Below are positions 1 through 64,000 of a stretch of DNA of 64,000 nucleotides, piece after piece. How positions within the stretch are numbered: the stretch's first letter is position 1; each line of letters begins with the position of its first letter. The DNA is taken from assembly GCA_002869845.2 (NCBI GenBank), contig NEWS02000007.1, positions 195,320 to 259,319 of the forward strand. Reading direction: 5' to 3'. A program made the position numbers and the translations under genes. The notes beneath the pieces were generated by a model. The model saw only the letters and a list, made by a program, of their open reading frames with translations, did no database searches and was not told the origin of the DNA. This DNA comes from Nitrospira sp. CG24B. Its GTDB lineage: Bacteria; Nitrospirota; Nitrospiria; Nitrospirales; Nitrospiraceae.

Positions 1-1444
1 CTGAGATTCTCTTCCACTCAAGTACGCCTCGATGACTCCCAGGGCTCGGTCATGATCTTCTGGATGAATTCGACTTTCCCATTCCTGAAACGTATTGCCG
101 ATCTCGTGATCCTCATGACCCAACTGCCGCTTCCACTCAGGCGACAGATAGACATCATTGGAATTCAGATCCCAGTCCCAAATGCCGATGTTCGTGTTCT
201 GAACCGTTGTGGTCAGGCGGCCTTCGCTGGTGCGCAAGGCCTGCTCGACTTTCCGTCTGTCGGCAGACTCGATCGCTAGAGCAACCGTATTCGCGACAGA
301 TGTGGCGAAATGCTGTTCCTCCATCGTCCAATGTCGCGTTGGGCCGATGTGTTCGTGGCAAATGACGCCGACCATCCGACCTTCCGACCGAATGGGCACA
401 TCCAGCATGGAGGTAATCCCGAGTGGAGCCAGATACGTCGCTGTAAATTCGCTCGTCCTCGGATCCCCCTGCGCATCATCGGCAGCGACGATTCGTTCGA
501 AATCTAGTTCTTGGAAGTATTTCGGATAGTCGGTTGCCATCAACTCAAATCCCTGTGAATGTTCTTGGATGGCCAATTGATAGAGATCCGCACAGTGAAT
601 GGCGGAACGATCCTGCGTAAAAAACCAGATACTGACCCGTTCAACATGAAGACACTCTGTAGCCAAACGTGTGATCGTGTGAAACGCGTCTTGAACATTT
701 CCCCCATAGATCTGGGGATTTTTTGCCAGCTCGGATAATCCCGTTTGGATTCGCCTCAGCAGCCCTTCAGTGCGTTGCTGTTCCCGCTCAAGTTGTTTCT
801 GTTGACTGATATCTCTGAAGACCAGAACGGCCCCGGTCACTGCACCGTCCAACGACATGGGTGTGACCACCAAAGAAATGGAGACCAGCTGCCCGTCTGA
901 TGACACCAGCAATCCGTCGTCGGTGCGATAGGGCTCTCCCGATGCGAGAGGTGGAAACGTGGCATCGGTAATCAAACACTCGTCTCGGTACTCCTCCGGA
1001 CCCGGAGAAATCATCTGATACACAGGACGACCGCAGAGGGCTTCAGCCGTCCCACTGAACAGCTTTTCCGCTTGCTGGTTGGTCATCCTGATCTTCCAGT
1101 CTGAATCCACAACACAGAGCCCATCCCCGAGAGAGTGTACGACCGCCTGGAGTTTGTTCCGCTCCTGGGCCAGTTGTGTGTCGCTGCTTTGTTTAAGCTG
1201 CGCGTAGAGATCCTGCATCTCCTTCGAGGAGAGAGCCAACGACCGTTCCAAGAGTGGCGTAGAGATCCTGCATCTCCTTCGAGGAGAGAGCCAACGACCG
1301 TTCCAAGAGTGCATGGCCCTGGTCGGCCTCCACATAGCTTCGGTCGATCCGTTCAATCAGCTCGCTCCAGGCCTCACGTGACGGCGGCGGATGCTGTTCA
1401 TCGAGGCCTAAACGTTTTAGTTGTCGCGCCAGCAAGGGATGCAT
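1..1444 (-). pseudogene. PAS/GAF sensor protein, probable histidine kinase; frame broken, runs off left edge
   Basis: The first ~70 codons from the ATG at 1444 read MHPLLARQLKRLGLDE..., then a coiled stretch ending SKEMQDLY. There a 55-bp tandem duplication shifts the frame and translation stops at 1193. If one copy is ignored, the frame continues open to base 1: linker LYAQLKQSSDTQLAQERN, a PAS domain (about 1165-830), a GAF domain (about 760-260, with the motif SMLDVPIRSEGRMVGVICHE) and a second PAS domain (from about 215, GIWDWDLNSNDVYLSPEW). Any kinase or output domain lies outside the window. The gene starts 6 bp after the FIST gene ends, so the two are probably one operon in which FIST is a sensory partner. 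Whether the break is real, reversible or an assembly error cannot be told here. Confidence 0.8.
1202..1311. repeat. 55-bp perfect tandem duplication inside the sensor gene
   Basis: Bases 1202-1256 and 1257-1311 are identical over 55 bp. The bases just outside differ (c at 1201 against g at 1256), so the unit is exactly 55. As 55 is not a multiple of three, the second copy throws the sensor gene out of frame; removing one copy restores a continuous reading frame across the junction. Confidence 0.95.
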
Positions 1445-1450
1445 AAAGAA

Positions 1451-2593
1451 TCAGGCCGCCTCACTCAACGTCGTCAGTGTCATCGTCTGATTGTGAAGGT
1501 CACAGGTTCCTGTCGCAAAAGGGGACAGCTCTCCGTAGGAGTAGAACCCGATCTGTCTGGTCCCTTTGGGAAGCACGTCCAGCGTCGCCTCAATTTCCTC
1601 TTCCGTTCGTTCCCCCAACACAAGACGCCGACCCACACAACTAATCGCAATGGCAAGAGCGCAGGGACCCCCATCCGTCGAGAGCTTCGTGGAAGATGCC
1701 GCTTCTGACGCGCCTTGGACTAACCGATCGAAATTCGCCTTCATCAGCTGCGCGAGCGCCCCTTCTGGAATATCGCCGGCGAAAGTGAGCGATTGCGCCT
1801 GCTCATCCACGGCTAAAATGGTTCGGACTAGGCTCTTTGAATCTGATTTGTTAGAACGCAACGCGAGCGGAAACAAAAGCCCCGTCGCCGGCAATCCGGT
1901 CGCCCGCTCGCCAAGATATTCCTTGTAGAGTTGGAGTGCGGGTCGACCATCGAGCTCAAAGAGGATGTTTCCTTTCGACCTCGTCACACGACGTTCCGGG
2001 CCGAACAGATCCCATCCCCCCTTCGATCCATGTCCGATCTGAATGCGATCGCCATACAAGCCAACAGCCGTCACAAAACCTGCTTGTGGTCGTCTGTCTT
2101 GCAAGACCCAGGTTCGTCGGAATCGGTCACCATCGCCGGCCAGTCCACCGGTCACCACAACGGACGGAGACACCTTGGAATTTAATCCCCGAACCAGTTC
2201 ACTCCCATTCACATGAAGCCCGTCAGAAAGGACGAAGATGCCTTTCAATCGCGAATCGTTCAGCTGTTGGGCTATCTCCTGTCCGGCGGAGAACGAGTGG
2301 TCCGCCGACTGGACAGGCGCGCTGGCCAGCCGAAGATCCGTATGATCAAATCGCACAATCGCTGCACTCACACTCTCATCAAAGATCTGTGTTCCCAAAA
2401 TCTCTCCGGCCGTCGAGCATCCGATGACGATCGCTTCGCGATAATCATCAGCCAGCTCGCTGAGAGGATCCGCTGAATCGAGAAAACTGGAAGACCCGAA
2501 CAACAAGACCAATGTTCGCCGAGAGTCAATACGGGGCCGGTTCTTGACGGACCAGTATTTCTTGCGATCATAACCAAAGGTATGAACTTCCAT
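1451..2593 (-). CDS. FIST domain sensory protein
   Basis: A 380-aa cytoplasmic protein with FIST_N followed by FIST_C. Visible features are TLVLLFGSSSFLD near the N-terminus, the core IVIGCSTAGEI, VVTGGLAGDGDRF, and a C-terminal part with the cysteine motif AIAISCVGRRLVLGERTEEE and FYSYGELSP. FIST domains are thought to sense small ligands and usually sit beside signalling proteins, which fits the PAS/GAF sensor gene 6 bp downstream. I chose the ATG at 2593 because GAAAGGAAAA lies at Shine-Dalgarno distance; the frame stays open 18 codons further upstream without a better site. The ligand is unknown. Confidence 0.88.
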   Translation of the reverse strand: MEVHTFGYDRKKYWSVKNRPRIDSRRTLVLLFGSSSFLDSADPLSELADDYREAIVIGCSTAGEILGTQIFDESVSAAIVRFDHTDLRLASAPVQSADHSFSAGQEIAQQLNDSRLKGIFVLSDGLHVNGSELVRGLNSKVSPSVVVTGGLAGDGDRFRRTWVLQDRRPQAGFVTAVGLYGDRIQIGHGSKGGWDLFGPERRVTRSKGNILFELDGRPALQLYKEYLGERATGLPATGLLFPLALRSNKSDSKSLVRTILAVDEQAQSLTFAGDIPEGALAQLMKANFDRLVQGASEAASSTKLSTDGGPCALAIAISCVGRRLVLGERTEEEIEATLDVLPKGTRQIGFYSYGELSPFATGTCDLHNQTMTLTTLSEAA

Positions 2594-3015
2594 CGTATGT
2601 TTTCCTTTCGATCTTGGACTAGGCGGCAACCTGATTCCCCGGATCACCGTTGTGATTTGGGAGCCCCCTCCACTGCTCGTTCACGGAACCGGACCATAAA
2701 GCAACAACGCGAACCGCTTTCGGAATGCTTCGTCTACTCCACTCGGTCCTGCCTCACTTCAGCCAACCTCTTGAAGATGGCTAAACCCATGATTTGTGGC
2801 CATTCGCACAAAAGGTTGTTCGATAGATGCGTCGACCTTCGCCGCATATCCCGCTTACAAGCGGAATCGCAAGCAAACCTACTCGATACTTTTTCGGTTT
2901 TTAGATCACAAAACTTGATCGGAACCAGGGGGGAGATTCTGAATGACCACTACAACCGCGCCACAAGAGATTACCTCTTCCAAACAGCCTCATCCGAATC
3001 GTCTACGGCTTTGCC
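2594..3015. other. intergenic region upstream of the FIST gene
   Basis: About 420 bp without a credible gene. It must hold the promoter of the leftward FIST/sensor pair, but I see no convincing -35/-10 pair. A small palindrome, CCGCTT-ac-AAGCGG at 2851-2864, is the only marked element and could be an operator or chance. Confidence 0.5.
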
Positions 3016-5538
3016 TCATTGCCACGCGGCTGTCAGGCTGCCGCTCTCGTCCCGCCAATGCGGCGTCCAAGCGAGGGTCACGAGCTTGACGGCAATGTTG
3101 GCTTTGGTGGGCTTAATTGAAATCGTTTCGAGCTTTTCGTTCAGCGGATCGGTCGCTGCGGCCAATGCCTCGCTTTCGGACTTGAATTGGGCTTCGAGAT
3201 CAGCCAGTTGCTGCTGAAGGGCTGCAACATTTTCTTCTGCCACACCAACATCCTTGGACTCCTTCATGACTCGACCGGCGCTCCGAACCGCCGTTGTGGC
3301 ACGTCCGATGTTCGAGGCGCTGATCGTCTTTCGTCCCATAAAGGCCCCAAGGATGGAGGCTCCGACAGAAATCGCCGCCTGCACCTGACTGGATCGGGAT
3401 TCAGCCTGCTGCTTCTCCTTTGCCAACTCAGCACGCCTGATCCGATCTTCCAGCGTCGCAATCTTCGGGGCATATTTCTGGCGAAGCATTTCAGCCCCCT
3501 TATCACGCTGTTCCCGACCCGTGTGCTGTAACCGGACTCGGAAATCCCGCTCGGACTCACCTGGAGTGGATATTTCCTTGGTGCTCGGACTCTTGAACAA
3601 CTCGACCTTTTGTGTTCGAAACAACCAGCCACCAAAATCCTTGTTCCAATCAGCATAACTCTTGGCCTTGCCGGCACTCACCGGCAAGGCAAGAAACTGA
3701 GCCTCCTCTTCCGGATCTCGCTCGAGATCGGCCACGGCCAACTCCGCTGCCTTGGCCTTGTCCCAGTCAACCGCGACAGGTCCGTCCTCGATGGGAGCCA
3801 ATACCGTCACATCCTGCGTGCGATCAACACCGCTCTTCGAATCGGAGAAGCGGATCTGTGATGAACCCAGTAGCATCGGGGAATAGACCAACTCGTTCCC
3901 TTCAGGTTTTGAACCACGCAGCGGGACGAAATGCTGCGGCACCTCCGGCGGCAGCATGGGACGGGTTGTCAATCCTGAGGACTGAGGATTGAGGATTGAG
4001 TGCTGAGCCCCAGGCGCCGCACTGTGTACTGTTCCCTTTTCACGCCTCACCGGATCCATCAACTGTTTAATCTGTGTTCTCGTCAGCGGGCCGCGGAGGT
4101 ACGACAGACACCAACGTGTCTCAAACACGACTGGTTCGTCCTCATGCACGTTGTTCATCAGAAAGATCCGATTGCCGAGACCAGCCAGCGTTTGCTCCAT
4201 GCGGCCCCGGTCAAACTTCTTGCCAGCACTGCTCGACGCACCTTCTAATCCCTCCAGCACACGAGCCTTGTCTCGTTCTGTCTGCAATCGTCCGATAAAC
4301 CAGGTCCCGGTGTTGGCCAGGCCCTTGTAGTCGAGATCCACGGGATTCTGCGTCGCCAGGACCACTCCAAGGCCGAAGGCGCGCGCCTGTTTGAGCAACG
4401 TCATCAACGGCAACTTCGAGGGAGGATTCGATACCGGCGGAAAGTAGCCGAAGATCTCGTCCATGTAGAGAAGCGCGCGCAGGCTGGTTGTTCCCGATTG
4501 CGCCCTCATCCATCCGACTATTTGACTGAGCAACAACGTCACAAAGAACATGCGCTCGGCATCATTGAGATGCGCGATGGAAAAGATCGCATGACGCGGC
4601 TTTCCTGCCGGTGTATAGAGCAACGACTGGATGTCCAGCGCCTCTCCTTCCAGCCAGGCCTGGAAGCCTGGTGCGGCAAGCAGATTATTCAGCTTCATTG
4701 CGAGAGCAAAGCGCTCCTTCGAAGGGAAGAAGGAATCGACGTCCATGACGCCAATCTTGGATACGGGAGGCGATTGAATCGCTTGGATCAATGACGCGAG
4801 ATCAAGATCCTCTTCTTTCTTCCAAGTCTGATCGAGAATCGTGGATAGCAGAATGTGCTCGCGGCTTTGGATCGGATCGGCTTCGACCCCGAGCAAACCG
4901 AGCAGGCTCGTGACGGTCGTGCTGATACGCTCGCGCAGCAACTCTCCATCTTCCCGCACATCGGCAGCCGGTGCGGCGAATGATTTCAAGATAGAGACTG
5001 GCAACCCGGCATTACTCCCAGGCGTATAGATGGCCACATCCGCTGCATCCCGCAGCCGCTGAATCCTAGCGCCATCCTGTTGCCAACCAGCCAAGCCCTT
5101 CGTCCAGAGTTCTGCTTGTGCCTGAGCGTAGTCTGCTGGTGACAAACCTTTTTTACGCGCGTCGTCTTCGTTGATCCAGGGTTGGAAGTCCTCGCCCTTG
5201 AGAGACGGGAACGTCAGCATCAAATTGCCGAGATCGCCCTTCGGATCAATGATGATGGCGGGGATGCTATCGATCGCAGCTTCTTCAAGGAGCGCCAGAC
5301 AAAGACCCGTCTTGCCGCTGCCGGTCATGCCGACGCAGACTGCGTGCGTCACCAGATCTTTTGAATCATAGAGCAGCCACCCCGGTTTGGCCTGCTTCGC
5401 CGCGAGATCATATGGCCGTCCCATATAAAAGACGCCGAGTTTTTCGAAATCCTCTGCGGTAGATGGAGCTGACGGCGTAGATTTCTTTGCGACACTCTCG
5501 GCCTTTGCATTCGAGTCGGTCTTCTTTGCTTTCGGCAT
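3016..5538 (-). CDS. HerA/FtsK-like P-loop ATPase with C-terminal coiled coil
   Basis: An 840-aa protein. A charged, Ala/Ser/Lys-rich N-terminus (1-30) precedes a conserved module with Walker A GMTGSGKT (about 70-77), IIIDPKGDLG (about 96-105), Walker B LLYMDEIFGYFPP (about residue 355) and the sensor-like ATQNPVDLDY. This is the DUF853/HerA central-domain type found in bipolar helicases and DNA-pumping ATPases. The last ~180 residues are rich in E, K, R and A with heptad character and probably form a coiled coil, interrupted by a Gly/Ala stretch (VGASILGAFMGRK) that might touch a membrane. No nuclease (NurA-like) partner is adjacent. Start ATG at 5538 follows AAGGGGGAT. Actual substrate unknown. 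Confidence 0.82.
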   Translation of the reverse strand: MPKAKKTDSNAKAESVAKKSTPSAPSTAEDFEKLGVFYMGRPYDLAAKQAKPGWLLYDSKDLVTHAVCVGMTGSGKTGLCLALLEEAAIDSIPAIIIDPKGDLGNLMLTFPSLKGEDFQPWINEDDARKKGLSPADYAQAQAELWTKGLAGWQQDGARIQRLRDAADVAIYTPGSNAGLPVSILKSFAAPAADVREDGELLRERISTTVTSLLGLLGVEADPIQSREHILLSTILDQTWKKEEDLDLASLIQAIQSPPVSKIGVMDVDSFFPSKERFALAMKLNNLLAAPGFQAWLEGEALDIQSLLYTPAGKPRHAIFSIAHLNDAERMFFVTLLLSQIVGWMRAQSGTTSLRALLYMDEIFGYFPPVSNPPSKLPLMTLLKQARAFGLGVVLATQNPVDLDYKGLANTGTWFIGRLQTERDKARVLEGLEGASSSAGKKFDRGRMEQTLAGLGNRIFLMNNVHEDEPVVFETRWCLSYLRGPLTRTQIKQLMDPVRREKGTVHSAAPGAQHSILNPQSSGLTTRPMLPPEVPQHFVPLRGSKPEGNELVYSPMLLGSSQIRFSDSKSGVDRTQDVTVLAPIEDGPVAVDWDKAKAAELAVADLERDPEEEAQFLALPVSAGKAKSYADWNKDFGGWLFRTQKVELFKSPSTKEISTPGESERDFRVRLQHTGREQRDKGAEMLRQKYAPKIATLEDRIRRAELAKEKQQAESRSSQVQAAISVGASILGAFMGRKTISASNIGRATTAVRSAGRVMKESKDVGVAEENVAALQQQLADLEAQFKSESEALAAATDPLNEKLETISIKPTKANIAVKLVTLAWTPHWRDESGSLTAAWQ
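3975..4007. repeat. heptamer tandem repeat inside the ATPase gene
   Basis: On the + strand the sequence reads CTGAGGA, CTGAGGA, TTGAGGA, TTGAGTG, CTGAG: nearly five 7-bp units. In the minus-strand protein it encodes the Ser/Gln/Asn-rich linker around QHSILNPQSSG. One unit more or less would shift the frame, so the tract is a potential slippage site. Confidence 0.75.
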
Positions 5539-5675
5539 GCCTATATCCCCCTTCGCTCGACAGTCAGGACAAATTTCGCGATATTGTAGTGGTCTAAAAG
5601 ACGAGCCGCAAGCGGGAGAGGAGTGATCAGATTAACCGGAAGGAGTAGGCGGCATGTATGGCAAGCCGCTGACCG

Positions 5676-6004
5676 TCACCATTCTTTGAAGATGATAAAT
5701 ACCGCCACCACAATCAGCGCGAACCCCACCACATAGTTCCACTTCAGCGCTTCTTTCAAGTAGACGACCGAGAAATCGAGAACACGACCAGCGTGATCAC
5801 CTCTTGGATTGTCTTGAGCTGCGCCGCCGTGAACTGCCCATGTCCGATCCGATTGGCCGGCACTTGGAAGCAGTATTCAACAAAAGCAATCCCCCAGCTC
5901 ACCAGAATCACCGTGAACAAGGGAGAGTCCTTGAACTTCAGATGGCCGTACCAGGCAAACGTCATGAACACATTCGAAATCGTCAACAACGCGACAGTCT
6001 GCAT
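5676..6004 (-). pseudogene. DUF486 (DMT-like) small membrane protein with a frameshift
   Basis: From the ATG at 6004, preceded by AAGGAGG, the protein begins MQTVALLTISNVFMTFAWYG and carries VPANRIGHGQFTAAQLKTIQE, typical of the ~110-residue four-helix DUF486 family. At about 5775-5780 the frame slips and would end early at 5756 with the tail SISRSST. The missing part, SVVYLKEALKWNY...VFIIFKEW, is present in another frame and ends at 5676. A one-base loss explains it. Transport substrate unknown. Either a recent pseudogene or a sequencing error. Confidence 0.75.
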
Positions 6005-6238
6005 CGGACACCGTCCTCCTTCTTTTAAGCAATGCTGGCATATTGTCACTTAGAATCGCCGGGCAGGAAAGGAAATGGGCAAATATTGGAAGGCACTAAT
6101 GGGTTGGCCGGAAAGGCATCAATTCACCTGGAGGAAAGATGCCTCTCTCAACGCAAAGAGCATATGAACATTGCAGATTGACAGTAGGATAATGGCGTGT
6201 GCGAGCTCTCATCTCCCAGGACCGCCCGATATCAGCCC

Positions 6239-6919
6239 TTACAATTCCTCTGGCCACTTTGCTTTCTCCAAACATTCAAGCCGCATGTTTGTCAAAATGT
6301 TTTCAGTCGTTTCAAGCAGAACATCTCCGGTGATTGCATGGTTATCCTCGTAACGGATGCCACCACCAACCTGACGAGGTTTATCAACAAAGGGAAAACG
6401 AACATCGTGGACTGCACTACAACGCAAATAACGATAGAGCATTTCACAAAGCGAGAAGCGTGGTAGATGTTCACGGAGATTGCTTTTGTTAAAGCCCGGA
6501 AATGGCCGCTGCTCCACGCATGTCAGGAAATCCTGAGGTGCAATGTACCGCATGCCATTTTTGATTTGAACTTCTTCACCATAGGCATCGGCAATAGCTT
6601 TCGAGATTTCTTTGTGATTCGTTAGTTCCAGGTAGTCTCCATGACTCTGAAATTGCGACCGTGGCCATTAAAGAAAGAAAAGGAGATCTATTTGTTCGTA
6701 AAAGTCTTTCTTCCCGGAATATTCCCGTACAACTCTTTTATAAGCTTTGTTATCTTTCTCGCCTGGATATCGGAGTGATCCCAAGGCTCCGATGTAACAA
6801 CTCATGACCAAGATGGCCTCAAGGTAGTATTTGGAGTCGGCTCTCAACATCTTGACCCTAGCAAGATTCTCTTGCCACCCCTCGAAGTACGCCTTGATGG
6901 TTTCACACTTTTCAGTCAA
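6239..6919 (-). pseudogene. unknown protein with HEPN-like motif, split by an in-frame TAA
   Basis: A TTG start at 6919 follows the good ribosome site AGAGGTGAT. The first 83 codons (MTEKCETIKAYFEGWQENLA...) end at TAA 6670-6668, but the same frame continues without another stop to 6239, giving about 225 residues in all. No ribosome site supports a restart at the next ATG (6553). The C-terminal half contains LYRYLRCSAVHDVRFPF, an R-x4-H pattern like the catalytic motif of HEPN ribonucleases. I do not recognise the full-length family; the HEPN reading is an inference from this one motif. It lies between other broken genes and a toxin-antitoxin locus. Confidence 0.55.
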
Positions 6920-6973
6920 GCCAGATCACCTCTCGGAATCCAGTATCAATAGTCCCAGGGCACATGACCATGG

Positions 6974-7000
6974 GGCTGAAGGCCACCAGCGCCTTCAGCC
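6974..7000. repeat. hairpin with 10-bp perfect stem
   Basis: GGCTGAAGGC and GCCTTCAGCC pair perfectly around a 7-nt loop. It lies about 200 bp past the uvrA stop codon. There is no T-run on either side, so it is not a classical terminator. Confidence 0.6.
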
Positions 7001-7048
7001 GCCTCGCCTATCTTTTCTCCAGGGGTGGAAGGGATGGATCTTTCGGAA

Positions 7049-7185
7049 GTCGCCATAGCGGGTTTTGGTGGATCCAGGCAAAACTGCCGCGTGCGACGGC
7101 ATGCGATGCATCATCGCGCTTCAGAGTCGCACGCGGCCAATCGTAGCGGTTCAGTTGCCGTCTCAACTCATCGCATTATGGCGAC
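7049..7185. repeat. nested inverted repeats downstream of uvrA
   Basis: Three nested perfect arms are seen: GTCGCCATA (7049-7057) with TATGGCGAC (7177-7185); GCCGCGTGCGAC (7086-7097) with GTCGCACGCGGC (7126-7137); and inside these GCGATG-cat-CATCGC. The whole 137-bp segment could fold as one long branched hairpin. It could be a REP-like or miniature palindromic element, a transcription barrier, or a structured RNA. Confidence 0.7.
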
Positions 7186-7202
7186 GCACGAACGATCCGC
7201 CC

Positions 7203-9710
7203 TTACAACCCTGCTTCTTTCAACACCTGTCCCGTATACGACCGCTTCGACTTGGCAATTTCTTTCGGCGGGCCTTCGGCGACGATTTCGCCGCCCCGAT
7301 CTCCACCCTCTGGTCCCAAATCGATGATCCAATCGGCGTTCTTGATGACATCCAGATTGTGCTCGATCACCAGCACCGTGTTCCCTGCTTCGACAAGTCG
7401 ATCCAGCACATCGAGCAATCGCTGCACATCGGCGAAATGGAGACCCGTTGTTGGTTCATCGAGGATGTACATCGTACGACCGGTCGCACGCTTGGAGAGC
7501 TCGCGCGACAACTTCACCCGTTGGGCTTCGCCGCCGGAGAGCGTCGTCGCGGATTGGCCAAGCTTCACATAGTGCAGGCCGACATCGTGCAGGGTCTGGA
7601 GCTTCGTCTTGATCAACGGAATGTGCTCAAAGAATTCCAAGGCATCGTCCACCGTCATGTTCAGCACATCGGCGATGCTCTTGCCCTTGTGAAGAATCTC
7701 CATCGTCTCACGGTTGTACCGTTGGCCCTTACAGACCTCACAGGTCACATAGACATCCGGCAAGAAGTGCATTTCTATCTTGATGAGCCCATCTCCCTGA
7801 CAGGCTTCGCATCGCCCACCCTTGACGTTAAAACTGTAGCGTCCTGGCTTATAGCCACGGACACGCGATTCAGGAAGATTCGAATAGAGATCGCGAATGT
7901 ACCCGAACAGGCCTGTATAGGTGGCAGGATTCGACCTCGGTGTCCGCCCGATCGGCGATTGATCGATATCGATCACCTTGTCGAGCCCATCAACCCCCCT
8001 TAGGTCCTTGCACCCATCGATCTTTGGCTTCTTGTGATAGAGCAGTTGCGAAAGCGAATGAAAGAGCACCTCCAGTACCAGCGTACTTTTTCCTGATCCG
8101 GAGACCCCCGTCACGCAGGTGAAGAGGCCCATCGGAATGCGCGCCGTGACGTTCTTCAGATTATGCTTTTGTGCCCCCACTACCGACAGTGTCCCTCTCG
8201 GCTTTCGATGCCGTTGAGGTACTGAGACGGTCTGGATTCCACGCAAGTATTGGCCGGTCAGCGAATTGGGGTCGCCCTTAATCTGCTGCGGCGTCCCCTG
8301 CGCGATGACATACCCACCTTGAGAGCCAGCGCCCGGCCCCATATCGAGAACATGGTCAGCCGCTTCCATCGTCTCGGCATCGTGCTCGACGACCACAACT
8401 GTGTTGCCGAGATCCCGCAATCTAAGCAGGGTTTGCAATAATCGACGATTATCGCGCTGGTGGAGTCCGATAGACGGTTCGTCCAGGATGTACAACACCC
8501 CCACCAAACCTGACCCGATCTGTGTGGCTAGCCTAATCCGTTGCCCTTCGCCGCCGGACAGCGTCGCTGCGGCGCGATCAAGCGTCAGATAGTCCAGCCC
8601 CACATTGACGAGAAACCCAAGCCGCTCCCGAATCTCTTTCAAGATCCGATGGGCAATGACAAGTTCACGGTCAGTAAACTTCAACGACAGGAAAAAGTCG
8701 GCAGCCGCGCGAACTGAGAGGCTGGTCACCTCGGCGATTGACTGCTTGGCCAATTTGATGGAGAGACTTTCTGGCCTCAGCCTCGCCCCATGGCAGACTG
8801 TGCAGGGTTCCAGCAGCGTGAAGTCCTCTTCCTCCGGACAGCCTGGAGGCATGACATACCCGATGCCGTCGCAAGCCGGACAGGCACCGTGCGGGCTATT
8901 GAAGGAAAACACCCGAGGCGTCACTTCCGGATAGCTCACGCCACATTTGATACAGGCCAGCTTGTCACTGTACAGACGGGTGTTCCCATCCTCGGGCAGG
9001 ACTGCGACGAGCCCGCCTGTCAGCTTGGTCGCGGTCTCAACCGAATCCGCCAGCCGGCGCATAAGCGCCTCGCCGGATTTCATCACCAGCCGATCGACGA
9101 TGATTTCGATTGTGTGTTTTTTCTGTTTGTCGAGCGTGACGTCCTCGCCCAGATCGGCAATCTTGCCGTCGATACGGGCACGGACATAGCCCGCCTTTCG
9201 CATCTCTAGTAATTCTTTCCGATATTCACCCTTTCGCCCACGCACGATCGGAGCGAGGACCTGGAACTTCATGCCTTCCGGCACTGAGGCAATCGCATCG
9301 ACCATTTGCTGGACCGTCTGTGCCGTAATCTCTTCTCCACATTGAAAACAGTAGGGGCGCCCAACACGGGCAAAGAGGAGCCGGAGATAATCGTAAATCT
9401 CTGTAACCGTGCCGACGGTAGATCTGGGATTATGACTGGTGCTTTTCTGCTCGATGGAAATGGCTGGAGACAAGCCTTCAATCGAATCGACATCCGGCTT
9501 TCCCATCTGTTCGAGGAATTGCCGTGCATAGGCGGAGAGCGACTCGACATACCGCCGCTGCCCTTCGGCATAAATCGTGTCGAACGCAAGCGATGACTTA
9601 CCGGACCCGCTCAAGCCAGTGATGACCACCAGCTTGTCGCGGGGAATCTCCACGTCGATGTTTTTGAGGTTATGCTCCCGCGCGCCCTTGATGATGATGG
9701 AATTTCCCAT
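7203..9710 (-). CDS. uvrA: UvrA, excinuclease ABC subunit A (short form)
   Basis: The damage-recognising ATPase of nucleotide excision repair. Two ABC modules are visible: Walker [10 protein letters not shown] near residue 31 with signature [12 protein letters not shown], and GVSGSGKST with [25 protein letters not shown] and [13 protein letters not shown] follow. Zinc-type cysteines occur in CIKCG...CPACDG, CTVCHG and CEACQGDG...[10 protein letters not shown]. At 835 aa it is about 100 shorter than the usual ~940. The loss lies between [10 protein letters not shown] and [15 protein letters not shown], where typical UvrA has a long segment. Start ATG at 9710 is in line with the conserved N-terminus ([16 protein letters not shown]) and sits only ~10 nt after a TATAAT box. 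Confidence 0.95.
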
Positions 9711-9719
9711 AGGCGCGGG

Positions 9720-9728
9720 ATTATACCA
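9720..9728 (-). promoter_or_regulatory. extended -10 promoter of uvrA
   Basis: On the minus strand TGGTATAAT gives an extended -10 (TGn plus consensus TATAAT). The expected transcription start falls within a few bases of the uvrA ATG and no ribosome site precedes it, so the uvrA mRNA may be leaderless. Confidence 0.55.
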
Positions 9729-9742
9729 CTCGCGCTTCATTC

Positions 9743-9787
9743 TTGACACCGTCTTATCGTACGTCTAGTATACGTACGATAAGACGG
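9743..9787 (+). promoter_or_regulatory. vapBC promoter and overlapping palindromic operator
   Basis: TTGACA (9743-9748) and TAGTAT (9766-9771) are spaced by 17 bp. A perfect inverted repeat covers spacer, -10 and start region: CCGTCTTATCGTACGT (9749-9764), 7-nt centre, ACGTACGATAAGACGG (9772-9787). Such a site is expected for autorepression by the antitoxin-toxin complex. Its left part also abuts the upstream end of the divergent uvrA promoter. Confidence 0.85.
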
Positions 9788-9796
9788 AGAGATAAT

Positions 9797-10066
9797 ATGC
9801 CCAAGGCCGCACTAAAAAAAGAAAAGTGGACGCTCTCGTTCGATCCGGCGCTGAAAAGCGTCGTGGTCAAGGCCGCTAAGCGTAGGGGAATGTATCCTGT
9901 GACTCTGCTTGAAAGTCTCGTGCGGGAAAAATTCAACCCGTATGGGCATACGGACGTAGACGACAGTGCCGCTTATGTCAGCGCGTTGCGGAAGCAGGGC
10001 CGCAAACAGTCCGATGATGCGTTTCTGAACGAGATTGAAGCATGGCAAAAATCTCGCTCCTCTTAG
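9797..10066 (+). CDS. VapB-type antitoxin
   Basis: An 89-aa protein starting MPKAALKKEKWTLSFDP. A short beta strand (KWTLSF) followed by two helices (ALKSVVVKAAKRRGM, PVTLLESLVREKFN) fits a ribbon-helix-helix DNA-binding fold; the acidic and polar C-terminal half would bind the toxin. ATG at 9797 follows GGAGAGAT. Its last 25 bases overlap the toxin gene, which implies translational coupling. The operator immediately upstream supports autoregulation. It is assigned as antitoxin mainly because of its partner. Confidence 0.85.
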   Translation: MPKAALKKEKWTLSFDPALKSVVVKAAKRRGMYPVTLLESLVREKFNPYGHTDVDDSAAYVSALRKQGRKQSDDAFLNEIEAWQKSRSS

Positions 10067-10416
10067 ATACCGACATTTTCATCGATTACTTCAATACTGG
10101 CCGGTTCCATACATTGTTCGATTCCAGCCGTTTCACGGTCTACTATTCAGCCATCACGAAAAAGGAACTCTTGACCAAGCCAGGGCTCCGTGACAACGAA
10201 CGCGCCTCCATTCTGGCCGAACTGGCCCAATGCCGCCTGATCACGCTTTCCGATTCCATCACCACACGATACTCCGACCTTCGCCGCCAACACCCGTCAC
10301 TTGAGAAAGGCGATGCCCTCATTGCCGCCACCGCCCTCGTCAAACACCTTCCCCTGATGACACGAAACAAACGGCACTTTCAAATAGTCCCCGGCTTGAC
10401 GCTATTCGGGGAGTAA
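10042..10416 (+). CDS. VapC-type PIN-domain toxin ribonuclease
   Basis: A 124-aa PIN domain. The acidic residues expected for metal binding are visible: D9 and D11 in LLLDTDIFID, E42 in KKELL, D91 in GDALIAATAL, followed by MTRNKRHF, typical of the last PIN strand. VapC toxins cut RNA, often tRNA or rRNA, when freed from the antitoxin. It overlaps the antitoxin gene by 25 bp and ends only 10 bp from the converging GHKL ATPase gene, with no terminator visible between them. Confidence 0.9.
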   Translation: MAKISLLLDTDIFIDYFNTGRFHTLFDSSRFTVYYSAITKKELLTKPGLRDNERASILAELAQCRLITLSDSITTRYSDLRRQHPSLEKGDALIAATALVKHLPLMTRNKRHFQIVPGLTLFGE

Positions 10417-10426
10417 GACTCGTGGA

Positions 10427-12022
10427 CTATGACCGCCTGCGAGACCTACGGCGCGGGCTATCGAGGGCTTCGCCCCAGCGAGCGAGAAACGCCGTTACGA
10501 ACTCGTGTTCTTCAGCGGGAGGCACAGCCAAACGCGCCAGGGCCAACGCGACGGCAAGGGCAATGTGATATCCCTCGGATCGAGAGGCCACGGCTCGACG
10601 ATAGGCGGGATGCGCGTCGTTGACGACGACGGTGGACTCAACAAGACGACCGAGGTCCGGATCTCCTTCATGCGATTCGAACCGGATACTGAGCCCGTAA
10701 TGACCCGGCCGCGATCGTCCTCTTGGTCCTGGAACGACAGCGACTCCGGGTGTGGATTCCGCCTGAGGGTTCGCCTCTCCTTGTGTTGCTTCAGGCGGCT
10801 GCGGGACTTCGTCAGGGTCCTGAGTTGCCTCCGGAGGAGTCGTCCCATCTTCGACGGCTTCCATACCGCTCATGACCGACGCGGCGAGAAAGCCCTGCCC
10901 GTTCTCCGTCGCACTGGATTGTCCGATGGGCAATCGCTTCTGCCCCCCGGCTCGCCGCTCGACCAGCGACGCCAGCAGTGGAAATTCTTCAGCGAGGTCC
11001 ACAAGGACCGTTTCCAGATCGCGCTCCATCGGCCGCACAGCTCGGCGGCCGGCTTTGTCTCCGGATTCACGGACATCTCCCCAATAGGCAAGCTGCTGCG
11101 AGACCGCCTCTTGAATCGCCTTGCGATACCCCAGATACAGCGCGCCCCGCGTCCCGACACGAACAAAATCTCCCTTGTTGAGCGTAAGGGCAACAGCCAG
11201 CGCCGGTGCCTCGATCATCCCGGCCATTCTGTCCGGGGCGACCGGCGTAATCCCCAACCAGTCCCATCCATGCTTGATCACCTTGCCGAATGTGCTGATC
11301 GCCAGTCCACGCTGATCGTCCGGAAACGGAGATTCGCTTCGCGCCAGATAGCCGACCGCCGATGGCTTGCGTTTGCGCGCCAGGCAGATCGCGAGTTTCG
11401 ATACCTCTACGCCGTGGACAGGCTGACGCTCCAATACTCGGCCATTGATCTCGAACCGGAAGCCATTCGGATAATGCGCCGCGAGCATTTCGTCAAACGC
11501 CGACTCCAGCAGGGGTTGATACTGTCGCCGCAGCGTCCCTTCGAGAAAGCCCTCGTCCAAGAGCGGCGAGAGCGCATTGTGCAGCTTGAGCTGCACCGCC
11601 GTGCCATGATCGGTCACCAACCCCGATGGTGGAATCCATTTCCACGGCGCTTTATGCCGTCCCGCCAAGTGCCAGCGGCTCGCCACATGTTCCTTACCCC
11701 GACGCGTTTCGGTGACCACATCTTCGCAGACCAGAAGCCCAAGCTTGATTCCGACTCCCGCGAATCCGATGCCGTGGCCCCGTGTCTTCGTGCTGGCGGC
11801 CAGATCGTGGTACCGTACCAGGTCCCGTCGTCTCATGCCTGATCCGTCGTCCACGATGGTCAACACCGACAACGCAGAGTCAGCCGTGAGCCGGAGACAG
11901 GTGGCACCGGAATCGAGCGAATTGGCGACCACCTCAGTCAAAATGGTTTCTTCGAGAGCGCCCGGATAGGCGTCGCGGAGATCTTCGAGCAAATGCTGCA
12001 GATCAACGCGCGTTTCGCCCAT
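10427..12022 (-). CDS. stand-alone GHKL (HSP90/MutL/MORC-like) ATPase
   Basis: A 531-aa protein with all GHKL boxes near the N-terminus: EVVANSLDSGA (N box), IVDDGSGM (G1), GHGIGFAGVGIKLG (G2). A middle region of about 200 residues has mixed alpha/beta character, then comes a low-complexity Pro/Glu/Gln/Thr linker with repeated PPEATQ, and a C-terminal domain with PGHYGLSIRFE. It is not a histidine kinase (no H box), nor GyrB or MutL by length. Similar stand-alone GHKL ATPases occur in accessory and defence loci, but the role here is unknown. ATG at 12022 follows GGGAG. It converges on vapBC and starts beside a uvrA relic. Confidence 0.75.
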   Translation of the reverse strand: MGETRVDLQHLLEDLRDAYPGALEETILTEVVANSLDSGATCLRLTADSALSVLTIVDDGSGMRRRDLVRYHDLAASTKTRGHGIGFAGVGIKLGLLVCEDVVTETRRGKEHVASRWHLAGRHKAPWKWIPPSGLVTDHGTAVQLKLHNALSPLLDEGFLEGTLRRQYQPLLESAFDEMLAAHYPNGFRFEINGRVLERQPVHGVEVSKLAICLARKRKPSAVGYLARSESPFPDDQRGLAISTFGKVIKHGWDWLGITPVAPDRMAGMIEAPALAVALTLNKGDFVRVGTRGALYLGYRKAIQEAVSQQLAYWGDVRESGDKAGRRAVRPMERDLETVLVDLAEEFPLLASLVERRAGGQKRLPIGQSSATENGQGFLAASVMSGMEAVEDGTTPPEATQDPDEVPQPPEATQGEANPQAESTPGVAVVPGPRGRSRPGHYGLSIRFESHEGDPDLGRLVESTVVVNDAHPAYRRAVASRSEGYHIALAVALALARLAVPPAEEHEFVTAFLARWGEALDSPRRRSRRRS

Positions 12023-12091
12023 AGCTCCCAGATTTCGGATTCCCGGTTTTGCCGATCAGAATGGGACCATCAGAGACGAATCTTGCCCATC

Positions 12092-12197
12092 TGATCGATC
12101 CCATGATTGGAACGAGTGGGGTGGCTTGGATCTGGACAGTGCAATTCTTGAGATTCTGCCCCCGTGCGCCATTTTCGATGACGACCGAATGACTCAT
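12092..12197 (-). pseudogene. relic of the 5' end of a uvrA-like gene
   Basis: From ATG at 12197 the frame reads MSHSVVIENGARGQNLKN then VQIQATPLVPIMGSI, alignable with the UvrA N-terminus ([33 protein letters not shown]). The match ends just where Walker A should begin. The upstream DNA also matches: CATAGGCCCGGGATTATA here, CATAGGCGCGGGATTATA before uvrA. It reads in the same direction as uvrA, so vapBC and the GHKL gene lie between two copies of a uvrA-type start. The pattern suggests a decayed second uvrA or a duplication. Confidence 0.7.
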
Positions 12198-12354
12198 AGG
12201 CCCGGGATTATAGCATGACGGAATGATCGTCCAGGCCGATGCGCACGAACCCATTCGGTTTTCGAATGGATATGGTAACAAGGGCTCGCAGAGCTCTACC
12301 GAGTGCTCGAAGCGAAGGATGTGAGGAAGCTGATGAACCCTTCAGACGCCGGCT

Positions 12355-13548
12355 TCAGGATTTCATCGTCTGGGCAACAAGCTCGTGCGGGTGTTCGAGG
12401 ATGCGCTTCAGCTCCGTCAAAAACTTCGCGCCCGTCACACCATCGATGGCCCGGTGATCGCACGACAGCGTCACCTGCATTCTACGGCCGGCCTTCACGG
12501 CGCCCGCAACAACGACCGGCACGTCCCGAACCGCACCGACGGCGAGCGAAGCGGCTTGCGGTGGGATGAGGACGGCGAGAAAATTGTCCACCCCGAACAT
12601 GCCAAGATTGGAGATTGAGAAGGTAGCACCACTGTATTCCTGCGGTTGCAGCCGTTTCTGTGTAGCCCGCTCGATGAGCGCCCGCGATTCAGATGAGATC
12701 GTTTCCAACGCCTTAGCACCACAATCACGAATGACGGGCGTGATCAGGCCGTCCTCCATCCCGACCGCAACGCCGATATCGACACGCTCATACCGCCTGA
12801 TCGCCTCGCCGGTATAGGACACGTTCAGTTCCGGATGCTTGCGGAGTGCCAGAGCCACGGCTTTGATGAGCAGATCGGTCATTGAAGGATGGGATTGCCG
12901 GTCTTTCTTGAACTGACGACGAAACTGCTCCGCCGCTTCCATATCGATCTCTCTCGTCAGATAGAAGTGCGGCACCGGGGCTTTGCTCTGCACCGTAGCC
13001 CTGGCGATGGCTTTCCGCATTTGAGTCAGGGGCTGATCGGTTCCGGCCGGCATGGCCGACGTGGCAACCCCTTGCGCGTTGCCCACATCCTCCTCGACGA
13101 TTCGCCCACCAGGACCGGTGCCGATCACCGTGGAGAGGTCGATCCCTCGCTCAGTGGCCAGGGCCTTGGCCCGCGGGGAGGCGATGATGCGATTCCCTTC
13201 TGTACTCAGAAGTGACGTACCAGGCGAGGTTGTCGATGCGGCAGCGGGCTTGGCGCTGGTCGATGCGACGGGCATGACCTTGTCGGACAAGGCTTCCGTG
13301 ATGTCTTCATCCGCCTCGCCGATGACGCCCAATAGTTTTCCAGACTCAACCGTTTCCCCGTTCTGCACGAGAATCTTCCGGAGAATACCGGAGGCAAACG
13401 CCTCAAGATCCATGACCGCTTTGTCAGTTTCGATTTCAGCGAGCGCCTCTCCGGCCTGCACCTGATCTCCCTCGCGCTTCTTCCATTCGAGGAGCACGCC
13501 CTCTTCCATCGTATCCGTAAGCTTGGGCATTACAACGCGGCTTGCCAT
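12355..13548 (-). CDS. pdhC: pyruvate dehydrogenase E2, dihydrolipoamide acetyltransferase
   Basis: A 397-aa protein that moves the acetyl group from lipoate to CoA. In order: one lipoyl domain (1-80) with the modified lysine in ETDKAVMD (~43), an Ala/Ser/Thr/Pro-rich linker, a peripheral-subunit-binding domain (ASPRAKALATERGIDLSTVIGTGPGGRI), and the catalytic domain with SCDHRAIDG. The ATG at 13548 gives the standard MASRVVMPKLTDTMEEG start. It is last in the E1-alpha, E1-beta, E2 operon, 13 bp after pdhB. No E3 (lipoamide dehydrogenase) gene is in the window. A 2-oxo acid other than pyruvate is possible, but the subunit type fits pyruvate best. Confidence 0.92.
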   Translation of the reverse strand: MASRVVMPKLTDTMEEGVLLEWKKREGDQVQAGEALAEIETDKAVMDLEAFASGILRKILVQNGETVESGKLLGVIGEADEDITEALSDKVMPVASTSAKPAAASTTSPGTSLLSTEGNRIIASPRAKALATERGIDLSTVIGTGPGGRIVEEDVGNAQGVATSAMPAGTDQPLTQMRKAIARATVQSKAPVPHFYLTREIDMEAAEQFRRQFKKDRQSHPSMTDLLIKAVALALRKHPELNVSYTGEAIRRYERVDIGVAVGMEDGLITPVIRDCGAKALETISSESRALIERATQKRLQPQEYSGATFSISNLGMFGVDNFLAVLIPPQAASLAVGAVRDVPVVVAGAVKAGRRMQVTLSCDHRAIDGVTGAKFLTELKRILEHPHELVAQTMKS

Positions 13549-13561
13549 GGCTCTCCTCCCC

Positions 13562-14530
13562 TCACAGTAGCGACTTGACGGCCTCGATCACGCGCGGCAG
13601 GTCCGGAATCGCCGCATCTTCCAGCGGACGGCAATAGGGCATGGGCACATCTTCACCGGTGACTCGCCGGATCGGACCGTCCAAATAGTCGAACGCGGTC
13701 GCGTACACGCTCTCAGCGATCTGCGCTCCCAGCCCACAGAAATACCAGCCTTCTTCGACGATCACCAGACGTCCGGTCTTTTTGACCGATGCGACAATCG
13801 TCTGGAGATCCAGCGGTTTGAGCGTGCGCGGATCGATCACTTCAACCTCGACTCCTTCGCGGCTCAGCGCGTCGGCGGCCTCCAGGACAAGCAACAGCAT
13901 TTTGGAATAGGCGACGATCGTGACATCCTGGCCCGTCCGTTTCACCTCGGCGACGCCGATGGGAATGGTGAACTCACCTTCTTGAACCTCACCCTTCGTA
14001 CCATACAAGAGCTGCGCTTCGATGAAGATGACCGGGTCGGGGTCTCGGATCGCGCTCTTGAGCAAGCCTTTCGCGTCATGCGGCGTAGCGGGCGCGATGA
14101 CTTTCAGTCCAGGGACATGGCAAAACCAGGCCTCAAGACTTTGCGAATGCTGTGCCCCCAACTGGTGGGCGGCGCTCCCGGGGCCACGGATGACGAGCGG
14201 CACCGACAGTTGTCCCCCGGACATATACCGGATTTTGGCGGCGTTATTGACAATCTGATCAAGGGCTACGATGCCGAAATTCATCGTCATGAGCTCCACA
14301 ATCGGATGCAGACCCGCCATGGCTGCCCCGATGGCCAGACCAGTAAAGCCAGCCTCGGTGATGGGTGTATCAATCACGCGCTGCGGCCCGAATTCCTCTA
14401 TGAAGCCCTTGCTGACCTTAAACGCGCCCTGATAGTAGGCGACGTCTTCGCCGATCAAAAAGACGCGCTGGTCTCGGCGCATTTCCTCGCGCATGGCCTG
14501 ATTCAGAGCTTCACGATACGACAACTCCAT
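13562..14530 (-). CDS. pdhB: pyruvate dehydrogenase E1 component, beta subunit
   Basis: A 322-aa transketolase-like protein: MELSYREALNQAMREEM, VFLIGEDVAYYQGAFKVSKG, DTPITEAGFTGLAIGAAMAGL, and the C-terminal transketolase domain (VIDPRTLKPLD, VEEGWYFCGLGAQIAE). With PdhA it forms the thiamine-diphosphate-dependent decarboxylase. ATG at 14530 follows GGAGTAGGAG; the frame is open upstream, but the extension (about 23 residues) shows no family similarity. It starts 7 bp after pdhA. Confidence 0.94.
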   Translation of the reverse strand: MELSYREALNQAMREEMRRDQRVFLIGEDVAYYQGAFKVSKGFIEEFGPQRVIDTPITEAGFTGLAIGAAMAGLHPIVELMTMNFGIVALDQIVNNAAKIRYMSGGQLSVPLVIRGPGSAAHQLGAQHSQSLEAWFCHVPGLKVIAPATPHDAKGLLKSAIRDPDPVIFIEAQLLYGTKGEVQEGEFTIPIGVAEVKRTGQDVTIVAYSKMLLLVLEAADALSREGVEVEVIDPRTLKPLDLQTIVASVKKTGRLVIVEEGWYFCGLGAQIAESVYATAFDYLDGPIRRVTGEDVPMPYCRPLEDAAIPDLPRVIEAVKSLL

Positions 14531-14537
14531 GGCTCTC

Positions 14538-15512
14538 CTACTCCTGTAAGACGTCAGCGTGCAGATCCGAGCGGGCCGGAAACGGACTTTCTTCTGCAAA
14601 CTTCACGGCAGCTCGCACAACTTCTCCGATTTCCCGCTCCAGTTGTTTGAAATCCGCCTCGTCCGCCAGCTTCTGAGCCATCATGGTGCTTTTCAATAAG
14701 GTAAGCGGATCACGTTTGCGGTACTCCTCCACTTCCTCTTTGGTCCGGTAGTGACCGTGCGCCGGGTCCGCCATCGAATGGCCCATGAACCGATAGGTCG
14801 TTGCCTCGATGAACCACGGCCCATGCCCCGCACGGACCTGCGCCACCACCCGCTGCATCGCCGAACGAACCGCGAGCACATCCATGCCATCCACTGATTC
14901 AGCCGCGATGCCGTAGGATCGAGCAGTTTCGGCTACATCCCCATACAACGCGATGGCCCGTTCGGCCGGAGTGCCCATGCCATAACGATTGTTCTCACAG
15001 ATAAAAATCACCGGCAGTTTCCACAAGGCAGCCAGGTTAAACGCCTCGTGTGCCTGCCCGCTTGGCAGCGCCCCTTCACCGAAAAAACAGACCGTGACCA
15101 AATCCAGAGATTGATACTTATTCGCAAAGGCCAGACCCGTCGCGAGCGGGATATGGCCTCCGACGATGGCATACCCGCCCATAAACCGGCGCGGCAGATC
15201 GACCAGGTGCATCGATCCGCCCTTGCCTTTACAGAGGCCGGTCGCCTTACCAAACAACTCGGCCATGACCCGTCCAGGATCGGACCCGCGCGCAAGACAA
15301 TGTCCATGGTCGCGGTAGGCGCTGATGACGTAATCGTCCGGTCGAAGGGAGGCGATGGCCCCGACCGCAATCGCCTCTTCGCCGATGTACAGATGAAGAA
15401 AGCCGGCGATCTTCGCAAGGGCGTACATCTCCGCCGATCTCTCTTCGAATCGACGGATCAGCAACATCTGACGATACAGCGAGAGAAGATCAGCTGTGTC
15501 CATATTGACCAT
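14538..15512 (-). CDS. pdhA: pyruvate dehydrogenase E1 component, alpha subunit
   Basis: A 324-aa thiamine-diphosphate enzyme. Conserved parts are LLIRRFEERSAEMYA, HLYIGEEAIAVG, ISAYRDHGHCLARG, GGSMHL, the cofactor motif and the phosphorylation-loop-like GHSMADPAHGHYRTKEE. The cofactor motif reads FFGEGALPSGQAHE...CENNRYGMG; most relatives have GDG at the start, so a magnesium-binding aspartate is replaced by glutamate. First gene of the three-gene operon. Two in-frame ATGs (15512, 15503) are possible and neither has a clear ribosome site; a hairpin lies just upstream. Confidence 0.93.
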   Translation of the reverse strand: MVNMDTADLLSLYRQMLLIRRFEERSAEMYALAKIAGFLHLYIGEEAIAVGAIASLRPDDYVISAYRDHGHCLARGSDPGRVMAELFGKATGLCKGKGGSMHLVDLPRRFMGGYAIVGGHIPLATGLAFANKYQSLDLVTVCFFGEGALPSGQAHEAFNLAALWKLPVIFICENNRYGMGTPAERAIALYGDVAETARSYGIAAESVDGMDVLAVRSAMQRVVAQVRAGHGPWFIEATTYRFMGHSMADPAHGHYRTKEEVEEYRKRDPLTLLKSTMMAQKLADEADFKQLEREIGEVVRAAVKFAEESPFPARSDLHADVLQE

Positions 15513-15518
15513 TATGCA

Positions 15519-15537
15519 AGTTGGCTCAAAGCCAACT
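15519..15537. promoter_or_regulatory. hairpin or operator just upstream of pdhA
   Basis: AGTTGGCT-caa-AGCCAACT is a perfect 8-bp inverted repeat 7-25 nt before the pdhA ATG, where a ribosome site would be expected. It could be a repressor site or an RNA hairpin controlling translation. Confidence 0.45.
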
Positions 15538-15785
15538 CAACCAGAATCATACGACAACAGAAACGGGCTGCATGCGGCAAGCTGGATGTAGCCCGACCAG
15601 CTATGCGTGTTCAAAAGGCCTACTAATGATAGCCTCCCCGACCGTTCCGGATTCTCGGCTCGATTCGCCCCGTCAATTTTCAGATTGGATCTCTAATCGT
15701 CACGGAGCTGCTCACAAGAGCCGACCACCTGATCTCAAGATGACTCACCTTGACAAAGCTTGAAACCGGGTGCTACCACCGTCAA

Positions 15786-16562
15786 ATGGTGGGAACCGAC
15801 CCTCGTCCATTGACACAGGATTCCAAGGCCCCGGCGAAGGTGGTGTCCACCTGGTCCGGCCAGGCCCGCGAAGATGCCGTACAGCGGATGTTCACCTCCA
15901 TCGCCGGCGTCTACGACCTGAACAACACGCTGTTGAGTTTCGGCCTGCATTACCATTGGAAGAAGATTACCGCGTCCTTCATTACCCCCGTCGGACGGGG
16001 GACCGCGCTCGATGTCGGATCCGGTACGGCCGACCTTGCCCTCCTGCTCGAGTCTCGAATGGGACCCAAGGGACGTGTGATCGCATCAGACCTGAACTAT
16101 GCGATGCTGGCCGAAGGCCTCAAGAAGATCGGTGGCAAAGGACTCACCGACAAAGTCACCTGCTTGCAGGCCAGTGCGGAACACCTGGGGTTCGGGGACA
16201 ACACCTTCGATGCAGTCACTACCGGCTTTTGCATGCGAAACGTCGGGGATTTACCAGGCGCCGTGCGGGAAATTCGCCGTGTCATGAAGCCCGGTGGGCG
16301 CTTTGTGTGCTTGGAGTTTTCGCGTCCGGTATTCGGTTGGTTACGAACCTTGTATGATTGGTATTCGTTCAAACTGCTGCCCTGGGTCGGCACCATCGTC
16401 GCCCGTGATCGCACCGGCGTCTACGAGTACCTTCCCGCGTCCATCCGGACATTTCCCGACCAAGAACGGTTATGCCAGGTTCTACGCGATGCCGGGTTTC
16501 GTCAGGTGTCGTACAAAAACCTCAGCGGTGGCATTGTCGCCATTCATATCGCAACAAAATAG
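15786..16562 (+). CDS. MenG/UbiE-type quinone C-methyltransferase
   Basis: A 258-aa SAM-dependent methyltransferase of the family that methylates demethylmenaquinone (MenG) or the ubiquinone precursor (UbiE). Motifs: AREDAVQRMFTSIAGVYDLNN near the start, ALDVGSGTADLALLLE (motif I), GFCMRNVGDLPGAVREIRRVMKPGGRFVCLEFSRP (motifs II-III) and a C-terminal GGIVAIHIATK. A TTG at 15750 would add 12 residues; I prefer the ATG at 15786 though neither has a strong ribosome site. It is divergent from pdhA and 9 bp before a radical SAM gene, so it may be the first gene of the unusual cluster to its right. Confidence 0.87.
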   Translation: MVGTDPRPLTQDSKAPAKVVSTWSGQAREDAVQRMFTSIAGVYDLNNTLLSFGLHYHWKKITASFITPVGRGTALDVGSGTADLALLLESRMGPKGRVIASDLNYAMLAEGLKKIGGKGLTDKVTCLQASAEHLGFGDNTFDAVTTGFCMRNVGDLPGAVREIRRVMKPGGRFVCLEFSRPVFGWLRTLYDWYSFKLLPWVGTIVARDRTGVYEYLPASIRTFPDQERLCQVLRDAGFRQVSYKNLSGGIVAIHIATK

Positions 16563-16571
16563 CCATACGCC

Positions 16572-18194
16572 GTGAACTCAATCCTCTACGTTTTTCTTCC
16601 TTGCAAAAAGGTCTATCCCATTGGGATCACCTACTTGGCGGACTTTATCCACCGACGGAAACCGGAAGTACGCCAACAGATCCTTGACCTATCGCTGTTT
16701 CCCGTCTCGCAGCGCACTCAGGCTATCCGTGATGCCGCCACGGAGTTCAAACCGGACTTGGTCTGCTTTTCGTGGCGTGACATTCAGATCTTCTCGCCAC
16801 ATGAGGGTGATTCGTCGCTGGAGCATGCGTTCAACTTCTATTTCGCGAGTAACCCGATCAAGCGTGTCGCCGCTTCGTTCGCGGGTATCAAACAGCTATA
16901 CCGGTACTACAGCCATATCTATACGATCCTGTCCTATCCGGCCCTGATTCGCAAAGAACTCCCCAACGCGCAGATCATGATTGGAGGCGGAGCGTTCACC
17001 GCCTTTGCTGATCAACTCATTGAAAAGCTTCCGGAAGGCACGATCGGCATACTGGGCGAAGGGGAGGATGCAATCCTGAAACTTCTCGAGGGTCGTTCGA
17101 TCGAGGACGAACGTTACATCGTCAAAGAAGGCGGACGGACCCGAAAAGGCTCCCACGGTTCACCGGCGCTGCTTGATGCACCGGCTGTTGACCTCCCGTA
17201 TATAACTTCCATCTTTCCGCAGTGGAGGGAGTTCACAAGCGAATCGATCGGGGTTCAGTCGAAACGAGGCTGTCCCTATGATTGTGCCTTCTGTCTGTAT
17301 CCCTATATCGAGGGCAAGCGGGTACGTTACCGGCCACCGGAGATGGTCGTCAAAGACATCTCTCAGCATTATCATCAATGGGGAGCCCGTCGCTTTTGGT
17401 TTACCGACGCCCAGTTCATTACGGGCAAGGAAGCGTACCCGCAATGTACCGAGATCATGGAACGTATCATCAGTGAAAAGCTGGAGATCGAGTGGTCCGG
17501 CTATATTCGCACGTCGTTGATCACCCCTGAGTTTGCGAAGCTGATGGTCCGTTCTGGGGTCGGCGACTTGGAGGTGGCCATCACCTCCGGTTCACAGGAG
17601 GTCCTGAACAATCTCCACATGGGATTCAAGCTGGAACGCTTGTACGATGGCTGCCGCTATTTGGCAGAGGCCGGCTTCAAGGGCAAGGTCATCCTCAACT
17701 ATTCCCTCAATAGCCCTAAGGAGACGGAAGAGAGCCTGCTTCAAAGCGTCGAGTCCTACAAGATGGTGGCCTCGATTCTTGGCGAAGAGCGTGTGTTTCC
17801 ATTGATGTTTTTCTTAGGCATCCAGCCGAATACCGACCTGGAACAGCGCCTACTGGAAGAGGGGTATTTGTCGGCCGGCTATAACCCCTTGATGCTGACA
17901 CCAACCAGTATCAAGAAGCTTCTCTATAATCCTGCCCCCCTCAACAAGATTATCGCCAAGTCTTGTCTCCGCGCCTGGGAACGGAAGCAAGGTAGCCGCG
18001 ATCCCCGTCGATGGACCGGATCCCTGTCCCAGTCATCGGGCGAACCAGCCTATGCCGACCAAAACCTGAGCAGAGGAATCGAAGGCAATTCCGGGCGGGA
18101 CGCCTTGCTTTCGATCGAGGAAATCATCCGTTCCACCAGGCCAACCCCCTCGCCCTCACAGATGGCTGAACCAAGAACGACCTCTACCAGTTGA
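16572..18194 (+). CDS. radical SAM protein with N-terminal B12-binding-like domain
   Basis: A 540-aa protein. An N-terminal Rossmann-like region (1-170, with PDLVCFSWRDIQIF and IMIGGGAFTAFAD) resembles the cobalamin-binding half of B12-radical SAM enzymes, but the DxHxxG histidine motif is not visible. The radical SAM core has the cluster motif RGCPYDCAFC (C234, C238, C241). The last ~80 residues are Ser/Pro/Arg-rich and look disordered. GTG start at 16572, 9 bp after the methyltransferase gene, without a clear ribosome site. Reaction unknown; a methyl transfer or cofactor modification linked to the neighbouring quinone methyltransferase is conceivable. Confidence 0.82.
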   Translation: MNSILYVFLPCKKVYPIGITYLADFIHRRKPEVRQQILDLSLFPVSQRTQAIRDAATEFKPDLVCFSWRDIQIFSPHEGDSSLEHAFNFYFASNPIKRVAASFAGIKQLYRYYSHIYTILSYPALIRKELPNAQIMIGGGAFTAFADQLIEKLPEGTIGILGEGEDAILKLLEGRSIEDERYIVKEGGRTRKGSHGSPALLDAPAVDLPYITSIFPQWREFTSESIGVQSKRGCPYDCAFCLYPYIEGKRVRYRPPEMVVKDISQHYHQWGARRFWFTDAQFITGKEAYPQCTEIMERIISEKLEIEWSGYIRTSLITPEFAKLMVRSGVGDLEVAITSGSQEVLNNLHMGFKLERLYDGCRYLAEAGFKGKVILNYSLNSPKETEESLLQSVESYKMVASILGEERVFPLMFFLGIQPNTDLEQRLLEEGYLSAGYNPLMLTPTSIKKLLYNPAPLNKIIAKSCLRAWERKQGSRDPRRWTGSLSQSSGEPAYADQNLSRGIEGNSGRDALLSIEEIIRSTRPTPSPSQMAEPRTTSTS

Positions 18195-18263
18195 ATGGGC
18201 GCCATACGTCCTTCATTCACCACAAACACACCTCCTATACACTTGACGTGCCCTCCTCATACC

Positions 18264-18293
18264 TTGCATTCCCGTTTGAGCCAGTGCTATCAT
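18264..18293 (+). promoter_or_regulatory. possible promoter of the Usp-PCP_red gene
   Basis: TTGCAT (18264-18269) and TATCAT (18288-18293) are 18 bp apart, with a TG just before the -10. It lies in the 200-bp gap between the radical SAM gene and the Usp fusion gene. Confidence 0.35.
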
Positions 18294-18373
18294 TCCTCCT
18301 CTTTGAGGGAATTTTTAGCACGTTAATCATTTGAGTTTTCATACAATTACGACTCCTTTCCTCTGACTAACTC

Positions 18374-18390
18374 GCGCCTTAAGGAGGCGC
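18374..18390 (+). promoter_or_regulatory. ribosome site inside a small hairpin
   Basis: The strong Shine-Dalgarno AAGGAGG before the ATG at 18395 sits in GCGCCT-taagg-AGGCGC, a 6-bp stem. Folding would partly hide the site, so translation may be controlled. Confidence 0.4.
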
Positions 18391-18394
18391 CTCA

Positions 18395-20461
18395 ATGTAT
18401 AAGACAATCTATATTCCGGTCGATAACTCTGACCATTCGAATACAGCAGTGGATGTCGGCGTTCATTTGGCAAAAACCTTCGGTTCCCGGATCGTAGGGA
18501 GCCACGTCTACGCCGCGAAGATGCACGATAAGCGCTTCAAGCAGATGGAAGCGGGCCTCCCGGAGGAATACCATGACGAGAAGGAGCTTGACCGTCAGCG
18601 CCAGATCCACGATTCGCTGATTACCCGAGGGCTCCAAATCATCACTGACTCCTACCTCGACTACGTCGATAAGAAATGTAACGAAGCGAATCTCCCCGTT
18701 GAGCGGCGATCGCTCGAAGGACGTAACTGGAAAGTGCTGGCCGAAGACATCAACACCAACGGGTATGACCTCGTCATCATGGGCGCGTTGGGGGTCGGGG
18801 CGGTCAAAGACAGCGTCATCGGCAGCAACACAGAGCGCGTGGTCCGCCGGGTCCGTAACTCCGACATGCTGATCATCAAGAACGTTCAGCCAATAACCGG
18901 CGGAAAGATCGTCGTGGCTGTCGACGGCAGCCCCTACTCCTTCGGCGGACTGATGACCGGCCTAGCGCTGGGCAAGGCCTTCAACATGCCGGTGGAGGCG
19001 ATTTCAGCCTTCGATCCCTACTTCCACTATGCGGCATTCCACAGTATTTCCGGTGTCCTGAACGAAGAAGCCGGCAAAGTCTTTCGTTTCAAGGAACAAG
19101 AAAAACTGCACGAAGAAATCATCGACAGCGGCTTGGCTAAGATCTACCAGTCTCATTTGGACATTTCCCGAGAAATCGCCCAGGCCGAGCAAACGGATGT
19201 GAAAACGACGTTGCTGGACGGCAAAGCCTTCGAAAAAATCATTCAGTACGTCAGGAAAGATGTTCCTGCCTTGCTCATCATCGGGCGTATCGGCGTCCAT
19301 AGCGACGAGGACATGGACGTCGGCAGCAACACCGAGAATCTGTTGAGGAGCGCCCCCTGTAATGTGCTGATCTCCAACCGAAAATACGTGCCTCCGATCG
19401 ATACACAGGCCGAGTACACCATTGCCTGGACGGAAGAAGCGCTGCGGCGGATGGAAAAGATCCCGGTGTTCGCGCGCGGCGTGGCGAAGACGGCCATTCA
19501 TCGGTACGCCATTGAAAAAGGGCATACCATCATCAGTAATACCGTCGTTGACACCGCGATCGGACACATTCTTCCAAAAGGCGCCATGGACGCTATGCGT
19601 GCCCTTGGCGGTAGTTTGGACGCAGCGGGTATCGACCGTGACAAGATGCAAGCCGATGAGGGCGTGACCAAAGATCTCATGGGTCCGACATTGAGTGGAA
19701 TCATGACCCAGATCGTTGAGGAGAAACCCAAAGAGATCAGCGCCTCCACACAGGCCTACCTAGACCGCATGGGGCAAACCTATTTCGTCTGTGACGGCTG
19801 CGGCTACATTGGGAAGGGAGACAGCCCGGTCAAATGTCCGGTGTGCAGTGCGGATGGGACGAAATTCAAACAGGTCGATAAGAAGATTTTCGAAGTAGCC
19901 GCGACAACTGAAGGTGAATTGGAAACGGACGTGGCCTACGACGACGTGCCGATGCAATGGACCAAAGATGCAAAAGAAGCGATCCGTGCCGTGCCGGCTG
20001 GCTTCCAACGGAGACGTGCGAAGGCCAGGATTGAAAAGAGCGCGCGGAAATTAGGCATGACGACCATCACGCTTGAATATGCGGCGCCGACCATTCAAGA
20101 GGCCGCATCCGAAGACTATACGCCGATTTTCTCCAACAAAGGCACCGGTACCTCGCCGGTAGCGGAAGCCACCGTTGCAGCGTCGAACGGGAATGAGGCA
20201 AATGGTCATATCGAAGCCGCCTCACCCTACACCTGGACGGACGACGCACAAGCCAGATTGGATCGAGCTCCGGAAGGCTTCATGCGGGATTGCACCAGAT
20301 CGCTCATTCTCAAGCATGCCGAAAAAATCGGCGCGACCCTGATCACGATTGAGGTCGCCGATGAAGGGATCGAGCAGGCAAAGGGGTATATGGCCGAAGC
20401 GATGAAGACTGGCAATCTCAAGGACATGATTGCCGACCTCACCGGAAAAGGACGCGGATAA
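18395..20461 (+). CDS. double universal-stress protein fused to PCP_red domains and a zinc ribbon/rubredoxin-like knuckle
   Basis: A 688-aa fusion. Usp domain 1 (1-163) and Usp domain 2 (170-328) both keep the ATP-binding pattern G-2x-G-9x-G-S (G130/G133/G143; G297/G300/G310). They are followed by a PCP_red module (344-393, WTEEALRRMEKIPVFARGVA), a rubredoxin-like four-cysteine knuckle (C466, C469, C481, C484: CDGCGYIG, CPVCSADG), a second PCP_red-like module (521-565) and a third (613-662), separated by an Ala/Gly/Asn linker. PCP_red is known from the C-terminus of the dark protochlorophyllide reductase subunit BchB/ChlB. Cytoplasmic by sequence. Flanked by two radical SAM genes. I infer a stress- or redox-responsive scaffold; its function is unknown. 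Confidence 0.9.
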   Translation: MYKTIYIPVDNSDHSNTAVDVGVHLAKTFGSRIVGSHVYAAKMHDKRFKQMEAGLPEEYHDEKELDRQRQIHDSLITRGLQIITDSYLDYVDKKCNEANLPVERRSLEGRNWKVLAEDINTNGYDLVIMGALGVGAVKDSVIGSNTERVVRRVRNSDMLIIKNVQPITGGKIVVAVDGSPYSFGGLMTGLALGKAFNMPVEAISAFDPYFHYAAFHSISGVLNEEAGKVFRFKEQEKLHEEIIDSGLAKIYQSHLDISREIAQAEQTDVKTTLLDGKAFEKIIQYVRKDVPALLIIGRIGVHSDEDMDVGSNTENLLRSAPCNVLISNRKYVPPIDTQAEYTIAWTEEALRRMEKIPVFARGVAKTAIHRYAIEKGHTIISNTVVDTAIGHILPKGAMDAMRALGGSLDAAGIDRDKMQADEGVTKDLMGPTLSGIMTQIVEEKPKEISASTQAYLDRMGQTYFVCDGCGYIGKGDSPVKCPVCSADGTKFKQVDKKIFEVAATTEGELETDVAYDDVPMQWTKDAKEAIRAVPAGFQRRRAKARIEKSARKLGMTTITLEYAAPTIQEAASEDYTPIFSNKGTGTSPVAEATVAASNGNEANGHIEAASPYTWTDDAQARLDRAPEGFMRDCTRSLILKHAEKIGATLITIEVADEGIEQAKGYMAEAMKTGNLKDMIADLTGKGRG

Positions 20462-20544
20462 GTTTCGCATGCTGAGTTTTTGGTGCTGGCCCCCAGCGCC
20501 TTCCTCTGACGAGTCTTCGTTCTCAGCACCCGATACGATACACC

Positions 20545-21942
20545 ATGGGTAAATCTCTTCCCATCTTCAATGGTCCTTCAGGCGTCTTGGGCTCTTTGCA
20601 GCAACAAATTGCCCAGTTCTTCACCCCCACTCCAAAGGGGGAAGGGCCGTTTGATGGCCGGACGGTTGACGACTTCAAGCCCTACCTCGTTGCGCTGAAC
20701 CTGACCAAGCGTTGCAACCTCAAATGCGATCACTGTTATCTCGATGCGACGACCAAGGCAGCTGGTGGGGACGACGAGCTGAGCACCGAAGAGTGCTACC
20801 GGCTCATTGGACAGATCGCCGAAGTGAATAAGGGGTGTCTTCTCGTCATTACTGGTGGCGAACCACTGGTGCGTCCTGACATTCTCGACATTGCTCGTTA
20901 CGCCGTTAAACTTGGCTTTATGGTGGTCTTCGGCACAAACGGGATGCTGATCGATGACCAGATGGCCAAAGCGCTTGTAGAAATCGGCGTGATGGGAGTT
21001 GGCATCAGTATTGATTCATTGGACGCAGCGAAACACAATACTTTTCGTGGCGTTCCGGGAGCGTGGGAAGCGGCGATCGCCGGCATTGAAGCCAGCAAGC
21101 GGAATGGCCTTCAATTTCAAGTGCATTTCAGTGCTCAGCCGATGAACTATCGGGAGCTGCCTGAAGTCATTGACTGGGCGCACCGACTCGGCGCCCGCGT
21201 CCTGAACGTGTTCTTTATGGTGTGTACGGGACGAGGCGAAGAGCTGACGGATATCACTCCCGCTCAGTATGAAGAGGTCCTGGGCTACCTTGTTGAATGC
21301 CAAGATAATTACAAAGGCATGTTGGTCCGTGCCCGTTGCGCTCCACACTTCAAACGGTTGGCCTATGAGAAGGACCCGAACTCCCCGATCACGAAGGCGA
21401 CTGGATATATGGGGGGAGGATGCCTGGCAGGCACCAACTACGCCCGAGTGACCCCAAACGGTGAACTGACCCCCTGTCCCTATATGCCGCTGTCGGCAGG
21501 GAATATCCGTCAACAGAGCTTCGTTGATCTCTGGGAACGATCGGATATCTTCAACTCCTTTCGCTATCCCCAACTCAAGGGGAAATGTGGTGACTGCGAA
21601 TATACTGACATCTGCGGGGGGTGCCGCGCCCGTCCCTATGTCGACCACGGCGACTGGCTGGATGAAGATCAGTGGTGCCTCTACACCCCGAAAGGCGGCG
21701 AGAAAATTAAGGTGGCGTTCAATGTCTCGGAAGAGACCGATGTCGCGTGGGACGACGCGTCTGCTCTCCGATTGAGCCGTATCCCCTACTTCCTACGCGC
21801 GATGGTGAAGAAAGGCGTGGAAAAGCACGCCCGCGAAAACAATGTACTGCTTATCACCGTTGAACTCATGGAAGAGCTGCGCAAAAAACGATTCGGCAAT
21901 GACGCACCTGTCTTTAACTTTGACGTAAAGGGTAAGGGATAA
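20545..21942 (+). CDS. radical SAM/SPASM protein with C-terminal PCP_red domain
   Basis: A 465-aa protein. The radical SAM core has RCNLKCDHC (C57, C61, C64) and TGGEP (103-107). The SPASM-type C-terminal part has C293 and C311 (CLAGTNYARVTPNGELTPC) and CGDCEYTDICGGC (C348, C351, C357, C360) with C378, enough for auxiliary Fe-S clusters. Residues 400-448 (WDDASALRLSRIPYFLRAMV) form a PCP_red module like those in the preceding gene. The core resembles NirJ/AhbD-type enzymes acting on haem precursors or peptides. The shared module with the Usp fusion 84 bp upstream suggests joint action. Exact substrate unknown. Confidence 0.9.
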   Translation: MGKSLPIFNGPSGVLGSLQQQIAQFFTPTPKGEGPFDGRTVDDFKPYLVALNLTKRCNLKCDHCYLDATTKAAGGDDELSTEECYRLIGQIAEVNKGCLLVITGGEPLVRPDILDIARYAVKLGFMVVFGTNGMLIDDQMAKALVEIGVMGVGISIDSLDAAKHNTFRGVPGAWEAAIAGIEASKRNGLQFQVHFSAQPMNYRELPEVIDWAHRLGARVLNVFFMVCTGRGEELTDITPAQYEEVLGYLVECQDNYKGMLVRARCAPHFKRLAYEKDPNSPITKATGYMGGGCLAGTNYARVTPNGELTPCPYMPLSAGNIRQQSFVDLWERSDIFNSFRYPQLKGKCGDCEYTDICGGCRARPYVDHGDWLDEDQWCLYTPKGGEKIKVAFNVSEETDVAWDDASALRLSRIPYFLRAMVKKGVEKHARENNVLLITVELMEELRKKRFGNDAPVFNFDVKGKG

Positions 21943-22020
21943 GGCGTCAGGGATGAAGACCTAGAGGCCCATCCTCAAAGCCCCCACACTCCTTACGACT
22001 CTCTTCTGACTGGTTTCTAA

Positions 22021-22530
22021 ATGGACGCGCTCCAAAGTATCACCACCGATCTCAACACCCTCATTCCAATCGTCAATCACTGGTTTCATCTGCTTTCAGC
22101 GATCATTTGGATCGGCGGCTTGGCATTTCTCGTCATGGCGGTGACACCCGGACTGGAGAAAGCCGTTCCAAAGGATCAGATCAAACCCATCACGGATATT
22201 TTTTACCGGCACTACAAGAAAGTCGCCGGCATTCTCGTCGTCGTCCTACTGTTCACCGGCGGCGTGAATCTCCACTACGTCAATCAGGTCATTACGTCAC
22301 AAACGGGCAGCGGGATCCAGCACCACTCCAAGTACCTCATGGTCTTCATGATCAAGCTTCTTCTCGTGCTGGGGCTTCTCACACTGTTCCTCTACACAGT
22401 CATTTTCAAGTCAGACGATGAGGCCGAGGAGGGAGAGTCCTACGAGGTTATTCCATTCCAGCGCGCCGCCCTCTGGATGGGATTCTTCACTATCCTCTGC
22501 GCCGCCGCCATGAAGCACCTGCATCAATAA
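22021..22530 (+). CDS. CopD-like four-helix membrane protein
   Basis: A 169-aa inner-membrane protein with four predicted helices (about 20-42, 68-88, 105-128, 148-163). The first has HWFHLLSAIIWIGG, the histidine and W-x-G-G pattern of the CopD family; other histidines are H85, H101-H102, H165 and H167, which could bind haem or copper. It starts 78 bp after the radical SAM/SPASM gene and probably belongs to the same unit. It may be a membrane redox or metal partner of the soluble proteins. Confidence 0.8.
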   Translation: MDALQSITTDLNTLIPIVNHWFHLLSAIIWIGGLAFLVMAVTPGLEKAVPKDQIKPITDIFYRHYKKVAGILVVVLLFTGGVNLHYVNQVITSQTGSGIQHHSKYLMVFMIKLLLVLGLLTLFLYTVIFKSDDEAEEGESYEVIPFQRAALWMGFFTILCAAAMKHLHQ

Positions 22531-22778
22531 TCCTGCATCCTGTTTCTGAATATTCCCGAGACAGTTCCGCCGTCTCACATGAGACAGCTGCTGTATCACC
22601 TCAGATACAGTTCCGCACGTCAGATGATCATGTATTTTTAAAACACACACATATAATCAAACACTTCGACTCACATCTCTTGACCAACCATACGGGAATG
22701 GACGTTGCTTAACCTACTGGCAAGAGTCATGGAGCCTTGTGGGTTATCTCGTAACCACTAGACAAAATGGAGCACGGT
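22531..22778. other. intergenic region with short inverted and direct repeats
   Basis: ACAGTTCCG occurs twice (about 22560 and 22608). Between the copies are the hairpins GTCTCA-ca-TGAGAC and CTGTATC-acctca-GATACAG. They may end the preceding transcript or bind a regulator of the receiver gene. No promoter is clear. Confidence 0.4.
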
Positions 22779-23426
22779 ATGGAGCTGACAGTCACTCACA
22801 TGGCAAGGAGGTCTCCCTCTTCCTCACCATCTGATGCCCCCTTTGGATCCTGCCCATCCAGAGCAGCACTGCCACCTTCCGCCGTTGCCGCCGGTGCTGT
22901 GCCTCCTCGAAGAGGCACAGCCCGGCCTGCCACTCATCCCATTGCCACGAAACCAAGTGGGCCGGTTCAGACAGCCCCTTTTCCCCCCGTTGATTCTGAG
23001 ATAAATCTCCCGCAGCCGGCATTAGAGCCAGATCACAAGCTGGGTCCAGACACGAACATGAGGGTCGAAGCGAAAACAGCCCGTTCGATATTGGTTGTCG
23101 AGGATGACCCTGATATCGCAATGGCTTTGCAAGACTTGCTCGAATTCGAAGGCTTCCAGGTCGACTGTGCCCAGACCTGTCGACAGGCCTTTTCATCCAT
23201 CGAACAACATGCCTACCATGCAGTCCTCCTCGATCTTGGACTACCTGACGGAGATGGTTGCTCGATTTTGGAGAAACTCCAAGTCTCAACACCCTCCCTT
23301 CCCGTGATTGTCTTAACGGCTTCACATAGGAACCTGGGGTCCCTACGCGCCTATGCCCATTTGACCAAACCGTGGGAACGAGAAGAGTTGTGCACGATAC
23401 TTCGCCATGCCATCGGCATGGCATGA
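22779..23426 (+). CDS. single-domain response regulator receiver, N-terminal extension uncertain
   Basis: The C-terminal ~120 residues are a complete receiver: ILVVEDDPDI (acidic pair), VLLDLGLPDGDG (phospho-acceptor Asp), VIVLTAS and LTKPW (switch Lys). No output domain follows. The first ~93 residues are rich in Pro, Ala, Ser and Arg with no recognisable fold. The ATG at 22779 has GGAG 6 nt upstream and is favoured; the ATG at 23058 would give just the receiver but has no ribosome site. A perfect 10-bp hairpin (GCTGTGCCTC at 22896, GAGGCACAGC at 22912) lies in the extension and may mean that part is not coding. No kinase is adjacent. Confidence 0.75.
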   Translation: MELTVTHMARRSPSSSPSDAPFGSCPSRAALPPSAVAAGAVPPRRGTARPATHPIATKPSGPVQTAPFPPVDSEINLPQPALEPDHKLGPDTNMRVEAKTARSILVVEDDPDIAMALQDLLEFEGFQVDCAQTCRQAFSSIEQHAYHAVLLDLGLPDGDGCSILEKLQVSTPSLPVIVLTASHRNLGSLRAYAHLTKPWEREELCTILRHAIGMA

Positions 23427-23478
23427 TCTTCGACGCACACTGAATCAGGAAGAGCGATCAAACAAGAAGGGATTTACA

Positions 23479-24237
23479 TCACTTAGACCGGCTGAGGCCT
23501 AGTGCGCGCTTGAAGACGGCGGCGAAGCCGAAATAGCCGAATGAATCTTTGAGGTTCGAATAGAGCCGCTTGACGGTACCCATCTCCGGATTGGTGACAT
23601 ACTCCATTGTTAAGGCAATCCGCTCCTCACCCTCTCCGAGAGGCGTGACCGCATGCCAGAGTTTATCACCGTTGAAAATCACCATATCCCCAGGCTCAGT
23701 CACGAGCTCAAGATGGCGGGACTGTTTGGTCGGATGGTCCTTGAACAGCTCGCACACCAGCTTGCACTGGGTTGACCGATCGACAAGCCCCATCAGAATC
23801 GTGTAGCGAGCGCCCTTGTAGTATGACGTATCGTAGTGGAACCCAATGTGGTCACCCGGTTCAGTGTAATAGTAGAGGGCGCAGGAATGGGGATCGTTGG
23901 CCGGGCAGAACATCAGTTTTGCCTCAACGAGCCGGTTCAGGAATGCCCGGAATGACTCGGACCGATAGAGGTCGAGAAAGCGAGGGGCTTTCTCCTGCAC
24001 GGTATAATAACTGACGCTCCCGCCCTTCTTATGGCCAGGAATGTAGTTTCGATTGAGTTCCGCTTTCACGCCCTGGGCCTGAGGAACAAACACCTCCTCA
24101 ACGAAAGCTCGGGGCAAGAACTGCTTGATGACGAGGAACTCGTTCTGATCCCAATATTCTTGGTGAAGCCGGTCGAAATCCAAGGCGGTGACCGCTTGCG
24201 AGACCCTGTCCGTCACATTGCTCACAAGACTCTGCAC
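23479..24237 (-). CDS. 2-oxoglutarate/Fe(II)-dependent dioxygenase
   Basis: A 252-aa double-stranded beta-helix enzyme. The iron ligands are visible as HYDTSYY (HxD) and the distal His in DKLWHAVTPLGEGEERIALTMEY, whose Arg would hold 2-oxoglutarate. The N-terminal part is helical with LDFDRLHQEYWDQNEFLVIKQFLP, typical of the proline- or phytanoyl-hydroxylase-like branch. A GTG at 24237 starts the frame, with weak GAG upstream. Substrate not predictable. Downstream of lolA in the same direction but separated by 112 bp of repeats. Confidence 0.8.
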   Translation of the reverse strand: MQSLVSNVTDRVSQAVTALDFDRLHQEYWDQNEFLVIKQFLPRAFVEEVFVPQAQGVKAELNRNYIPGHKKGGSVSYYTVQEKAPRFLDLYRSESFRAFLNRLVEAKLMFCPANDPHSCALYYYTEPGDHIGFHYDTSYYKGARYTILMGLVDRSTQCKLVCELFKDHPTKQSRHLELVTEPGDMVIFNGDKLWHAVTPLGEGEERIALTMEYVTNPEMGTVKRLYSNLKDSFGYFGFAAVFKRALGLSRSK

Positions 24238-24270
24238 TTATCTCAATCCCTCTCGCCAATACGGTTCTCG

Positions 24271-24346
24271 GTCAATGGTCGTGAGTCATTCGTCAATGAG
24301 AAATGCACCAGGTCATAGTCATGACTATTAATCATCGACCAATGAC
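24271..24346. repeat. intergenic inverted repeats between lolA and the dioxygenase gene
   Basis: GTCAATGGTCG (24271) and CGACCAATGAC (24336) are inverted copies with one mismatch. Between them ATAGTCATGACTAT (24315-24328) is a perfect 14-bp palindrome. TCATTG-type words recur through the segment. It could be a transcription stop for lolA or a spacer repeat. Confidence 0.5.
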
Positions 24347-24349
24347 TGC

Positions 24350-25057
24350 TTACGGCCCATTCAATACCGGAGCCCTGACGACTTCCGCATCCGCAGGTAT
24401 CTTAAAGTCGAACACTTCATTACCTAATCCCAGGTTGGGTTTCAAGTTCGAAAACTCAAAAACGGCGACATTGCCGCTGACCTCATGGAGGGACACCGTG
24501 CGGATAAAATAGGTTTTGGGGAAGACCTCCACGACGATCTTCTGAAGATTCTGAGTGGACTCCTGTTCCTTGGCTTTGGGAATCAGCGTGATGAGCGGCA
24601 TCCCACCGACTCCACGATCTCTTCCCCTGGTAGGCTCAATCTCAAAGGATTCATCCAATTTGGCCGCTCCCTGCAACAACTCCAATGGCGCCTTGGAGGC
24701 AGCCATCTGTGTGAGCTTCCCAACCAGGACCTGCTTATGTTCGGGAACGTAGACCTTCACGTCCTCCTGGTTCACATAGATTTGCTCAGTCGCCGGATCC
24801 AAGTAGTCCCACCGTAAGCGACCGGGCTTTTTAATATAGACCTTGCCGGACGACGCCACAGGCCGCTCAAACCCTTCAATCTTGGTTTTCTGAGAAAAGT
24901 CGGCCTGAAGATCCTTCGTTTTCTCGTATCGCGCTTGCAGCTGTTTGACGACTTCACGGACCTCTTGCAAGGCCTTTTCATCGATCGGTCCGTCTGCCGC
25001 CCAAGCCGGCAAAGCCAATAGGACACTTAATGGAACGGCAAGCCACCAGCGCATCAT
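24350..25057 (-). CDS. lolA: LolA, periplasmic lipoprotein carrier
   Basis: A 235-aa protein with signal peptide (MMRWWLAVPLSVLLALPAWA, cleavage after AWA). The mature part has QARYEKTKDLQADFSQKT, GKVYIKKPGRLRWDY and YVPEHKQVLVGKL, the beta-sheet elements of the LolA half-barrel. It carries outer-membrane lipoproteins across the periplasm, which implies a Gram-negative envelope (Pal is encoded at 38 kb). Its start overlaps the ftsK stop by 4 bp, so the two are translationally coupled, an arrangement also seen in proteobacteria. Confidence 0.9.
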   Translation of the reverse strand: MMRWWLAVPLSVLLALPAWAADGPIDEKALQEVREVVKQLQARYEKTKDLQADFSQKTKIEGFERPVASSGKVYIKKPGRLRWDYLDPATEQIYVNQEDVKVYVPEHKQVLVGKLTQMAASKAPLELLQGAAKLDESFEIEPTRGRDRGVGGMPLITLIPKAKEQESTQNLQKIVVEVFPKTYFIRTVSLHEVSGNVAVFEFSNLKPNLGLGNEVFDFKIPADAEVVRAPVLNGP

Positions 25058-27483
25058 ACTTCCGCCGCACCAACCGGGCCGCGCCGTCCAAGCACCTCCC
25101 GACGCCCATCGCGACCCGCGGCCCCCACAATGCCTTCCGATTCCATCTGCTCAATCATACGCGCTGCCCGGGGATAGCCGACCCGCAGTCGTCGCTGGAT
25201 CAGTGAAGCCGAAGCCTGCCCCGTCGACAGCACCAGTTCTTTCGCTTGCTCGTACACCTCGTCTTTCGCCTCTTCCTCAGCCGCCTCCTCCAACTTGAGG
25301 GACTGCAGCTCCTGGTTATAGATCGGCAAGGCCTGTTTCTTCACAAATTCCACCACCGAGCGGACGTCGTCATCCGACACAAAGGACCCATGTAGACGCG
25401 CGAGGCGTCCGGTTCCGGAGGCCAAGTACAGCATATCTCCACGACCGAGGAGAGCCTCCGCTCCGTTCGCATCAAGAATGGTTCGCGAGTCGGTCTTCGA
25501 CGAGACTTGGAACGCAATGCGTGCTGGGAAATTCGCTTTAATCAAGCCGGTCAGCACATCGACGGATGGACGCTGAGTGGCCAACACCAGATGAATGCCG
25601 GACGCCCGGGCCATCTGCGCAAGTCGGGCAATCTTGTCTTCCACATCTTTCGGAGCGACCATCATGAGATCCGCTAGTTCGTCGATCATGACGACGATAA
25701 ACGGCAGCGGTTCCGGCGGCGTCGGTTTCGGCTGCATGCAACCCCGTTCCCCCTCGGCGATTGAGGTTTCACCAGCGGAGAGACGCTCTTCTTCAGAGAG
25801 AAATTTCATCGGAAGCTCAGTCTGCTCGACGCTCGGTGCGTTACTTTCAGCAAACACCTCGTGCAAACCGGCGACCTTTCGATTGTACGCATCAATGTTC
25901 CGCACACCGGCTTCCGCCAGCAGCTTATACCGCCGCTCCATCTCAGCGACGACCCATCCCAGGCCTCTTGCGGCTGACTTGGGGTCCGTAATCACCGGCC
26001 GCAAAAGATGTGGAATGCCTTCATACGATTGGAACTCGAGCATCTTCGGATCAATGAGCAACAGTTTCACTTCACTCGGCTTGGCGGAAAAGAGGATACT
26101 GAGTAGCATCGTGTTCAGGCTGACACTCTTCCCAGCTCCCGTCGCCCCGGCCACCAAAAGATGCGGCATCGCCTTCAAATCTGCCGTGCTGGGCGCACCA
26201 AAGATATCCTTACCCAGCGCCAGTGTGAGCCTGGATCGTGCCCGCCGAAAGGCCTCGCTCATGACGACTTCTTTCAGGGATACCGTTTCTCGAGACCGGT
26301 TCGGCACCTCGATGCCGACCACGGATTTCCCCGGTAACGGGGCAACGATGCGTAAACTCGTCGCCTTCAGCGCCAGCGCCAGGTCGTCGGCCAGATTCAC
26401 AATGCGGGCGACCTTCGTGCCGGGCCCCGGCTCAAATTCGTACATGGTAACGACGGGGCCGGGCCTCACCTCCGTCACAATGCCCTCAATGCCGAAACTC
26501 AGCAATGCGCGTGACAAGATCTCGGACTGTGCTTTGAGTTCCTCATCCGACATCCGATCCATCGGGCCAGAGGGATCACTTAACAGAATCTCCGGGTCAG
26601 GCAGCTGATAGTTTTCGGACTCAGCTGTCGCAACAACCACTTCCGACTCAGTCGTTTGCGCGTCCCATGTCGGGATTGTGACAGGGAATGGCTGGATGAT
26701 GGGACCTGGAGGAGTCTGAGTTGGGGTCAGCTCCAACTCCTCGATCCCGTCAGTGCCTGGCTCCTCTCCTCGAGCGACGGCCGCTGGCTTGGACAACCTG
26801 GCTCGTAACCGTCGATTGCCGATCTCTTTCTCCACCTCAATTGATCGCTCCGGCATCACCGCGAACACCCCTTCGCGGAGAGTGGCCCAATGTTCCGGCA
26901 TCCGACGTACGGCTTCCGCCAAGGACAGAGGGGTTGTTAGCAAGAGGGAGACCAGGAATCCTGTGATGACCAGAATATGGGCCCCGGTTCCGGCAAAGAC
27001 GGCACGGAGTCCCTCGGCGATGGTCTGGCCAACGACACCACCGCCCATCCCGCGGGAAATCATCCCGCTGGTCAGGGTTGGAACCCCCGTCGTTTCAAGA
27101 TGCAGAAAGGCGCTCAAGAAGAAGACTGCGGCTAAGGAGCTGGCGGCCGTCCGCAGCGTAAGACTCACCGGAACCTGAGAGAAACATCGAACTCCCAACC
27201 GCCCCAGCAGCACAGGAAAGAGATAGGCCGCTCCACCGATACCAAAAAAGAACCCACCGGCCAACAACGCACCGAACGAACCAATGAGATTGCGTGGCGG
27301 ATCGGCATCCGGCACACCAGCCGCCAGCATCTTCGCCTCTCCTGGCACAAACGACAGGAAGCTCAAGAGCATCAGCAGACTCAGCGCGATCAAGATTACG
27401 CCGATCACTTCTCGCTGAATATGAGAAGGGGGAGATGGGGCGCGGCGGGCTTCTCCCCGCTTCGCCGAGGTGGTGGCACCCAT
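25054..27483 (-). CDS. ftsK: FtsK/SpoIIIE-type DNA translocase
   Basis: An 809-aa septal DNA pump that clears chromosome ends and activates dimer resolution. N-terminal membrane domain with four helices (about 25-47, 65-92, 107-128, 165-190), a linker to ~290, then the motor: GPVVTMYEFEPGPGTKVARI, GKSVVGIEVPN, Walker A VAGATGAGKSV, Walker B FIVVMIDELADLMMV, LATQRPSVDVLTG. The winged-helix gamma domain (RRLRVGYPRAARMIEQMESEGIVG) would read KOPS sequences. Length and order are standard. ATG at 27483. Confidence 0.95.
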   Translation of the reverse strand: MGATTSAKRGEARRAPSPPSHIQREVIGVILIALSLLMLLSFLSFVPGEAKMLAAGVPDADPPRNLIGSFGALLAGGFFFGIGGAAYLFPVLLGRLGVRCFSQVPVSLTLRTAASSLAAVFFLSAFLHLETTGVPTLTSGMISRGMGGGVVGQTIAEGLRAVFAGTGAHILVITGFLVSLLLTTPLSLAEAVRRMPEHWATLREGVFAVMPERSIEVEKEIGNRRLRARLSKPAAVARGEEPGTDGIEELELTPTQTPPGPIIQPFPVTIPTWDAQTTESEVVVATAESENYQLPDPEILLSDPSGPMDRMSDEELKAQSEILSRALLSFGIEGIVTEVRPGPVVTMYEFEPGPGTKVARIVNLADDLALALKATSLRIVAPLPGKSVVGIEVPNRSRETVSLKEVVMSEAFRRARSRLTLALGKDIFGAPSTADLKAMPHLLVAGATGAGKSVSLNTMLLSILFSAKPSEVKLLLIDPKMLEFQSYEGIPHLLRPVITDPKSAARGLGWVVAEMERRYKLLAEAGVRNIDAYNRKVAGLHEVFAESNAPSVEQTELPMKFLSEEERLSAGETSIAEGERGCMQPKPTPPEPLPFIVVMIDELADLMMVAPKDVEDKIARLAQMARASGIHLVLATQRPSVDVLTGLIKANFPARIAFQVSSKTDSRTILDANGAEALLGRGDMLYLASGTGRLARLHGSFVSDDDVRSVVEFVKKQALPIYNQELQSLKLEEAAEEEAKDEVYEQAKELVLSTGQASASLIQRRLRVGYPRAARMIEQMESEGIVGAAGRDGRREVLGRRGPVGAAEV

Positions 27484-27577
27484 AGAACGAATGCTAACAC
27501 AGGGGCAGGGTCATTTCAAACGAACGCGCATCTGAGTCACCGGCAGTCCCAGCGTGCCTGTCAGACCAATCGACCCG

Positions 27578-28252
27578 TCACAATGGAGCCGATGGCGCTG
27601 TGTGCCGAATGATCTTGCCTTCCACCAGATAGACAACCAACTCAGCGATGTTGGTGGCATGATCGGCCACTCGCTCGAGGGATTTGGCGATAAAGCTCAA
27701 CCGAATGGCGCGTGAAATCGTATGCGGATTTTCCATCATGAAGGAGAGGAGTTCACGAAACAACTGTTCCATGAGATCATCGACGAAGTCATCATCCCCG
27801 ATGACTTTCCGAGCCAGAATGGCATCTTCCTTGACGAAGGCATCGATGCTTTCCTTCACCATGACCCGCGCGAGGCTCCCCATCCGTGGGATATCGATGT
27901 AGGGCTTGAGTTGAGGCTCTTCGTTCAGTTCGATCGCGCGCTCACAGATACTTTCTGACAGGTCACTGATACGTTCGAGCTCAGTGGACAGTTTCATGGC
28001 CGTCGTCACCAACCGCAGATCGCGCGCCGCCGGCTGGTGGAGTGCCAACAACTCAATGCAGGCTTCGTCGATCTCCACATCCATCGCATTCACTTTATGG
28101 TCTCGCTCGATCACGCGGCAGGCCAGGGCCGCATCTCGCGTCACCAATGCGGTCAACGCCTTATCGATTTGGTCTTCTGCGAGACCAGCCATTCGCGCCA
28201 GCTTCGTCTTGAGTTCGGCAAGTTCTTCGTCGAAATGTCGGTGTTGAGCCAT
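27578..28252 (-). CDS. phoU: PhoU, phosphate transport and Pho regulation protein
   Basis: A 224-aa protein of two three-helix PhoU repeats: FDEELAELKTKLARMAGLAEDQ..., RVIERDHKVNAMDVEIDE, ATAMKLSTELERISDLSESI and SLERVADHATNIAELVVY, with the E/D-rich metal-binding patterns. It links the Pst transporter to PhoR and damps the Pho response. Last gene of the pst operon, starting 4 bp after pstB; the ATG at 28252 follows GGGTGA. No phoB or phoR is in the window. Confidence 0.93.
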   Translation of the reverse strand: MAQHRHFDEELAELKTKLARMAGLAEDQIDKALTALVTRDAALACRVIERDHKVNAMDVEIDEACIELLALHQPAARDLRLVTTAMKLSTELERISDLSESICERAIELNEEPQLKPYIDIPRMGSLARVMVKESIDAFVKEDAILARKVIGDDDFVDDLMEQLFRELLSFMMENPHTISRAIRLSFIAKSLERVADHATNIAELVVYLVEGKIIRHTAPSAPL

Positions 28253-28256
28253 AGCG

Positions 28257-29135
28257 TCACCCAAATCGTCCAGTGATGTAGTCTTCCGTCTGCTTCTTCG
28301 AAGGGTTCGTGAACAGCTGCTTCGTGAGACCATATTCGACTAATTGGCCGAGATACATGAACGCGGTCCGATCGGATACCCGGGCAGCCTGCTGCATGTT
28401 GTGCGTCACAATGACGATCGTCAACTCTTTCTTCAACGAAAACAGCAACTCTTCGATGATGCCGGTAGCGATCGGATCTAAGGCGGAGCAGGGTTCATCC
28501 ATCAAAAGCACATCCGGCTTGACGGCGAGAGCCCGCGCAATGCAGAGACGCTGCTGCTGACCGCCGGACAAGCCAAGTGCACTTTTATGGAGTCGGTCCT
28601 TTACTTCCTCCCATAAGCCGGCTCCTCGGAGACTTCGCTCGACGATCTCTTCCAACACCGCCCGATTCTTCAATCCTTGCAGCCGCGGACCGTACGCAAC
28701 ATTTTCATGGATTGATTTGGGGAACGGGTTGGATTTTTGAAACACCATGCCCACACGTTTTCGAAGATCAGTGATATCAATCAACGGATTGAAGATATCT
28801 ACGCCGTCGATGAGGATATTTCCTTCATGCCTCGCGCCTTCGATGAGGTCATTCAAACGATTCATGCAGCGGAGCAGCGTCGATTTCCCGCATCCTGATG
28901 GCCCAATGAAGGCAGTCACTTGGTTTTCTGGAATATCCAAATCAACTTTGAACAGGGCCTGGACCGGCCCATAGAAAAAGTTGAAGCCCTGCACCCGAAG
29001 TTTCGACTTCCCCTGAGCACTGGGCTGAGGCGTCACGTTGGAATCATGTGGGTCCATGCGCTCCATCTCCAGTGAGGACACAGCGGGTGAGAGGGTAGAA
29101 ACACCGGACGTCACGTCAAACTGCTGACCCAGCAT
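28257..29135 (-). CDS. pstB: PstB, phosphate ABC transporter ATPase
   Basis: A 292-aa ABC ATPase: Walker [16 protein letters not shown], signature [16 protein letters not shown], Walker [15 protein letters not shown]-loop [15 protein letters not shown]. The [14 protein letters not shown] segment after Walker A is diagnostic of PstB. About 40 extra N-terminal residues precede the usual start, but the ATG at 29135 has the excellent site GAGGAGGAAAT, so the longer form seems real. It overlaps pstA by 20 bp. Confidence 0.95.
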
Positions 29136-30531
29136 ATTTCCTCCTCATTCGATTTCGCAAGAGGATGCCCGTGAGGTTAAGCGTCACCACCACCAGAATC
29201 AACACCAATGTGGTCACATAGACCATCGGCTTGGCAGCTTCCACATTGGGCGATTGGAACCCCACGTCATAAATATGAAACCCCAAATGCATGAACTTTC
29301 GGTCCAGGTGAATAAACGGCCACGTCCAGTCGATCGGCATAGCCGGCGCCAGTTTGACGACGCCGGTCAACATCAAGGGCGCCACCTCGCCCGCGGCACG
29401 AGCCATGGCCAGGATCAGTCCGGTCAAGATGCCTGGAAGCGCCGTGGGAAGCACCACCTTCCATATGGTTTCCCATTTGGTCGCGCCCAAGCCAATCGAC
29501 CCTTCTCGATACTCCCTCGGCACAGCTGCCAGTCCCTCTTCCGTTGCGACGATCACGACAGGAACGGTCAACAGCGCCAGTGTCAATGAGGCCCACAGAA
29601 TTCCACCCGTGCCGAACGTGGGAGTGGGCAGCCGATCAGAAAACCACAGCGCATCCAGCGTGCCCCCGACGCCATACACGAAAAACCCCAACCCGAACAC
29701 ACCGAACACGATCGAGGGAACCCCGGCGAGATTATTGACGGCGATACGAACAATCCGCACAATGACTCCCTGGCGGGCATACTCCCTGAGATACAATGCA
29801 CCGATGACACCAAAGGGGGTCACGACGAAGCTCATGATCATCACCATCAGAACCGTGCCGAAAATGGCTGGGAAAATCCCACCCTCCGTGTTGGCTTCTC
29901 GTGGCTCGGTGGTCAGCACCACCCAGACATTGCCGGCATAGACCCACACCTTCTCCAACTTCGAAAGGTCGTTCGGGCGCAAGACTCGCATGACTTGGCC
30001 GAGCGCCATGGACTTTTCTCTGCCGTTGGCATCGACAACGAGCAACATATACGTACTCTCTGCCTCACTCGATGCCGCCTGTCGAAGCAGTGCCGGGAGG
30101 GACTGCCATACGGCCTCCGATCCTTCAGCCACAGTCTGATCTTCCTTGACCAGCGTCTGGAGCCGTCCATAGAAGTTCCCCCACTCGCGCCGCTCCACCA
30201 TCACGAGATCGGCCGGTGTGGCTCGTTCGACGATCTGATCGGTGTTGATCCACCGATAGTCGAGCCCGTACAAGTCGCGATTGCCGATCTTCATCCTGAT
30301 TCGCGGAATTCCTTTCGGACTCACTTCTTCGCCGGCCAACTGACCGATCACATGTTTTCCGTCCTTCAGCGTCAATTCGACGAGATCAGCCGGCCAAAAA
30401 TACCCGAACCCGTTGAGGAGGATGAGCACCAGAAGCCCACCGATCATGAGGAGCGAGATGGACAGCCCAGCCCCACAGCTCCAAATAAAGAGCTCTCCGC
30501 TCGCCATGAAATGTTTGAGCCACAGTTTCAT
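29116..30531 (-). CDS. pstA: PstA, phosphate ABC transporter permease (long form)
   Basis: A 471-aa permease, against ~290 in E. coli. TM1 (about 16-42) is followed by ~180 hydrophilic residues ([21 protein letters not shown]...) that would lie in the periplasm, then the usual five to six helices with [31 protein letters not shown], the EAA coupling loop. The extension corresponds to that in PstC next door and is also seen in Pseudomonas-type Pst systems. ATG at 30531 with no clear ribosome site, 37 bp after pstC. Confidence 0.92.
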
Positions 30532-30568
30532 CGAATCAGTCGTGTCCAGTTACGGAAACCCAAGCCAA

Positions 30569-32890
30569 CTAAAATTGGCTATATTTCTCCCTGAGTCGCT
30601 GTCGAACCAGCTCCGCTACCGTATTGAGCAGAAAAGTCGCGATAAAGAGGAGCAACCCCGCCAAAAAGAGTGTGCGATACAAGGTCCCACCATGCGGCGC
30701 TTCAGGGATCTCCACGGCGATATTCGCGGACAGGGTTCGAAACCCGTTGAAGAGGCTCCAATCCATAATCGGCGTATTGCCGGTTGCCATCAGCACGATC
30801 ATGGTCTCGCCAACAGCCCGGCCGAACCCGATCATCAATGCCGAGAAGATGCCTGGGCTGGCCGAGATCAGAACGAGATGGGTGAGCGTTTGCCACCGTG
30901 TGGCCCCGAGGGCCAAGGACCCGGCGATCAGATTCTTTGGCACATTGGAGAGTGCTTCTTCAGAAATGCTGTAGATGATGGGAATGATGGCAAATCCCAT
31001 GGCCACCCAGACTACGATGGCGTTGCGCTGATCATAATTCAGACCGAGATGAGTCTGGAGCCAGGGTTTAAAATGACCATCGAACAAGAAGGACTCCCAC
31101 CACGCGTTGGTCTCAAGGCACCCCCAGACCACGGCGATGATGATCGGCATCATGAGCAGCGCCTCCGCACCAGGCCGCACACGGTGCTTGAGGGAGGCAG
31201 GGAGCAAGAGAAAGAGTACGCTGGAAAGGGCAATGACCAAGGGCATCACCAAGACCATCCCCGTCATGGCGGGAAAGCTCCGCTCCAGGACCGGCGCAAA
31301 CCAGAGGCCGGCCAGAAATCCAAGCACCACGGTGGGCAGCGCGGCCATGATTTCAATTGTAGGCTTGATCTTAGCCCGGAGATTCGGATGCATGAACATG
31401 GCGGTGTAGATGGCGGCTAAGACCGCCAATGGCACCGCCAGGAGTACGGCATAGATGGTGCCCTTAATGGTTCCAAAGATTAACGGGGTTAAGCTGAACT
31501 TGGCCTCAAAGTCGTCCGATCCACTCGATGATTGCCAGACTAGTTCCGGCCGATCATAGCCCTCATACATCACGGGAGAGAACAAGGTAGCCAAGGTGAT
31601 TTCCGGATAGGGGTTTGAAATGTGGTAATGCACCAGACGATTATTTTCGGCGAGACTGACCAGGCCATCCGCCTTGGGAGAAAAATAGGTACTGCGGAGT
31701 GCCCCCTGTTGTGGAGCAAGTGTCAGCAACGTTTGTTCCGACGTCGAATGGTGCAGACGGATTTCTCCCCCGGCATCGGTCGTGATGAATCCCTTATCGC
31801 GCTGGGAAATCGTGATGTCGGTGACCGCACTCTGATGAGGGACAAACCGATGGATACGTGTCATATGGGTCGTATTCGTCGCGGCATGTTCCCGCACAGG
31901 CATCCACACGGCAATCTGCCCGGATGCGTCGCCGACCACAAGACTCCGGTCACTCATCAAATAGGCCAGTGCGGTAATCGCCTCGTTTCCTTCAGAAGCC
32001 TGACTGATCTCAACAAGACCGGGCTTCGCCGGTTCCCGGAGGTCGAAATGATAGACTTTACCGTCTTCCGTACCGACAGCGAGAAGTTCGGCACGACCCG
32101 CGAGTGTGATTGCCGTCACCCGACCAGAGATGCTGGATGTGAGATCGACCTGTGTGATCGACGCCACAACAGTTCCATCGGGACGGGATGCGGTTCGACT
32201 TGTGGTGAGCCAAAGATGCTGGTCTTGAAGTAGCGCGGCAATCCGAACGTCGGAATCCGTGCTCTGGTAGGCTATCTTGGTGATTGGTTGTGGAGTTGGT
32301 GCCGCAACCATTGGAGTCCCCACCGTGACGGACGGGACGATCGAACGTTCGTTCCCTTGGAAGTCCTGAGTAAATTCAATCGTCACAGGAATGACGCGGC
32401 CGTCTTCCGTGCCCATGGCGAGCCGGTGCCCCTTCCCCAATGCTCGAGCGAGCGCTGTGACCGAACCATCCGGCAACAAACCGCGCGAAGGAATCTTTGA
32501 TATGGCCGACGTTGTCTCTCCTAAATAGACAAACTCCAATGAGTCACCGCGCAGGACATAGGCGAATTCTTGATGTTCATCAATACCGATAAGTGCTGAC
32601 GTCGAGAGACGCTCAAGCAGAGCGAGTGCAACCGGCTCAGTCGAGGTCGCGTGAGGAGACTGAAAAAGCGGGATGACTTCCTTGACCAGAAATACGCACA
32701 TCCCGATGATGCAGAGGATAATACTGATCCCACCGGTCTTGATGACGACATTGGTGAATCTATCCGTGATTGATCTGATTTGGCGACGGCTGAAGAGTCC
32801 GCCCACAAGGGCCGGGGTCGGAACGGAACCCCGTCCTGGGGAGGGCTCTCCTTGAAGCACCGGGATCGGAGTGAATGGTGGTACGTTCAT
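30569..32890 (-). CDS. pstC: PstC, phosphate ABC transporter permease with a large beta-rich insert
   Basis: A 773-aa protein. Residues 1-45 are cytoplasmic, TM1 is ~52-72, then ~350 residues with WD40-like repeats (LAVGTEDGKVYHFD, LVVGDASGQIAVWMP, FITTDAGGEIRLHH) predict a periplasmic propeller. From ~455 the PstC permease follows with EIMAALPTVVLGFLAGLWFAP and the coupling loop EALSNVPKNLIAGSLALGATRW. E. coli PstC is ~320 aa; long forms exist in Pseudomonas and others. The insert may sense or deliver phosphate outside the membrane. Second gene of the pst operon, 121 bp after pstS. Confidence 0.93.
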   Translation of the reverse strand: MNVPPFTPIPVLQGEPSPGRGSVPTPALVGGLFSRRQIRSITDRFTNVVIKTGGISIILCIIGMCVFLVKEVIPLFQSPHATSTEPVALALLERLSTSALIGIDEHQEFAYVLRGDSLEFVYLGETTSAISKIPSRGLLPDGSVTALARALGKGHRLAMGTEDGRVIPVTIEFTQDFQGNERSIVPSVTVGTPMVAAPTPQPITKIAYQSTDSDVRIAALLQDQHLWLTTSRTASRPDGTVVASITQVDLTSSISGRVTAITLAGRAELLAVGTEDGKVYHFDLREPAKPGLVEISQASEGNEAITALAYLMSDRSLVVGDASGQIAVWMPVREHAATNTTHMTRIHRFVPHQSAVTDITISQRDKGFITTDAGGEIRLHHSTSEQTLLTLAPQQGALRSTYFSPKADGLVSLAENNRLVHYHISNPYPEITLATLFSPVMYEGYDRPELVWQSSSGSDDFEAKFSLTPLIFGTIKGTIYAVLLAVPLAVLAAIYTAMFMHPNLRAKIKPTIEIMAALPTVVLGFLAGLWFAPVLERSFPAMTGMVLVMPLVIALSSVLFLLLPASLKHRVRPGAEALLMMPIIIAVVWGCLETNAWWESFLFDGHFKPWLQTHLGLNYDQRNAIVVWVAMGFAIIPIIYSISEEALSNVPKNLIAGSLALGATRWQTLTHLVLISASPGIFSALMIGFGRAVGETMIVLMATGNTPIMDWSLFNGFRTLSANIAVEIPEAPHGGTLYRTLFLAGLLLFIATFLLNTVAELVRQRLREKYSQF

Positions 32891-33011
32891 ACTCGAACCG
32901 TGACTACTCTCTCCGTTGTTGCCGCTTCGCCATCCGCCGAGTATGTCTCATAGGATAGTGACCGCCTACACACTGTTCACTGCTGCTCCTCACTGACAAC
33001 TCAGTTGAAAC

Positions 33012-34004
33012 CTATTCTACTTTTGGCAATTCCTTTTCAATCACGCTCTGCGGGAGTGGAAAGAAACCATCCTTGATGACGATGGCTTGCCCTTCCTTGC
33101 TATAAATAAACTTGATGAACTCCTTCACGAGCGGATCAAGCGGCTTGTTCGGAGCTTTATTGACGTACACCAACAAATGCCGCCAGAGGGGATAGGACCC
33201 GTTCATGGCATTGGTCTGTGTGGGAGCCACAAAGGGTGCCCCCTCCTTTTCAGCCAACGGAAGTACTCGCACCCCGGAGGTTAAGTAGCCAATCCCGCTG
33301 TAGCCGATGCCGGACTGATCTTCCGTGATACCCTGCACCACGGAGGCAGAACCTGGCTGCTCTTTGACTTCATCTTTAAAGTCACCGTTCTTGAGCGCAA
33401 ACTCCTTGAAAAATCCGTAGGTGCCGGATGCTGAGTTACGGCCATAGATGCTGATCGGAGAGGTCGCCACTTCGCCCGTCACCCCCAGCTGATCCCACCG
33501 TTCGAGGGTTTGTGACGCGCCAAATCGGCGGGTCTTCGAGAAGATCGCGTCGACCTGCGCCATCGTGAGTCCTTGGACAGAGTTGTCCTTATTGACATAG
33601 ACGGCCAGCGCATCGATGGCGACGGGAAATGCGGTGGGCTTGTACCGGAATTTTCTTTCGAAGGAATCCATCTCGGTATTTTTCATCGCACGGGACATTG
33701 GGCCCAGCTGCGCGGTCCCTTCAATCAGGGCCGGAGGTGCAGTGCTCGATCCCTTGCCTTCGATTTGAATTTTGACGCTTGGATATTGCTTGCGAAATCC
33801 TTCGGCCCACAACGTCATGAGGTTGTTGAGCGTGTCCGAACCGATGCTATTCACATTCCCTGATACCCCGCTGACTTTGAGGTACCCCTTCAAGGCCGGA
33901 TCCAGCACGATGGCGTCGTCGGCATGGGCCGATGGGATTGCAGAAACAAGAGCCCCAAGAAGGGCGATGCAGGTGAGACCAGACTTGGCAGCCGATATGT
34001 TCAT
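33012..34004 (-). CDS. pstS: PstS, periplasmic phosphate-binding protein
   Basis: A 330-aa protein with signal peptide (start MNISAAKSGLTC, cleavage near SAHA-DD). Phosphate-binding parts are visible: GSDTLNNLMTLWAEGF, EGKGSSTAPPALIEG, QLGPMSRAMK, YGRNSASGTYGFF, GIGYSGIGY. The ATG at 34004 follows AAAGGAC; the frame is open 8 codons further up but without a signal-peptide logic. First gene of pstS-C-A-B-phoU, driven by a PHO-box promoter. Confidence 0.95.
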   Translation of the reverse strand: MNISAAKSGLTCIALLGALVSAIPSAHADDAIVLDPALKGYLKVSGVSGNVNSIGSDTLNNLMTLWAEGFRKQYPSVKIQIEGKGSSTAPPALIEGTAQLGPMSRAMKNTEMDSFERKFRYKPTAFPVAIDALAVYVNKDNSVQGLTMAQVDAIFSKTRRFGASQTLERWDQLGVTGEVATSPISIYGRNSASGTYGFFKEFALKNGDFKDEVKEQPGSASVVQGITEDQSGIGYSGIGYLTSGVRVLPLAEKEGAPFVAPTQTNAMNGSYPLWRHLLVYVNKAPNKPLDPLVKEFIKFIYSKEGQAIVIKDGFFPLPQSVIEKELPKVE

Positions 34005-34054
34005 AAACAGTCCTTTCGTAATCACCAACTTATCCCTCTCAGCACAATAACCCT

Positions 34055-34098
34055 GTTATATTGCGACTACATTACGCGAATGTTACAGACGTGTTACA
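34055..34098 (-). promoter_or_regulatory. PHO box and promoter of pstS
   Basis: On the minus strand, TGTAACA (34098-34092), TGTAACA (34087-34081) and CGTAATG (34076-34070) repeat every 11 bp, as PhoB sites do. The last ends 9 nt before the -10 TATAAC (34060-34055), the geometry known from E. coli Pho promoters. Confidence 0.8.
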
Positions 34099-34129
34099 AA
34101 GCAAGCACCCTAGCTTGAACGACCTTGAT

Positions 34130-34156
34130 TAAAGGGGCAGGCTGTGACCTGCCCCT
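34130..34156 (-). terminator. Rho-independent terminator of the porin gene
   Basis: AGGGGCAGG-6 nt-CCTGCCCCT forms a perfect 9-bp stem starting 9 bp past the porin stop codon. Read on the minus strand it is followed by TTTAAT. It separates the porin from pstS. Confidence 0.75.
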
Positions 34157-34164
34157 AGTCATCA

Positions 34165-35508
34165 TCAGAAGTTAAACTGCATCTGCGTCCGGACAATATC
34201 CCCTTCACGGATGTTATAGGGTGCAGTTTGCGTATCGGTACGTCTGCTTCGGGCATAGGCAATCGTGAACTCTAAGGACTTCGCGATTTGCCACTCCATC
34301 CCGACTTCCCATTCCCGAACCACATTGAATGGAGAATTGGTCCGATGCTTCTTTCCGCCGCTGTATTCTTGGTATCGGACATAGGGAATCAGGGTGGTCA
34401 TCCAGGGCTTATTCACATCCCACTTATACATCCCCTGGACGTAGCCGCCCTGGATATCACCTTCTTGAATGGCTGTTCGTGTTGCATTCAATTCCGGCCC
34501 ATGGCCCCAATTCCATTCCGCTTGGAAACCGATTGGTTGCGGATACAGCACGAAATGGACGCCGACTCGCTCATCAAGGATATTCCCATTATTTTCTCGT
34601 ATGGGAGTTGCCGCGAGACCAGTACCCGAAGCCGCCCCAACATTGAACGCCCCACGATACGCATCGACACCGAACTGAATAATCTGCCCGTAGGGCAACT
34701 CCATGGGATAGGTGGCATGGAGGACGATATGTTTATTATCATTACGCTCGTTGACATTGATGGTCTGACCATTGTAGACCCCGACGCCTAAGACGCCGTA
34801 GTCCCCGGATCCCTTGAGGCCAGAGTCAACCAGCTTTCTGAATAATTTCTTAGTCTCAGCCGGCGTGTAATAGATGAAGAAGCCGAGATCCCGTTCGCCC
34901 TGCACCGCACTGTTGATCCCATCGCTTCGGTCGAAGGCCAGCCGACTTTGACTAGACTGCAGAGTTTCAAAGCCAAACGGAACTTTTGACTGCCCTACAC
35001 GAACCCGTAATTCCTTTTCTGCGAAGAACAGAAACGGTACGGGCAGAAAAACATCGGCATAGTAGTCGCGAAGCTGGACAAAGTGATTGCTCTGATCCCC
35101 TGTCGTGCCAGGCACAGTACCTGCAAATTCAGGCTGAATATAGATGGACAGCCAATCCGTCACGTCGCCTGATATGACAAGACGGGCTCGGCGGAATGCG
35201 AAGCCTGTATCATCCCGAATGGTGTTATCGTATTCACTCCGTATCGATTTATCTCCGGGAAGGTAGCTATAACGAGCTTGCACGTAACCACGAATGCTGA
35301 TCTTGTCGAACCATTTCTTGATCGCGGCCCTCTCGGCAATAATTGCATCGTCTCGCTCATGCTCGGCCTTGAGCTTGAGCCATTCTTCTTTCGTGATTTG
35401 TCCCTTCTCGTACAGAAGATCTTCCACGCTGGCTTGAGCCGGATTGGTCTGAAAGAGCAACCCAAGACCGAAGACACACGCGGCAACCGCAAACCACCAT
35501 CGCTTCAT
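34165..35508 (-). CDS. phosphate/polyphosphate-selective porin (OprO/OprP type)
   Basis: A 447-aa outer-membrane protein. Signal peptide MKRWWFAVAACVFGLGLLFQ... cleaved after AQA; a short coiled coil (LYEKGQITKEEWLKLKAEHE) as in OprP-like trimers; then alternating beta strands (IRGYVQARYSYLPG, FAFRRARLVISGDV, LRVRVGQSKVPFGFE). It ends in F (TQMQFNF), the outer-membrane assembly signal. Its PHO-box promoter and its place before pstS support phosphate uptake under starvation. ATG at 35508 follows AGGGAGG. Confidence 0.88.
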   Translation of the reverse strand: MKRWWFAVAACVFGLGLLFQTNPAQASVEDLLYEKGQITKEEWLKLKAEHERDDAIIAERAAIKKWFDKISIRGYVQARYSYLPGDKSIRSEYDNTIRDDTGFAFRRARLVISGDVTDWLSIYIQPEFAGTVPGTTGDQSNHFVQLRDYYADVFLPVPFLFFAEKELRVRVGQSKVPFGFETLQSSQSRLAFDRSDGINSAVQGERDLGFFIYYTPAETKKLFRKLVDSGLKGSGDYGVLGVGVYNGQTINVNERNDNKHIVLHATYPMELPYGQIIQFGVDAYRGAFNVGAASGTGLAATPIRENNGNILDERVGVHFVLYPQPIGFQAEWNWGHGPELNATRTAIQEGDIQGGYVQGMYKWDVNKPWMTTLIPYVRYQEYSGGKKHRTNSPFNVVREWEVGMEWQIAKSLEFTIAYARSRRTDTQTAPYNIREGDIVRTQMQFNF

Positions 35509-35552
35509 TCGATTACCTCCCTCTAGTTGGTCATGTTTCGGATACCTGGCGA

Positions 35553-35607
35553 GGTATAGTTCAACAGCGTTAAGATAGTGCTACGGGATTGTTGCAGATT
35601 TGTTAAA
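35553..35607 (-). promoter_or_regulatory. PHO-box cluster and promoter of the porin gene
   Basis: Minus-strand heptamers TTTAACA, TGCAACA, CGTAGCA and CTTAACG start at 35607, 35596, 35585 and 35574, exactly 11 bp apart. The last ends 9 nt before TATACC (35558-35553), the same geometry as at pstS. Confidence 0.65.
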
Positions 35608-35613
35608 TCGACG

Positions 35614-36123
35614 ATGGCCTGGCTAATGGCAACGACTCACGCAAAAGGTGAGCTGCTGCAACCAGTCCAAGAGGGAAGTCCGCTGCGGATGAACGAATCA
35701 TTGAACACACGCGACCAGCACCATACTGAACCGCCTCTCTGGTCGATGGCTGTAGCAGTGCTCGTTATCCTCGGTGCCCCGCTGGTTCTCTACTCTTTCG
35801 CTCCGACTGGCCCTATTCGAGAAGGGGACACCGCGTTCTCAGAGGGTGAACAGCAGGTGCAGATCCGTCACGCAGCGACCGATCAATCGGGTAAGACGGA
35901 CAACACGTGTTTACTTGATCCGAACAGTCCGTTGATCATCCTTCACGCTTCAACCGACCAGGGAGATGGCTCGATCATTGCGCATGTTCAAGGCAACCCC
36001 ACTGACGAATGGCCTTTTTGCCCCGTACATGCCGAGGTGATACTGAAAACCCATCAGATATTCCAGAAGCCCGCGGTCTTTAGGACGGTACGAGAGATCT
36101 TGGTCGGATGGTTCAGTCGATGA
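35614..36123 (+). CDS. hypothetical single-pass membrane protein
   Basis: A protein of about 169 aa of unknown family. One hydrophobic segment (MAVAVLVILGAPLVLYSFAP) is followed by a polar domain that would lie in the periplasm, with two cysteines (NTCLLDPN and WPFCPVHAEV) that might pair. The start is uncertain: ATGs at 35614, 35629 and 35689 are all in frame; none has a good ribosome site, though AGAGGGAAG stands 13 nt before 35689. It is divergent from the porin and could share its PHO-box region. Confidence 0.55.
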   Translation: MAWLMATTHAKGELLQPVQEGSPLRMNESLNTRDQHHTEPPLWSMAVAVLVILGAPLVLYSFAPTGPIREGDTAFSEGEQQVQIRHAATDQSGKTDNTCLLDPNSPLIILHASTDQGDGSIIAHVQGNPTDEWPFCPVHAEVILKTHQIFQKPAVFRTVREILVGWFSR

Positions 36124-36134
36124 GAGAGGTGCCG

Positions 36135-36698
36135 TTACCCTTTTAGGCGCTGAGCAAATTGCTTTCGGAACTTTGCAACTTTTGGACCGACCACAAACTG
36201 GCAGTAACCCTGAAGGGGATTTCGAGCAAAGTATTCCTGATGATAAGACTCCGCCTCATACCACTGACTGACTGATACGACCTGCGTGACGATGGGAGCA
36301 TCGTAGAGTCTTTCGGTCGTAAGAGATTTAATGAGATTCTCAGCGGTTTGCTGCTGTTCCGGGGACGTGTAGAAAATCGCCGATCGATACTGGGTGCCTG
36401 TATCATTTCCTTGCCGGTTGAGGGTCGTGGGATCGTGAATGAGGAAAAATATTTCGAGGAGTTCCTTGTAGGTGATCACGCGGGGATCAAAGGCCATTCG
36501 TACCGCTTCGGCATGGCCTGTCTGCCCCCCACACACTGCTTCATAACTGGGGCGATCTAGATTACCCCCAATATACCCAGACTCGACCGATTCCACCCCC
36601 CTGACCTGGTCAAAGACAGCCTCAAGACACCAAAAACAGCCGCCTGCAAGAATAGCGACTTCCTGCTGAGGTAAGATTGATCGTGATTCGATGCCCAT
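36135..36698 (-). CDS. msrA: MsrA, peptide methionine-S-sulfoxide reductase
   Basis: A 187-aa repair enzyme that reduces methionine-S-sulfoxide in proteins. The catalytic motif GCFWCLEAVF holds the active cysteine; GYIGG, CGGQTGHAEAVRMAFDP, IFFLIHDPTTLNRQGNDTGTQYRSAIF and the tail SYHQEYFARNPLQGYCQFVVGPK are all standard. C-terminal CQF may contain the resolving cysteine. Starts at ATG 36698. No msrB nearby. Confidence 0.95.
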   Translation of the reverse strand: MGIESRSILPQQEVAILAGGCFWCLEAVFDQVRGVESVESGYIGGNLDRPSYEAVCGGQTGHAEAVRMAFDPRVITYKELLEIFFLIHDPTTLNRQGNDTGTQYRSAIFYTSPEQQQTAENLIKSLTTERLYDAPIVTQVVSVSQWYEAESYHQEYFARNPLQGYCQFVVGPKVAKFRKQFAQRLKG

Positions 36699-36749
36699 TG
36701 TGTGATCGGTCGAGTGGATGACAAGATTCTTCCTGCAGGCGAAGACCGA

Positions 36750-36908
36750 CTACTCCTCATCTTCCTCAATATCCTCAATCCCTTCATAACTCATTTCAGG
36801 GAAAGCCGCCGACGCCTTTTCACAGGCGGTTTCAATCATCTCTTCCGCATCTTCCGCCGAATCGGCATCGACCAAGAACTTCACGGTGATTGCATACCTC
36901 TGTTCCAC
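36750..36908 (-). CDS. small acidic protein (52 aa)
   Basis: A GTG at 36908 preceded by AAAGGAG opens a frame for 52 residues: MEQRYAITVKFLVDADS..., ending in a run of Glu and Asp (GIEDIEEDEE). The first half looks like a beta strand and helix of a small alpha/beta fold; the Shine-Dalgarno and codon pattern support a real gene. No family recognised. It lies 51 bp upstream of msrA in the same direction, perhaps in one transcript. Confidence 0.6.
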   Translation of the reverse strand: MEQRYAITVKFLVDADSAEDAEEMIETACEKASAAFPEMSYEGIEDIEEDEE

Positions 36909-37141
36909 CCCCGACTCCTTTCTCTATCCTCATGCCATGAGTTTTCCATTGGGACCTCGGTCGCTCTGTACTTTCCGACAGTTACGGTAGCCATGTCAAC
37001 CGTGTTCAGGGTCAGGATAGCGCCTGCACAACGCATACGGCCACACTGCAGAGTGAGAGAACGACGAGATCTCATCGAGCAGAATTTCAGGAAATACTTA
37101 CGAGAGAGGACCTGTGCAGGCTGGAGCGATTGGAAAAGAAG

Positions 37142-37561
37142 TTACTCGTCCTGTTCAAGTTCGGAGAGTATCGTCTTGAGCTTCGCCAGCTCTTCTGGAC
37201 TGATACGCGAAAAGGCAATCCCAAAACTATTGCCATCGACCCAACGCACCGTGGCTTCATCGATTCTCAATGGCCAATCCAGGCCTGGAATGTGAAGTCG
37301 ACATTCGAACCTCGTACCTTGCTCCACCTTGATGTCGCTTTCGATCCTACACCCACCGATGGAAATATCCAGAGTTCTTCCCTGCCCCTCCTGCTTTTGC
37401 CCCGAGAAGGTGCTGCGAAATTGGGTGGTGAACCTTGGCTGGACCCGCCGATCCTCTGGCAGAGGTTTGACCGGAGTCTGATCAGAGGGTTTTGACTTGA
37501 AGAGTGAACTGAGCTTCTTCAACGATGAAATCCTTCGCTCAACCTCATCATGTGGGAGCAC
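37142..37561 (-). CDS. PilZ domain protein
   Basis: A 139-aa protein. After a helical N-terminus (VERRISSLKKLSSLFKSK), the PilZ motifs RRVQPRF (RxxxR) and DISIGGC (DxSxxG) are visible; these bind cyclic di-GMP. The remainder, FECRLHIPGLDWPLRIDEATVRWVDGNSFGIAF, completes the barrel. GTG start at 37561 with AAAGGTCGG upstream. It lies 70 bp after pal in the same direction. Target unknown. Confidence 0.85.
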   Translation of the reverse strand: MLPHDEVERRISSLKKLSSLFKSKPSDQTPVKPLPEDRRVQPRFTTQFRSTFSGQKQEGQGRTLDISIGGCRIESDIKVEQGTRFECRLHIPGLDWPLRIDEATVRWVDGNSFGIAFSRISPEELAKLKTILSELEQDE

Positions 37562-37631
37562 TCCATCCGACCTTTTCGAACCCTAGTGAAGAACTGGTCC
37601 TCTTCGCGAATTGATCTCTTCATGAAATACC

Positions 37632-38267
37632 CTACTTCTTGATGGAAAGAAGCATGTGGCCGCGGCGGTTCTGTTGATAGCAGGGCTCATCCCGATCAAA
37701 GCAGAAGGGACGCTCCTTTCCATATGAGACAATCGCCACCTGCTTGGGATTTGCCCCAACTTCCGCCAAATAGCTCCGAGCAGCCTTGGCGCGTTTGTCG
37801 CCCAACACCATGTTGTAATCGGTCGTGCCTCGCTCGTCACAGTGCCCTTCAATCTTCAGCGTGGCGCCTGGATGGTCCTTAAGATACGCCGCGTCGTGAT
37901 TGAGCGCTTCCATACCGGGCTCCGACAAGGTCCACTGGTCATACCCAAAGAACACATCCTGCATCCCCGCCTCCACGGCATCCTTTTCTTCTTGTGTCAA
38001 TTCCGCACGCTGATGCGCGCTGCGCCCAGACGGGTTCATTGAGGTCGAGTATCCGCCTTGCCCAAGTCGCTCCTCTGACGGATTACGGGAGAACCCACTC
38101 AATTCTCCGCTGGGGCCTCCTCTCGACATATTGGGGAGCTTCGCAGCCCCGCTCTCCGCATCACCTGCCCCCTCAGACTTAAGCCATTTTGTGTTACAGC
38201 CTTGGGTTGACAACAAAATTAATCCCATCGCCACCACCGCTCCGGACTTCGCAATTACTCTATTCAT
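37632..38267 (-). CDS. pal: Pal, peptidoglycan-associated outer-membrane lipoprotein
   Basis: A 211-aa lipoprotein: signal MNRVIAKSGAVVAMGLILL with lipobox STQGC, a flexible Gly/Ser-rich stretch (25-100), then an OmpA-type domain with DVFFGYDQWTLSEPG, LKIEGHCDERGTTDYNMVLGDKRA and AIVSYGKERP. The domain grips peptidoglycan; with Tol it draws the outer membrane in at division. No tol genes are adjacent. ATG at 38267 follows GGGAAGAGG; the open frame upstream is not used by this logic. Confidence 0.9.
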   Translation of the reverse strand: MNRVIAKSGAVVAMGLILLSTQGCNTKWLKSEGAGDAESGAAKLPNMSRGGPSGELSGFSRNPSEERLGQGGYSTSMNPSGRSAHQRAELTQEEKDAVEAGMQDVFFGYDQWTLSEPGMEALNHDAAYLKDHPGATLKIEGHCDERGTTDYNMVLGDKRAKAARSYLAEVGANPKQVAIVSYGKERPFCFDRDEPCYQQNRRGHMLLSIKK

Positions 38268-38607
38268 ACCTCTTCCCCTCCATATGACATCCCGATCCAG
38301 TGGCTCAATCGATTCAGTGGTAATTACCGTTGTACTGATAACCTTGCGTGAGGCTTGCCGGTTGCCTTCTTGCACACAAAATAAATATAGCACCGCTGTT
38401 GAAAAGGGACGCTTTAGCAGAAGCCTAGCCGATGAATGACAGGATGCCTAATAAATTCAAATATTTGGCCGGGCGACGGGGAAAGATTGTCTGACTAGAC
38501 AGAGAACTAAAATTGGGCCAGCACGAATACGAGAAACATGAGGGGGAGAGAAGAGAGAGGCCGATCAAGCACCACCGGTAGCTTAATCGGACGGACCCCT
38601 CTCTTGC

Positions 38608-38748
38608 TCAGCGGGATCCTTTCCGATCAGACCAACGGATCGGTTGCAATACTGCTCCTAACCCAGCCATCGCACCGATCAACAACAGCATGGCTAGTGC
38701 AATCACGAGGAAAAATGCTGCTCTCATGTCGTGCAAAATGGGGATCAT
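38608..38748 (-). CDS. tiny single-helix membrane protein (46 aa)
   Basis: An ATG at 38748 with the strong ribosome site AGAGGGAGG opens a 46-codon frame: MIPILHDMRAAFF, one hydrophobic helix (LVIALAMLLLIGAMAGLGAVL) and a basic tail (RWSDRKGSR). It follows the zinc-ribbon gene by 24 bp in the same direction, so the two are likely co-transcribed. Function unknown. Confidence 0.6.
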   Translation of the reverse strand: MIPILHDMRAAFFLVIALAMLLLIGAMAGLGAVLQPIRWSDRKGSR

Positions 38749-38772
38749 AGTACCTCCCTCTGCTTGCTCGAT

Positions 38773-38961
38773 TCATTGACTGCGCCATCCGCATTCACAA
38801 ACCCAGGGACTCGCCGGGTCCATCTTCTCAAGTGGTCTTCCACAACAGGGGCATTCTCTGGTCCAAGCACACCGCTTCTTCTGTTCAGAGTATACCGCTC
38901 CAAACGTTGCTCGTGTTCTATATCGGCTAAACCACGGCACGGGATAACCTCTTTTACGCAT
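38773..38961 (-). CDS. small zinc-ribbon protein (62 aa)
   Basis: A 62-aa basic protein whose C-terminal half has CPCCGRPLEKMD and WVCECGW, two cysteine pairs expected to bind one zinc. The ATG at 38961 has no ribosome site, but TACTATAAAAT lies just upstream on the same strand, so the message may be leaderless. The start may be further in. Role unknown; a similar small protein with two cysteine pairs is encoded at 50.3 kb. Confidence 0.6.
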   Translation of the reverse strand: MRKRGYPVPWFSRYRTRATFGAVYSEQKKRCAWTRECPCCGRPLEKMDPASPWVCECGWRSQ

Positions 38962-39338
38962 AGATTTTATAGTAGATGAAAGTCCATCACGGTTCTATCC
39001 AGCTTTCGTGGAATGACCAGCAAAACCCGCATAGCCCAACTCATTGGAAATGCATATAAATATGATTCATTATTTGGTACATACCAGCAGAAATTGAGGC
39101 TGCAACCCACTGATTCGAGGGCTTATCTAAGCGATTCAGCCATCAAAATCGCACCTACTAGGAAGGCTACACAGGCAGATGAATGAAAAGCAAGGTGGGA
39201 ATGACGCACCCTACGGCTATCGAGAATGGGGGAAAAATTTGCAATCCAGCTTAGATCAAGACGGTACTCTGCCCAAGAGACATACTCCTCTCAATCCTGA
39301 ACGATTTACCGCTTTCCCCGTCTTGTCCACGCCACATC
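38962..39338. other. intergenic region, relatively AT-rich
   Basis: About 380 bp between the zinc-ribbon gene and a secreted-protein gene, both leftward. I see no convincing gene, hairpin or repeat apart from the AT-rich stretch around 39050-39080. Confidence 0.5.
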
Positions 39339-40028
39339 CTAAAACAGCGGCTTCTTCCCGCCGGCTTTGATGATGGCGTGGCGAAAGGCTTTCGAAAGAC
39401 TGTCTAAAGATGCCATATCACAGACGGGAATATAGATTTCTCCCTTCCTTTCCCCCGGTCTGTCTTTGGGGGCATGATCCTCATACACAAGCTCCTCAAG
39501 GCTCGTCACAGCCAATTTTCCGGTTTTTAGTTCGTGCATGGGCTTGCCTGATATCGCGAGAGACGCCAGCCACTCGGTCACACAGCCCCCCCGCGCGCAG
39601 CGCAATCGAACTCCATAGAGATCGATGTTCTCACCCTCCTGCTCCGAGCTCACATTTGGAGACAGTGCGTTCAAGTCAAACTCCTGAATCCTTTCTACGG
39701 GTGATTGAAGTCCAAATATCCCGCTCAATTTCCTGTGTTCATTGAGCCGTGTCACAATTTTGAGAGCTGATGGAGGCATCACCACCACATCGACCTTCGC
39801 CATTCTATCCATATGCCAGAGAGATCCGTCCTTGGCGATCATAGGTTGCAAACCGCTGCGCATTGTTCCACATGCTTCCCATGTGTCTCTGATAAATACT
39901 ACCGTCTCTTCAAGCGAGGGTCCGTCTGTGCCGGGTGCGTCATTCGATATCGCCCATGCACTCGGCAGACTCGTCATCAGGACGAAGATGTAGGGCACTA
40001 GTCTCCCAACCTGGAACTTTGTCATCAT
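39339..40028 (-). CDS. secreted protein of unknown function
   Basis: A 229-aa protein with signal peptide (about 1-26, MMTKFQVGRLVPYIFVLMTS... cleaved near AWA). The mature part has three or four cysteines (EACGTM, LRCARGGC, IPVCDM) that may form disulphides, and the sequence LEETVVFIRDTWEACG near the start, which recurs in periplasmic proteins of unknown role. ATG at 40028 follows GAGGTG. No family assignment. Confidence 0.7.
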   Translation of the reverse strand: MMTKFQVGRLVPYIFVLMTSLPSAWAISNDAPGTDGPSLEETVVFIRDTWEACGTMRSGLQPMIAKDGSLWHMDRMAKVDVVVMPPSALKIVTRLNEHRKLSGIFGLQSPVERIQEFDLNALSPNVSSEQEGENIDLYGVRLRCARGGCVTEWLASLAISGKPMHELKTGKLAVTSLEELVYEDHAPKDRPGERKGEIYIPVCDMASLDSLSKAFRHAIIKAGGKKPLF

Positions 40029-40392
40029 GTTGCCACCTCACAAGCCTGTGACGTGAAATGCGATCCTAAATCTATTCTTAATCTGACCAGAGAATAGGCT
40101 CTGCGAGAATCGATGCTCCGCATGATCAAATCTGATCTGCACACCATTCACTGCCTGCTTGGTCTTACCCTGACTGGGCAACAAGAAATCGATCTCAACC
40201 ATAACTTAGCTCGTGCGCTACTTCAGTAAAGAGCGAACCAGGTTTCCGTGAAGCGAGAGATAGGGCACAGCTCGATCATGATATCGGCAGGCTCGACGAA
40301 GAAGTCTCCTTACTCTGGGTTAGGGGCTTGCAGCCCCCGCACAATCAACGTGGCAGGGCAACTCGGGAAGATCCGGTAACTTGTTGAATTAT
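40029..40392. other. intergenic region before the tRNA-Arg gene
   Basis: About 360 bp. It has the small hairpin GGGGCT-tgc-AGCCCC (about 40326-40340) downstream of the leftward tRNA, without a T-run, and a 38-codon rightward frame (40113-40229) with no strong ribosome site, which I do not call. Confidence 0.45.
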
Positions 40393-40469
<77 letters not shown>

Positions 40470-40533
40470 AGCAGGAGTACATGAATCACGTTAGGGCGAG
40501 ACTTGTCAAGGTTCAGAGAGCCTACCAAGGGAA

Positions 40534-41226
40534 CTAGAGTCGTGCCAGAATCTCATCAGCAACTTGCGTGGCGGATTTTCCATTGGTCTCAATGATGTAA
40601 TCAGCAGCGGCTTGATACTTTGGCGTCCGTTCACTCAATGGGGCCGCCATAGGCGTATCGATGAGACCAGGATTCACCACATTGCAGCGAATTCCTTCCT
40701 TCGCATACTCGACGGCCAGCGCGCGCGTCAAGGCGTCAAGCGCCCCTTTGGATGCCGTATAGGCGGCTAAGCCAGAGAGACCGACTAGACTGGCAATTGA
40801 CGAGATATTGATGATCGAGCCTCGTCCTTGTTTCAGCATGTGGGGGATGACGGCTCGTGTCATGCGGAAGACCCCGGTTAAATTGATATCCAGTACGTTT
40901 GCCCAAACGGCATCATCAGTTTCGTGGAGCCGCTTCCCAAACTCACCGATCCCCGCGTTGTTGACCAGAATGTCGATCCGCCCAAAACTATCAAGCGCTC
41001 GACGGACGACATCCAGCACATGGGTTTCGTCCGTCACTGAACCAGCAACTCCGAGTACTTTTCCCTTGTTGTGTCGGATGACACTTGCCACACGATCCAC
41101 TTCTTGCTGCCGACGTCCCGTGATGACAACCGAGGCTCCCTCCTCGGCAAAACGTTTTGCGATGGCTTCGCCGATTCCGGCATTACCTCCCGTCACTACG
41201 GCTACTTTGCCTTCTAACCTATTCAT
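40534..41226 (-). CDS. short-chain dehydrogenase/reductase (SDR)
   Basis: A 230-aa Rossmann-fold oxidoreductase. TGGNAGIGEAIA binds the cofactor, with TGRRQQE after beta-2 (an Arg pair favouring NADPH); NNAGIG, the Ser of NISSIAS, and YTASK form the active site. The C-terminus (TPKYQAAADYIIETNGKSATQVADEILARL) differs from the common SDR ending. Overlaps the preceding methyltransferase gene by 4 bp and so is translated with it. Substrate unknown. Confidence 0.88.
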   Translation of the reverse strand: MNRLEGKVAVVTGGNAGIGEAIAKRFAEEGASVVITGRRQQEVDRVASVIRHNKGKVLGVAGSVTDETHVLDVVRRALDSFGRIDILVNNAGIGEFGKRLHETDDAVWANVLDINLTGVFRMTRAVIPHMLKQGRGSIINISSIASLVGLSGLAAYTASKGALDALTRALAVEYAKEGIRCNVVNPGLIDTPMAAPLSERTPKYQAAADYIIETNGKSATQVADEILARL

Positions 41227-42101
41227 GCGTTCAATTCCTCTTCTGCTTCATCGGAAAGATCTTCCCGGTCTCCGCCCGGAGGAGCCTCTCTTCCAACCAG
41301 CGAACAGAGCAGCCCTGGCTCCACCTTTCTGGCTACGGTGATAAATCCAGAATGAGCGACCATGCGATGATCAGGCCGCACGCTCCTGCCCTGTACAGAC
41401 CAGGTTCGGAGCAACGTTTCAAACGTTTCGATCATCCCGAACACCGTTGCCCGTTCAAGCGCCTCGACCGTTTGTACGACTTGGGGCACGGTGGGGACAA
41501 AACTCAGATAGATCCCGCCGGATCGCAGTGCGGTGGCTGCATGCGGGACTACCTGCCAAGGCTCAGGTAAATCGAGCACGACACGGTCGAAGGGAATTCC
41601 ATCGTCAAGCAGATCAATACCTTCATAGGTATTCTTCCGCAATGCCGACAGGTTCGGCACAGGACCCATATAGCGATCAATATTCAGGAGTGCGGTGCGG
41701 GCAAAATCCTCCCGCATTTCATAGGTCACCACCAACCCTCGTGGCCCGACTGCTCGCAAGAGCGCCATGGTCAGCGCGCCTGAACCGGTTCCGGACTCGA
41801 ACACCCGCGCACCCGGATAGACATCCGCCCACATGGGAATCAGCGCGAGGTCTTTCGGATAGAGCACTTGAGCGCCCCGCGGCATTTTCAGCACGTAGTC
41901 TCCGAAGGTCGGCCGGACCGCCAACATCTTTTTCCCGCCCGATAGAACGACAATGGTCCCATCCGGCCGCCCGATAATCGCGTCGTGAGCGATCTTCTGA
42001 CCGCTGAATTGATAGGTGTCGCCAGCCTTCAACGTAAGGGCATACTGGCGCCTTTTGTGATCGACCAGATGGATGCGTTCGCCGCTTGATAATTGAGACA
42101 T
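41223..42101 (-). CDS. trmI: tRNA (adenine-58-N1)-methyltransferase, TrmI type
   Basis: A 292-aa SAM-dependent enzyme that methylates A58 in the T-loop of tRNA. An N-terminal barrel (GERIHLVDHKRRQYALTLKAGDTYQF) and the motif YPKDLALIPMWADVYPGARVFESGTGSGALTMAL (catalytic and SAM site) identify TrmI; VVTYEMREDFA and DRVVLDLPEPWQVV follow. The ATG at 42101 fits the family start (MSQLSSGERI); 16 further codons are open upstream. Coupled to the SDR gene. Confidence 0.9.
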   Translation of the reverse strand: MSQLSSGERIHLVDHKRRQYALTLKAGDTYQFSGQKIAHDAIIGRPDGTIVVLSGGKKMLAVRPTFGDYVLKMPRGAQVLYPKDLALIPMWADVYPGARVFESGTGSGALTMALLRAVGPRGLVVTYEMREDFARTALLNIDRYMGPVPNLSALRKNTYEGIDLLDDGIPFDRVVLDLPEPWQVVPHAATALRSGGIYLSFVPTVPQVVQTVEALERATVFGMIETFETLLRTWSVQGRSVRPDHRMVAHSGFITVARKVEPGLLCSLVGREAPPGGDREDLSDEAEEELNA

Positions 42102-42240
42102 GCCGCGCATTCTAGGGGGTTCGTTCCGAAGTTTGCAACCAACAGCCATTTCGTGACAGCATGAGAAAAGTAGAATTTCTCGATCTACTCGCTGTTCATA
42201 CCTTCGGCGCTTTTAGCGCCTTGCGCGCATGGAGTTCACA

Positions 42241-43599
42241 ATGCGTGGCACCGTGCCTCCGTACAGAGCTCTACGCAGACAGATTCTCGCAGTGGTGTGC
42301 CTTATCCTCATGGGCACTCCAGCCTATGCCGGTGACATCGTCGTCGCCAGTTATGAAGGTGTAATCAACCCGGTCGCTGCGGAGTACCTGCACGACGCCC
42401 TGGATTTTGCACACTCGTCGGGTGCCCAGGCTCTGATCTTGAAACTCGATACGCCTGGAGGATTGGACACCTCTATGCGCCTGATGATCAAAGAGATGAC
42501 CGGTTCGCCTCTCCCCGTGATCGTGTTCGTCGCTCCCTCGGGAGGCCGAGCTGCCTCTGCGGGAGTCTTCATTACGATGGCCGCCCATGTCGCCGCCATG
42601 GCACCCGGAACCAACATCGGAGCCGCGCATCCAGTCGCAATGGGCGGCGGTGAGATAGACAGCACGATGAAGGAGAAAGTTGAAAACGATGCGGCGGCTT
42701 ACATCAAGAGTATCGCGGAGCAGCATGGGCGGAACGTAGCATGGGCCGAAGATGCGGTTCGAAAGAGTGTATCCGCCACAGAGCAAGAAGCCTTAAAACT
42801 CAAGATCATCGATATGGTGGCTGAGAACATTCCCGCACTCTTACAGCAGCTGAACGGGAGAAAGATCGTCCTTTCTACGGGGTCAATCACGTTCTCAAGC
42901 GAGGCCGTCACGCTTCGTGAATTCCCGATGGGAACGCGTCTGGAATTGCTCAAGGCGTTGAGCGACCCCAACATCGCCTATCTCCTGATGTCCATTGGAA
43001 CCATTGGAATCATGGCCGAACTGTACAGCCCTGGGGCTATCCTACCCGGGATCATCGGTGCCATCAGTTTGATCCTGGCTTTCTATGGAGCTATCCTCCC
43101 CGGGATCATCGGCGCCATCAGCTTGATCCTAGCCTTCTATTCGCTCCAATCGCTCCCCGTGAACTATGCAGGTGCCCTCCTTGTGATACTCGGCATCGTG
43201 TTTCTCTTGCTTGAAATTTCAGTGACCAGCTATGGAGTACTCGCACTTGGCGGATTGGCTGCCATGACTTTAGGTGGCCTCCTCCTCATCAAGAGTGACG
43301 CACCGTTCATGCAGGTGTCCTTGTCATTTCTGCTACCGACCGTCATCACAGTCGGCGCCCTGGTCGGAACCGTCATCTGGATGGCCGCCAAGGGTGGACG
43401 TCGCGGACCAGTGACAGGAGTTGAAGGCATGATCGGATCGATCGGGATTGCGAAAACGGATCTCAACCCGCGCGGCCAGATCGCGTTACATGGAGAGATC
43501 TGGGAGGCAATCAGCCAGACCCCGATTCGGCAGGGAGAGGCCGCGGAAGTGACATCAGTTGAAGGGCTGACGGTGAATGTAGGCCCGGTCCACAAATAG
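42241..43599 (+). CDS. NfeD-like membrane-bound serine protease (ClpP class)
   Basis: A 452-aa protein: signal peptide ([19 protein letters not shown]), a ClpP-like protease domain with [14 protein letters not shown] and the catalytic Ser of [11 protein letters not shown], then four to six membrane helices and a C-terminal OB-fold ([24 protein letters not shown]). Its first helix region is duplicated in tandem (18 residues, [18 protein letters not shown], twice). It sits 25 bp before a slipin gene, the classic NfeD/SPFH pair that controls membrane quality. ATG at 42241 has GGAG 6 nt upstream; ATG at 42229 is also possible. Confidence 0.9.
43033..43140. repeat. 54-bp in-frame tandem duplication within nfeD
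   Basis: Copies 43033-43086 and 43087-43140 encode the identical 18 residues but differ at six third-codon positions and nowhere else. The duplication is therefore not recent, and the protein sequence has been kept. Confidence 0.95.
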
Positions 43600-43624
43600 A
43601 ATGCCTGAAGACGAAGGAGTCGTT

Positions 43625-44371
43625 ATGTCATTGCTCATCCCGTTGGTCTTATTGGGGTTTGTTCTCTATGCCAGCTTCAAACGTGTCATGGAATACGAAC
43701 GGCTCGTGGTCTTTGTGCTCGGTAAGTTCCAGACGGTGAAGGGGCCTGGTATCAGGTTGGTGGTGCCTGCCCTCCAGCAGATGGTCCGCGTCAACTTGCA
43801 GACCGTCACAATGGAAGTCCCCTCGCAAGATGTCATCACGCGGGATAACATTTCCGTGAAAGTGAATGCCGTCATCTTTCTCAGAGTGGTTGATCCCCAG
43901 CGTGCCGTGCTCGCCGTTCAAGATTACCTCTATTCGACGTCGCAAGTGGCTCAAACCACGCTACGAAGTGTGCTCGGTCAAAGCCAGTTCGACGACTTGC
44001 TCTCGAAACGCGACGATATCAATGCCGAGCTGCAGCGAATTATCGATCAACAGACCGAACCATGGGGAGTCAAGGTTGCTGCTGTCGAAGTCAAGAACGT
44101 GGACATCCCCCAAGACATGCAACGTGCGATCGCCCGGCAAGCGGAAGCCGAGCGGGAACGGCGGGCTAAAATCATCCATGCGGAAGGGGAATTTCAAGCC
44201 GCGCAGAAACTGGCTGAAGCGGCAGACGTGATCAGCCAAAATCCTGCCGCGCTGCAGCTGCGGTATCTCCAGACACTCGTCGAGATCGCGGCTGAGAAGA
44301 ACTCGACGACGATCTTCCCGATTCCAATCGACACCCTTGCTCCGTTTATAAAGGGACTGTTACAGAAATAG
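43625..44371 (+). CDS. slipin (SPFH/band-7 membrane protein)
   Basis: A 248-aa stomatin-like protein: one N-terminal hydrophobic segment ([17 protein letters not shown]), the SPFH core ([79 protein letters not shown]), and a charged helix ([33 protein letters not shown]) for oligomer formation. The ATG at 43625 follows AAGGAG. Companion of NfeD upstream. Confidence 0.93.
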
Positions 44372-44632
44372 TGTGGCATTTCAGTCTGATCGTTGGTGCC
44401 AATTCTACATAGATGCCGCATAAGTGCGACAGTTCGTTATTCGTTCTCTAATTAGCCGGCACTAATCTTTCAGATTTTTCGAGCTGATTACACCGACCGG
44501 TTCTCATCTTCAATCCAGCATCCCTTTTGCTTCGTAGATAGGAGTACACCGGGAATAATTCGGTGAATCTTCTTGACTCAATAGGACTCTAACCATGGTG
44601 AGTGATATTCAACCAGAGCAAGGGGTGACACG

Positions 44633-45883
44633 ATGAAAGAAGACCTTCGATCCTCTGAGGGACTGGATATACGGACAAGGTTCGCCCCCGATGCCGATGA
44701 CGCCAAGGCGAGCGGCATACTGGGGATGATCGGTCGTGTTGAGACTGAGGGATCCGGAGAGGATGAGAAGCCCCAACCGGTCATGCGTACAAGCCCGGGG
44801 GCAAGCCCATTCCTTTTGGAATCGTTGTACTTCCGGTCCTTCGGCAAACGGGAACTCTTGACGCGAGAAGAAGAGGTCACGATTGCTAAACGCGTGGACC
44901 ATGGGACACGACGCATTCGGACCGCTCTGAAGCAAGCGGTGAAGGTGCTGCTGAAATCTAAGCGCACGTCTGTCTGTACAGACACCGTGAAAGTGCTCCA
45001 AGTCGTCAGACAATTAAGCGGACTTTCAGCCACCGCATTGGACAAGGTGGAGAGGGCTTTAGACACCGTCCTGAGTCCGTCAGCCCCAGATCTCAGACCT
45101 GCCGCAACCACGGCAAAGCAACTGCGGGCATCACTCGATGAAATCCGATCCGCCAGGATCGTTCTGGAGCAAGGCAAGGATGAGCTCGTACGGCATAACT
45201 TGCGCTTAGTCGTCGATGTCGCCAAGCATTACACCGGACGGGGATTGAGTTTGCTGGATCTCGTTCAGGAGGGCAACATCGGCCTGATGAAAGCGGCCGA
45301 ACGATATCAGTATCGGAAAGGATTCAAATTCAGCACCTACGCGACGTGGTGGATTCGACAAGGGATCACCCGCGCAATCGCGGATCAATCGAGAACGATT
45401 CGGATTCCGGTGCACCAGACCGAAGCGTCGCATCGAGTCCTCCGCGTCATGCGGAAGCTTGGGCAGCAATTCGGGCGGCCCGCGCGGTTAGAAGAAATCG
45501 CTCATGTGCTGCGCATGAGGCCAGAAAGGCTCCGCGAGACCATGCTGGCGTTCCAGGAGCCAATAGCCTTAGAAGCTCCAATTGGTGACGGAGAAACACT
45601 GTTTGGCGACATGATTCCTGACCACCAGGCCGTTCCACCCGATGCGCATGTTCACCGGGGCGAGTTGACCAATCAACTCGAGCGAATTCTCGGTACCTTG
45701 ACGCCCCGTGAGCAAACCGTCATCAGACTACGGTTTGGGATCGGCTACGATGAAGCCAGCACTCTGGAGCAAGTTGGTCAAAGTTTGTCCGTGACACGCG
45801 AGCGTATCCGCCAAATCGAAGCCAAAGCGCTCAAGAAACTGAAGACCCCGGAGATTAAGGAACTCTTCGTCGCCATCAAGTAG
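44633..45883 (+). CDS. sigma-70 family RNA polymerase sigma factor (RpoD/RpoS-like)
   Basis: A 416-aa sigma factor. Region 1.2 (LTREEEVTIAKRV), region 2 (DELVRHNLRLVVDVAKHYTGRGLSLLDLVQEGNIGLMKAAERYQYRKG, with FSTYATWWIRQGITRAIADQ), region 3 (RPARLEEIAHVLRM) and region 4 (LTPREQTVIRLRFGI, VTRERIRQIEAKALKKLK) are complete. No acidic region 1.1; the first 60 residues look disordered. An unusual ~90-residue spacer lies between regions 1.2 and 2. A group 2 (stationary-phase or stress) sigma is more likely than the housekeeping factor. ATG at 44633 follows AAGGGGTGA; a 261-bp leader precedes it. Confidence 0.9.
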   Translation: MKEDLRSSEGLDIRTRFAPDADDAKASGILGMIGRVETEGSGEDEKPQPVMRTSPGASPFLLESLYFRSFGKRELLTREEEVTIAKRVDHGTRRIRTALKQAVKVLLKSKRTSVCTDTVKVLQVVRQLSGLSATALDKVERALDTVLSPSAPDLRPAATTAKQLRASLDEIRSARIVLEQGKDELVRHNLRLVVDVAKHYTGRGLSLLDLVQEGNIGLMKAAERYQYRKGFKFSTYATWWIRQGITRAIADQSRTIRIPVHQTEASHRVLRVMRKLGQQFGRPARLEEIAHVLRMRPERLRETMLAFQEPIALEAPIGDGETLFGDMIPDHQAVPPDAHVHRGELTNQLERILGTLTPREQTVIRLRFGIGYDEASTLEQVGQSLSVTRERIRQIEAKALKKLKTPEIKELFVAIK

Positions 45884-45902
45884 GACCCTCTGGTTCTCCT
45901 CG

Positions 45903-45932
45903 TGCCGGCGGCCAAGAATCTGGCCGCCGGCA
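45903..45932 (+). terminator. terminator-like hairpin after the sigma factor gene
   Basis: TGCCGGCGGCCA-6 nt-TGGCCGCCGGCA, a perfect 12-bp GC-rich stem 20 bp past the stop codon, followed by TTACAACTTT. The T-run is poor but the stem is very stable. Confidence 0.65.
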
Positions 45933-46028
45933 TTACAACTTTCTACTGCATGGCCCATTATGCGACAATATGCATCCCATGCAGACATGTCTTCTCCCTA
46001 GTACAGCTCCCCCCCTTAGAAACAGACC

Positions 46029-46811
46029 ATGGGACAGGCTTTCCTTTCTCCTCAGTCAATCAACCTGCCTCTTCCAACAGGTAGCCCAGTGAGCCTTCCC
46101 CATGCCATCACCGCTCCAGCTCTAGATGTTCCCGATCCGCACGCAGAGGCTGTTCGAGTCTTTTCAGATCCAGTTCCCTATCTTCATGCATGGGAGCTTC
46201 AGTCTCGCTTACACGAGGAGCGGGTCCGTAATCAGGCACCGGACACCGTCTTGATCCTTGAACACCGACCTGTTTATACCTTGGGGCGACGCACCACTGT
46301 CTCACACTGGGGCGGCAATGCCTCGCGCTTATGTGAAAACGGAGCGGAACTGCATTATGTGAATCGCGGGGGATCGGTAACCTTTCACGGCCCTGGACAG
46401 ATTGTGGTCTACCCCGTGATCAAGGTTGATCGACATGCCACGGGTCCTAGGCAATTGGTCTGGTTACTCGAAGAAATCGTCATTCAATTGCTGAGCCGCT
46501 GGAATATCACCGGCCATCGCATCCCCGGTAAACCTGGCATTTGGGTCATGACTCCAACCCCTGAAAAAATTGCTTTCGTAGGCATCCGTATCGAGCGCGG
46601 TGTGTCGCTCCATGGGTGTGCGCTCAACGTGGATCTGGACGTGACACCGTTCCATCGAATCCATCCCTGTGGGTTCTCGGACTGCCGCATCACATCCATG
46701 GCAGCAGTGTGCCAAAAGGCGATCTCTCTCGATGCCGTTAAACAGGAACTTGCTCAGCTCTGTCGCAGGATGCTCAAACTCGATGGGCCTGCTGTACTCG
46801 ATTCAGACTGA
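46029..46811 (+). CDS. lipB: LipB, octanoyl-[acyl carrier protein]:protein octanoyltransferase
   Basis: A 260-aa enzyme that starts lipoate synthesis by moving octanoate to lipoyl domains such as that of PdhC. Motifs: LEHRPVYTLGRR, NRGGSVTFHGPGQIVVYPVI, and KIAFVGIRIERGVSLHGCALNVDLD, which contains the catalytic Lys and Cys. About 40 N-terminal residues lie before the usual start, so the true ATG may be internal. The neighbouring gene is glutamate dehydrogenase, 33 bp on. Confidence 0.92.
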   Translation: MGQAFLSPQSINLPLPTGSPVSLPHAITAPALDVPDPHAEAVRVFSDPVPYLHAWELQSRLHEERVRNQAPDTVLILEHRPVYTLGRRTTVSHWGGNASRLCENGAELHYVNRGGSVTFHGPGQIVVYPVIKVDRHATGPRQLVWLLEEIVIQLLSRWNITGHRIPGKPGIWVMTPTPEKIAFVGIRIERGVSLHGCALNVDLDVTPFHRIHPCGFSDCRITSMAAVCQKAISLDAVKQELAQLCRRMLKLDGPAVLDSD

Positions 46812-46844
46812 TAAATATCTATCCGATAACTAGGAAGGACCACG

Positions 46845-48095
46845 ATGCAAGAACTCGACACCCCGACGTTTCGTTTGGCGGTTGCTCAGTTCGATCAAGC
46901 GGCGGAGGCGATGGGACTTGACCCAAACCTCCGCGAACGACTGAAACTGCCCCAACGCTCCCTCGTGGTCAGCCTGCCAGTTCGGATGGACGACGGGCGG
47001 GTCGAGGTCTTTACCGGCTATCGCGTTCAACACGATTCATCCCGCGGCCCCTCCAAAGGCGGCGTGCGTTACCATCCCGATGTGAACCTCGGTGAGGTGG
47101 CCGCTCTTGCAATGTGGATGACATGGAAATGTGCGCTGGCCGGATTACCGTACGGCGGCGCAAAAGGCGGAGTCACAGTCGCGCCGAAACAACTATCCCT
47201 AGCTGAATTACAACGGCTGACACGACGATACGCTGCGGAGATTTTCCCACTGATTGGCCCGGACAAGGATGTCCCAGCTCCCGATGTCGGGACCGATGCT
47301 CAGATCATGGCATGGATGATGGACACATACAGCCAGCAAGTTGGCTACGCCGTGCCTGGCGTCGTGACCGGCAAACCACTGTCAATCGGGGGAAGCCTGG
47401 GCCGTGAAGAAGCGACGGGACGCGGAGTCGTTTATGTGACCCACGAGGTGCTGCGTCACCTCAAGTTGTCAATTGACGGTGCCACCGTGGCGATTCAAGG
47501 ATTTGGAAATGTCGGCTCACACACGGCCCGCATCATGCATGAGCATGGGGCACGGATCATTGCTGTCAGTGACGTCAACGGGGGTATCTACAGCAACAAG
47601 GGGTTGGATATCGCGGCGCTTCTTCGACGCGACCCCAGCCAGCCGCTGCATGAAAGCAAACTTGGGGACGCGATCACGAATGAAGAATTACTCCAATTAG
47701 ACTGCACCGTACTCGTGCCCGCCGCCCTATCCGAGCAGATCACGGCTAAAAATGCGAATTCCCTGAGGTGTCGAATCTTGTCTGAAGGGGCAAACGGTCC
47801 GACGACTCTGGAAGCCGACCGCATCCTCGCAGACAAGGGTATCTTCGTGATCCCCGATATCCTCGCAAACTCCGGCGGCGTCATCGTCTCGTACTTCGAA
47901 TGGGTGCAGGACCTGCAGCGATTTTTCTGGAGCGCAACAGACATCCAGAATCGGCTGCAAGACATCATCACGTCCGCTTTTCAGCGCACATTTCATTTTT
48001 CGAGCGAACGCCGGGTGTCCATGCGCATGGCCGCGCTCATGAGTGGCATTGACCAGGTCGCCCAAGCACATCTCCAGCGTGGGCTATACCCCTGA
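46845..48095 (+). CDS. gdhA: glutamate dehydrogenase (Glu/Leu/Phe/Val dehydrogenase family)
   Basis: A 416-aa enzyme joining 2-oxoglutarate and ammonia to glutamate or the reverse. Substrate site GYRVQHDSSRGPSKGGVRYHP and the catalytic Lys in LPYGGAKGGV; PAPDVGTDAQIMAWMMDTYS; cofactor site VAIQGFGNVGSHTARIM followed by AVSDVNGG (an Asp after beta-2 suggests NAD). C-terminal part SEGANGPTT and NSGGVIVSYFEWVQD. Start ATG with GGAAGGA upstream. Confidence 0.94.
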   Translation: MQELDTPTFRLAVAQFDQAAEAMGLDPNLRERLKLPQRSLVVSLPVRMDDGRVEVFTGYRVQHDSSRGPSKGGVRYHPDVNLGEVAALAMWMTWKCALAGLPYGGAKGGVTVAPKQLSLAELQRLTRRYAAEIFPLIGPDKDVPAPDVGTDAQIMAWMMDTYSQQVGYAVPGVVTGKPLSIGGSLGREEATGRGVVYVTHEVLRHLKLSIDGATVAIQGFGNVGSHTARIMHEHGARIIAVSDVNGGIYSNKGLDIAALLRRDPSQPLHESKLGDAITNEELLQLDCTVLVPAALSEQITAKNANSLRCRILSEGANGPTTLEADRILADKGIFVIPDILANSGGVIVSYFEWVQDLQRFFWSATDIQNRLQDIITSAFQRTFHFSSERRVSMRMAALMSGIDQVAQAHLQRGLYP

Positions 48096-48209
48096 CCCTG
48101 CGATTTCTCCACGCTGTTCCATGCGACCTCGTGTCTGTATACTTGCTCCTCTGCAAGCGCGTGGGCTAGGCTGCTGGCTTTCGTGGCAGAGGAGGGTTAG
48201 AAATACCTC

Positions 48210-48503
48210 ATGGATCGAAGCAAGATTGCAACAGCGTGGGAGCAGCATTGCGTCACCGGTTGGCCTCAGTTTTCAAGCCCCCACCAAGGACAGTTGATGA
48301 CGATCGACACAGTTATCAGTGGCTGTGTGGTCTTCTACCTCGATAGCGCCGAAGGCCTTGACGCTCAGCGGGTGGCCATCGTGAAAGACTGTTTGGGAGA
48401 TCTCGACGAACTGACGGACACATTGGACACCGAATCCCAAACCTACTTTGTCCGGCTTCGTGAACTCGGCGCGATGTTGCTGGGTGATGAGCCACGGTCG
48501 TGA
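48210..48503 (+). CDS. hypothetical small protein (97 aa)
   Basis: A 97-aa acidic protein of unknown family (MDRSKIATAWEQHC..., GCVVFYLDSAEGLDAQRVAIVKDCLGDLDELTDTLDTES). Mostly helical by appearance, one hydrophobic strand, two cysteines; no signal peptide. GAGGAGG precedes the ATG, though at ~17 nt, and the ATG at 48297 would give a shorter form starting MTIDTV. Confidence 0.5.
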   Translation: MDRSKIATAWEQHCVTGWPQFSSPHQGQLMTIDTVISGCVVFYLDSAEGLDAQRVAIVKDCLGDLDELTDTLDTESQTYFVRLRELGAMLLGDEPRS

Positions 48504-48674
48504 GGCAAGAGTACCGCCTCCTCCCGACGAGTGCCTATCCAGGGGCTGCTCGTATGTCCCGTTTCTTGCAGGTCCGAAGGCTCTTGGCTACAATGTGTCA
48601 TATGCTTTTTCAGATTCTACCGGTTCACCCATTCTGATCAATCACGTCCACATACAGAAGAAACGTCAAACACC

Positions 48675-49205
48675 ATGATCAAAAAGCGTGTCGTGCGAAG
48701 AGTCATCATCCCGTTGGCGAGTATCCTCGTAGTGCTTGGCTCAGCTCATGCCGAGCCGTACGAGTTGAGCAAGAACGATGTCATAGAGCCAAAGGCCATT
48801 TCGAGCACCGAGATCTCGCTGTTCGGCGTCAAACTCGGCGACTCAGAATCCAAAGCCGTTGAAACGCTCGTCACTGAAAAGATTTCCGGAGTCAAGGTTG
48901 AGCAGGAAGCGAGCTTCATTTTCCTGCTCGATCAGCGAAAGCCAACCGGTCCAATGGCTGGGGTGCGTATTCAGGACGGGCGGGTTGATCTCCTGTTCAT
49001 CAATAATCGATTCACGTATAAGACCAGAGGCATCTTTCGTAACGTGCTCAATAGTGAGAGCCCTGAAGAGATCCGAAAGGTGTTAGGCCAAGAGGAGTAT
49101 GGTGATGAAAACGTCATGGGTGCCGTCATGGCCTACGATAAGCAGGGTTTCCAAGTGAATTACCTCGGGAAGGATATCAACATCGAGTTTGCTGCCCCAC
49201 GGTAG
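48675..49205 (+). CDS. secreted protein of unknown function
   Basis: A 176-aa protein with signal peptide (MIKKRVVRRVIIPLASILV..., cleavage after AHA). Mature sequence ISLFGVKLGDSESKAVETLV and later EEIRKVLGQEEYGDENVMG resemble a repeated alpha/beta unit in which a strand and a G-D-S turn precede a helix, as in small periplasmic proteins. The frame is open for 48 codons upstream, but the signal peptide fixes the ATG at 48675. No family assigned. Confidence 0.7.
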   Translation: MIKKRVVRRVIIPLASILVVLGSAHAEPYELSKNDVIEPKAISSTEISLFGVKLGDSESKAVETLVTEKISGVKVEQEASFIFLLDQRKPTGPMAGVRIQDGRVDLLFINNRFTYKTRGIFRNVLNSESPEEIRKVLGQEEYGDENVMGAVMAYDKQGFQVNYLGKDINIEFAAPR

Positions 49206-49354
49206 TCCAGCCCAGACGTGCAGTCAGACCTGGGGAATCCATCTGGAATCTAAAACAGAGCCACCGTCCCAGACTGATATGCTGAATCGGTTACGCACCG
49301 CTATCCCTTGATTATTCGATGAGTAGGCATGCCAAGGATGAGAGCTGGAGGCTG

Positions 49355-50287
49355 CTATTGGGGGGTATTTGTGAGACGGAACCCGTAATCGATGAGGCTT
49401 TTTGCGGTATTCCACCGACGATTGGAGTTCAGGATCACGAGGAGCAGATCGCTGCCATTTTGAGAAACCTTCGCGATAAGGCATCGACCTGCTTTGGAAG
49501 TGAATCCCGTCTTCACCCCTACCACACCGGGAATGCGGCCAAGTAACCGATTCGTATTATGCAGGACGTAGGCGCGATATCCACTAACCGGCGTGATAAT
49601 CTCGCGCTCCTCTTTGACGAGGTTTCGGAACACCGCATTTCGCATCGCCACCTCGCTGAGTGTCGCGAGATCTTCAGCCGTCGAGTAATGGTCAGGGCCG
49701 TCGAACCCGCACCCATTGCTGAAATGCGTGTCGGATAATCCAAGCGCCATAGCCTTGGCATTCATCAATTTGACAAACTGCTCTTCATCGCCGCCGACAT
49801 GCTCAACAGCCGCCAGGCAGGCGTCATTGGCGGAGACCATCATCATTGCCTTGAGCAAATCGCCAAGGCGAAAGACTTCTCCAACCTTGAGTCGCAGGTG
49901 AGTCTTGGGGGCCCTCGCCGCATTCCGGCTCACGGTGGTGAGATCATTGAGGCGGCCTTTTTCAAGAATGATCAGCGCTGACATAATCTTGGTAAGACTG
50001 GCCGGCGACAGACGTTTCTCCACATCGTACTCGAACAAAATACGGCCCGATCGCAATTCCTTCAGGAGAATACTGTGCGCCGGAATTCTCTTCCAGGGAA
50101 GGGGTTGAGGAGCATAGCTGACAGGATGGGCGGTCTGCTTCCTAGCATGATGCTCCATCCCCAAGGCCGGGCATAGTGAGAACGCGAGCAAAGAAAGAGA
50201 GACAACCGAACCTAGCGCAAGGCGAGGAAGGATCCGACCCCAACTCCGTCTATGATCGGCGGGTGAGATAGAGTCGTGCTGGGCCAC
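49355..50287 (-). CDS. dacA: D-alanyl-D-alanine carboxypeptidase (PBP5/DacA family)
   Basis: A 310-aa periplasmic serine peptidase that trims peptidoglycan side chains. Signal peptide region LALGSVVSLSLLAFSLCPALG; catalytic triad motifs SLTK (SxxK), SAND (SxN) and VKTGFTSKAG (KTG); TTVSRNAARAPKTHLRLKVGEVFRLGDLL is typical. It lacks the second C-terminal domain and membrane anchor of E. coli PBP5, so is shorter. ATG at 50287. Confidence 0.92.
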   Translation of the reverse strand: MAQHDSISPADHRRSWGRILPRLALGSVVSLSLLAFSLCPALGMEHHARKQTAHPVSYAPQPLPWKRIPAHSILLKELRSGRILFEYDVEKRLSPASLTKIMSALIILEKGRLNDLTTVSRNAARAPKTHLRLKVGEVFRLGDLLKAMMMVSANDACLAAVEHVGGDEEQFVKLMNAKAMALGLSDTHFSNGCGFDGPDHYSTAEDLATLSEVAMRNAVFRNLVKEEREIITPVSGYRAYVLHNTNRLLGRIPGVVGVKTGFTSKAGRCLIAKVSQNGSDLLLVILNSNRRWNTAKSLIDYGFRLTNTPQ

Positions 50288-50302
50288 AAAAGACCGCCTC
50301 TT

Positions 50303-50491
50303 CTAGAAAATGAAGGATTCACGCACTTTATCACCTTTCCGCCCACTATCAATCACTTTATGGAAAAACCGGAGGAGGTCGGCCAGATCAATCCAGAACC
50401 CGCAATTGAGACAGCGCGCGTATAGCCGACGATTGACGAGGGTATAATGGCGCTCCACCAGCATAAATCCCTTGCACTTGAGGCACTCCAT
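50303..50491 (-). CDS. small zinc-ribbon-like protein (62 aa)
   Basis: A 62-aa protein with MECLKCKGF and YARCLNCGFW, two CxxC knuckles about 20 residues apart that should bind zinc, and a basic C-terminus. Starts at 50491, 21 bp after the small membrane-protein gene; ends 15 bp before dacA, so all three may be one transcript. Function unknown. Confidence 0.7.
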   Translation of the reverse strand: MECLKCKGFMLVERHYTLVNRRLYARCLNCGFWIDLADLLRFFHKVIDSGRKGDKVRESFIF

Positions 50492-50512
50492 ACATGTCCC
50501 GTTCTCTCCGAA

Positions 50513-50719
50513 TTACCGAATGCGATTCATGATGAGCGCGACGCATCCGGCGAGCAAGCCGCCGCCCATGAGCGTCGTGCCAAAGTACACCAAGACATTG
50601 GTGCCCCCAGCCGGTTGAGTCCCTTCCCATAAATCCCGAACCCCACCCTGCACCATCAGGACGGAAAGGGTCAAGAGAGCCCCAATCATGAACCACCATG
50701 CAAAGGATCGAAACGCCAT
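50513..50719 (-). CDS. small two-helix membrane protein (68 aa)
   Basis: A 68-aa protein starting MAFRSFAWWFMIGALL, with two hydrophobic helices (about 7-24 and 40-62) joined by a polar loop (GGVRDLWEGTQPAGGTN), ending MNRIR. The frame is open 23 codons upstream, but that part is polar and unlike a membrane protein start. No strong ribosome site. Unknown role. Confidence 0.55.
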   Translation of the reverse strand: MAFRSFAWWFMIGALLTLSVLMVQGGVRDLWEGTQPAGGTNVLVYFGTTLMGGGLLAGCVALIMNRIR

Positions 50720-50794
50720 CGTAATGCCTGATAATCGCGGGCAGTTTTCCTCACCGGCAACTCTAGCGAAGGCCCTCCTGGCTGTCAAGAATAG

Positions 50795-52009
50795 TCAGCG
50801 ATTGCTCGCGTCCGACTCTCGTGCCTTCGACGTTGCAACGGATTTGAGTCCACGGTGAAGAAAGATCGAGACGCTGCCACTCCCGTTATCGGCGACGGCC
50901 AGTCCCGGTTCTTCCAGCCGGGAAGTTGTGACATGGAAGGACGAAAGAGCAAACGGGCCGGACTTCGTGCGGTAATTTCTCGGTGGGTAATGAAAGGTCC
51001 CATCGCCTTTCCCGAACAAGATCGACAGATCATTGGACTGGAGATTGACGATCGCGACATCCTCTATCCTATCGCCATTGAAATCTTTCGCCAACCCAAA
51101 GTTCGGACCGGCATCAGCCCCGGAATCCTTACCGGATCGGAATGTCGCGTTGCCATTACCAAGAAACGTTGTGAAGCTGTCCTGCTCTCCGTTGATGACC
51201 AGGAGGTCTCTGTGATGATCGTTATTGAAGTCGGCGAAACTTACACCAAGTGGTCGACGGCCCGTCGAATAGTCTGTGGGATCCCGAAAAGAACCGTCAC
51301 CATTCCCGAGCCAAATGGAGACGGCATTCGACATCGGTCCACCATTCGTCACCACCATGTCTAATTTCCCATCGGTATTGAGATCAGAGAGGGCAACGGA
51401 TGTGGGAGTATCTCCATGTTCGTACTGAACTCCGTGTCGAAATTCACCGGTCCCGTTCCCTAGAAATATTTTGACTTTATCGTTCCGTAGAGCAACGACA
51501 AGATCCGCATGATGATCGCTGTTGATATCGTTGACGGCCAGTGCAATTGGCGCACGATGGACCGGATAACGTGGTCCCTCTTCAAACTTTCCATCTCCAT
51601 GACCGAGCAAGATCATGACTTCATCGCCACCGGAGCACGCCAGGGCCACATCAGCATGTCGGTCCTGATTGAAGTTGCCCATCACGAGGGAACGCGGCTC
51701 CTGGCAGACATTGAGCTGAATCTGATCTCTGAATGTCCCATCTCCATTCCCCAACAGTATCGAGAGCGTATTACTCGCAATATTGGTGGTGACGAGATCG
51801 GTGAATGAGTCATGATTGAGGTCCTCGGTAACAACCGTGGTTGGATTTTTGCCGACCTTGTAGCTGGCAAAATAATAAAAAGGATCAGGCGGGTTATACG
51901 GCTCGCTCTTGGAACAGGCCCACAGACCATGACCAATGAGAAGCAACAGCCATAGCAGGGAAAGAAGCGGCCTGGCTGCATGCGATTTCCGCTCGATACC
52001 AATCTTCAC
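50795..52009 (-). CDS. FG-GAP/VCBS repeat lipoprotein (beta-propeller)
   Basis: A protein of about 404 aa. Hydrophobic segment LLSLLWLLLLIGHGLWAC ends in a lipobox-like cysteine. The rest is six or seven repeats of the FG-GAP type, each with a D-x-N-x-D calcium-binding loop and LLGNGDGTF-like turn (DLNHDSFTDLV, DLNTDGKLDMV, DFNGDRIEDVA), predicting an integrin-like propeller outside the inner membrane. The GTG at 52009 has GGAG upstream and places the lipobox correctly; an upstream extension to 52102 is open. Binding partner unknown. Confidence 0.82.
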   Translation of the reverse strand: MKIGIERKSHAARPLLSLLWLLLLIGHGLWACSKSEPYNPPDPFYYFASYKVGKNPTTVVTEDLNHDSFTDLVTTNIASNTLSILLGNGDGTFRDQIQLNVCQEPRSLVMGNFNQDRHADVALACSGGDEVMILLGHGDGKFEEGPRYPVHRAPIALAVNDINSDHHADLVVALRNDKVKIFLGNGTGEFRHGVQYEHGDTPTSVALSDLNTDGKLDMVVTNGGPMSNAVSIWLGNGDGSFRDPTDYSTGRRPLGVSFADFNNDHHRDLLVINGEQDSFTTFLGNGNATFRSGKDSGADAGPNFGLAKDFNGDRIEDVAIVNLQSNDLSILFGKGDGTFHYPPRNYRTKSGPFALSSFHVTTSRLEEPGLAVADNGSGSVSIFLHRGLKSVATSKARESDASNR

Positions 52010-52126
52010 ACCGTCTCCGACACCCCAACCCTGCTGGACCAATGAGCCTATGATGATGGAAGCAGAAGGCCCAGTATACAGAGGCAGTCTTCTCACGCGC
52101 AATCTTCAGCAAGACCTTATCAGCCT

Positions 52127-52156
52127 TTGAATTTTGCCTGCCGCTTACGTTATGAT
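52127..52156 (+). promoter_or_regulatory. promoter of the 106-aa protein gene
   Basis: TTGAAT (52127-52132) and TATGAT (52151-52156) lie 18 bp apart, 27 bp before the ATG at 52183. A strong ribosome site AGGAGGAAGG follows. Confidence 0.6.
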
Positions 52157-52182
52157 ACGACGTTATTTTTAGGAGGAAGGTT

Positions 52183-52503
52183 ATGAGCAAAATGGTGAAT
52201 GTTGATATCACGATGTACGGGATTGCCGAAGTTCTTACCTGGTGTCATGATCGAAATAAGGGGCGTATCCCTGGCGTTGATACCCCGGGCTTCAAAAAAA
52301 TGCAGGAGCTGTTGGCGCAGAAGCCGCAATCGGCTGATTATTTTACGCTTGATCAGTTCTGGAAGAAGAAAGTGACGCTGCCATTAACCGAAGACGAAGT
52401 TTCGATGATTGATCGTTGTCTATACGACATTCCCAATTTAGACAACGAACCGCTCCCGCAAATTCGGCACAAGTTTTGGCCCCAGCAGGTGGAAGCCCAC
52501 TAG
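52183..52503 (+). CDS. hypothetical protein (106 aa)
   Basis: A 106-aa soluble protein (MSKMVNVDITMYGIAEVLTWCHDRN..., LTEDEVSMIDRCLYDIPN) of unknown family. It has a good promoter and the ribosome site AGGAGGAAGG, so is probably well expressed. No motif identified; helical, two cysteines, Trp- and Lys-rich middle (QFWKKKVTLP). Divergent from the FG-GAP lipoprotein. Confidence 0.75.
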   Translation: MSKMVNVDITMYGIAEVLTWCHDRNKGRIPGVDTPGFKKMQELLAQKPQSADYFTLDQFWKKKVTLPLTEDEVSMIDRCLYDIPNLDNEPLPQIRHKFWPQQVEAH

Positions 52504-52544
52504 AAGAGAATCTCCGATCTGAATTGGTCGGTTGGGTATTTTCG

Positions 52545-52597
52545 GGGAACACGTTGGAATTGACGGACGAGAAGCTTCGTCCAGTTAGAGTGTTCCC
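52545..52597. terminator. nested hairpins between converging genes
   Basis: GGGAACAC (52545) pairs with GTGTTCCC (52590), enclosing GGACGA-gaagct-TCGTCC (52565-52582). It spans the 3' end of the PCP_red-repeat gene and lies after the 106-aa gene. A two-way transcription stop is plausible. Confidence 0.4.
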
Positions 52598-53586
52598 TCG
52601 CCTTTGAGATAGTTGCGGAAACGATCCATGAGCTCGACTCCCAGAGTCCCGCCGTCAGGCTTCTTAGTCGATGGATCAGCAAAGTGTCCACGGATTTCCT
52701 GAAGGCGTTTCTCCGCCTGATCATTCCCCTGCAGGCGCTTGGTTTTCTTCAAGGCGGTTTCGAAGGCATCGAAGGTCAATTCATGATAGCCGAACGAGCG
52801 GATACGCTTGACGGCTTTCATCATCGCCTGATTCCGAAACGTCGTCAGATGGTCTGAATCGATTTCTTTCAATCCCAGCTTGCGCGCTCGCCGTTCCGCT
52901 GCTTTGCGGATACCGCTACGGACAAAATCAGGAGAAGTTTGAAGCCGCTTCCAGGCTTCATCCGTCCAGGCCATTCGTTCCTGCGGTGCTTCCCAGAGTT
53001 CATGCAGGATCTGTTCATCGATGCGGGTGAGGCCCCGTTCTCTAGCCAGATCCTCACTATCTCGTTTCAGCATATCCGTCACAAAGTCCATTGCGATGGG
53101 AGGGGAGTGCTTTAACTTGTCTTGCAGTAGCGCCACGGCTTCCTCGGTCCATTCCATCGTGAGGCCGCCCTCCTCGTGGAGGTCACCAAGCGCTTCCACT
53201 TTTTCAAATAACTCGACATTTACTTCAAGATGCCCCCGTTCCTTCGCAATTTCCTCCGTAATCTGCTTGATCATCGCGCGCATGAACTCGGGTACCATGC
53301 CCAACCGTTCTTTCGCGGCGGCGGTCCATGGCAGGCGGCCATTGGCCATCTCTTCGACAGCGGAGGCCATACCGGCCTCACCGCCCATGCGTCCCATCAT
53401 CTGTCCCTTAAACTGCTCAAGAATCTCCTCGGTGATTTGCTCGTACCCCAATTCTCGCGCTTTCGTTTCAGCCAAGCGGCGGACCATGCCACGCAGAAAT
53501 ATTGGGGCGCGCTCCATGCGTTTGAGAGCACCGTCTGTCCAGCGGACGTCCGTGGTATTCGCCTGCGAAGAATCTGATACCGACAT
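52585..53586 (-). CDS. protein of four or five tandem PCP_red-like modules
   Basis: A 333-aa protein. Modules start at W16 (WTDGALKRMERAPIFLRGMV), W87 (WTAAAKERLGMVPEFMRAMI), W146 (WTEEAVALLQ...) and W207 (WTDEAWKRLQTSPDFVRSGI), each with a basic helix ending A-R-E-x-G or A-R-K-L-G; a partial fifth lies near 252-285. No catalytic residues, signal or membrane segment. Each unit matches the small domain at the C-terminus of dark protochlorophyllide reductase BchB. Last in the pheA-to-ihf run, 26 bp after the HU/IHF gene. ATG at 53586 follows GAAAGGGGA. Nucleic-acid or Fe-S protein binding is conceivable; function unknown. Confidence 0.85.
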   Translation of the reverse strand: MSVSDSSQANTTDVRWTDGALKRMERAPIFLRGMVRRLAETKARELGYEQITEEILEQFKGQMMGRMGGEAGMASAVEEMANGRLPWTAAAKERLGMVPEFMRAMIKQITEEIAKERGHLEVNVELFEKVEALGDLHEEGGLTMEWTEEAVALLQDKLKHSPPIAMDFVTDMLKRDSEDLARERGLTRIDEQILHELWEAPQERMAWTDEAWKRLQTSPDFVRSGIRKAAERRARKLGLKEIDSDHLTTFRNQAMMKAVKRIRSFGYHELTFDAFETALKKTKRLQGNDQAEKRLQEIRGHFADPSTKKPDGGTLGVELMDRFRNYLKGEGTL

Positions 53587-53612
53587 GGATTCCCCTTTCA
53601 ACCAGACAATCG

Positions 53613-53894
53613 CTACTGTTGATTGAGCAATTCCTTCAGTTCTTTGCCGGCCTTAAAAAACGGGACTCGCTTGGCCGGTACCGCAACTGTCTCTCCGGTC
53701 TTTGGATTGCGCCCTTCTTTCATTCGACGAGCCCGCAGGCGAAAGCTGCCGAAGCCACGAATCTCAGTTTTATCGCCGTTTTTCAGCGAATCCCTGACAC
53801 AATCGAAAATGGTGTTGATCACTACTTCGGCCTGTCGCTTCGTCAGCGTGGTGACTTGCTCAGAAACTTTCTCAATGATCTGCGCCTTGGTCAT
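53613..53894 (-). CDS. HU/IHF family DNA-binding protein
   Basis: A 93-aa nucleoid protein that bends DNA. MTKAQIIEKVSEQVTTLTKRQAE forms the helical base; IRGFGSFRLRARRMKEGRNPKTGETVAVPAKRVPFFKAGKELKELL is the beta arm with the conserved RNPKTGE tip. Its place after rpsA and sppA matches the position of ihfB in proteobacteria. GGGAGGGTGGAG precedes the ATG at 53894; a GTG two codons upstream is also possible. Subunit identity (IHF-beta or HU) not decidable. Confidence 0.92.
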   Translation of the reverse strand: MTKAQIIEKVSEQVTTLTKRQAEVVINTIFDCVRDSLKNGDKTEIRGFGSFRLRARRMKEGRNPKTGETVAVPAKRVPFFKAGKELKELLNQQ

Positions 53895-53942
53895 CTCCAC
53901 CCTCCCTTCGCCGCGATAACCGCCACACCTTCATGGCCACAG

Positions 53943-54845
53943 CTAGAAGGCCATAAGATACTTCAAATTCACACCCGGCTGAACATCCAACTTGGGGAAC
54001 AGCATGCTGAGTTTTGAGTCCAGAATTTCACGAAGGGAAAAGCGACGGCGAGGCTCGATGACCTTCGGTTCCCCTTCGATCCCGACGACCTCCGCAGCCA
54101 GCTGAATGGCATCCTCCAAGTCGCCGAGTTCGTCGACCAGCTTGGCTTCCTTAGCCTGGCGTCCGGTAAAAATTCGACCGTCGGCCAGCGCTTGAGCAGC
54201 CCGGAGTTCGAGTGAACGGCCTTCCGCTACGGCCTCGATAAACTGCTTATGGACATCATCCATCACGCCCTGTAATAAACCTCTTTCATCCGTACTCATC
54301 TTCCGAAGTGGAGAACCGACATCCTTATACTTTCCGCTCTTAATGACGACCCCCTCCACACCGATCTTCTGGAGTAACCCTTCCACATTGGCCGTTTCCA
54401 TAATGACGCCGATACTACCGGTCAGAGTCCCAGGATTGGCCACAATCCGATCCGTTGCGGCAGCGATGTAATATCCTCCCGATGCGGCGACACTTCCCAT
54501 TGACGCGATCACCGCCTTGTTGTGCTTACTTCTGACCTGCTTGACGGCGTTATAAATCTCTTGTGATGGCACCACGCCGCCTCCAGGACTATCAATTCTA
54601 ATGACGATGGCCTTGACGGAAGGATTTTCGCTGAATCGCTTCAGCTCTCCAATGGTCGTCTGAGAATCCAAAATGACTCCCTCAACTCGAATCAGAGCGA
54701 TGCGGTCATCAGTGGATAAATCGAGGTCGGGGAACAAGAGATTGATCAGTGTCAGCACCCCCAGCCCCACTGCGAAAAGCCAAAAGGCTTTCCGCAGTAG
54801 ATGGCGCTTGGGAGGCCGTTCCGCCTGTGTCACTTCATCCGCCAT
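53943..54845 (-). CDS. sppA: SppA, signal peptide peptidase (36K type)
   Basis: A 300-aa membrane-anchored serine/lysine protease that degrades signal peptides. One helix (FWLFAVGLGVLTLINLLF), then IRIDSPGGGVVPSQEIYNAV, catalytic Ser in MGSVAASGGYYIAAATDRIVANPGTLTGSIGVI and Lys in VIKSGKYKDVGSP. Short single-domain type as in Bacillus. Follows rpsA by 35 bp in the same direction. Confidence 0.93.
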   Translation of the reverse strand: MADEVTQAERPPKRHLLRKAFWLFAVGLGVLTLINLLFPDLDLSTDDRIALIRVEGVILDSQTTIGELKRFSENPSVKAIVIRIDSPGGGVVPSQEIYNAVKQVRSKHNKAVIASMGSVAASGGYYIAAATDRIVANPGTLTGSIGVIMETANVEGLLQKIGVEGVVIKSGKYKDVGSPLRKMSTDERGLLQGVMDDVHKQFIEAVAEGRSLELRAAQALADGRIFTGRQAKEAKLVDELGDLEDAIQLAAEVVGIEGEPKVIEPRRRFSLREILDSKLSMLFPKLDVQPGVNLKYLMAF

Positions 54846-54880
54846 TGGCCATATCCCACATCGTTCCCAAACCGATCACC

Positions 54881-56596
54881 TTAGTTTTGATCGTCCGGTT
54901 GCGACCGTTTCCGGCTCTGTTTGGCCGCCCGCCCTAGACTCTGGTCCAGCACACCTTGTGTCGAGTGATAGTCGTCAACCTGCTTACGCTCCCAGTCCTG
55001 TTGATGATCCCGAAGGCTGAGTGCGATCTTGCGTTCCTCTCGATCGACCTTGATTATCTTCGCCGTCACGTCATCCTGCAACTTAAACTTTTCTTCCAGC
55101 TTCGCAGAGGGTTCAAGACCAGATTCGCTGACATGGATTAAGCCCTCCACCCCAGCGTCCAACTCGATGAAGATTCCAAAATCAGCGACTTTCGACACCT
55201 TGCCGGTCACTGAATCGCCGATGTGATAGCGAGCTGGAATCGCCTCATCCCACGGATCACGCGCCAACTGCTTATAGCCCAACGAGAGCCGTTCTTTTTC
55301 TTTGTCGATACGTAACACAACCGCTTCCACTTTTTGTCCTTTTTTGAACAGCTCAGAGGGATGCTTGATGTGCTTCGTCCACGACATGTCGGAAATATGA
55401 ATGAGTCCGTCAATCCCCTCTTCAAGTCCAATGAAGGCACCGAAATCAGTCAGGCTCTTTACTTTTCCCTCAATACGAGTCCCGACCGGATATTTGCCTT
55501 CGATCATGTCCCAGGGATTGGGCGCCGTTTGTTTCATGCCTAATGAGATCTTGCGGCTCGCGGGGTCGACATTGAGCACCGCGGCTTCCACTTGATCACC
55601 AACCGCTACGACTCTCGATGGATGCCGGACCTCGTGCGTCCACGACATCTCGGAAACGTGCACCAATCCCTCAACACCCGGCTCCAGCTCCACGAACGCT
55701 CCGTAATCGGTCAGACTCACCACACGACCACGGACTCTCGTTCCAATCGGATACTTACCGGCAACATTGGTCCAAGGATCCGCACTCTTCTGCTTGAGCC
55801 CGAGAGAAATGCGACCGGTTTCGCGATCATATTTCAGAACGGTGACTTCGGCCTTATCTCCCACCGTAAACAGTTCCGATGGGTGTCCAACTCGCCCCCA
55901 CGACATGTCGGTGATATGCAGCAACCCGTCAATCCCGCCGAGATCAATGAACGATCCGTAGTCGGTGATGTTCTTGACGGTCCCCTGGATGAGTTGTCCT
56001 TCTTTGAGCGTAGCCAGCGTCGTCTGCCGCTTTTTATCCCTGGTTTCTTCCAACAACACACGCCTTGACACGACCACATTCCCTCGCCGGTGGTTGATCT
56101 TGATGATCTTCAGGGGGAAAGTCTTTCCAACGAGCCCATCCAGATCACGAACCGGATGAAGATCGATTTGCGAGCCTGGCAAGAACGCTTTGACACCAAT
56201 ATCGACCATCATGCCGCCTTTGATGCGTGAGACAATCTTCCCTTCTATACTCTTCTCTTCCTTATAGAGGGTCTCGAGTTCTTCCCAAATTTTCATCTTG
56301 TCGGCTTTTTCCTTGGAAAGGACGAGATTGCCGTCTGCGTCTTCACATTCTTCGATATAGACTTGGACCCGGTCACTGATCTTGAGATTCTGAAGCTCCT
56401 CGGAAGAAAACTGATCAGTCGGAATCATACCCTCTGATTTGTACCCGATATCGATGACGACCTTGTCCTTGGTCAAGGCCACGACCCGGCCCTCGGTAAT
56501 CGTGCCTTCTTCAAGGTTCTTGAAAGTTTCTTCGTACAACGCGGCCAATGCATCGCGGTCTAACTGAGCGTCACTGCTGTTGGATACCGTACTCAT
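54881..56596 (-). CDS. rpsA: 30S ribosomal protein S1
   Basis: A 571-aa protein of six S1 RNA-binding repeats: the first two are divergent (GRVVALTKDKVVIDIGYKSEG; GKIVSRIKGGMMVDIGVKAFLPGS), the next four near-identical (GTVKNITDYGSFIDLGGIDGLLHITDMSWGR, GRVVSLTDYGAFVELEPGVEGLVHVSEMSWT and so on). It recruits mRNA to the ribosome. Length like E. coli (557). ATG at 56596 with AGGTAGGA upstream. Confidence 0.97.
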   Translation of the reverse strand: MSTVSNSSDAQLDRDALAALYEETFKNLEEGTITEGRVVALTKDKVVIDIGYKSEGMIPTDQFSSEELQNLKISDRVQVYIEECEDADGNLVLSKEKADKMKIWEELETLYKEEKSIEGKIVSRIKGGMMVDIGVKAFLPGSQIDLHPVRDLDGLVGKTFPLKIIKINHRRGNVVVSRRVLLEETRDKKRQTTLATLKEGQLIQGTVKNITDYGSFIDLGGIDGLLHITDMSWGRVGHPSELFTVGDKAEVTVLKYDRETGRISLGLKQKSADPWTNVAGKYPIGTRVRGRVVSLTDYGAFVELEPGVEGLVHVSEMSWTHEVRHPSRVVAVGDQVEAAVLNVDPASRKISLGMKQTAPNPWDMIEGKYPVGTRIEGKVKSLTDFGAFIGLEEGIDGLIHISDMSWTKHIKHPSELFKKGQKVEAVVLRIDKEKERLSLGYKQLARDPWDEAIPARYHIGDSVTGKVSKVADFGIFIELDAGVEGLIHVSESGLEPSAKLEEKFKLQDDVTAKIIKVDREERKIALSLRDHQQDWERKQVDDYHSTQGVLDQSLGRAAKQSRKRSQPDDQN

Positions 56597-56652
56597 ATGA
56601 ACGTCCTACCTCTTCCGACTGTTGTCGGGTGCTGATGGTGAAGTCGCCGAGC

Positions 56653-57345
56653 TCACTCAGCGTTGTGAGCGTCGGTGGTTGGCCTGTTTGGTGTGTCGGG
56701 CGCCAGGTCGTTCTTCCCCTTTGGAGCAAGAACTTGACCTAAGGCTGCAATGTGCTCGATCACCGTACGGCTGACCTGTTGATAGAACTGTTTCGCTTCT
56801 GCCCTCTCTTTTTGTTTTCCCGGTTCGAACTGAATCGGTTCCCCAAATCGTACCGTGACCTGACGTAATCGAGGCCAACGAGCCCCGATGGGTAGCACGT
56901 CAAAGGTTCCTTTCAAGTAGGCTGGGACGACCGGGCACCCGGTCTGAGACACAATCACTCCGATACCTGCTTTCGGAGGCCGGAGGTGGCCATCATGACT
57001 GCGACCGCCTTCGGGGAAAATGACCACCACATGACCTGCTCGAATCAGGTTGATCGCCTTCCCAAACGCCTCTCGGTCGAGACGTCCCAGTCTCACCGGT
57101 ATCCAGCCCAACGCCTGCAACAGACCGTTCAACACCGGGATCGGAAACAAGTCGTTCCGTCCCAAGTACCAAGCCCTCCGACGCATCCCGCAGCCGAGTA
57201 GCGGAATGTCGAGGTAGCTGGCGTGGTTTGCCGCGATCAGCATCCCTCCGGTCTGAGGAACCCGACCTTCGACACGATACCGAAAGCACATCCAGCTGAC
57301 GGCTCGCGCCAACACCCACAGAAATCCGTAAATAACCCCACTCAC
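56653..57345 (-). CDS. plsC: 1-acyl-sn-glycerol-3-phosphate acyltransferase
   Basis: A 230-aa membrane-associated acyltransferase making phosphatidic acid. N-terminal hydrophobic segment VIYGFLWVLARAVSWMCF; catalytic NHASYLD (H-x4-D); WIPVRLGR; substrate motif VVIFPEGGRSHDG; and VPAYLKGTFDVLP. The C-terminal tail is charged. Its GTG start overlaps the cmk stop by 4 bp, the cmk-plsC-rpsA order being common in Clostridia and others. Confidence 0.9.
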   Translation of the reverse strand: MSGVIYGFLWVLARAVSWMCFRYRVEGRVPQTGGMLIAANHASYLDIPLLGCGMRRRAWYLGRNDLFPIPVLNGLLQALGWIPVRLGRLDREAFGKAINLIRAGHVVVIFPEGGRSHDGHLRPPKAGIGVIVSQTGCPVVPAYLKGTFDVLPIGARWPRLRQVTVRFGEPIQFEPGKQKERAEAKQFYQQVSRTVIEHIAALGQVLAPKGKNDLAPDTPNRPTTDAHNAE

Positions 57346-58001
57346 GACCCGGTCGACATAGCCGCGATCATCTGCTCCACTACTTGATCAGGGCTCAGGG
57401 TAGAGGTATCGATGAATCGTGCGTCATCCGCCGGAACCAATGGATCGATCGAACGGGTCCGATCGCGCCGGTCTCGGTCCGACAGATCTTGGGACGTTGT
57501 TTCAACCGTCCCCCCACGGCCCACGGCCACCAGTTCACGGTGCCGTCGCGCGACTCGTACCGTCGCATCTGCCTCTAAGAAAAACTTGAACGGTGCAGAG
57601 GGAAACACCCTTGTGCCGATGTCCCGTCCCTCCGCAACCACCGATCCACGCTGGCCGATCTGACGCTGGATCGGTAACAGCCATTCACGGACGGCGGGGA
57701 TAGCGGACACAATAGACGCTGCCGTCGTGACGTCGGGCGTACGAAGGTCCCCTGTCACGTCCAGGCCATCGACCAAGACCTGCACCAGGCCATGTTGAAA
57801 CTGCATGTGAATCGAGGTGGCCGGGAGAAGTGTCGTCACCTGCGCCTGATCAGTCGGACGGATCCTCGACTGCAAGGTTTTCCATGCGAGGGCTCGGTAC
57901 AGTGCCCCTGTATCAAGATAGAGGTAGCCAAGACGAGCCGCCAATAATTTGGCTACTGTACTCTTGCCCACCCCCGCTGGTCCATCAATCGCGATAATCA
58001 C
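57342..58001 (-). CDS. cmk: cytidylate kinase
   Basis: A 219-aa kinase that phosphorylates CMP and dCMP. P-loop AIDGPAGVGKSTVAKLLAAR, YLYLDTGALYRALAWK, LDVTGDLRTPDV, EGRDIGTRVFPSAPFKFFLEAD, DRRDRTRSIDPLVPADDARFIDTS are all family motifs. Lies 44 bp after aroA and overlaps plsC. Confidence 0.96.
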   Translation of the reverse strand: MIIAIDGPAGVGKSTVAKLLAARLGYLYLDTGALYRALAWKTLQSRIRPTDQAQVTTLLPATSIHMQFQHGLVQVLVDGLDVTGDLRTPDVTTAASIVSAIPAVREWLLPIQRQIGQRGSVVAEGRDIGTRVFPSAPFKFFLEADATVRVARRHRELVAVGRGGTVETTSQDLSDRDRRDRTRSIDPLVPADDARFIDTSTLSPDQVVEQMIAAMSTGS

Positions 58002-58045
58002 TCAGTCCCCTCACTGCTCGAACCGTACTATCTGTCCCACCACTC

Positions 58046-59371
58046 TCACCCAGGTTGGGTCAACAGATTGGTGAGCGTCTTTTCAAAATTCGGGAATGAC
58101 GTATCCACGCAGCTCGTATCAGCAATCGTCATACTCTGCTCCGCCGTCAGCCCACCGATGGCGAGAGACATGGCCACACGATGGTCTCCATGGCTTTGGG
58201 CCTTGTCCGCCGCGTTCAGCCTGCCGTTCTCTCCTCCTTGGCCCAATCCACGGATGACCATCCCGTCAGGCCGTTCTTCGATGAGCGCTCCCATGGCCTG
58301 CAACTCGCAGCTCATGGTCGCAATCCGATCACTTTCTTTGACCCGCAGTTCCTCTGCTCCGGAAATCACCGTATCCCCTTCCGCCACAGCGGCAGCTACG
58401 CATAGCACGGGAAACTCATCAATCGTGTGTGGGATGAGGTCCTGGCCGATCGTCACACCTTTCAGAGCGGATGACTTCACGCGGAGATCCGCGACCGGTT
58501 CGCCCGCCGCTTCTCGCAGACCCAGAACCTGAATATCGGCTCCCATCTTTTTCATGATCTCAAGGAGGCCGGTTCTGGTCGGATTCATGCCGACATTGTA
58601 GATAGTGATATCAGATCCTCTTACAATCGTCGCTCCGACGATGAAAAATGCGGCTGCCGAGAAATCACCGGGAATGGTTACATGAACGCCTCGCCATCCG
58701 ACCGATGGCCGCCCGTGCAAGACCAAAGCACCGTCGTCTTCTTTCGCAAGAGGGATTCCAAAGAACTGAAACATCCGCTCAGTATGGTCTCGTGACAGAC
58801 GGGGTTCTTTATACCGAGTCTGCCCTTGAGCGAAAAGACCGGCGAGCAGGAGCGACGACTTAATCTGCGCGCTAGCCACGGGGGAGGAGTACTCAATGGC
58901 GTGAAGGCCTGCCCCTGTAATTGCTAAGGGAGCCAGCTCTCCTCCTTTACCGCCTCCAATAACTGCCCCCATCTCACGCAGCGGCTTGACGACTCGACCC
59001 ATAGGACGCCGTCTGATCGATTCATCGCCAGTAAGGATCGAGAAAAAATCTTGTCCGGCCAGGAGGCCCGTGAGCAGACGGATGCCAGTCCCAGAATTGC
59101 CGCAATCGATCGGGCCAGTTGGTTCAGAAAGCCCCCAAAACCCCTTCCCGCAGACAGTTAATTCAGTTGGAGTCTGGGTAATAGGAATCCCCAGTCCCTG
59201 AAAGGCCCGCATCGTGTTCAGACAATCCTCTCCCTGGCAGTAACCCGCAATCGTGCTCGTCCCTTCCGCCAGTGCGGTGAGGATGATCGCCCGATGGGTG
59301 AGCGACTTGTCGCCAGGAACGATGGTCGTTCCTCGCAGTGGCCGGCCAGGGGTGATCGTCAATGATGTCAT
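58046..59371 (-). CDS. aroA: EPSP synthase, 3-phosphoshikimate 1-carboxyvinyltransferase
   Basis: A 441-aa shikimate-pathway enzyme. PGDKSLTHRAIILTALAEGTS, GNSGTGIRLLTGLLAG, GDESIRRRPMGRVVKPL, EYSSPVASAQIKSSLLLAGL, DEFPVLCVAAAVAEG, GAEELRVKESDRIA and QSHGDHRVAMSLAIGG cover both halves of the inside-out barrel. ATG start overlaps the tyrA stop by 4 bp. Confidence 0.96.
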   Translation of the reverse strand: MTSLTITPGRPLRGTTIVPGDKSLTHRAIILTALAEGTSTIAGYCQGEDCLNTMRAFQGLGIPITQTPTELTVCGKGFWGLSEPTGPIDCGNSGTGIRLLTGLLAGQDFFSILTGDESIRRRPMGRVVKPLREMGAVIGGGKGGELAPLAITGAGLHAIEYSSPVASAQIKSSLLLAGLFAQGQTRYKEPRLSRDHTERMFQFFGIPLAKEDDGALVLHGRPSVGWRGVHVTIPGDFSAAAFFIVGATIVRGSDITIYNVGMNPTRTGLLEIMKKMGADIQVLGLREAAGEPVADLRVKSSALKGVTIGQDLIPHTIDEFPVLCVAAAVAEGDTVISGAEELRVKESDRIATMSCELQAMGALIEERPDGMVIRGLGQGGENGRLNAADKAQSHGDHRVAMSLAIGGLTAEQSMTIADTSCVDTSFPNFEKTLTNLLTQPG

Positions 59372-60261
59372 GCGTGGCTCAGAGAGGAACTCGTCAACTT
59401 GTCACGCTCGCCCTTGGCTCGCTCAAGCAACTTCTCGATTCCGGCAGCATCCCTAGCGTTAATCAGTTGCTTCACTTCTTCAAGGGCCCGTACATATCTG
59501 TCGATATAGGACACCACGTTATCTCGATTCCACAAGAAAATGTCTCGCCACATTTCCGGAGAACTCGCAGCGATCCTGGTCGTATCCCGTAAGCCTCCTC
59601 CGGAATGGCCGGCAAGATCCAATGAGGGGACCTGCTGATCGCGAAGCTCGGCTAGGGCGTTCATCAAGGCAAAGGCGGCCACATGGGGCAGATGACTGAC
59701 GGCTCCCAGGATTTGGTCGTGCAGATGCGGATCCATCGTTAAGACAATCGAACCGGCTTCTTCCCACAGTTGTCTCACCCGGTCAAGTGCCGCCGAATCT
59801 GTCCGTGTTGTCGGCGTCAGAATACAGCGTGCGCCCTTGAACAGTTGATCGGACCCAGCCGCGACTCCCGTCTTTTCTTTCCCCGCGATGGGATGGGCCC
59901 CAACAAAGTGCACGCCCGCCGGCATCGCCGCTTCCGACCGTTCAACCAAGACGCCTTTCACACTGCCCACATCACTCACGATCGCAGCGGGAGCAAGGCA
60001 ATGGGCCCATTCATGAAGATGTCGCTCATAAGTATCGACCGGTGTCGCAAGCACCACCAAATCCGCTCCACGCACACCCTCTTGAGGATCAGCCACGTAT
60101 CGATCGATCGCGCCTAAAGCAACCGCTGTCTTGAGATTCTCGACACGACGACCGACGCCGACGACGTGATCAGCCAACGCCTTCCGCCGGAGGATCATCC
60201 CGAGTGATCCACCGATCAGCCCCACACCAATGATGGCAACCTGCTTGAAATGAACGGCCAT
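59368..60261 (-). CDS. tyrA: prephenate (or arogenate) dehydrogenase
   Basis: A 297-aa enzyme of tyrosine synthesis. NAD(P) site VAIIGVGLIGGSLGMILRRK; the catalytic GAHPIAGKEKTGVAAGSDQLFKGA; LGAVSHLPHVAAFALMNAL; GGLRDTTRIAASSPEMWRDIFLWN. No chorismate mutase part is fused; that activity is on the pheA product. Specificity for prephenate or arogenate is not decidable. 9 bp after aroF. Confidence 0.94.
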   Translation of the reverse strand: MAVHFKQVAIIGVGLIGGSLGMILRRKALADHVVGVGRRVENLKTAVALGAIDRYVADPQEGVRGADLVVLATPVDTYERHLHEWAHCLAPAAIVSDVGSVKGVLVERSEAAMPAGVHFVGAHPIAGKEKTGVAAGSDQLFKGARCILTPTTRTDSAALDRVRQLWEEAGSIVLTMDPHLHDQILGAVSHLPHVAAFALMNALAELRDQQVPSLDLAGHSGGGLRDTTRIAASSPEMWRDIFLWNRDNVVSYIDRYVRALEEVKQLINARDAAGIEKLLERAKGERDKLTSSSLSHA

Positions 60262-60269
60262 ACTGGGCG

Positions 60270-61283
60270 TTACAGCTCTCTGCCCACAGCTTTGGCGATA
60301 TTCCTGAGATCGGCCATCAGAGCCTTGAACTTCGAGGGCTTGATGGACTCTTCACCGTCACAGAGCGCACACTCTGGGTTTGAGTGAACTTCGATGAGCA
60401 GGCCATCGGCACCGGCGGCGACCGCCGCTTTTGACATCGGAGCCACAAGATCCCACTTGCCTGTGGCGTGACTGGGATCAACAATGACGGGGAGATGCGA
60501 GAGCTCTTTCAATGTTGGAATAGCCGCGAGATCCAGTGTATTGCGATATTGCGTTTCGAAGGTGCGGATGCCCCGCTCGCACAACATCACGTTCTGGTTA
60601 CCTCGGGACATGATGTACTCGGCCGACAGAAGAAACTCCTTGATTGTCGCCGACAGGCCCCGTTTTAAGAGTACCGGCTTGTCGTATGCGCCGACCTCCT
60701 TGAGGAGCTCGAAGTTCTGCATGTTTCGCGCGCCGATCTGGATGATGTCCGCCTTCTCGAGAAAGAGCTCGATGTCCCTGGTGTCAAGAATCTCACTGAC
60801 GACCGGTAACCCCGTTTGCTTTCTTGCTTCGACCAGGTAGTCCAACCCCTCACGACCCAACCCTTGAAAGGAATAGGGTGACGTTCTGGGCTTATAGGCT
60901 CCACCACGAAGAATCGCAGCCCCAGAAGCCTTCACTTCATGTGCAATCCCCACCGTGAGCTCCAGTCGCTCGACCGCGCAGGGTCCCGCCATGATGACAA
61001 GTTTTTTGGCGCCGATTTTGACACCACCGACATCGATGATCGTCGCTTCCTTCTTAAACTCACGGCTGACCAGTTTCCATGGTGCCAAGATCGGCAGAAC
61101 ACTTTCTACCCCAGGGAGCGCCGTCAAGGGCTGATTGTGCAGGATTCGGTCATCACCGATGACACCGATAATGGTGCGTTCCTGGCCCGTAGAGATTTGC
61201 GATTTTAAGCCTAAATCCCGCAATCGATCAATGATGTGGTCAACTTCACTTTCGGACGCTTCTGGTTTCAACACGATGATCAT
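60270..61283 (-). CDS. aroF: DAHP synthase (type I-beta with N-terminal ACT-like domain)
   Basis: A 337-aa enzyme that opens the shikimate pathway by joining PEP and erythrose 4-phosphate. Residues 1-70 (MIIVLKPEASESEVDHIIDRL...) are the ferredoxin-like regulatory domain; the barrel has MAGPCAVE, RGGAYKPRTSPYSFQGLG, IQIGARNMQN, LLKRGLSATIKEFL, CERGIRTFE, VDPSHATGK and IEVHSNPECALCDG, as in Thermotoga. The N-terminal domain suggests feedback control by tyrosine or phenylalanine. Confidence 0.95.
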   Translation of the reverse strand: MIIVLKPEASESEVDHIIDRLRDLGLKSQISTGQERTIIGVIGDDRILHNQPLTALPGVESVLPILAPWKLVSREFKKEATIIDVGGVKIGAKKLVIMAGPCAVERLELTVGIAHEVKASGAAILRGGAYKPRTSPYSFQGLGREGLDYLVEARKQTGLPVVSEILDTRDIELFLEKADIIQIGARNMQNFELLKEVGAYDKPVLLKRGLSATIKEFLLSAEYIMSRGNQNVMLCERGIRTFETQYRNTLDLAAIPTLKELSHLPVIVDPSHATGKWDLVAPMSKAAVAAGADGLLIEVHSNPECALCDGEESIKPSKFKALMADLRNIAKAVGREL

Positions 61284-61301
61284 AATTCCCTCACTCTATT
61301 C

Positions 61302-62387
61302 TTACCTGCCTCCATCCAAGACGTTCTTGAGAGCCTGGAGGAAGGCAACATTTTCGTCCGGTTGACCGATGGTGACGCGAATCATCGCTCCTTCGATATG
61401 CCGCACAATAATCCCCTTTCGCAGCAGTGCGTCGAACACCAGTCGCCCATCCTGTTTCGCATCAAAGTAGAGAAAGTTGGCTTCACTCGGGATCGAAGTT
61501 ATCCCGAGCGCGCGCAGCCCTTGTTCCATCTGCGCCATCCCAGCCTCGTTGACGGCCCGGCTCTTGGCTACATGCTCGTCATCGCCCAAGGCAGCCAGCG
61601 CGGCCTTCTGGGCCAGGCTGTTAGCATTGAATGGAGGCCGAATCCTGTTCAGGAAGTCGACCACCTCGTTCGTGCTGATGCCGTATCCAATTCGTAGCCC
61701 TGCCAGGCCATAGATCTTGGAGAAGGTCCGCAAGACAATCGCGTTCCGCCCCTGCTTCACATACGCCAGCGCATTGGGGAATTGTGGATTGCGGACATAC
61801 TCGAAATAGGCTTCGTCGAATACCACGATGACATCCTGAGGCACGTTGGCCATGAGGCGATCGACCGCGTCCGCCGAGACCATTGTCCCGGTGGGATTGT
61901 TGGGATTGCAGAGAAAGAGCAATCGAGTCCGAGGCGTCACGGCCCGTACCATCGACTCAAGGTCATGAGTCCAATTGGTAAGAGGCACGACTATCGGCTT
62001 GCCGTGGACAGCGGTGACCTCCATCTTATAGATCACGAACGTGTGATCGGCCATGATGGCTTCATCGCCAGGCATCAAGAACGTCCTCACCAACAACCCG
62101 AGGATCTCGTCCGACCCATTGCCCAAAATGACTTGCTCACGTCCCACTTTCCAACGGTCAGCAAGGGCCTGCCGAAGCTGATAGGCACCACCGTCTGGAT
62201 ATCGATGCAGCATATCCTGCGCACCGGTCAACGCGGCCAAGGCCTTCGGTGAAGGGCCGAGCGGATTCTCGTTGGACGCAAGCTTGATCACGCGGGCGAG
62301 CCCAAGCTCACGCTGAAGCTCATCGATTGGTTTACCAGGAACGTAAGGGCTCAGAGATCGGATATCGGGATGGACATGCAGTGCCAT
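61302..62387 (-). CDS. hisC: HisC-type aminotransferase, likely aromatic in this context
   Basis: A 361-aa PLP enzyme, fold type I. KLASNENPLGPSPKALAAL, GNGSDEILGLLVRTFL, FLCNPNNPTGTMV, VFDEAYFEYV and the PLP lysine in RTFSKIYGLAGLRIGYG identify HisC. No other his genes are nearby, and it sits between pheA and aroF, so a role in the last transamination of phenylalanine and tyrosine (with or without histidinol phosphate) is likely. 2 bp after pheA. Confidence 0.93.
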   Translation of the reverse strand: MALHVHPDIRSLSPYVPGKPIDELQRELGLARVIKLASNENPLGPSPKALAALTGAQDMLHRYPDGGAYQLRQALADRWKVGREQVILGNGSDEILGLLVRTFLMPGDEAIMADHTFVIYKMEVTAVHGKPIVVPLTNWTHDLESMVRAVTPRTRLLFLCNPNNPTGTMVSADAVDRLMANVPQDVIVVFDEAYFEYVRNPQFPNALAYVKQGRNAIVLRTFSKIYGLAGLRIGYGISTNEVVDFLNRIRPPFNANSLAQKAALAALGDDEHVAKSRAVNEAGMAQMEQGLRALGITSIPSEANFLYFDAKQDGRLVFDALLRKGIIVRHIEGAMIRVTIGQPDENVAFLQALKNVLDGGR

Positions 62388-62389
62388 AG

Positions 62390-63466
62390 TCAGTCGTGAA
62401 CCGGGTAGGAGCCTAAAATCTTCATAAAGAGGCAGCGAGACTTCACCTCTTCAATCGCTCTATTCACGCGTTCCTCATTCCTATGCCCCTCAACATCCAC
62501 AAAGAAAATATATTCCCATGCTTTGCGCTGGGAGGGACGGGATTCGATCTTGGTCATATTGAGCCCGTGGGAAGCGAACGGACGGAGCAGATCATAGAGC
62601 GCGCCAACTTTATCCTTCACCGACAACATCAAGGATGTCTTATCTTTCCCTGTCCGCTCCGACGGTTTCTGCGACAAGATTAGAAAACGTGTGAAATTGT
62701 TCAGGTTATCTTCGATGCGGGCCTTAATCACCTTCAGCCCATAGAGCTGGCCGGCCAATTCCGATGCAATAGCTGCCGAGGCGGGCTCATCGATACACAG
62801 CTCGGCAGCCCGCGCCGTGCTTGCCACTTCAACCGCTGGCACATGCGGAAGATTGGTTTCGAGCCAGTTTCGGCATTGAGCAAGGGCATGTGGATGAGAA
62901 TTGATTTTTTTCACATCCTCGATAAGACCAGATTTCGAGAGGAGATGGTGTGAGACCTCCTGAAGAATCTCTCCATAGATCAGCAGGTTGGAATCGATAA
63001 ACATGTCGAGGGTGTGATTCACGACACCCTCCGTGGTATTTTCAATCGGCACCACCCCGAAATTGGCCCGGCCTCGCTCAACCTCGCTGAAGACCTCTTT
63101 AATACTGTAGACAGGCACATACTGGACGGACGACCCGAATTTCTGCATGCAGGCCATGTGCGTAAAGGTGGCTCGCGGCCCCAAATACGCAACCTTCTGG
63201 GGAGACTCAAGCGACAAGGACGCCGACATGATTTCTCGATAGACTGATCGGATGGCCTCGCTGGGAAAAGGGCCGCTGTTGAGTTTCGTGAGTCGTTCGA
63301 TGATTTCAGCCTCCCGCCCAGCAGTATGGAGGTTGGCATCAGCATTTTTTTCTTTTTTGATTCTTCCGATTTCGATGACGCTTTTCGAGCGCTCATTGAG
63401 CAGTCGAATGATTTCGTCATCGATCCTATCGATTTCCTTACGATATTCAGACATATCTTTGGGCAT
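62390..63466 (-). CDS. pheA: chorismate mutase / prephenate dehydratase
   Basis: A two-enzyme protein of about 358 aa. AroQ-type mutase (~1-85: SEYRKEIDRIDDEIIRLLNERSKSVIEIGRIKKEKN), dehydratase (~90-270: VAYLGPRATFTHMACMQKFG, PIENTTEGVVNHTLDMFIDSNL, NFTRFLIL) and ACT regulatory domain (~285-358, ESRPSQRKAWEYIFFVDVEGH), which would bind phenylalanine. The start is uncertain: ATG at 63466 with GAGGCGAG is preferred over GTG 63487. First gene of the long leftward run. Confidence 0.93.
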   Translation of the reverse strand: MPKDMSEYRKEIDRIDDEIIRLLNERSKSVIEIGRIKKEKNADANLHTAGREAEIIERLTKLNSGPFPSEAIRSVYREIMSASLSLESPQKVAYLGPRATFTHMACMQKFGSSVQYVPVYSIKEVFSEVERGRANFGVVPIENTTEGVVNHTLDMFIDSNLLIYGEILQEVSHHLLSKSGLIEDVKKINSHPHALAQCRNWLETNLPHVPAVEVASTARAAELCIDEPASAAIASELAGQLYGLKVIKARIEDNLNNFTRFLILSQKPSERTGKDKTSLMLSVKDKVGALYDLLRPFASHGLNMTKIESRPSQRKAWEYIFFVDVEGHRNEERVNRAIEEVKSRCLFMKILGSYPVHD

Positions 63467-63549
63467 GCTGAGTCTCGCCTCGGACACCTACTTGCAGGAG
63501 GGATTTCCCATCCCCGTCGGGGATAGTCGATCATGGAAACAAGTGAGGA

Positions 63550-63579
63550 ATTCTACAGGAACGATTGAATCTATTGCAA
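63550..63579 (-). promoter_or_regulatory. probable promoter of the pheA operon
   Basis: On the minus strand TTGCAA (63579-63574), 18 bp, TAGAAT (63555-63550). A small hairpin ATCCCC-gtc-GGGGAT (63510-63524) lies in the leader before pheA. Confidence 0.5.
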
Positions 63580-63627
63580 GGATAGCGCTTGGATATCAGG
63601 AACTTGAAACGCTGGAACGCCCGAGGT

Positions 63628-64000
63628 TTACATCAGTAATTGAGAAGGGCGCTTAAAGTGATCGTAGGCCAAACGAGTTACTTGCCGGCCACGACCGGTA
63701 CGATCCAGGAAGCCAGCCTGGATCAGGTAGGGCTCATACACATCCTCGATCGTGCCCTTGTCTTCCTGAACAGCGGCAGCCAAGGACTCCACTCCGACCG
63801 GTCCCCCATTGAACTTTTCGATGATCGTGAGAAGGATTTTGCGATCCATATCGTCGAAACCCGCCTCATCGACCCCGACCCAAGCTAGCCCCTCCTTGGC
63901 CACCTGTTCGGTAATATGCCCGTCCGCCTTAATTTGGGCATAGTCTCTGATGCGCTTAATCAGCCGATTGACAATCCGTGGTGTTCCACGGGCACGACGC
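63628..64000 (-). CDS. ruvB: RuvB, Holliday junction branch-migration ATPase (C-terminal part)
   Basis: The last ~123 residues of RuvB; the gene starts beyond the right edge. [23 protein letters not shown] is the arginine-finger/sensor region after the AAA+ core, and LDDMDRK-like [48 protein letters not shown] form the winged-helix DNA-binding domain. With RuvA it drives branch migration in recombination. 161 bp before pheA. Confidence 0.95.

Follow-up and report, generated by a model that had tools for sequence, protein, structure and literature searches.

What does a GHKL ATPase that stands alone beside a toxin-antitoxin pair do in Nitrospira, a nitrite-oxidising bacterium? The gene lies in the window, by which we mean the whole 64,000-nucleotide stretch of the Nitrospira sp. 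CG24B genome analysed here (contig NEWS02000007.1, positions 195,320 to 259,319), and the initial annotation, made from the sequence alone, had suggested a function in defence. We tentatively favour, at slightly below even chances, the reading that the protein is an accessory, exchangeable GHKL-S5 ATPase that would work as an ATP-operated dimeric DNA clamp, much as MORC and MutL do, most likely recognising, compacting or silencing foreign DNA. The features of the window that bear on this question are the following.

7203–9749, minus strand: uvrA (Pfam UvrA_inter, E = 9.3e-37); homology to relatives starts at about 9710
9720–9749, minus strand: promoter-like site of uvrA, GTGTCA-18-TATAAT, by consensus match only
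9749–9787, no strand: inverted repeat of 19 nt in the vapB–uvrA gap, 95% complementary
9797–10066, plus strand: vapB-like antitoxin, 89 aa, start placed by eye, no Pfam match; independent cargo
10042–10416, plus strand: vapC (PIN) toxin, 124 aa (PF01850, E = 1.5e-11); independent cargo
10427–12022, minus strand: GHKL-S5 ATPase gene, 531 aa, ATG start; Bergerat domain ~5–185, S5-like domain ~186–325, low-confidence linker ~356–442, C-terminal domain ~443–520, basic tail 521–531
12099–12215, minus strand: decayed uvrA-start duplicate, immediately upstream of the GHKL gene (tblastn, codons 1–32, E = 0.71 when taken alone)
12355–15512, minus strand: pdhC-pdhB-pdhA, further accessory cargo
15750–16562, plus strand: ubiE/menG methyltransferase, the other conserved border (PF01209, E = 9.9e-70)

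The initial annotation called a GHKL ATPase gene with all ATP-binding boxes intact, and both parts of this call hold. The 531-aa product matches HATPase_c_3 (residues 25–118, E = 1.7e-10) and HATPase_c (E = 6.6e-6), each above the Pfam gathering score. Across an alignment of 24 sequences, residues E30, N34, D58, G60, G62, G82, G84, G86, G89, G91 and G140 are invariant and T141 is nearly so; in this superfamily, such positions make up the N, G1, G2 and G3 boxes. The boxes, including the catalytic Glu and Asn, place the protein in the GHKL superfamily (Pfam, 24 sequences), and the S5-like transducer behind the ATPase domain, with its conserved basic residue, places it among the GHKL-S5 proteins; K247 and K283 of this domain are both invariant in the same alignment. 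The frame is a selected gene rather than a chance ORF, because orthologues are 58–95% identical and the median dN/dS is 0.097 (12 pairs, with large synonymous distances), indicative of strong purifying selection. By region, dN/dS amounts to 0.054 for residues 1–185, 0.092 for residues 186–330 and 0.28 for the linker, and is lowest, at 0.033 (11 pairs), for residues 443–525, so that the C-terminal domain is the most constrained part of the protein.

Of the 175 family genomes, 48 have a near-full-length copy at 60–100% identity, and the copies in G120 and G103 each contain a single in-frame stop; several other family genomes contain pieces of the gene, for example G057 (residues 425–531), G104 (residues 1–52) and G094 (broken up). 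The phylum sample added four copies in another family within the order, at 58–61% identity, along with two at 38–39%. The scan of genome contigs resulted in 70 loci in total, including 25 Nitrospira-type loci (L032–L056, 69–95% identity), more distant copies at 36–38% identity (L058–L062) and one broken copy (L063). There were also many low-scoring family matches covering residues ~26–82 at roughly 30–40% identity in frames mostly about 600 aa long, which look like MutL, as checked for the window's genome (L002). One 61% identical copy (L057, positions 10001–11596) is located among unrelated neighbours on a contig labelled Betaproteobacteria, reflecting either cross-phylum transfer or a binning error. 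A viral origin was rejected, as the protein had zero matches in 50,697 phage records and in 72,556 plasmid records, and none of the 40 pattern matches in viral contigs was a relative. Foldseek comparison with viral models returned an unnamed 494-aa protein first, as well as RIIA, topoisomerase and Hsp90-like proteins.

In Nitrospira, the gene sits between ubiE and uvrA, mostly oriented towards uvrA. The interval measures 6,040 bp in the window and comprises pdhA-pdhB-pdhC, the GHKL gene and vapC-vapB. The accessory block suspected in the initial annotation is supported by relatives in which the same interval is empty or filled with other cargo. The sites lacking an intact GHKL gene are among 20 regions that we selected from 30 genomes without one, and proportions among them are therefore not frequencies. 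Six are empty, with 35–202 bp between ubiE and uvrA (L142, L144, L149, L155, L156, L159), and others contain pdhABC (L145, L152), pdhABC together with vapBC (L146), vapBC (L153, L160), or a metallo-beta-lactamase gene along with an uncharacterised 343-aa gene (L150, L151, L154). Pfam searches of ten further cargo ORFs identified type I restriction subunits in L040 and L043, Fic in L171, a zeta toxin adjoining the GHKL gene in L038, a superfamily 1 helicase-like protein in L157 and a thiamine-pyrophosphate enzyme in L152; the cargo ORF of L147 had no Pfam match and that of L173 weak ones only. Such varied cargo marks the interval as an accessory hotspot with both defence-like and metabolic genes, extending over positions 9749–15750 of the window and seen in L032–L056, L142–L161, L162, L170–L174 and L181. 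The initial annotation had opposed housekeeping contexts, which would speak against defence, to variable islands, and both are found here: the flanking ubiE and uvrA are housekeeping genes, whereas the stretch between them is a variable island.

Other genes of the region are recorded here in their own right. The ODP-family metallo-beta-lactamase and the Pfam-less 343-aa protein form a recurrent pair (L056, positions 5726–7526; also L046, L048, L049, L051, L150, L151 and L154). A 688-aa protein with Usp stretches and repeated PCP_red domains (window positions 18395–20461) is kept near ubiE in most Nitrospira loci. In L148 (genome G057, positions 5126–13109), several large uncharacterised ORFs lie between a GHKL fragment and uvrA.

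The GHKL gene has been gained, lost and exchanged among Nitrospira loci. A tree built from three flank proteins of 45 chosen loci requires at least 15 changes in the presence of the gene, and its well-supported branches yield 10 independent pairs; L035, L040, L043, L050, L055, L173 and L143, with too little flank, were left out, and L054, a duplicate of L172, was counted once both here and in the uvrA-start counts below, though the two are listed separately in the tail comparison. GHKL distances track flank distances (r = 0.78, Mantel p = 0.0001, 22 loci), with some clear departures from the trend. The window and L049, for example, are sisters with flank proteins 97.7% identical and GHKL proteins 81% identical. 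The DNA of L049 is window-like up to ubiE (mostly 93–98%, with one 300-bp step at 86%), resembles L046 and L048 past ubiE, including the lactamase pair, a uvrA fragment and the GHKL gene, and is closer to the window again from uvrA onwards. The foreign sequence in L049 extends from just past ubiE to uvrA; the whole block was imported.

Copies of the uvrA start accompany many of these genes. By blastn, the duplicate in the window corresponds to positions −18 to +49 of uvrA (76% identity, E = 1.3e-8). Among the 28 distinct loci with both a GHKL gene and a full uvrA start, 13 have such a fragment directly upstream of the GHKL gene, in some cases including TATAAT, and three more (L038, L173, L174) have one elsewhere in the interval. 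Counted at E ≤ 1e-5, uvrA-start copies are present in 16/28 GHKL loci versus 0/17 GHKL-free sites, with a Fisher p-value of 6e-5 that is optimistic because the loci are related. L041, L042, L051 and L181, which have no full uvrA start, fall outside the 28 loci, but L051 and L181 do show a uvrA-start fragment by tblastn; the GHKL-fragment sites L143, L148 and L161 are in neither column, and L161 has a uvrA fragment. Several loci without a uvrA fragment have a separate promoter-like stretch upstream of the GHKL gene, read by eye. The empty site L144, compared with the near-identical occupied locus L033, matches the left copy as far as the region of the start codon and the right copy beyond it, a pattern that fits insertion or excision, in either direction, through recombination between uvrA-start copies.

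One alternative to the foreign-DNA clamp is a DNA-damage accessory factor acting with UvrA, that is, a MutL-like clamp that would aid excision repair and be co-expressed via the captured uvrA start region. GHKL proteins have DNA-repair roles elsewhere, and in nearly all Nitrospira loci compared the gene immediately precedes uvrA in the same orientation or is separated from it only by vapBC or other cargo; the 13 upstream uvrA-start fragments, some with TATAAT, are also in line with co-expression. The initial annotation had seen no MutL context, which is correct insofar as the real MutL of this genome is encoded elsewhere (contig C15, with DNA_mis_repair and MutL_C, the latter at E = 4.6e-41), but overlooks uvrA, the following gene in this orientation, as a DNA-repair neighbour. 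However, every other cargo of the interval likewise ends up beside uvrA, no uvrA was found near the GHKL gene in L163–L169, L175–L178 and L057, and all 30 searched genomes without an intact GHKL gene have uvrA, which together make a UvrA helper unlikely.

Alternatively, the gene could be the cargo of a uvrA-anchored cassette array, retained mainly since the site recombines easily and serving a niche function outside defence and repair. The uneven occurrence of uvrA-start copies (16/28 versus 0/17, in rows that are not independent), the occupied/empty pair L033/L144, the whole-block import in L049 and the varied cargo would all be expected in that case. We nevertheless regard this explanation as quite unlikely, given that purifying selection is strong across large synonymous distances and that the GHKL gene persists at other sites in other lineages.

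The highly constrained C-terminal domain has no family match in Pfam or NCBIfam, and its L058 version yields one chance match (CdsD_PD2, E = 0.067). A separate model of the domain (pLDDT 78, pTM 0.48) has no significant fold match, with the best Foldseek E-value at 0.45 (PprI, selecase) and the best Z at 3.9 (selecase); Hsp90 C-terminal domains reach a Z of 3.7, which is not significant either, and the model gives no more than a hint of a zincin-like or Hsp90-like origin. An N-x-x-H-P motif near the C-terminus also occurs in four of the 20 remote GHKL proteins examined (L064, L071, L073, L090), perhaps reflecting a common C-terminal module.

Beyond this domain, 43 of the 52 rows compared have a basic tail, with a net charge of +3 to +8 in the final 11 residues. 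The nine rows without a basic tail are the truncated frame L055, L041 at a contig end and seven relatives of ≤39% identity, which stop at, or just beyond, the C-terminal domain. In six of these seven relatives, a gene for a ~150-aa protein lies directly downstream of the GHKL gene, overlapping it by 4 nt in five. The encoded partner is weakly DUF1016_N-like (best Pfam E = 0.006, below the cut-off; PADLOC PDC-S02, E = 5e-5), and was not found in 14 Nitrospira-type genomes or in G353, with one of 16 genomes matching (G335). Neither a nuclease domain nor a partner was found for the Nitrospira GHKL versions. We infer that the tail and the DUF1016_N-like partner may provide the same nucleic-acid contact, and it is the tail charge and the partner alone that suggest DNA binding.

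The initial annotation had pointed to MORC/HSP90-like ATPases, and the predicted fold agrees for the ATPase-S5 part, with Z about 16 to both: residues ~3–325 match Hsp90 (Z up to 16.2), tied with MORC3 (Z 15.9) and MORC2 (Z 15.8). Hsp90 chaperones fit the predicted fold equally well, and the protein could thus be a chaperone of the Hsp90 type that serves one particular client and does not act on DNA. TRAP1/Hsp90 structures are the top Foldseek matches of the model, Hsp90 comes first when the GHKL profile is compared with the PDB by sequence (an S5-only profile gave two chance matches), and the weak, non-significant C-terminal likeness to Hsp90 points the same way. Although the N-terminal and middle-domain fold is shared with Hsp90, HtpG and TRAP1, the Nitrospira protein has a shorter C-terminus and a basic tail, and scores 17.7 bits on the HtpG equivalog model against a cut-off of 371. 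Moreover, the N box TEVVANSLDSGA is more MutL-like, and the basic tail and HTH-like partner suit nucleic acid better. This possibility therefore appears rather improbable and ranks after that of cassette cargo.

The likeness to MutL is concentrated in the N-box region, where the NCBIfam mutl model matches residues 27–69. MutL identity was nonetheless ruled out: the score is 22.8 bits versus 180 needed, Pfam detects neither DNA_mis_repair nor MutL_C, and the genome has a separate MutL. A sensor histidine kinase was likewise ruled out, with Pfam showing no HisKA-type domain at E-values up to 1. The eukaryotic MORC2, MORC3 and MORC4 resemble the protein across the GHKL and S5 module (residues ~3–325, Z 15–16, rmsd 4.3–5.0 over 267–281 residues), but the identity is 13–15% and the C-terminus of the Nitrospira protein differs. 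The MORC family S5 motif, as given by Iyer et al. 2008 (PMC2292703), is GhXhhpXXRhl. The Nitrospira protein reads G-L-A-I-S-T-F-G-K-V-I, with K for R and S at one hydrophobic position in 24/24 sequences (G239...S243-T244..G246-K247), and is therefore not classed as a MORC. That paper describes families of prokaryotic MORC and paraMORC proteins whose genes lie for the most part in restriction operons, although some paraMORC3 genes stand alone (PMC2292703). Prokaryotic MORC and paraMORC1–5, as described there, share with our protein the GHKL-S5 architecture with a C-terminal extension, sporadic distribution and lateral transfer (PMC2292703). They differ in gene context: in the window, no SFII helicase, methylase or nuclease gene shares the operon or is present between uvrA and ubiE, whereas L040 and L043 do have type I restriction genes in this interval. 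A GHKL domain is also the N-terminus of the Shedu phage-defence protein VcSduA, which has a PD-(D/E)xK nuclease domain at its C-terminus (PMC12137116); by Pfam, no PD-(D/E)xK nuclease domain was detected in the Nitrospira protein. None of the PADLOC-DB 2.0.0 component models matches the protein up to E = 10, and in our literature search no paper title or abstract opening describes it or the uvrA-anchored Nitrospira hotspot.

The adjacent toxin-antitoxin pair reported in the initial annotation is present, with a PIN-domain vapC and a vapB-like gene on the plus strand, the latter recognised by position and recurrence because it has no Pfam match. The 19-nt inverted repeat is probably the vapB operator; since it touches the promoter-like site of the divergent uvrA, VapBC autoregulation could also affect uvrA. 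The vapC and GHKL genes are convergent, with 10 bp between their ends, and therefore belong to separate operons. That the ATPase is a third component of the vapBC system, as the adjacency in the window might suggest, is almost certainly wrong: vapC occurs in 8/26 rows with the GHKL gene versus 3/19 without (Fisher p = 0.31), a paired test on the flank tree found no vapC-GHKL association, and vapBC lies on either side of the GHKL gene across loci and also occurs without it (L153, L160). The link drawn in the initial annotation is thus not supported, and vapBC is an independent neighbour.

We now return to the DNA clamp. In GHKL-S5 proteins, such as MutL, MORC and Hsp90, ATP binding closes an N-terminal gate, and the proteins clamp on DNA or protein. 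In the Nitrospira protein, the Bergerat domains at the N-terminus would close once ATP is bound, the catalytic basic residue would probably be one of the two invariant S5 lysines, K247 and K283, and the dimer would be held together by the conserved C-terminal domain. Contact with DNA would be made by the basic tail, replaced in distant relatives by the translationally coupled DUF1016_N-like protein. ATPase activity, the dimer clamp, DNA binding and the defence role are all presumed. The N box TEVVANSLDSGA, the basic tail, the HTH-like partner and the mobile life of the gene favour a role connected with DNA and conflict, and the type I restriction, Fic and zeta-toxin genes found elsewhere in the interval are consistent with action on foreign DNA. 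On the other side, there is no match to a defence family, the interval also holds metabolic genes (pdhABC, the thiamine-pyrophosphate enzyme), and hotspot turnover is not peculiar to defence genes. Our best reading is an accessory MORC/MutL-like DNA clamp with a plausible role in defence. A bolder version, which we consider doubtful, is that of a single-gene genome guardian in an integrase-free cassette system: the GHKL gene, like other cargo, would be lodged upstream of uvrA between uvrA-start copies, where homologous recombination could insert it, remove it and swap it across species, and would encode a new type of MORC-like immune clamp, acting alone and directed at foreign DNA via the basic tail or, in more distant branches, the coupled HTH-like partner.

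MORC-type ATPases are known chiefly as eukaryotic silencing factors and, in bacteria, as parts of restriction systems. If the clamp reading is true, Nitrospira would possess a stand-alone, selected and horizontally exchanged GHKL-S5 clamp that needs no nuclease or helicase of its own. In nitrifiers, which are hard to study genetically, the uvrA-anchored interval provides a defined place in which to search for accessory and defence genes, and L033 and L144 constitute a natural occupied/empty pair for comparison.

Follow-up and report, generated by a model that had tools for sequence, protein, structure and literature searches.

Layout of the locus

The window, that is the whole stretch of 64,000 nucleotides analysed here, belongs to a genome of the Nitrospirota (G000; 3.14 Mb in 20 contigs, 90.5% complete). 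Five open reading frames, all unbroken and at the place given in the note, occupy positions 15786–22530 and are separated, in order, by gaps of 9, 200, 83 and 78 bases. The features of the locus, and one related gene farther along the window, are:

15786–16562, plus strand: mpqE, UbiE-type C-methyltransferase of methyl-plastoquinone biosynthesis (module 1; NF052510, 401 bits)
16572–18194, plus strand: slr0320-family B12-binding radical SAM protein, a candidate for methylating the quinone ring (module 1; NF045585, 445.5 bits)
18293–18310, plus strand: terminator-like hairpin, then ATTTTTAG, between the modules (consensus scan)
18395–20461, plus strand: tandem Usp, PCP_red, rubredoxin-like knuckle and two more PCP_red domains (module 2; Pfam, and Foldseek to tandem Usp)
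19427–19558, plus strand: PCP_red domain 1 of the Usp protein (PF08369, 53.1 bits)
19784–19870, plus strand: four-cysteine rubredoxin-like knuckle, C-x2-C...C-x2-C, residues 464–492 (RUBY_RBDX, 25.2 bits)
19958–20077, plus strand: PCP_red domain 2 of the Usp protein (PF08369, 41.6 bits)
20234–20362, plus strand: PCP_red domain 3 of the Usp protein (PF08369, 35.7 bits)
20545–21942, plus strand: AhbD-like radical SAM/SPASM protein with a C-terminal PCP_red (module 2; Pfam Radical_SAM, SPASM, PCP_red)
21748–21882, plus strand: PCP_red domain of the radical SAM protein (PF08369, 50.9 bits)
22021–22530, plus strand: CopD/DUF4149-like membrane protein (module 2; Pfam)
52585–53601, minus strand: protein of four PCP_red domains (PF08369; relatives adjoin or are fused to radical SAM-PCP_red elsewhere)

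The locus consists of two adjacent gene sets, module 1 (15786–18194) and module 2 (18395–22530), and not of one system. The sequence-only reading had listed the five genes and their domains, all of which are present according to the ORF check and the Pfam and NCBIfam profile scores. It had also joined the five into a single system, which does not hold, since the mpqE/B12 radical SAM pair is distributed differently from the other three genes. Its expectation of a conserved five-gene order was borne out in part. Among 40 loci of the Nitrospirota in which gene order was read, the order mpqE, B12 radical SAM, Usp-PCP_red, radical SAM-PCP_red, CopD-like is kept within the window's own family, but in the rest of the order and class genes three to five travel without the first two. 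Thus, in the sister family and the other families of the class just Usp-PCP_red, radical SAM-PCP_red and CopD-like remain together, the genes of modules 1 and 2 being located apart in the sister family, and in other classes of the Nitrospirota the pair Usp(-PCP_red) and radical SAM-PCP_red persists. In the named genome collection, the identical five-gene order occurs in Nitrospira and relatives. Gene order is so strongly conserved that the arrangement is not due to chance. The terminator-like hairpin falls within the 200 bases that separate the B12 radical SAM gene from the Usp gene; it is weak and only suggestive evidence, because shuffled sequences give about as many such sites.

The methyl-plastoquinone gene pair

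The product of the first gene is a member of the MpqE family, its 401 bits against NF052510 exceeding the cut-off of 335. For the second product the closest model is rSAM_slr0320 (NF045585), yet its 445.5 bits fall below the cut-off of 775, a value that no Nitrospirota protein reached among the 198 sampled genomes. In that sample mpqE was found at more than 300 bits in 97 genomes, and the B12 radical SAM family is present in 92 of these 97 and in none of the 101 genomes without mpqE (Fisher p 5e-51). Judged by coordinates, the two genes adjoin in most genomes having both, and they lie apart in a few families of the class (e.g., in G139, G175 and G183). Families f10 and f18 have the pair without the Usp protein; the reverse holds for f11, f15, f25, f26, f27 and f30, where the Usp protein is present and the pair is not. 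Among the control genomes, the B12 radical SAM family was found in Synechococcus alone, which is a maker of plastoquinone.

Methyl-plastoquinone is produced by Nitrospira (PMC12324825), and in a Slr0320 mutant of Synechocystis the transfer from QA to QB is slowed, in connection with which the authors raised quinone methylation (PMC8065906). The mpqE and B12 radical SAM genes are a methyl-plastoquinone gene pair. Because of its co-occurrence with mpqE, its presence in Synechococcus, the methyl-plastoquinone of Nitrospira and the phenotype of the Slr0320 mutant, the B12 radical SAM protein is a good candidate for a ring methylation common to plastoquinone and methyl-plastoquinone. The role of module 1 would be ring methylation of methyl-plastoquinone.

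The Usp-PCP_red protein and related PCP_red proteins

Two ATP-type Usp domains had been proposed for this protein, and both were recovered: Pfam Usp is matched in two stretches, and the G-2x-G-9x-G(S/T) motif can be seen by eye in each. The N-terminal half of the structural model resembles the ATP-bound tandem Usp protein TTHA0350 (PDB: 3ab8; TM 0.85 by target, Foldseek). On sequence and model, the first half of the protein is a tandem ATP-type Usp, for which ATP binding is predicted. The histidines H37, H44, H72, H211, H239 and H302, distributed over both Usp domains, are invariant. The knuckle scores slightly below the RUBY_RBDX cut-off of 26.5 bits. The number of PCP_red copies in the Usp protein ranges from none (f25, f26, f27 and f30) to several, and in some families of the class the protein reaches about 900 residues, with extra knuckles and PCP_red domains.

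The PCP_red domain resembles the C-terminus of protochlorophyllide reductase subunit B (PDB: 3aek; E value 0.004). Relatives of the four-PCP_red protein are fused to radical SAM-PCP_red in locus L066 and adjacent to it in L057–L060. PF08369 is also found once per genome in f10 and f18, families without the bd-like protein described below, so that PCP_red by itself is not specific to module 2.

The radical SAM-PCP_red protein

The top NCBIfam models for this protein are NirJ2 (TIGR04055; 322.9 bits) and AhbD (TIGR04545; 315.6 bits), both scores being below the cut-off of 500. In a comparison of 98 module proteins with 10 AhbD proteins, the three cysteines of the radical SAM motif (CxxxCxxC) and eight auxiliary ones are invariant or nearly so, and three histidines are likewise common to both sets. 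In a quick, unrooted tree a 100* branch parts the module proteins from all sampled AhbD-like paralogues of the Nitrospirota, and AhbD copies from the same genomes also fall on the far side of it. The model (mean pLDDT 77) ends in a three-helix PCP_red domain, and the solved structures closest to it in fold are PqqE and SuiB. Nearly all members of the family carry a PCP_red. From its sequence, the protein is a relative of AhbD in which all the AhbD cysteines are kept, and it belongs to a clade of its own. AhbD converts two propionates of coproheme to vinyls, and NirJ removes propionates in the synthesis of haem d1 (PMC7242693).

Distribution and neighbourhoods

The radical SAM-PCP_red alignment was compared with 84,980 species genomes, and the best 80 matches were used. 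Relatives among them come from anammox planctomycetes, Nitrospinota, Pseudomonadota, Gemmatimonadota, Myxococcota, Chloroflexota, Poribacteria, Acidobacteriota and others, and module 2 occurs also in lineages without mpqE. Neighbours were counted among the matches listed, in the 42 loci flanked on either side by 6 kb or more. A Usp gene stands beside radical SAM-PCP_red in 34 of the 42; nearby genes include bd-like (17), a cytochrome like the haem b subunit of type II DMSO reductases (16), CopD-like (13) and NarG-like (5). Most Nitrospinota loci and two Brocadia loci among these matches are without an adjacent Usp gene. The sequence-only reading had taken the Usp-PCP_red and radical SAM-PCP_red proteins for likely partners, and their adjacency across the Nitrospirota and in many other phyla agrees with it. 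Distant phyla repeat the same neighbourhood, comprising bd-like, cytochromes c, an alt-NxrC-type haem b-like cytochrome, Usp-PCP_red and radical SAM-PCP_red.

The product of 22021–22530 matches DUF4149 (25.1 bits, cut-off 24.6); its CopD score (PF05425, 24.3 bits) does not reach the cut-off of 32.1, and no HemJ match was obtained in Pfam at E 0.01. In many relatives protoporphyrinogen oxidase is the next gene, and in the window the CopD-like gene has that place. HemY (TIGR00562) next to the module scores 304, 230 and 270 bits in three loci, above the cut-off of 97.85, and HemY over the cut-off adjoins the module in Nitrospirota family f17. Among the matches listed, 19 of the 23 Pseudomonadota loci have a protoporphyrinogen oxidase nearby, the CopD-like gene directly adjoins in 14 of the 18 loci from Nitrospirota and in all 5 from Poribacteria, and locus by locus HemY and the CopD-like gene never occur together. 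The CopD-like gene adjoins the module in Nitrospiria and Poribacteria, where a neighbouring HemY is absent. Gene position, and nothing else, hints that the CopD-like protein does a job comparable to that of protoporphyrinogen oxidase. The protoporphyrinogen oxidase found next to the module in relatives strengthens the link to tetrapyrroles. A special HemY of the module was also considered and dropped: in a tree of neighbouring and housekeeping HemY the module proteins did not form one clean clade, and none is therefore claimed.

Co-inheritance with bd-like oxidases

The bd-like protein is a distant relative of CydA (PF01654, 51–63 bits), and its gene stands with those of cytochromes c and an EB_dh-type cytochrome. 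Clusters of this kind, with a bd-like oxidase and an alternative NxrC, are described for Nitrospira, Nitrospina and anammox bacteria in PMC6606698 and PMC3578206, and the counterpart in Manganitrophaceae is named TO_1 in PMC9040806. The published names were equated with our profile on the grounds of composition and copy number, and not of accessions. In the window's family, most genomes have four copies.

Among the 198 Nitrospirota genomes, the bd-like profile matches 84 and the Usp protein is present in 83, both being found in 81; that is, both occur in 81 of the 86 genomes that have either one. The Fisher values for this association are 4e-49 overall and 4e-19 outside the class (table 18, 2, 1, 112), and both overstate it because the genomes are related. 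The discordant genomes are G002 and G008, with the Usp protein only, and G187, G163 and G025, with the bd-like protein only, G163 having the radical SAM-PCP_red gene nonetheless. Within families (f11, f15, f17, f25, f26, f27 and f30) the two agree in 36 of the 39 listed genomes, a concordance reached by 0 of 200,000 within-family shuffles. In other phyla, 46 of 50 carrier genomes among the matches listed have a bd-like match, and the remaining 4 are perhaps incomplete genomes. As these 50 have no matched non-carriers, the Nitrospirota sample serves as the control: the bd-like protein occurs in 3 of the 115 genomes without the Usp protein. In G000 itself, one gene lies between a double PCP_red gene and a bd-like gene (L189). 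The coupling of module 2 to bd-like oxidases is strong.

Proposed function of module 2

Since it is inherited almost strictly with the bd-like oxidase, module 2 probably makes or delivers the haem-type cofactor of that oxidase. A tetrapyrrole had been among the products envisaged from the sequence, and this role is likely because the radical SAM-PCP_red protein is a relative of AhbD, PCP_red is a domain of protochlorophyllide reductase subunit B, and HemY stands beside relatives of the module. The joint reading to which we incline, with a little more confidence than doubt, is that module 1 methylates the ring of methyl-plastoquinone and module 2 makes, tailors or delivers a tetrapyrrole for the bd-like/alt-NxrC complexes.

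The substrate, the chemistry and the roles of PCP_red, Usp and the CopD-like protein we infer as follows. The AhbD-like enzyme would remove or alter propionate side chains of an iron porphyrin, in the manner of AhbD and NirJ. The ring would be supplied by a porphyrinogen oxidase, which is HemY in relatives and, in the window's genome, would be either a housekeeping HemY or, perhaps, the CopD-like membrane protein. The PCP_red domains, including those of the protein at 52585–53601 that we would place in module 2, may hold the tetrapyrrole or dock partner proteins. The tandem Usp would bind ATP and act as a scaffold or a sensor, the rubredoxin-like knuckle may transfer electrons, and the CopD-like protein may oxidise the product or hand it on at the membrane.

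A more specific form of this proposal, which we regard as speculative and on the whole doubtful, is that module 2 leads to a new modified haem, in which the propionates are altered or the ring is reduced, dedicated to the quinol-independent bd-like family that nitrite oxidisers, anammox bacteria and others use, the Usp-PCP_red proteins serving as tetrapyrrole carriers.

Several points count against the joint reading as a whole. We know of no modified haem from bd-like oxidases, and conserved haem b ligands were noted by the analysts of Nitrospina (PMC3578206), so that ordinary haem might be enough. HemY is absent beside the module in Nitrospiria, an adjacent Usp gene is missing from most Nitrospinota and two Brocadia loci, 4 of the 50 carriers in other phyla gave no bd-like match, and co-occurrence does not amount to biochemistry.

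The radical SAM-PCP_red protein could instead be a second, oxygen-independent coproheme decarboxylase, providing ordinary haem b to a respiratory chain rich in haem when ChdC or HemN fall short. It has the same cysteines and histidines as AhbD. Moreover ChdC, which requires peroxide, was found in 32 of the 34 class genomes searched, and G119 and G131, in which it is missing, retain the radical SAM-PCP_red gene. Such an enzyme would, however, be redundant beside the true AhbD of family f11, which scores above its cut-off, and beside the HemN (more than 630 bits), HemH and HemY of family f17. In most class genomes HemH and HemY adjoin elsewhere in the genome. Module 2 is found alongside ChdC-type, HemN-type and AhbD-type routes to haem b, and this coexistence with all three makes a role as the ordinary haem b synthase unlikely. 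As the protein also tracks the bd-like oxidases and not the haem route, and forms a clade separate from AhbD, we consider a second decarboxylase improbable.

Less probable again is that the enzyme is a protein or peptide maturase acting on the bd-like oxidase or a cytochrome, with PCP_red recruiting the substrate. The radical SAM/SPASM fold, with PqqE and SuiB as nearest solved structures, would fit such an activity, and a strict tie to one membrane protein family would suit it. Nevertheless the top two family matches are haem enzymes, the neighbourhoods contain no conserved small precursor gene among the ORFs called, which started at 70–90 aa, and the neighbouring HemY would have no place.

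We give little credence to the suggestion that module 2 serves nitrite oxidoreductase instead of the bd-like oxidase, which would be in keeping with the presence of Nitrospira, Nitrospina and anammox bacteria among the carriers and of NarG-like genes near some loci. Among the matches listed, NarG-like genes are nearby in 5 of the 42 full-flank loci versus 17 for bd-like, and the carriers also include Gemmatimonadota, Poribacteria and Pseudomonadota, which are not known for any general connection with nitrite oxidation. According to PMC9040806, Manganitrophaceae are without nitrification genes, yet have bd-like oxidases. A link to nitrite oxidoreductase only is weaker than that to the bd-like oxidase. 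Finally, the single stress-gated cofactor pathway proposed from the sequence for all five window genes, which their order in the window's family would allow and whose stress gating is suggested by the Usp name only, is largely refuted and scarcely credible, given that the mpqE/B12 pair occurs in families without the Usp/radical SAM-PCP_red module and vice versa, and that the two gene sets are found at separate places in the sister family.

Bd-like oxidases have been described as enigmatic, and one is the proposed terminal oxidase in Nitrospira, which is without a canonical haem-copper oxidase (PMC6606698, PMC3578206). A gene set co-inherited almost strictly with them offers a handle on their assembly and cofactor in organisms driving nitrification and anammox. 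Module 2 also predicts a non-photosynthetic role for PCP_red, and the neighbour of mpqE gives a candidate for a methylation in two quinone pathways.

Comparison with known systems

A literature search, which covered few subscription papers, found no paper describing module 2. The first gene of the window corresponds to MpqE of the methyl-plastoquinone pathway (MpqA-E; PMC13386864, PMC12324825), but MpqA-E as listed there do not include the B12 radical SAM gene. The latter belongs to the same family as Slr0320 of Synechocystis (PMC8065906), although the window protein lies below the family cut-off.

The radical SAM-PCP_red protein agrees with AhbD, the haem b synthase of the siroheme-dependent pathway, in its radical SAM/SPASM architecture, in all the Fe-S cysteines and in three conserved histidines. 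It differs in its C-terminal PCP_red, its score of 315.6 against the 500 bits required, its separate clade and its coexistence with true AhbD in the same genomes. NirJ2, of haem d1 biosynthesis, is the best NCBIfam model, but here too the score is below the cut-off, and no nir operon stands beside the gene in the loci inspected. The C-terminal PCP_red domain of DPOR subunit B (BchB/ChlB) is found also in the module 2 proteins, where it is fused to Usp, to radical SAM or to itself; the nitrogenase-like catalytic part is absent, TIGR01278 being matched at PCP_red alone (profile positions 455–507).

The bd-like/alt-NxrC clusters (PMC6606698 and PMC3578206; TO_1 of PMC9040806), with their CydA-like protein, cytochromes c and haem b-type gamma subunit, are the proposed partner of module 2. 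Maturation genes are not named for these clusters in the searched passages of those papers, and the Usp/radical SAM-PCP_red module is our proposed addition to them.

Haem-route genes in the window genome and a sister family

HemY, the protoporphyrinogen oxidase whose gene stands beside the module in many relatives, was not found in the genome of the window (G000), and the match of this genome to HemH, the ferrochelatase, is weak (5.7e-23). In its relatives both genes are present, side by side. The missing HemY and the weak HemH of G000 are probably due to an assembly gap. Nine genomes of the sister family f2 (G065, G081, G125, G133, G137, G173, G179, G187, and G191) gave no match to the ferrochelatase family PF00762; all nine have HemY, and the haem-route enzyme ChdC was found in each of the eight that were searched for it. 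These genomes would employ either a highly divergent ferrochelatase or a replacement.

PCP_red genes outside the module

On contig C15 of G000 (L189:13474-17014), a gene coding for 167 aa with two PCP_red domains shares one strand-run with two genes for bd-like proteins (distant CydA relatives), two FGE-sulfatase-like genes, and DUF3047, DUF420, cytochrome c and EB_dh-type genes. Single PCP_red domain proteins also occur in genomes without the bd-like protein (G001, G010, G011, G020, G028, and others; families f10 and f18).

Gene neighbourhood

Two further features of the window were recorded:

9743-10416 (+), small two-gene unit which by eye resembles an antitoxin and PIN-type toxin pair (putative)
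23479-24237 (-), 2-oxoglutarate/Fe(II) oxygenase-like protein close to halogenase HalD

The oxygenase-like gene is kept downstream of the cluster in several genera of the window's family. At L165:88-990 and similar loci, among them those of Gemmatimonadota and Poribacteria, the module is preceded by an Mrp/NUBPL-type P-loop iron-sulfur carrier, accompanied by a small single PCP_red protein. In five Nitrospinota loci (L126, L127, L129, L134, and L145), the radical SAM-PCP gene has no adjoining Usp gene and its neighbours are another conserved set (protein clusters c13, c19, and c23-c25). In Poribacteria (L162:9357-10499 and other loci), the genes after it code for a protein resembling dioxygenases and for another that is small and conserved (clusters c37 and c26), a pair which occupies the place of HemY.
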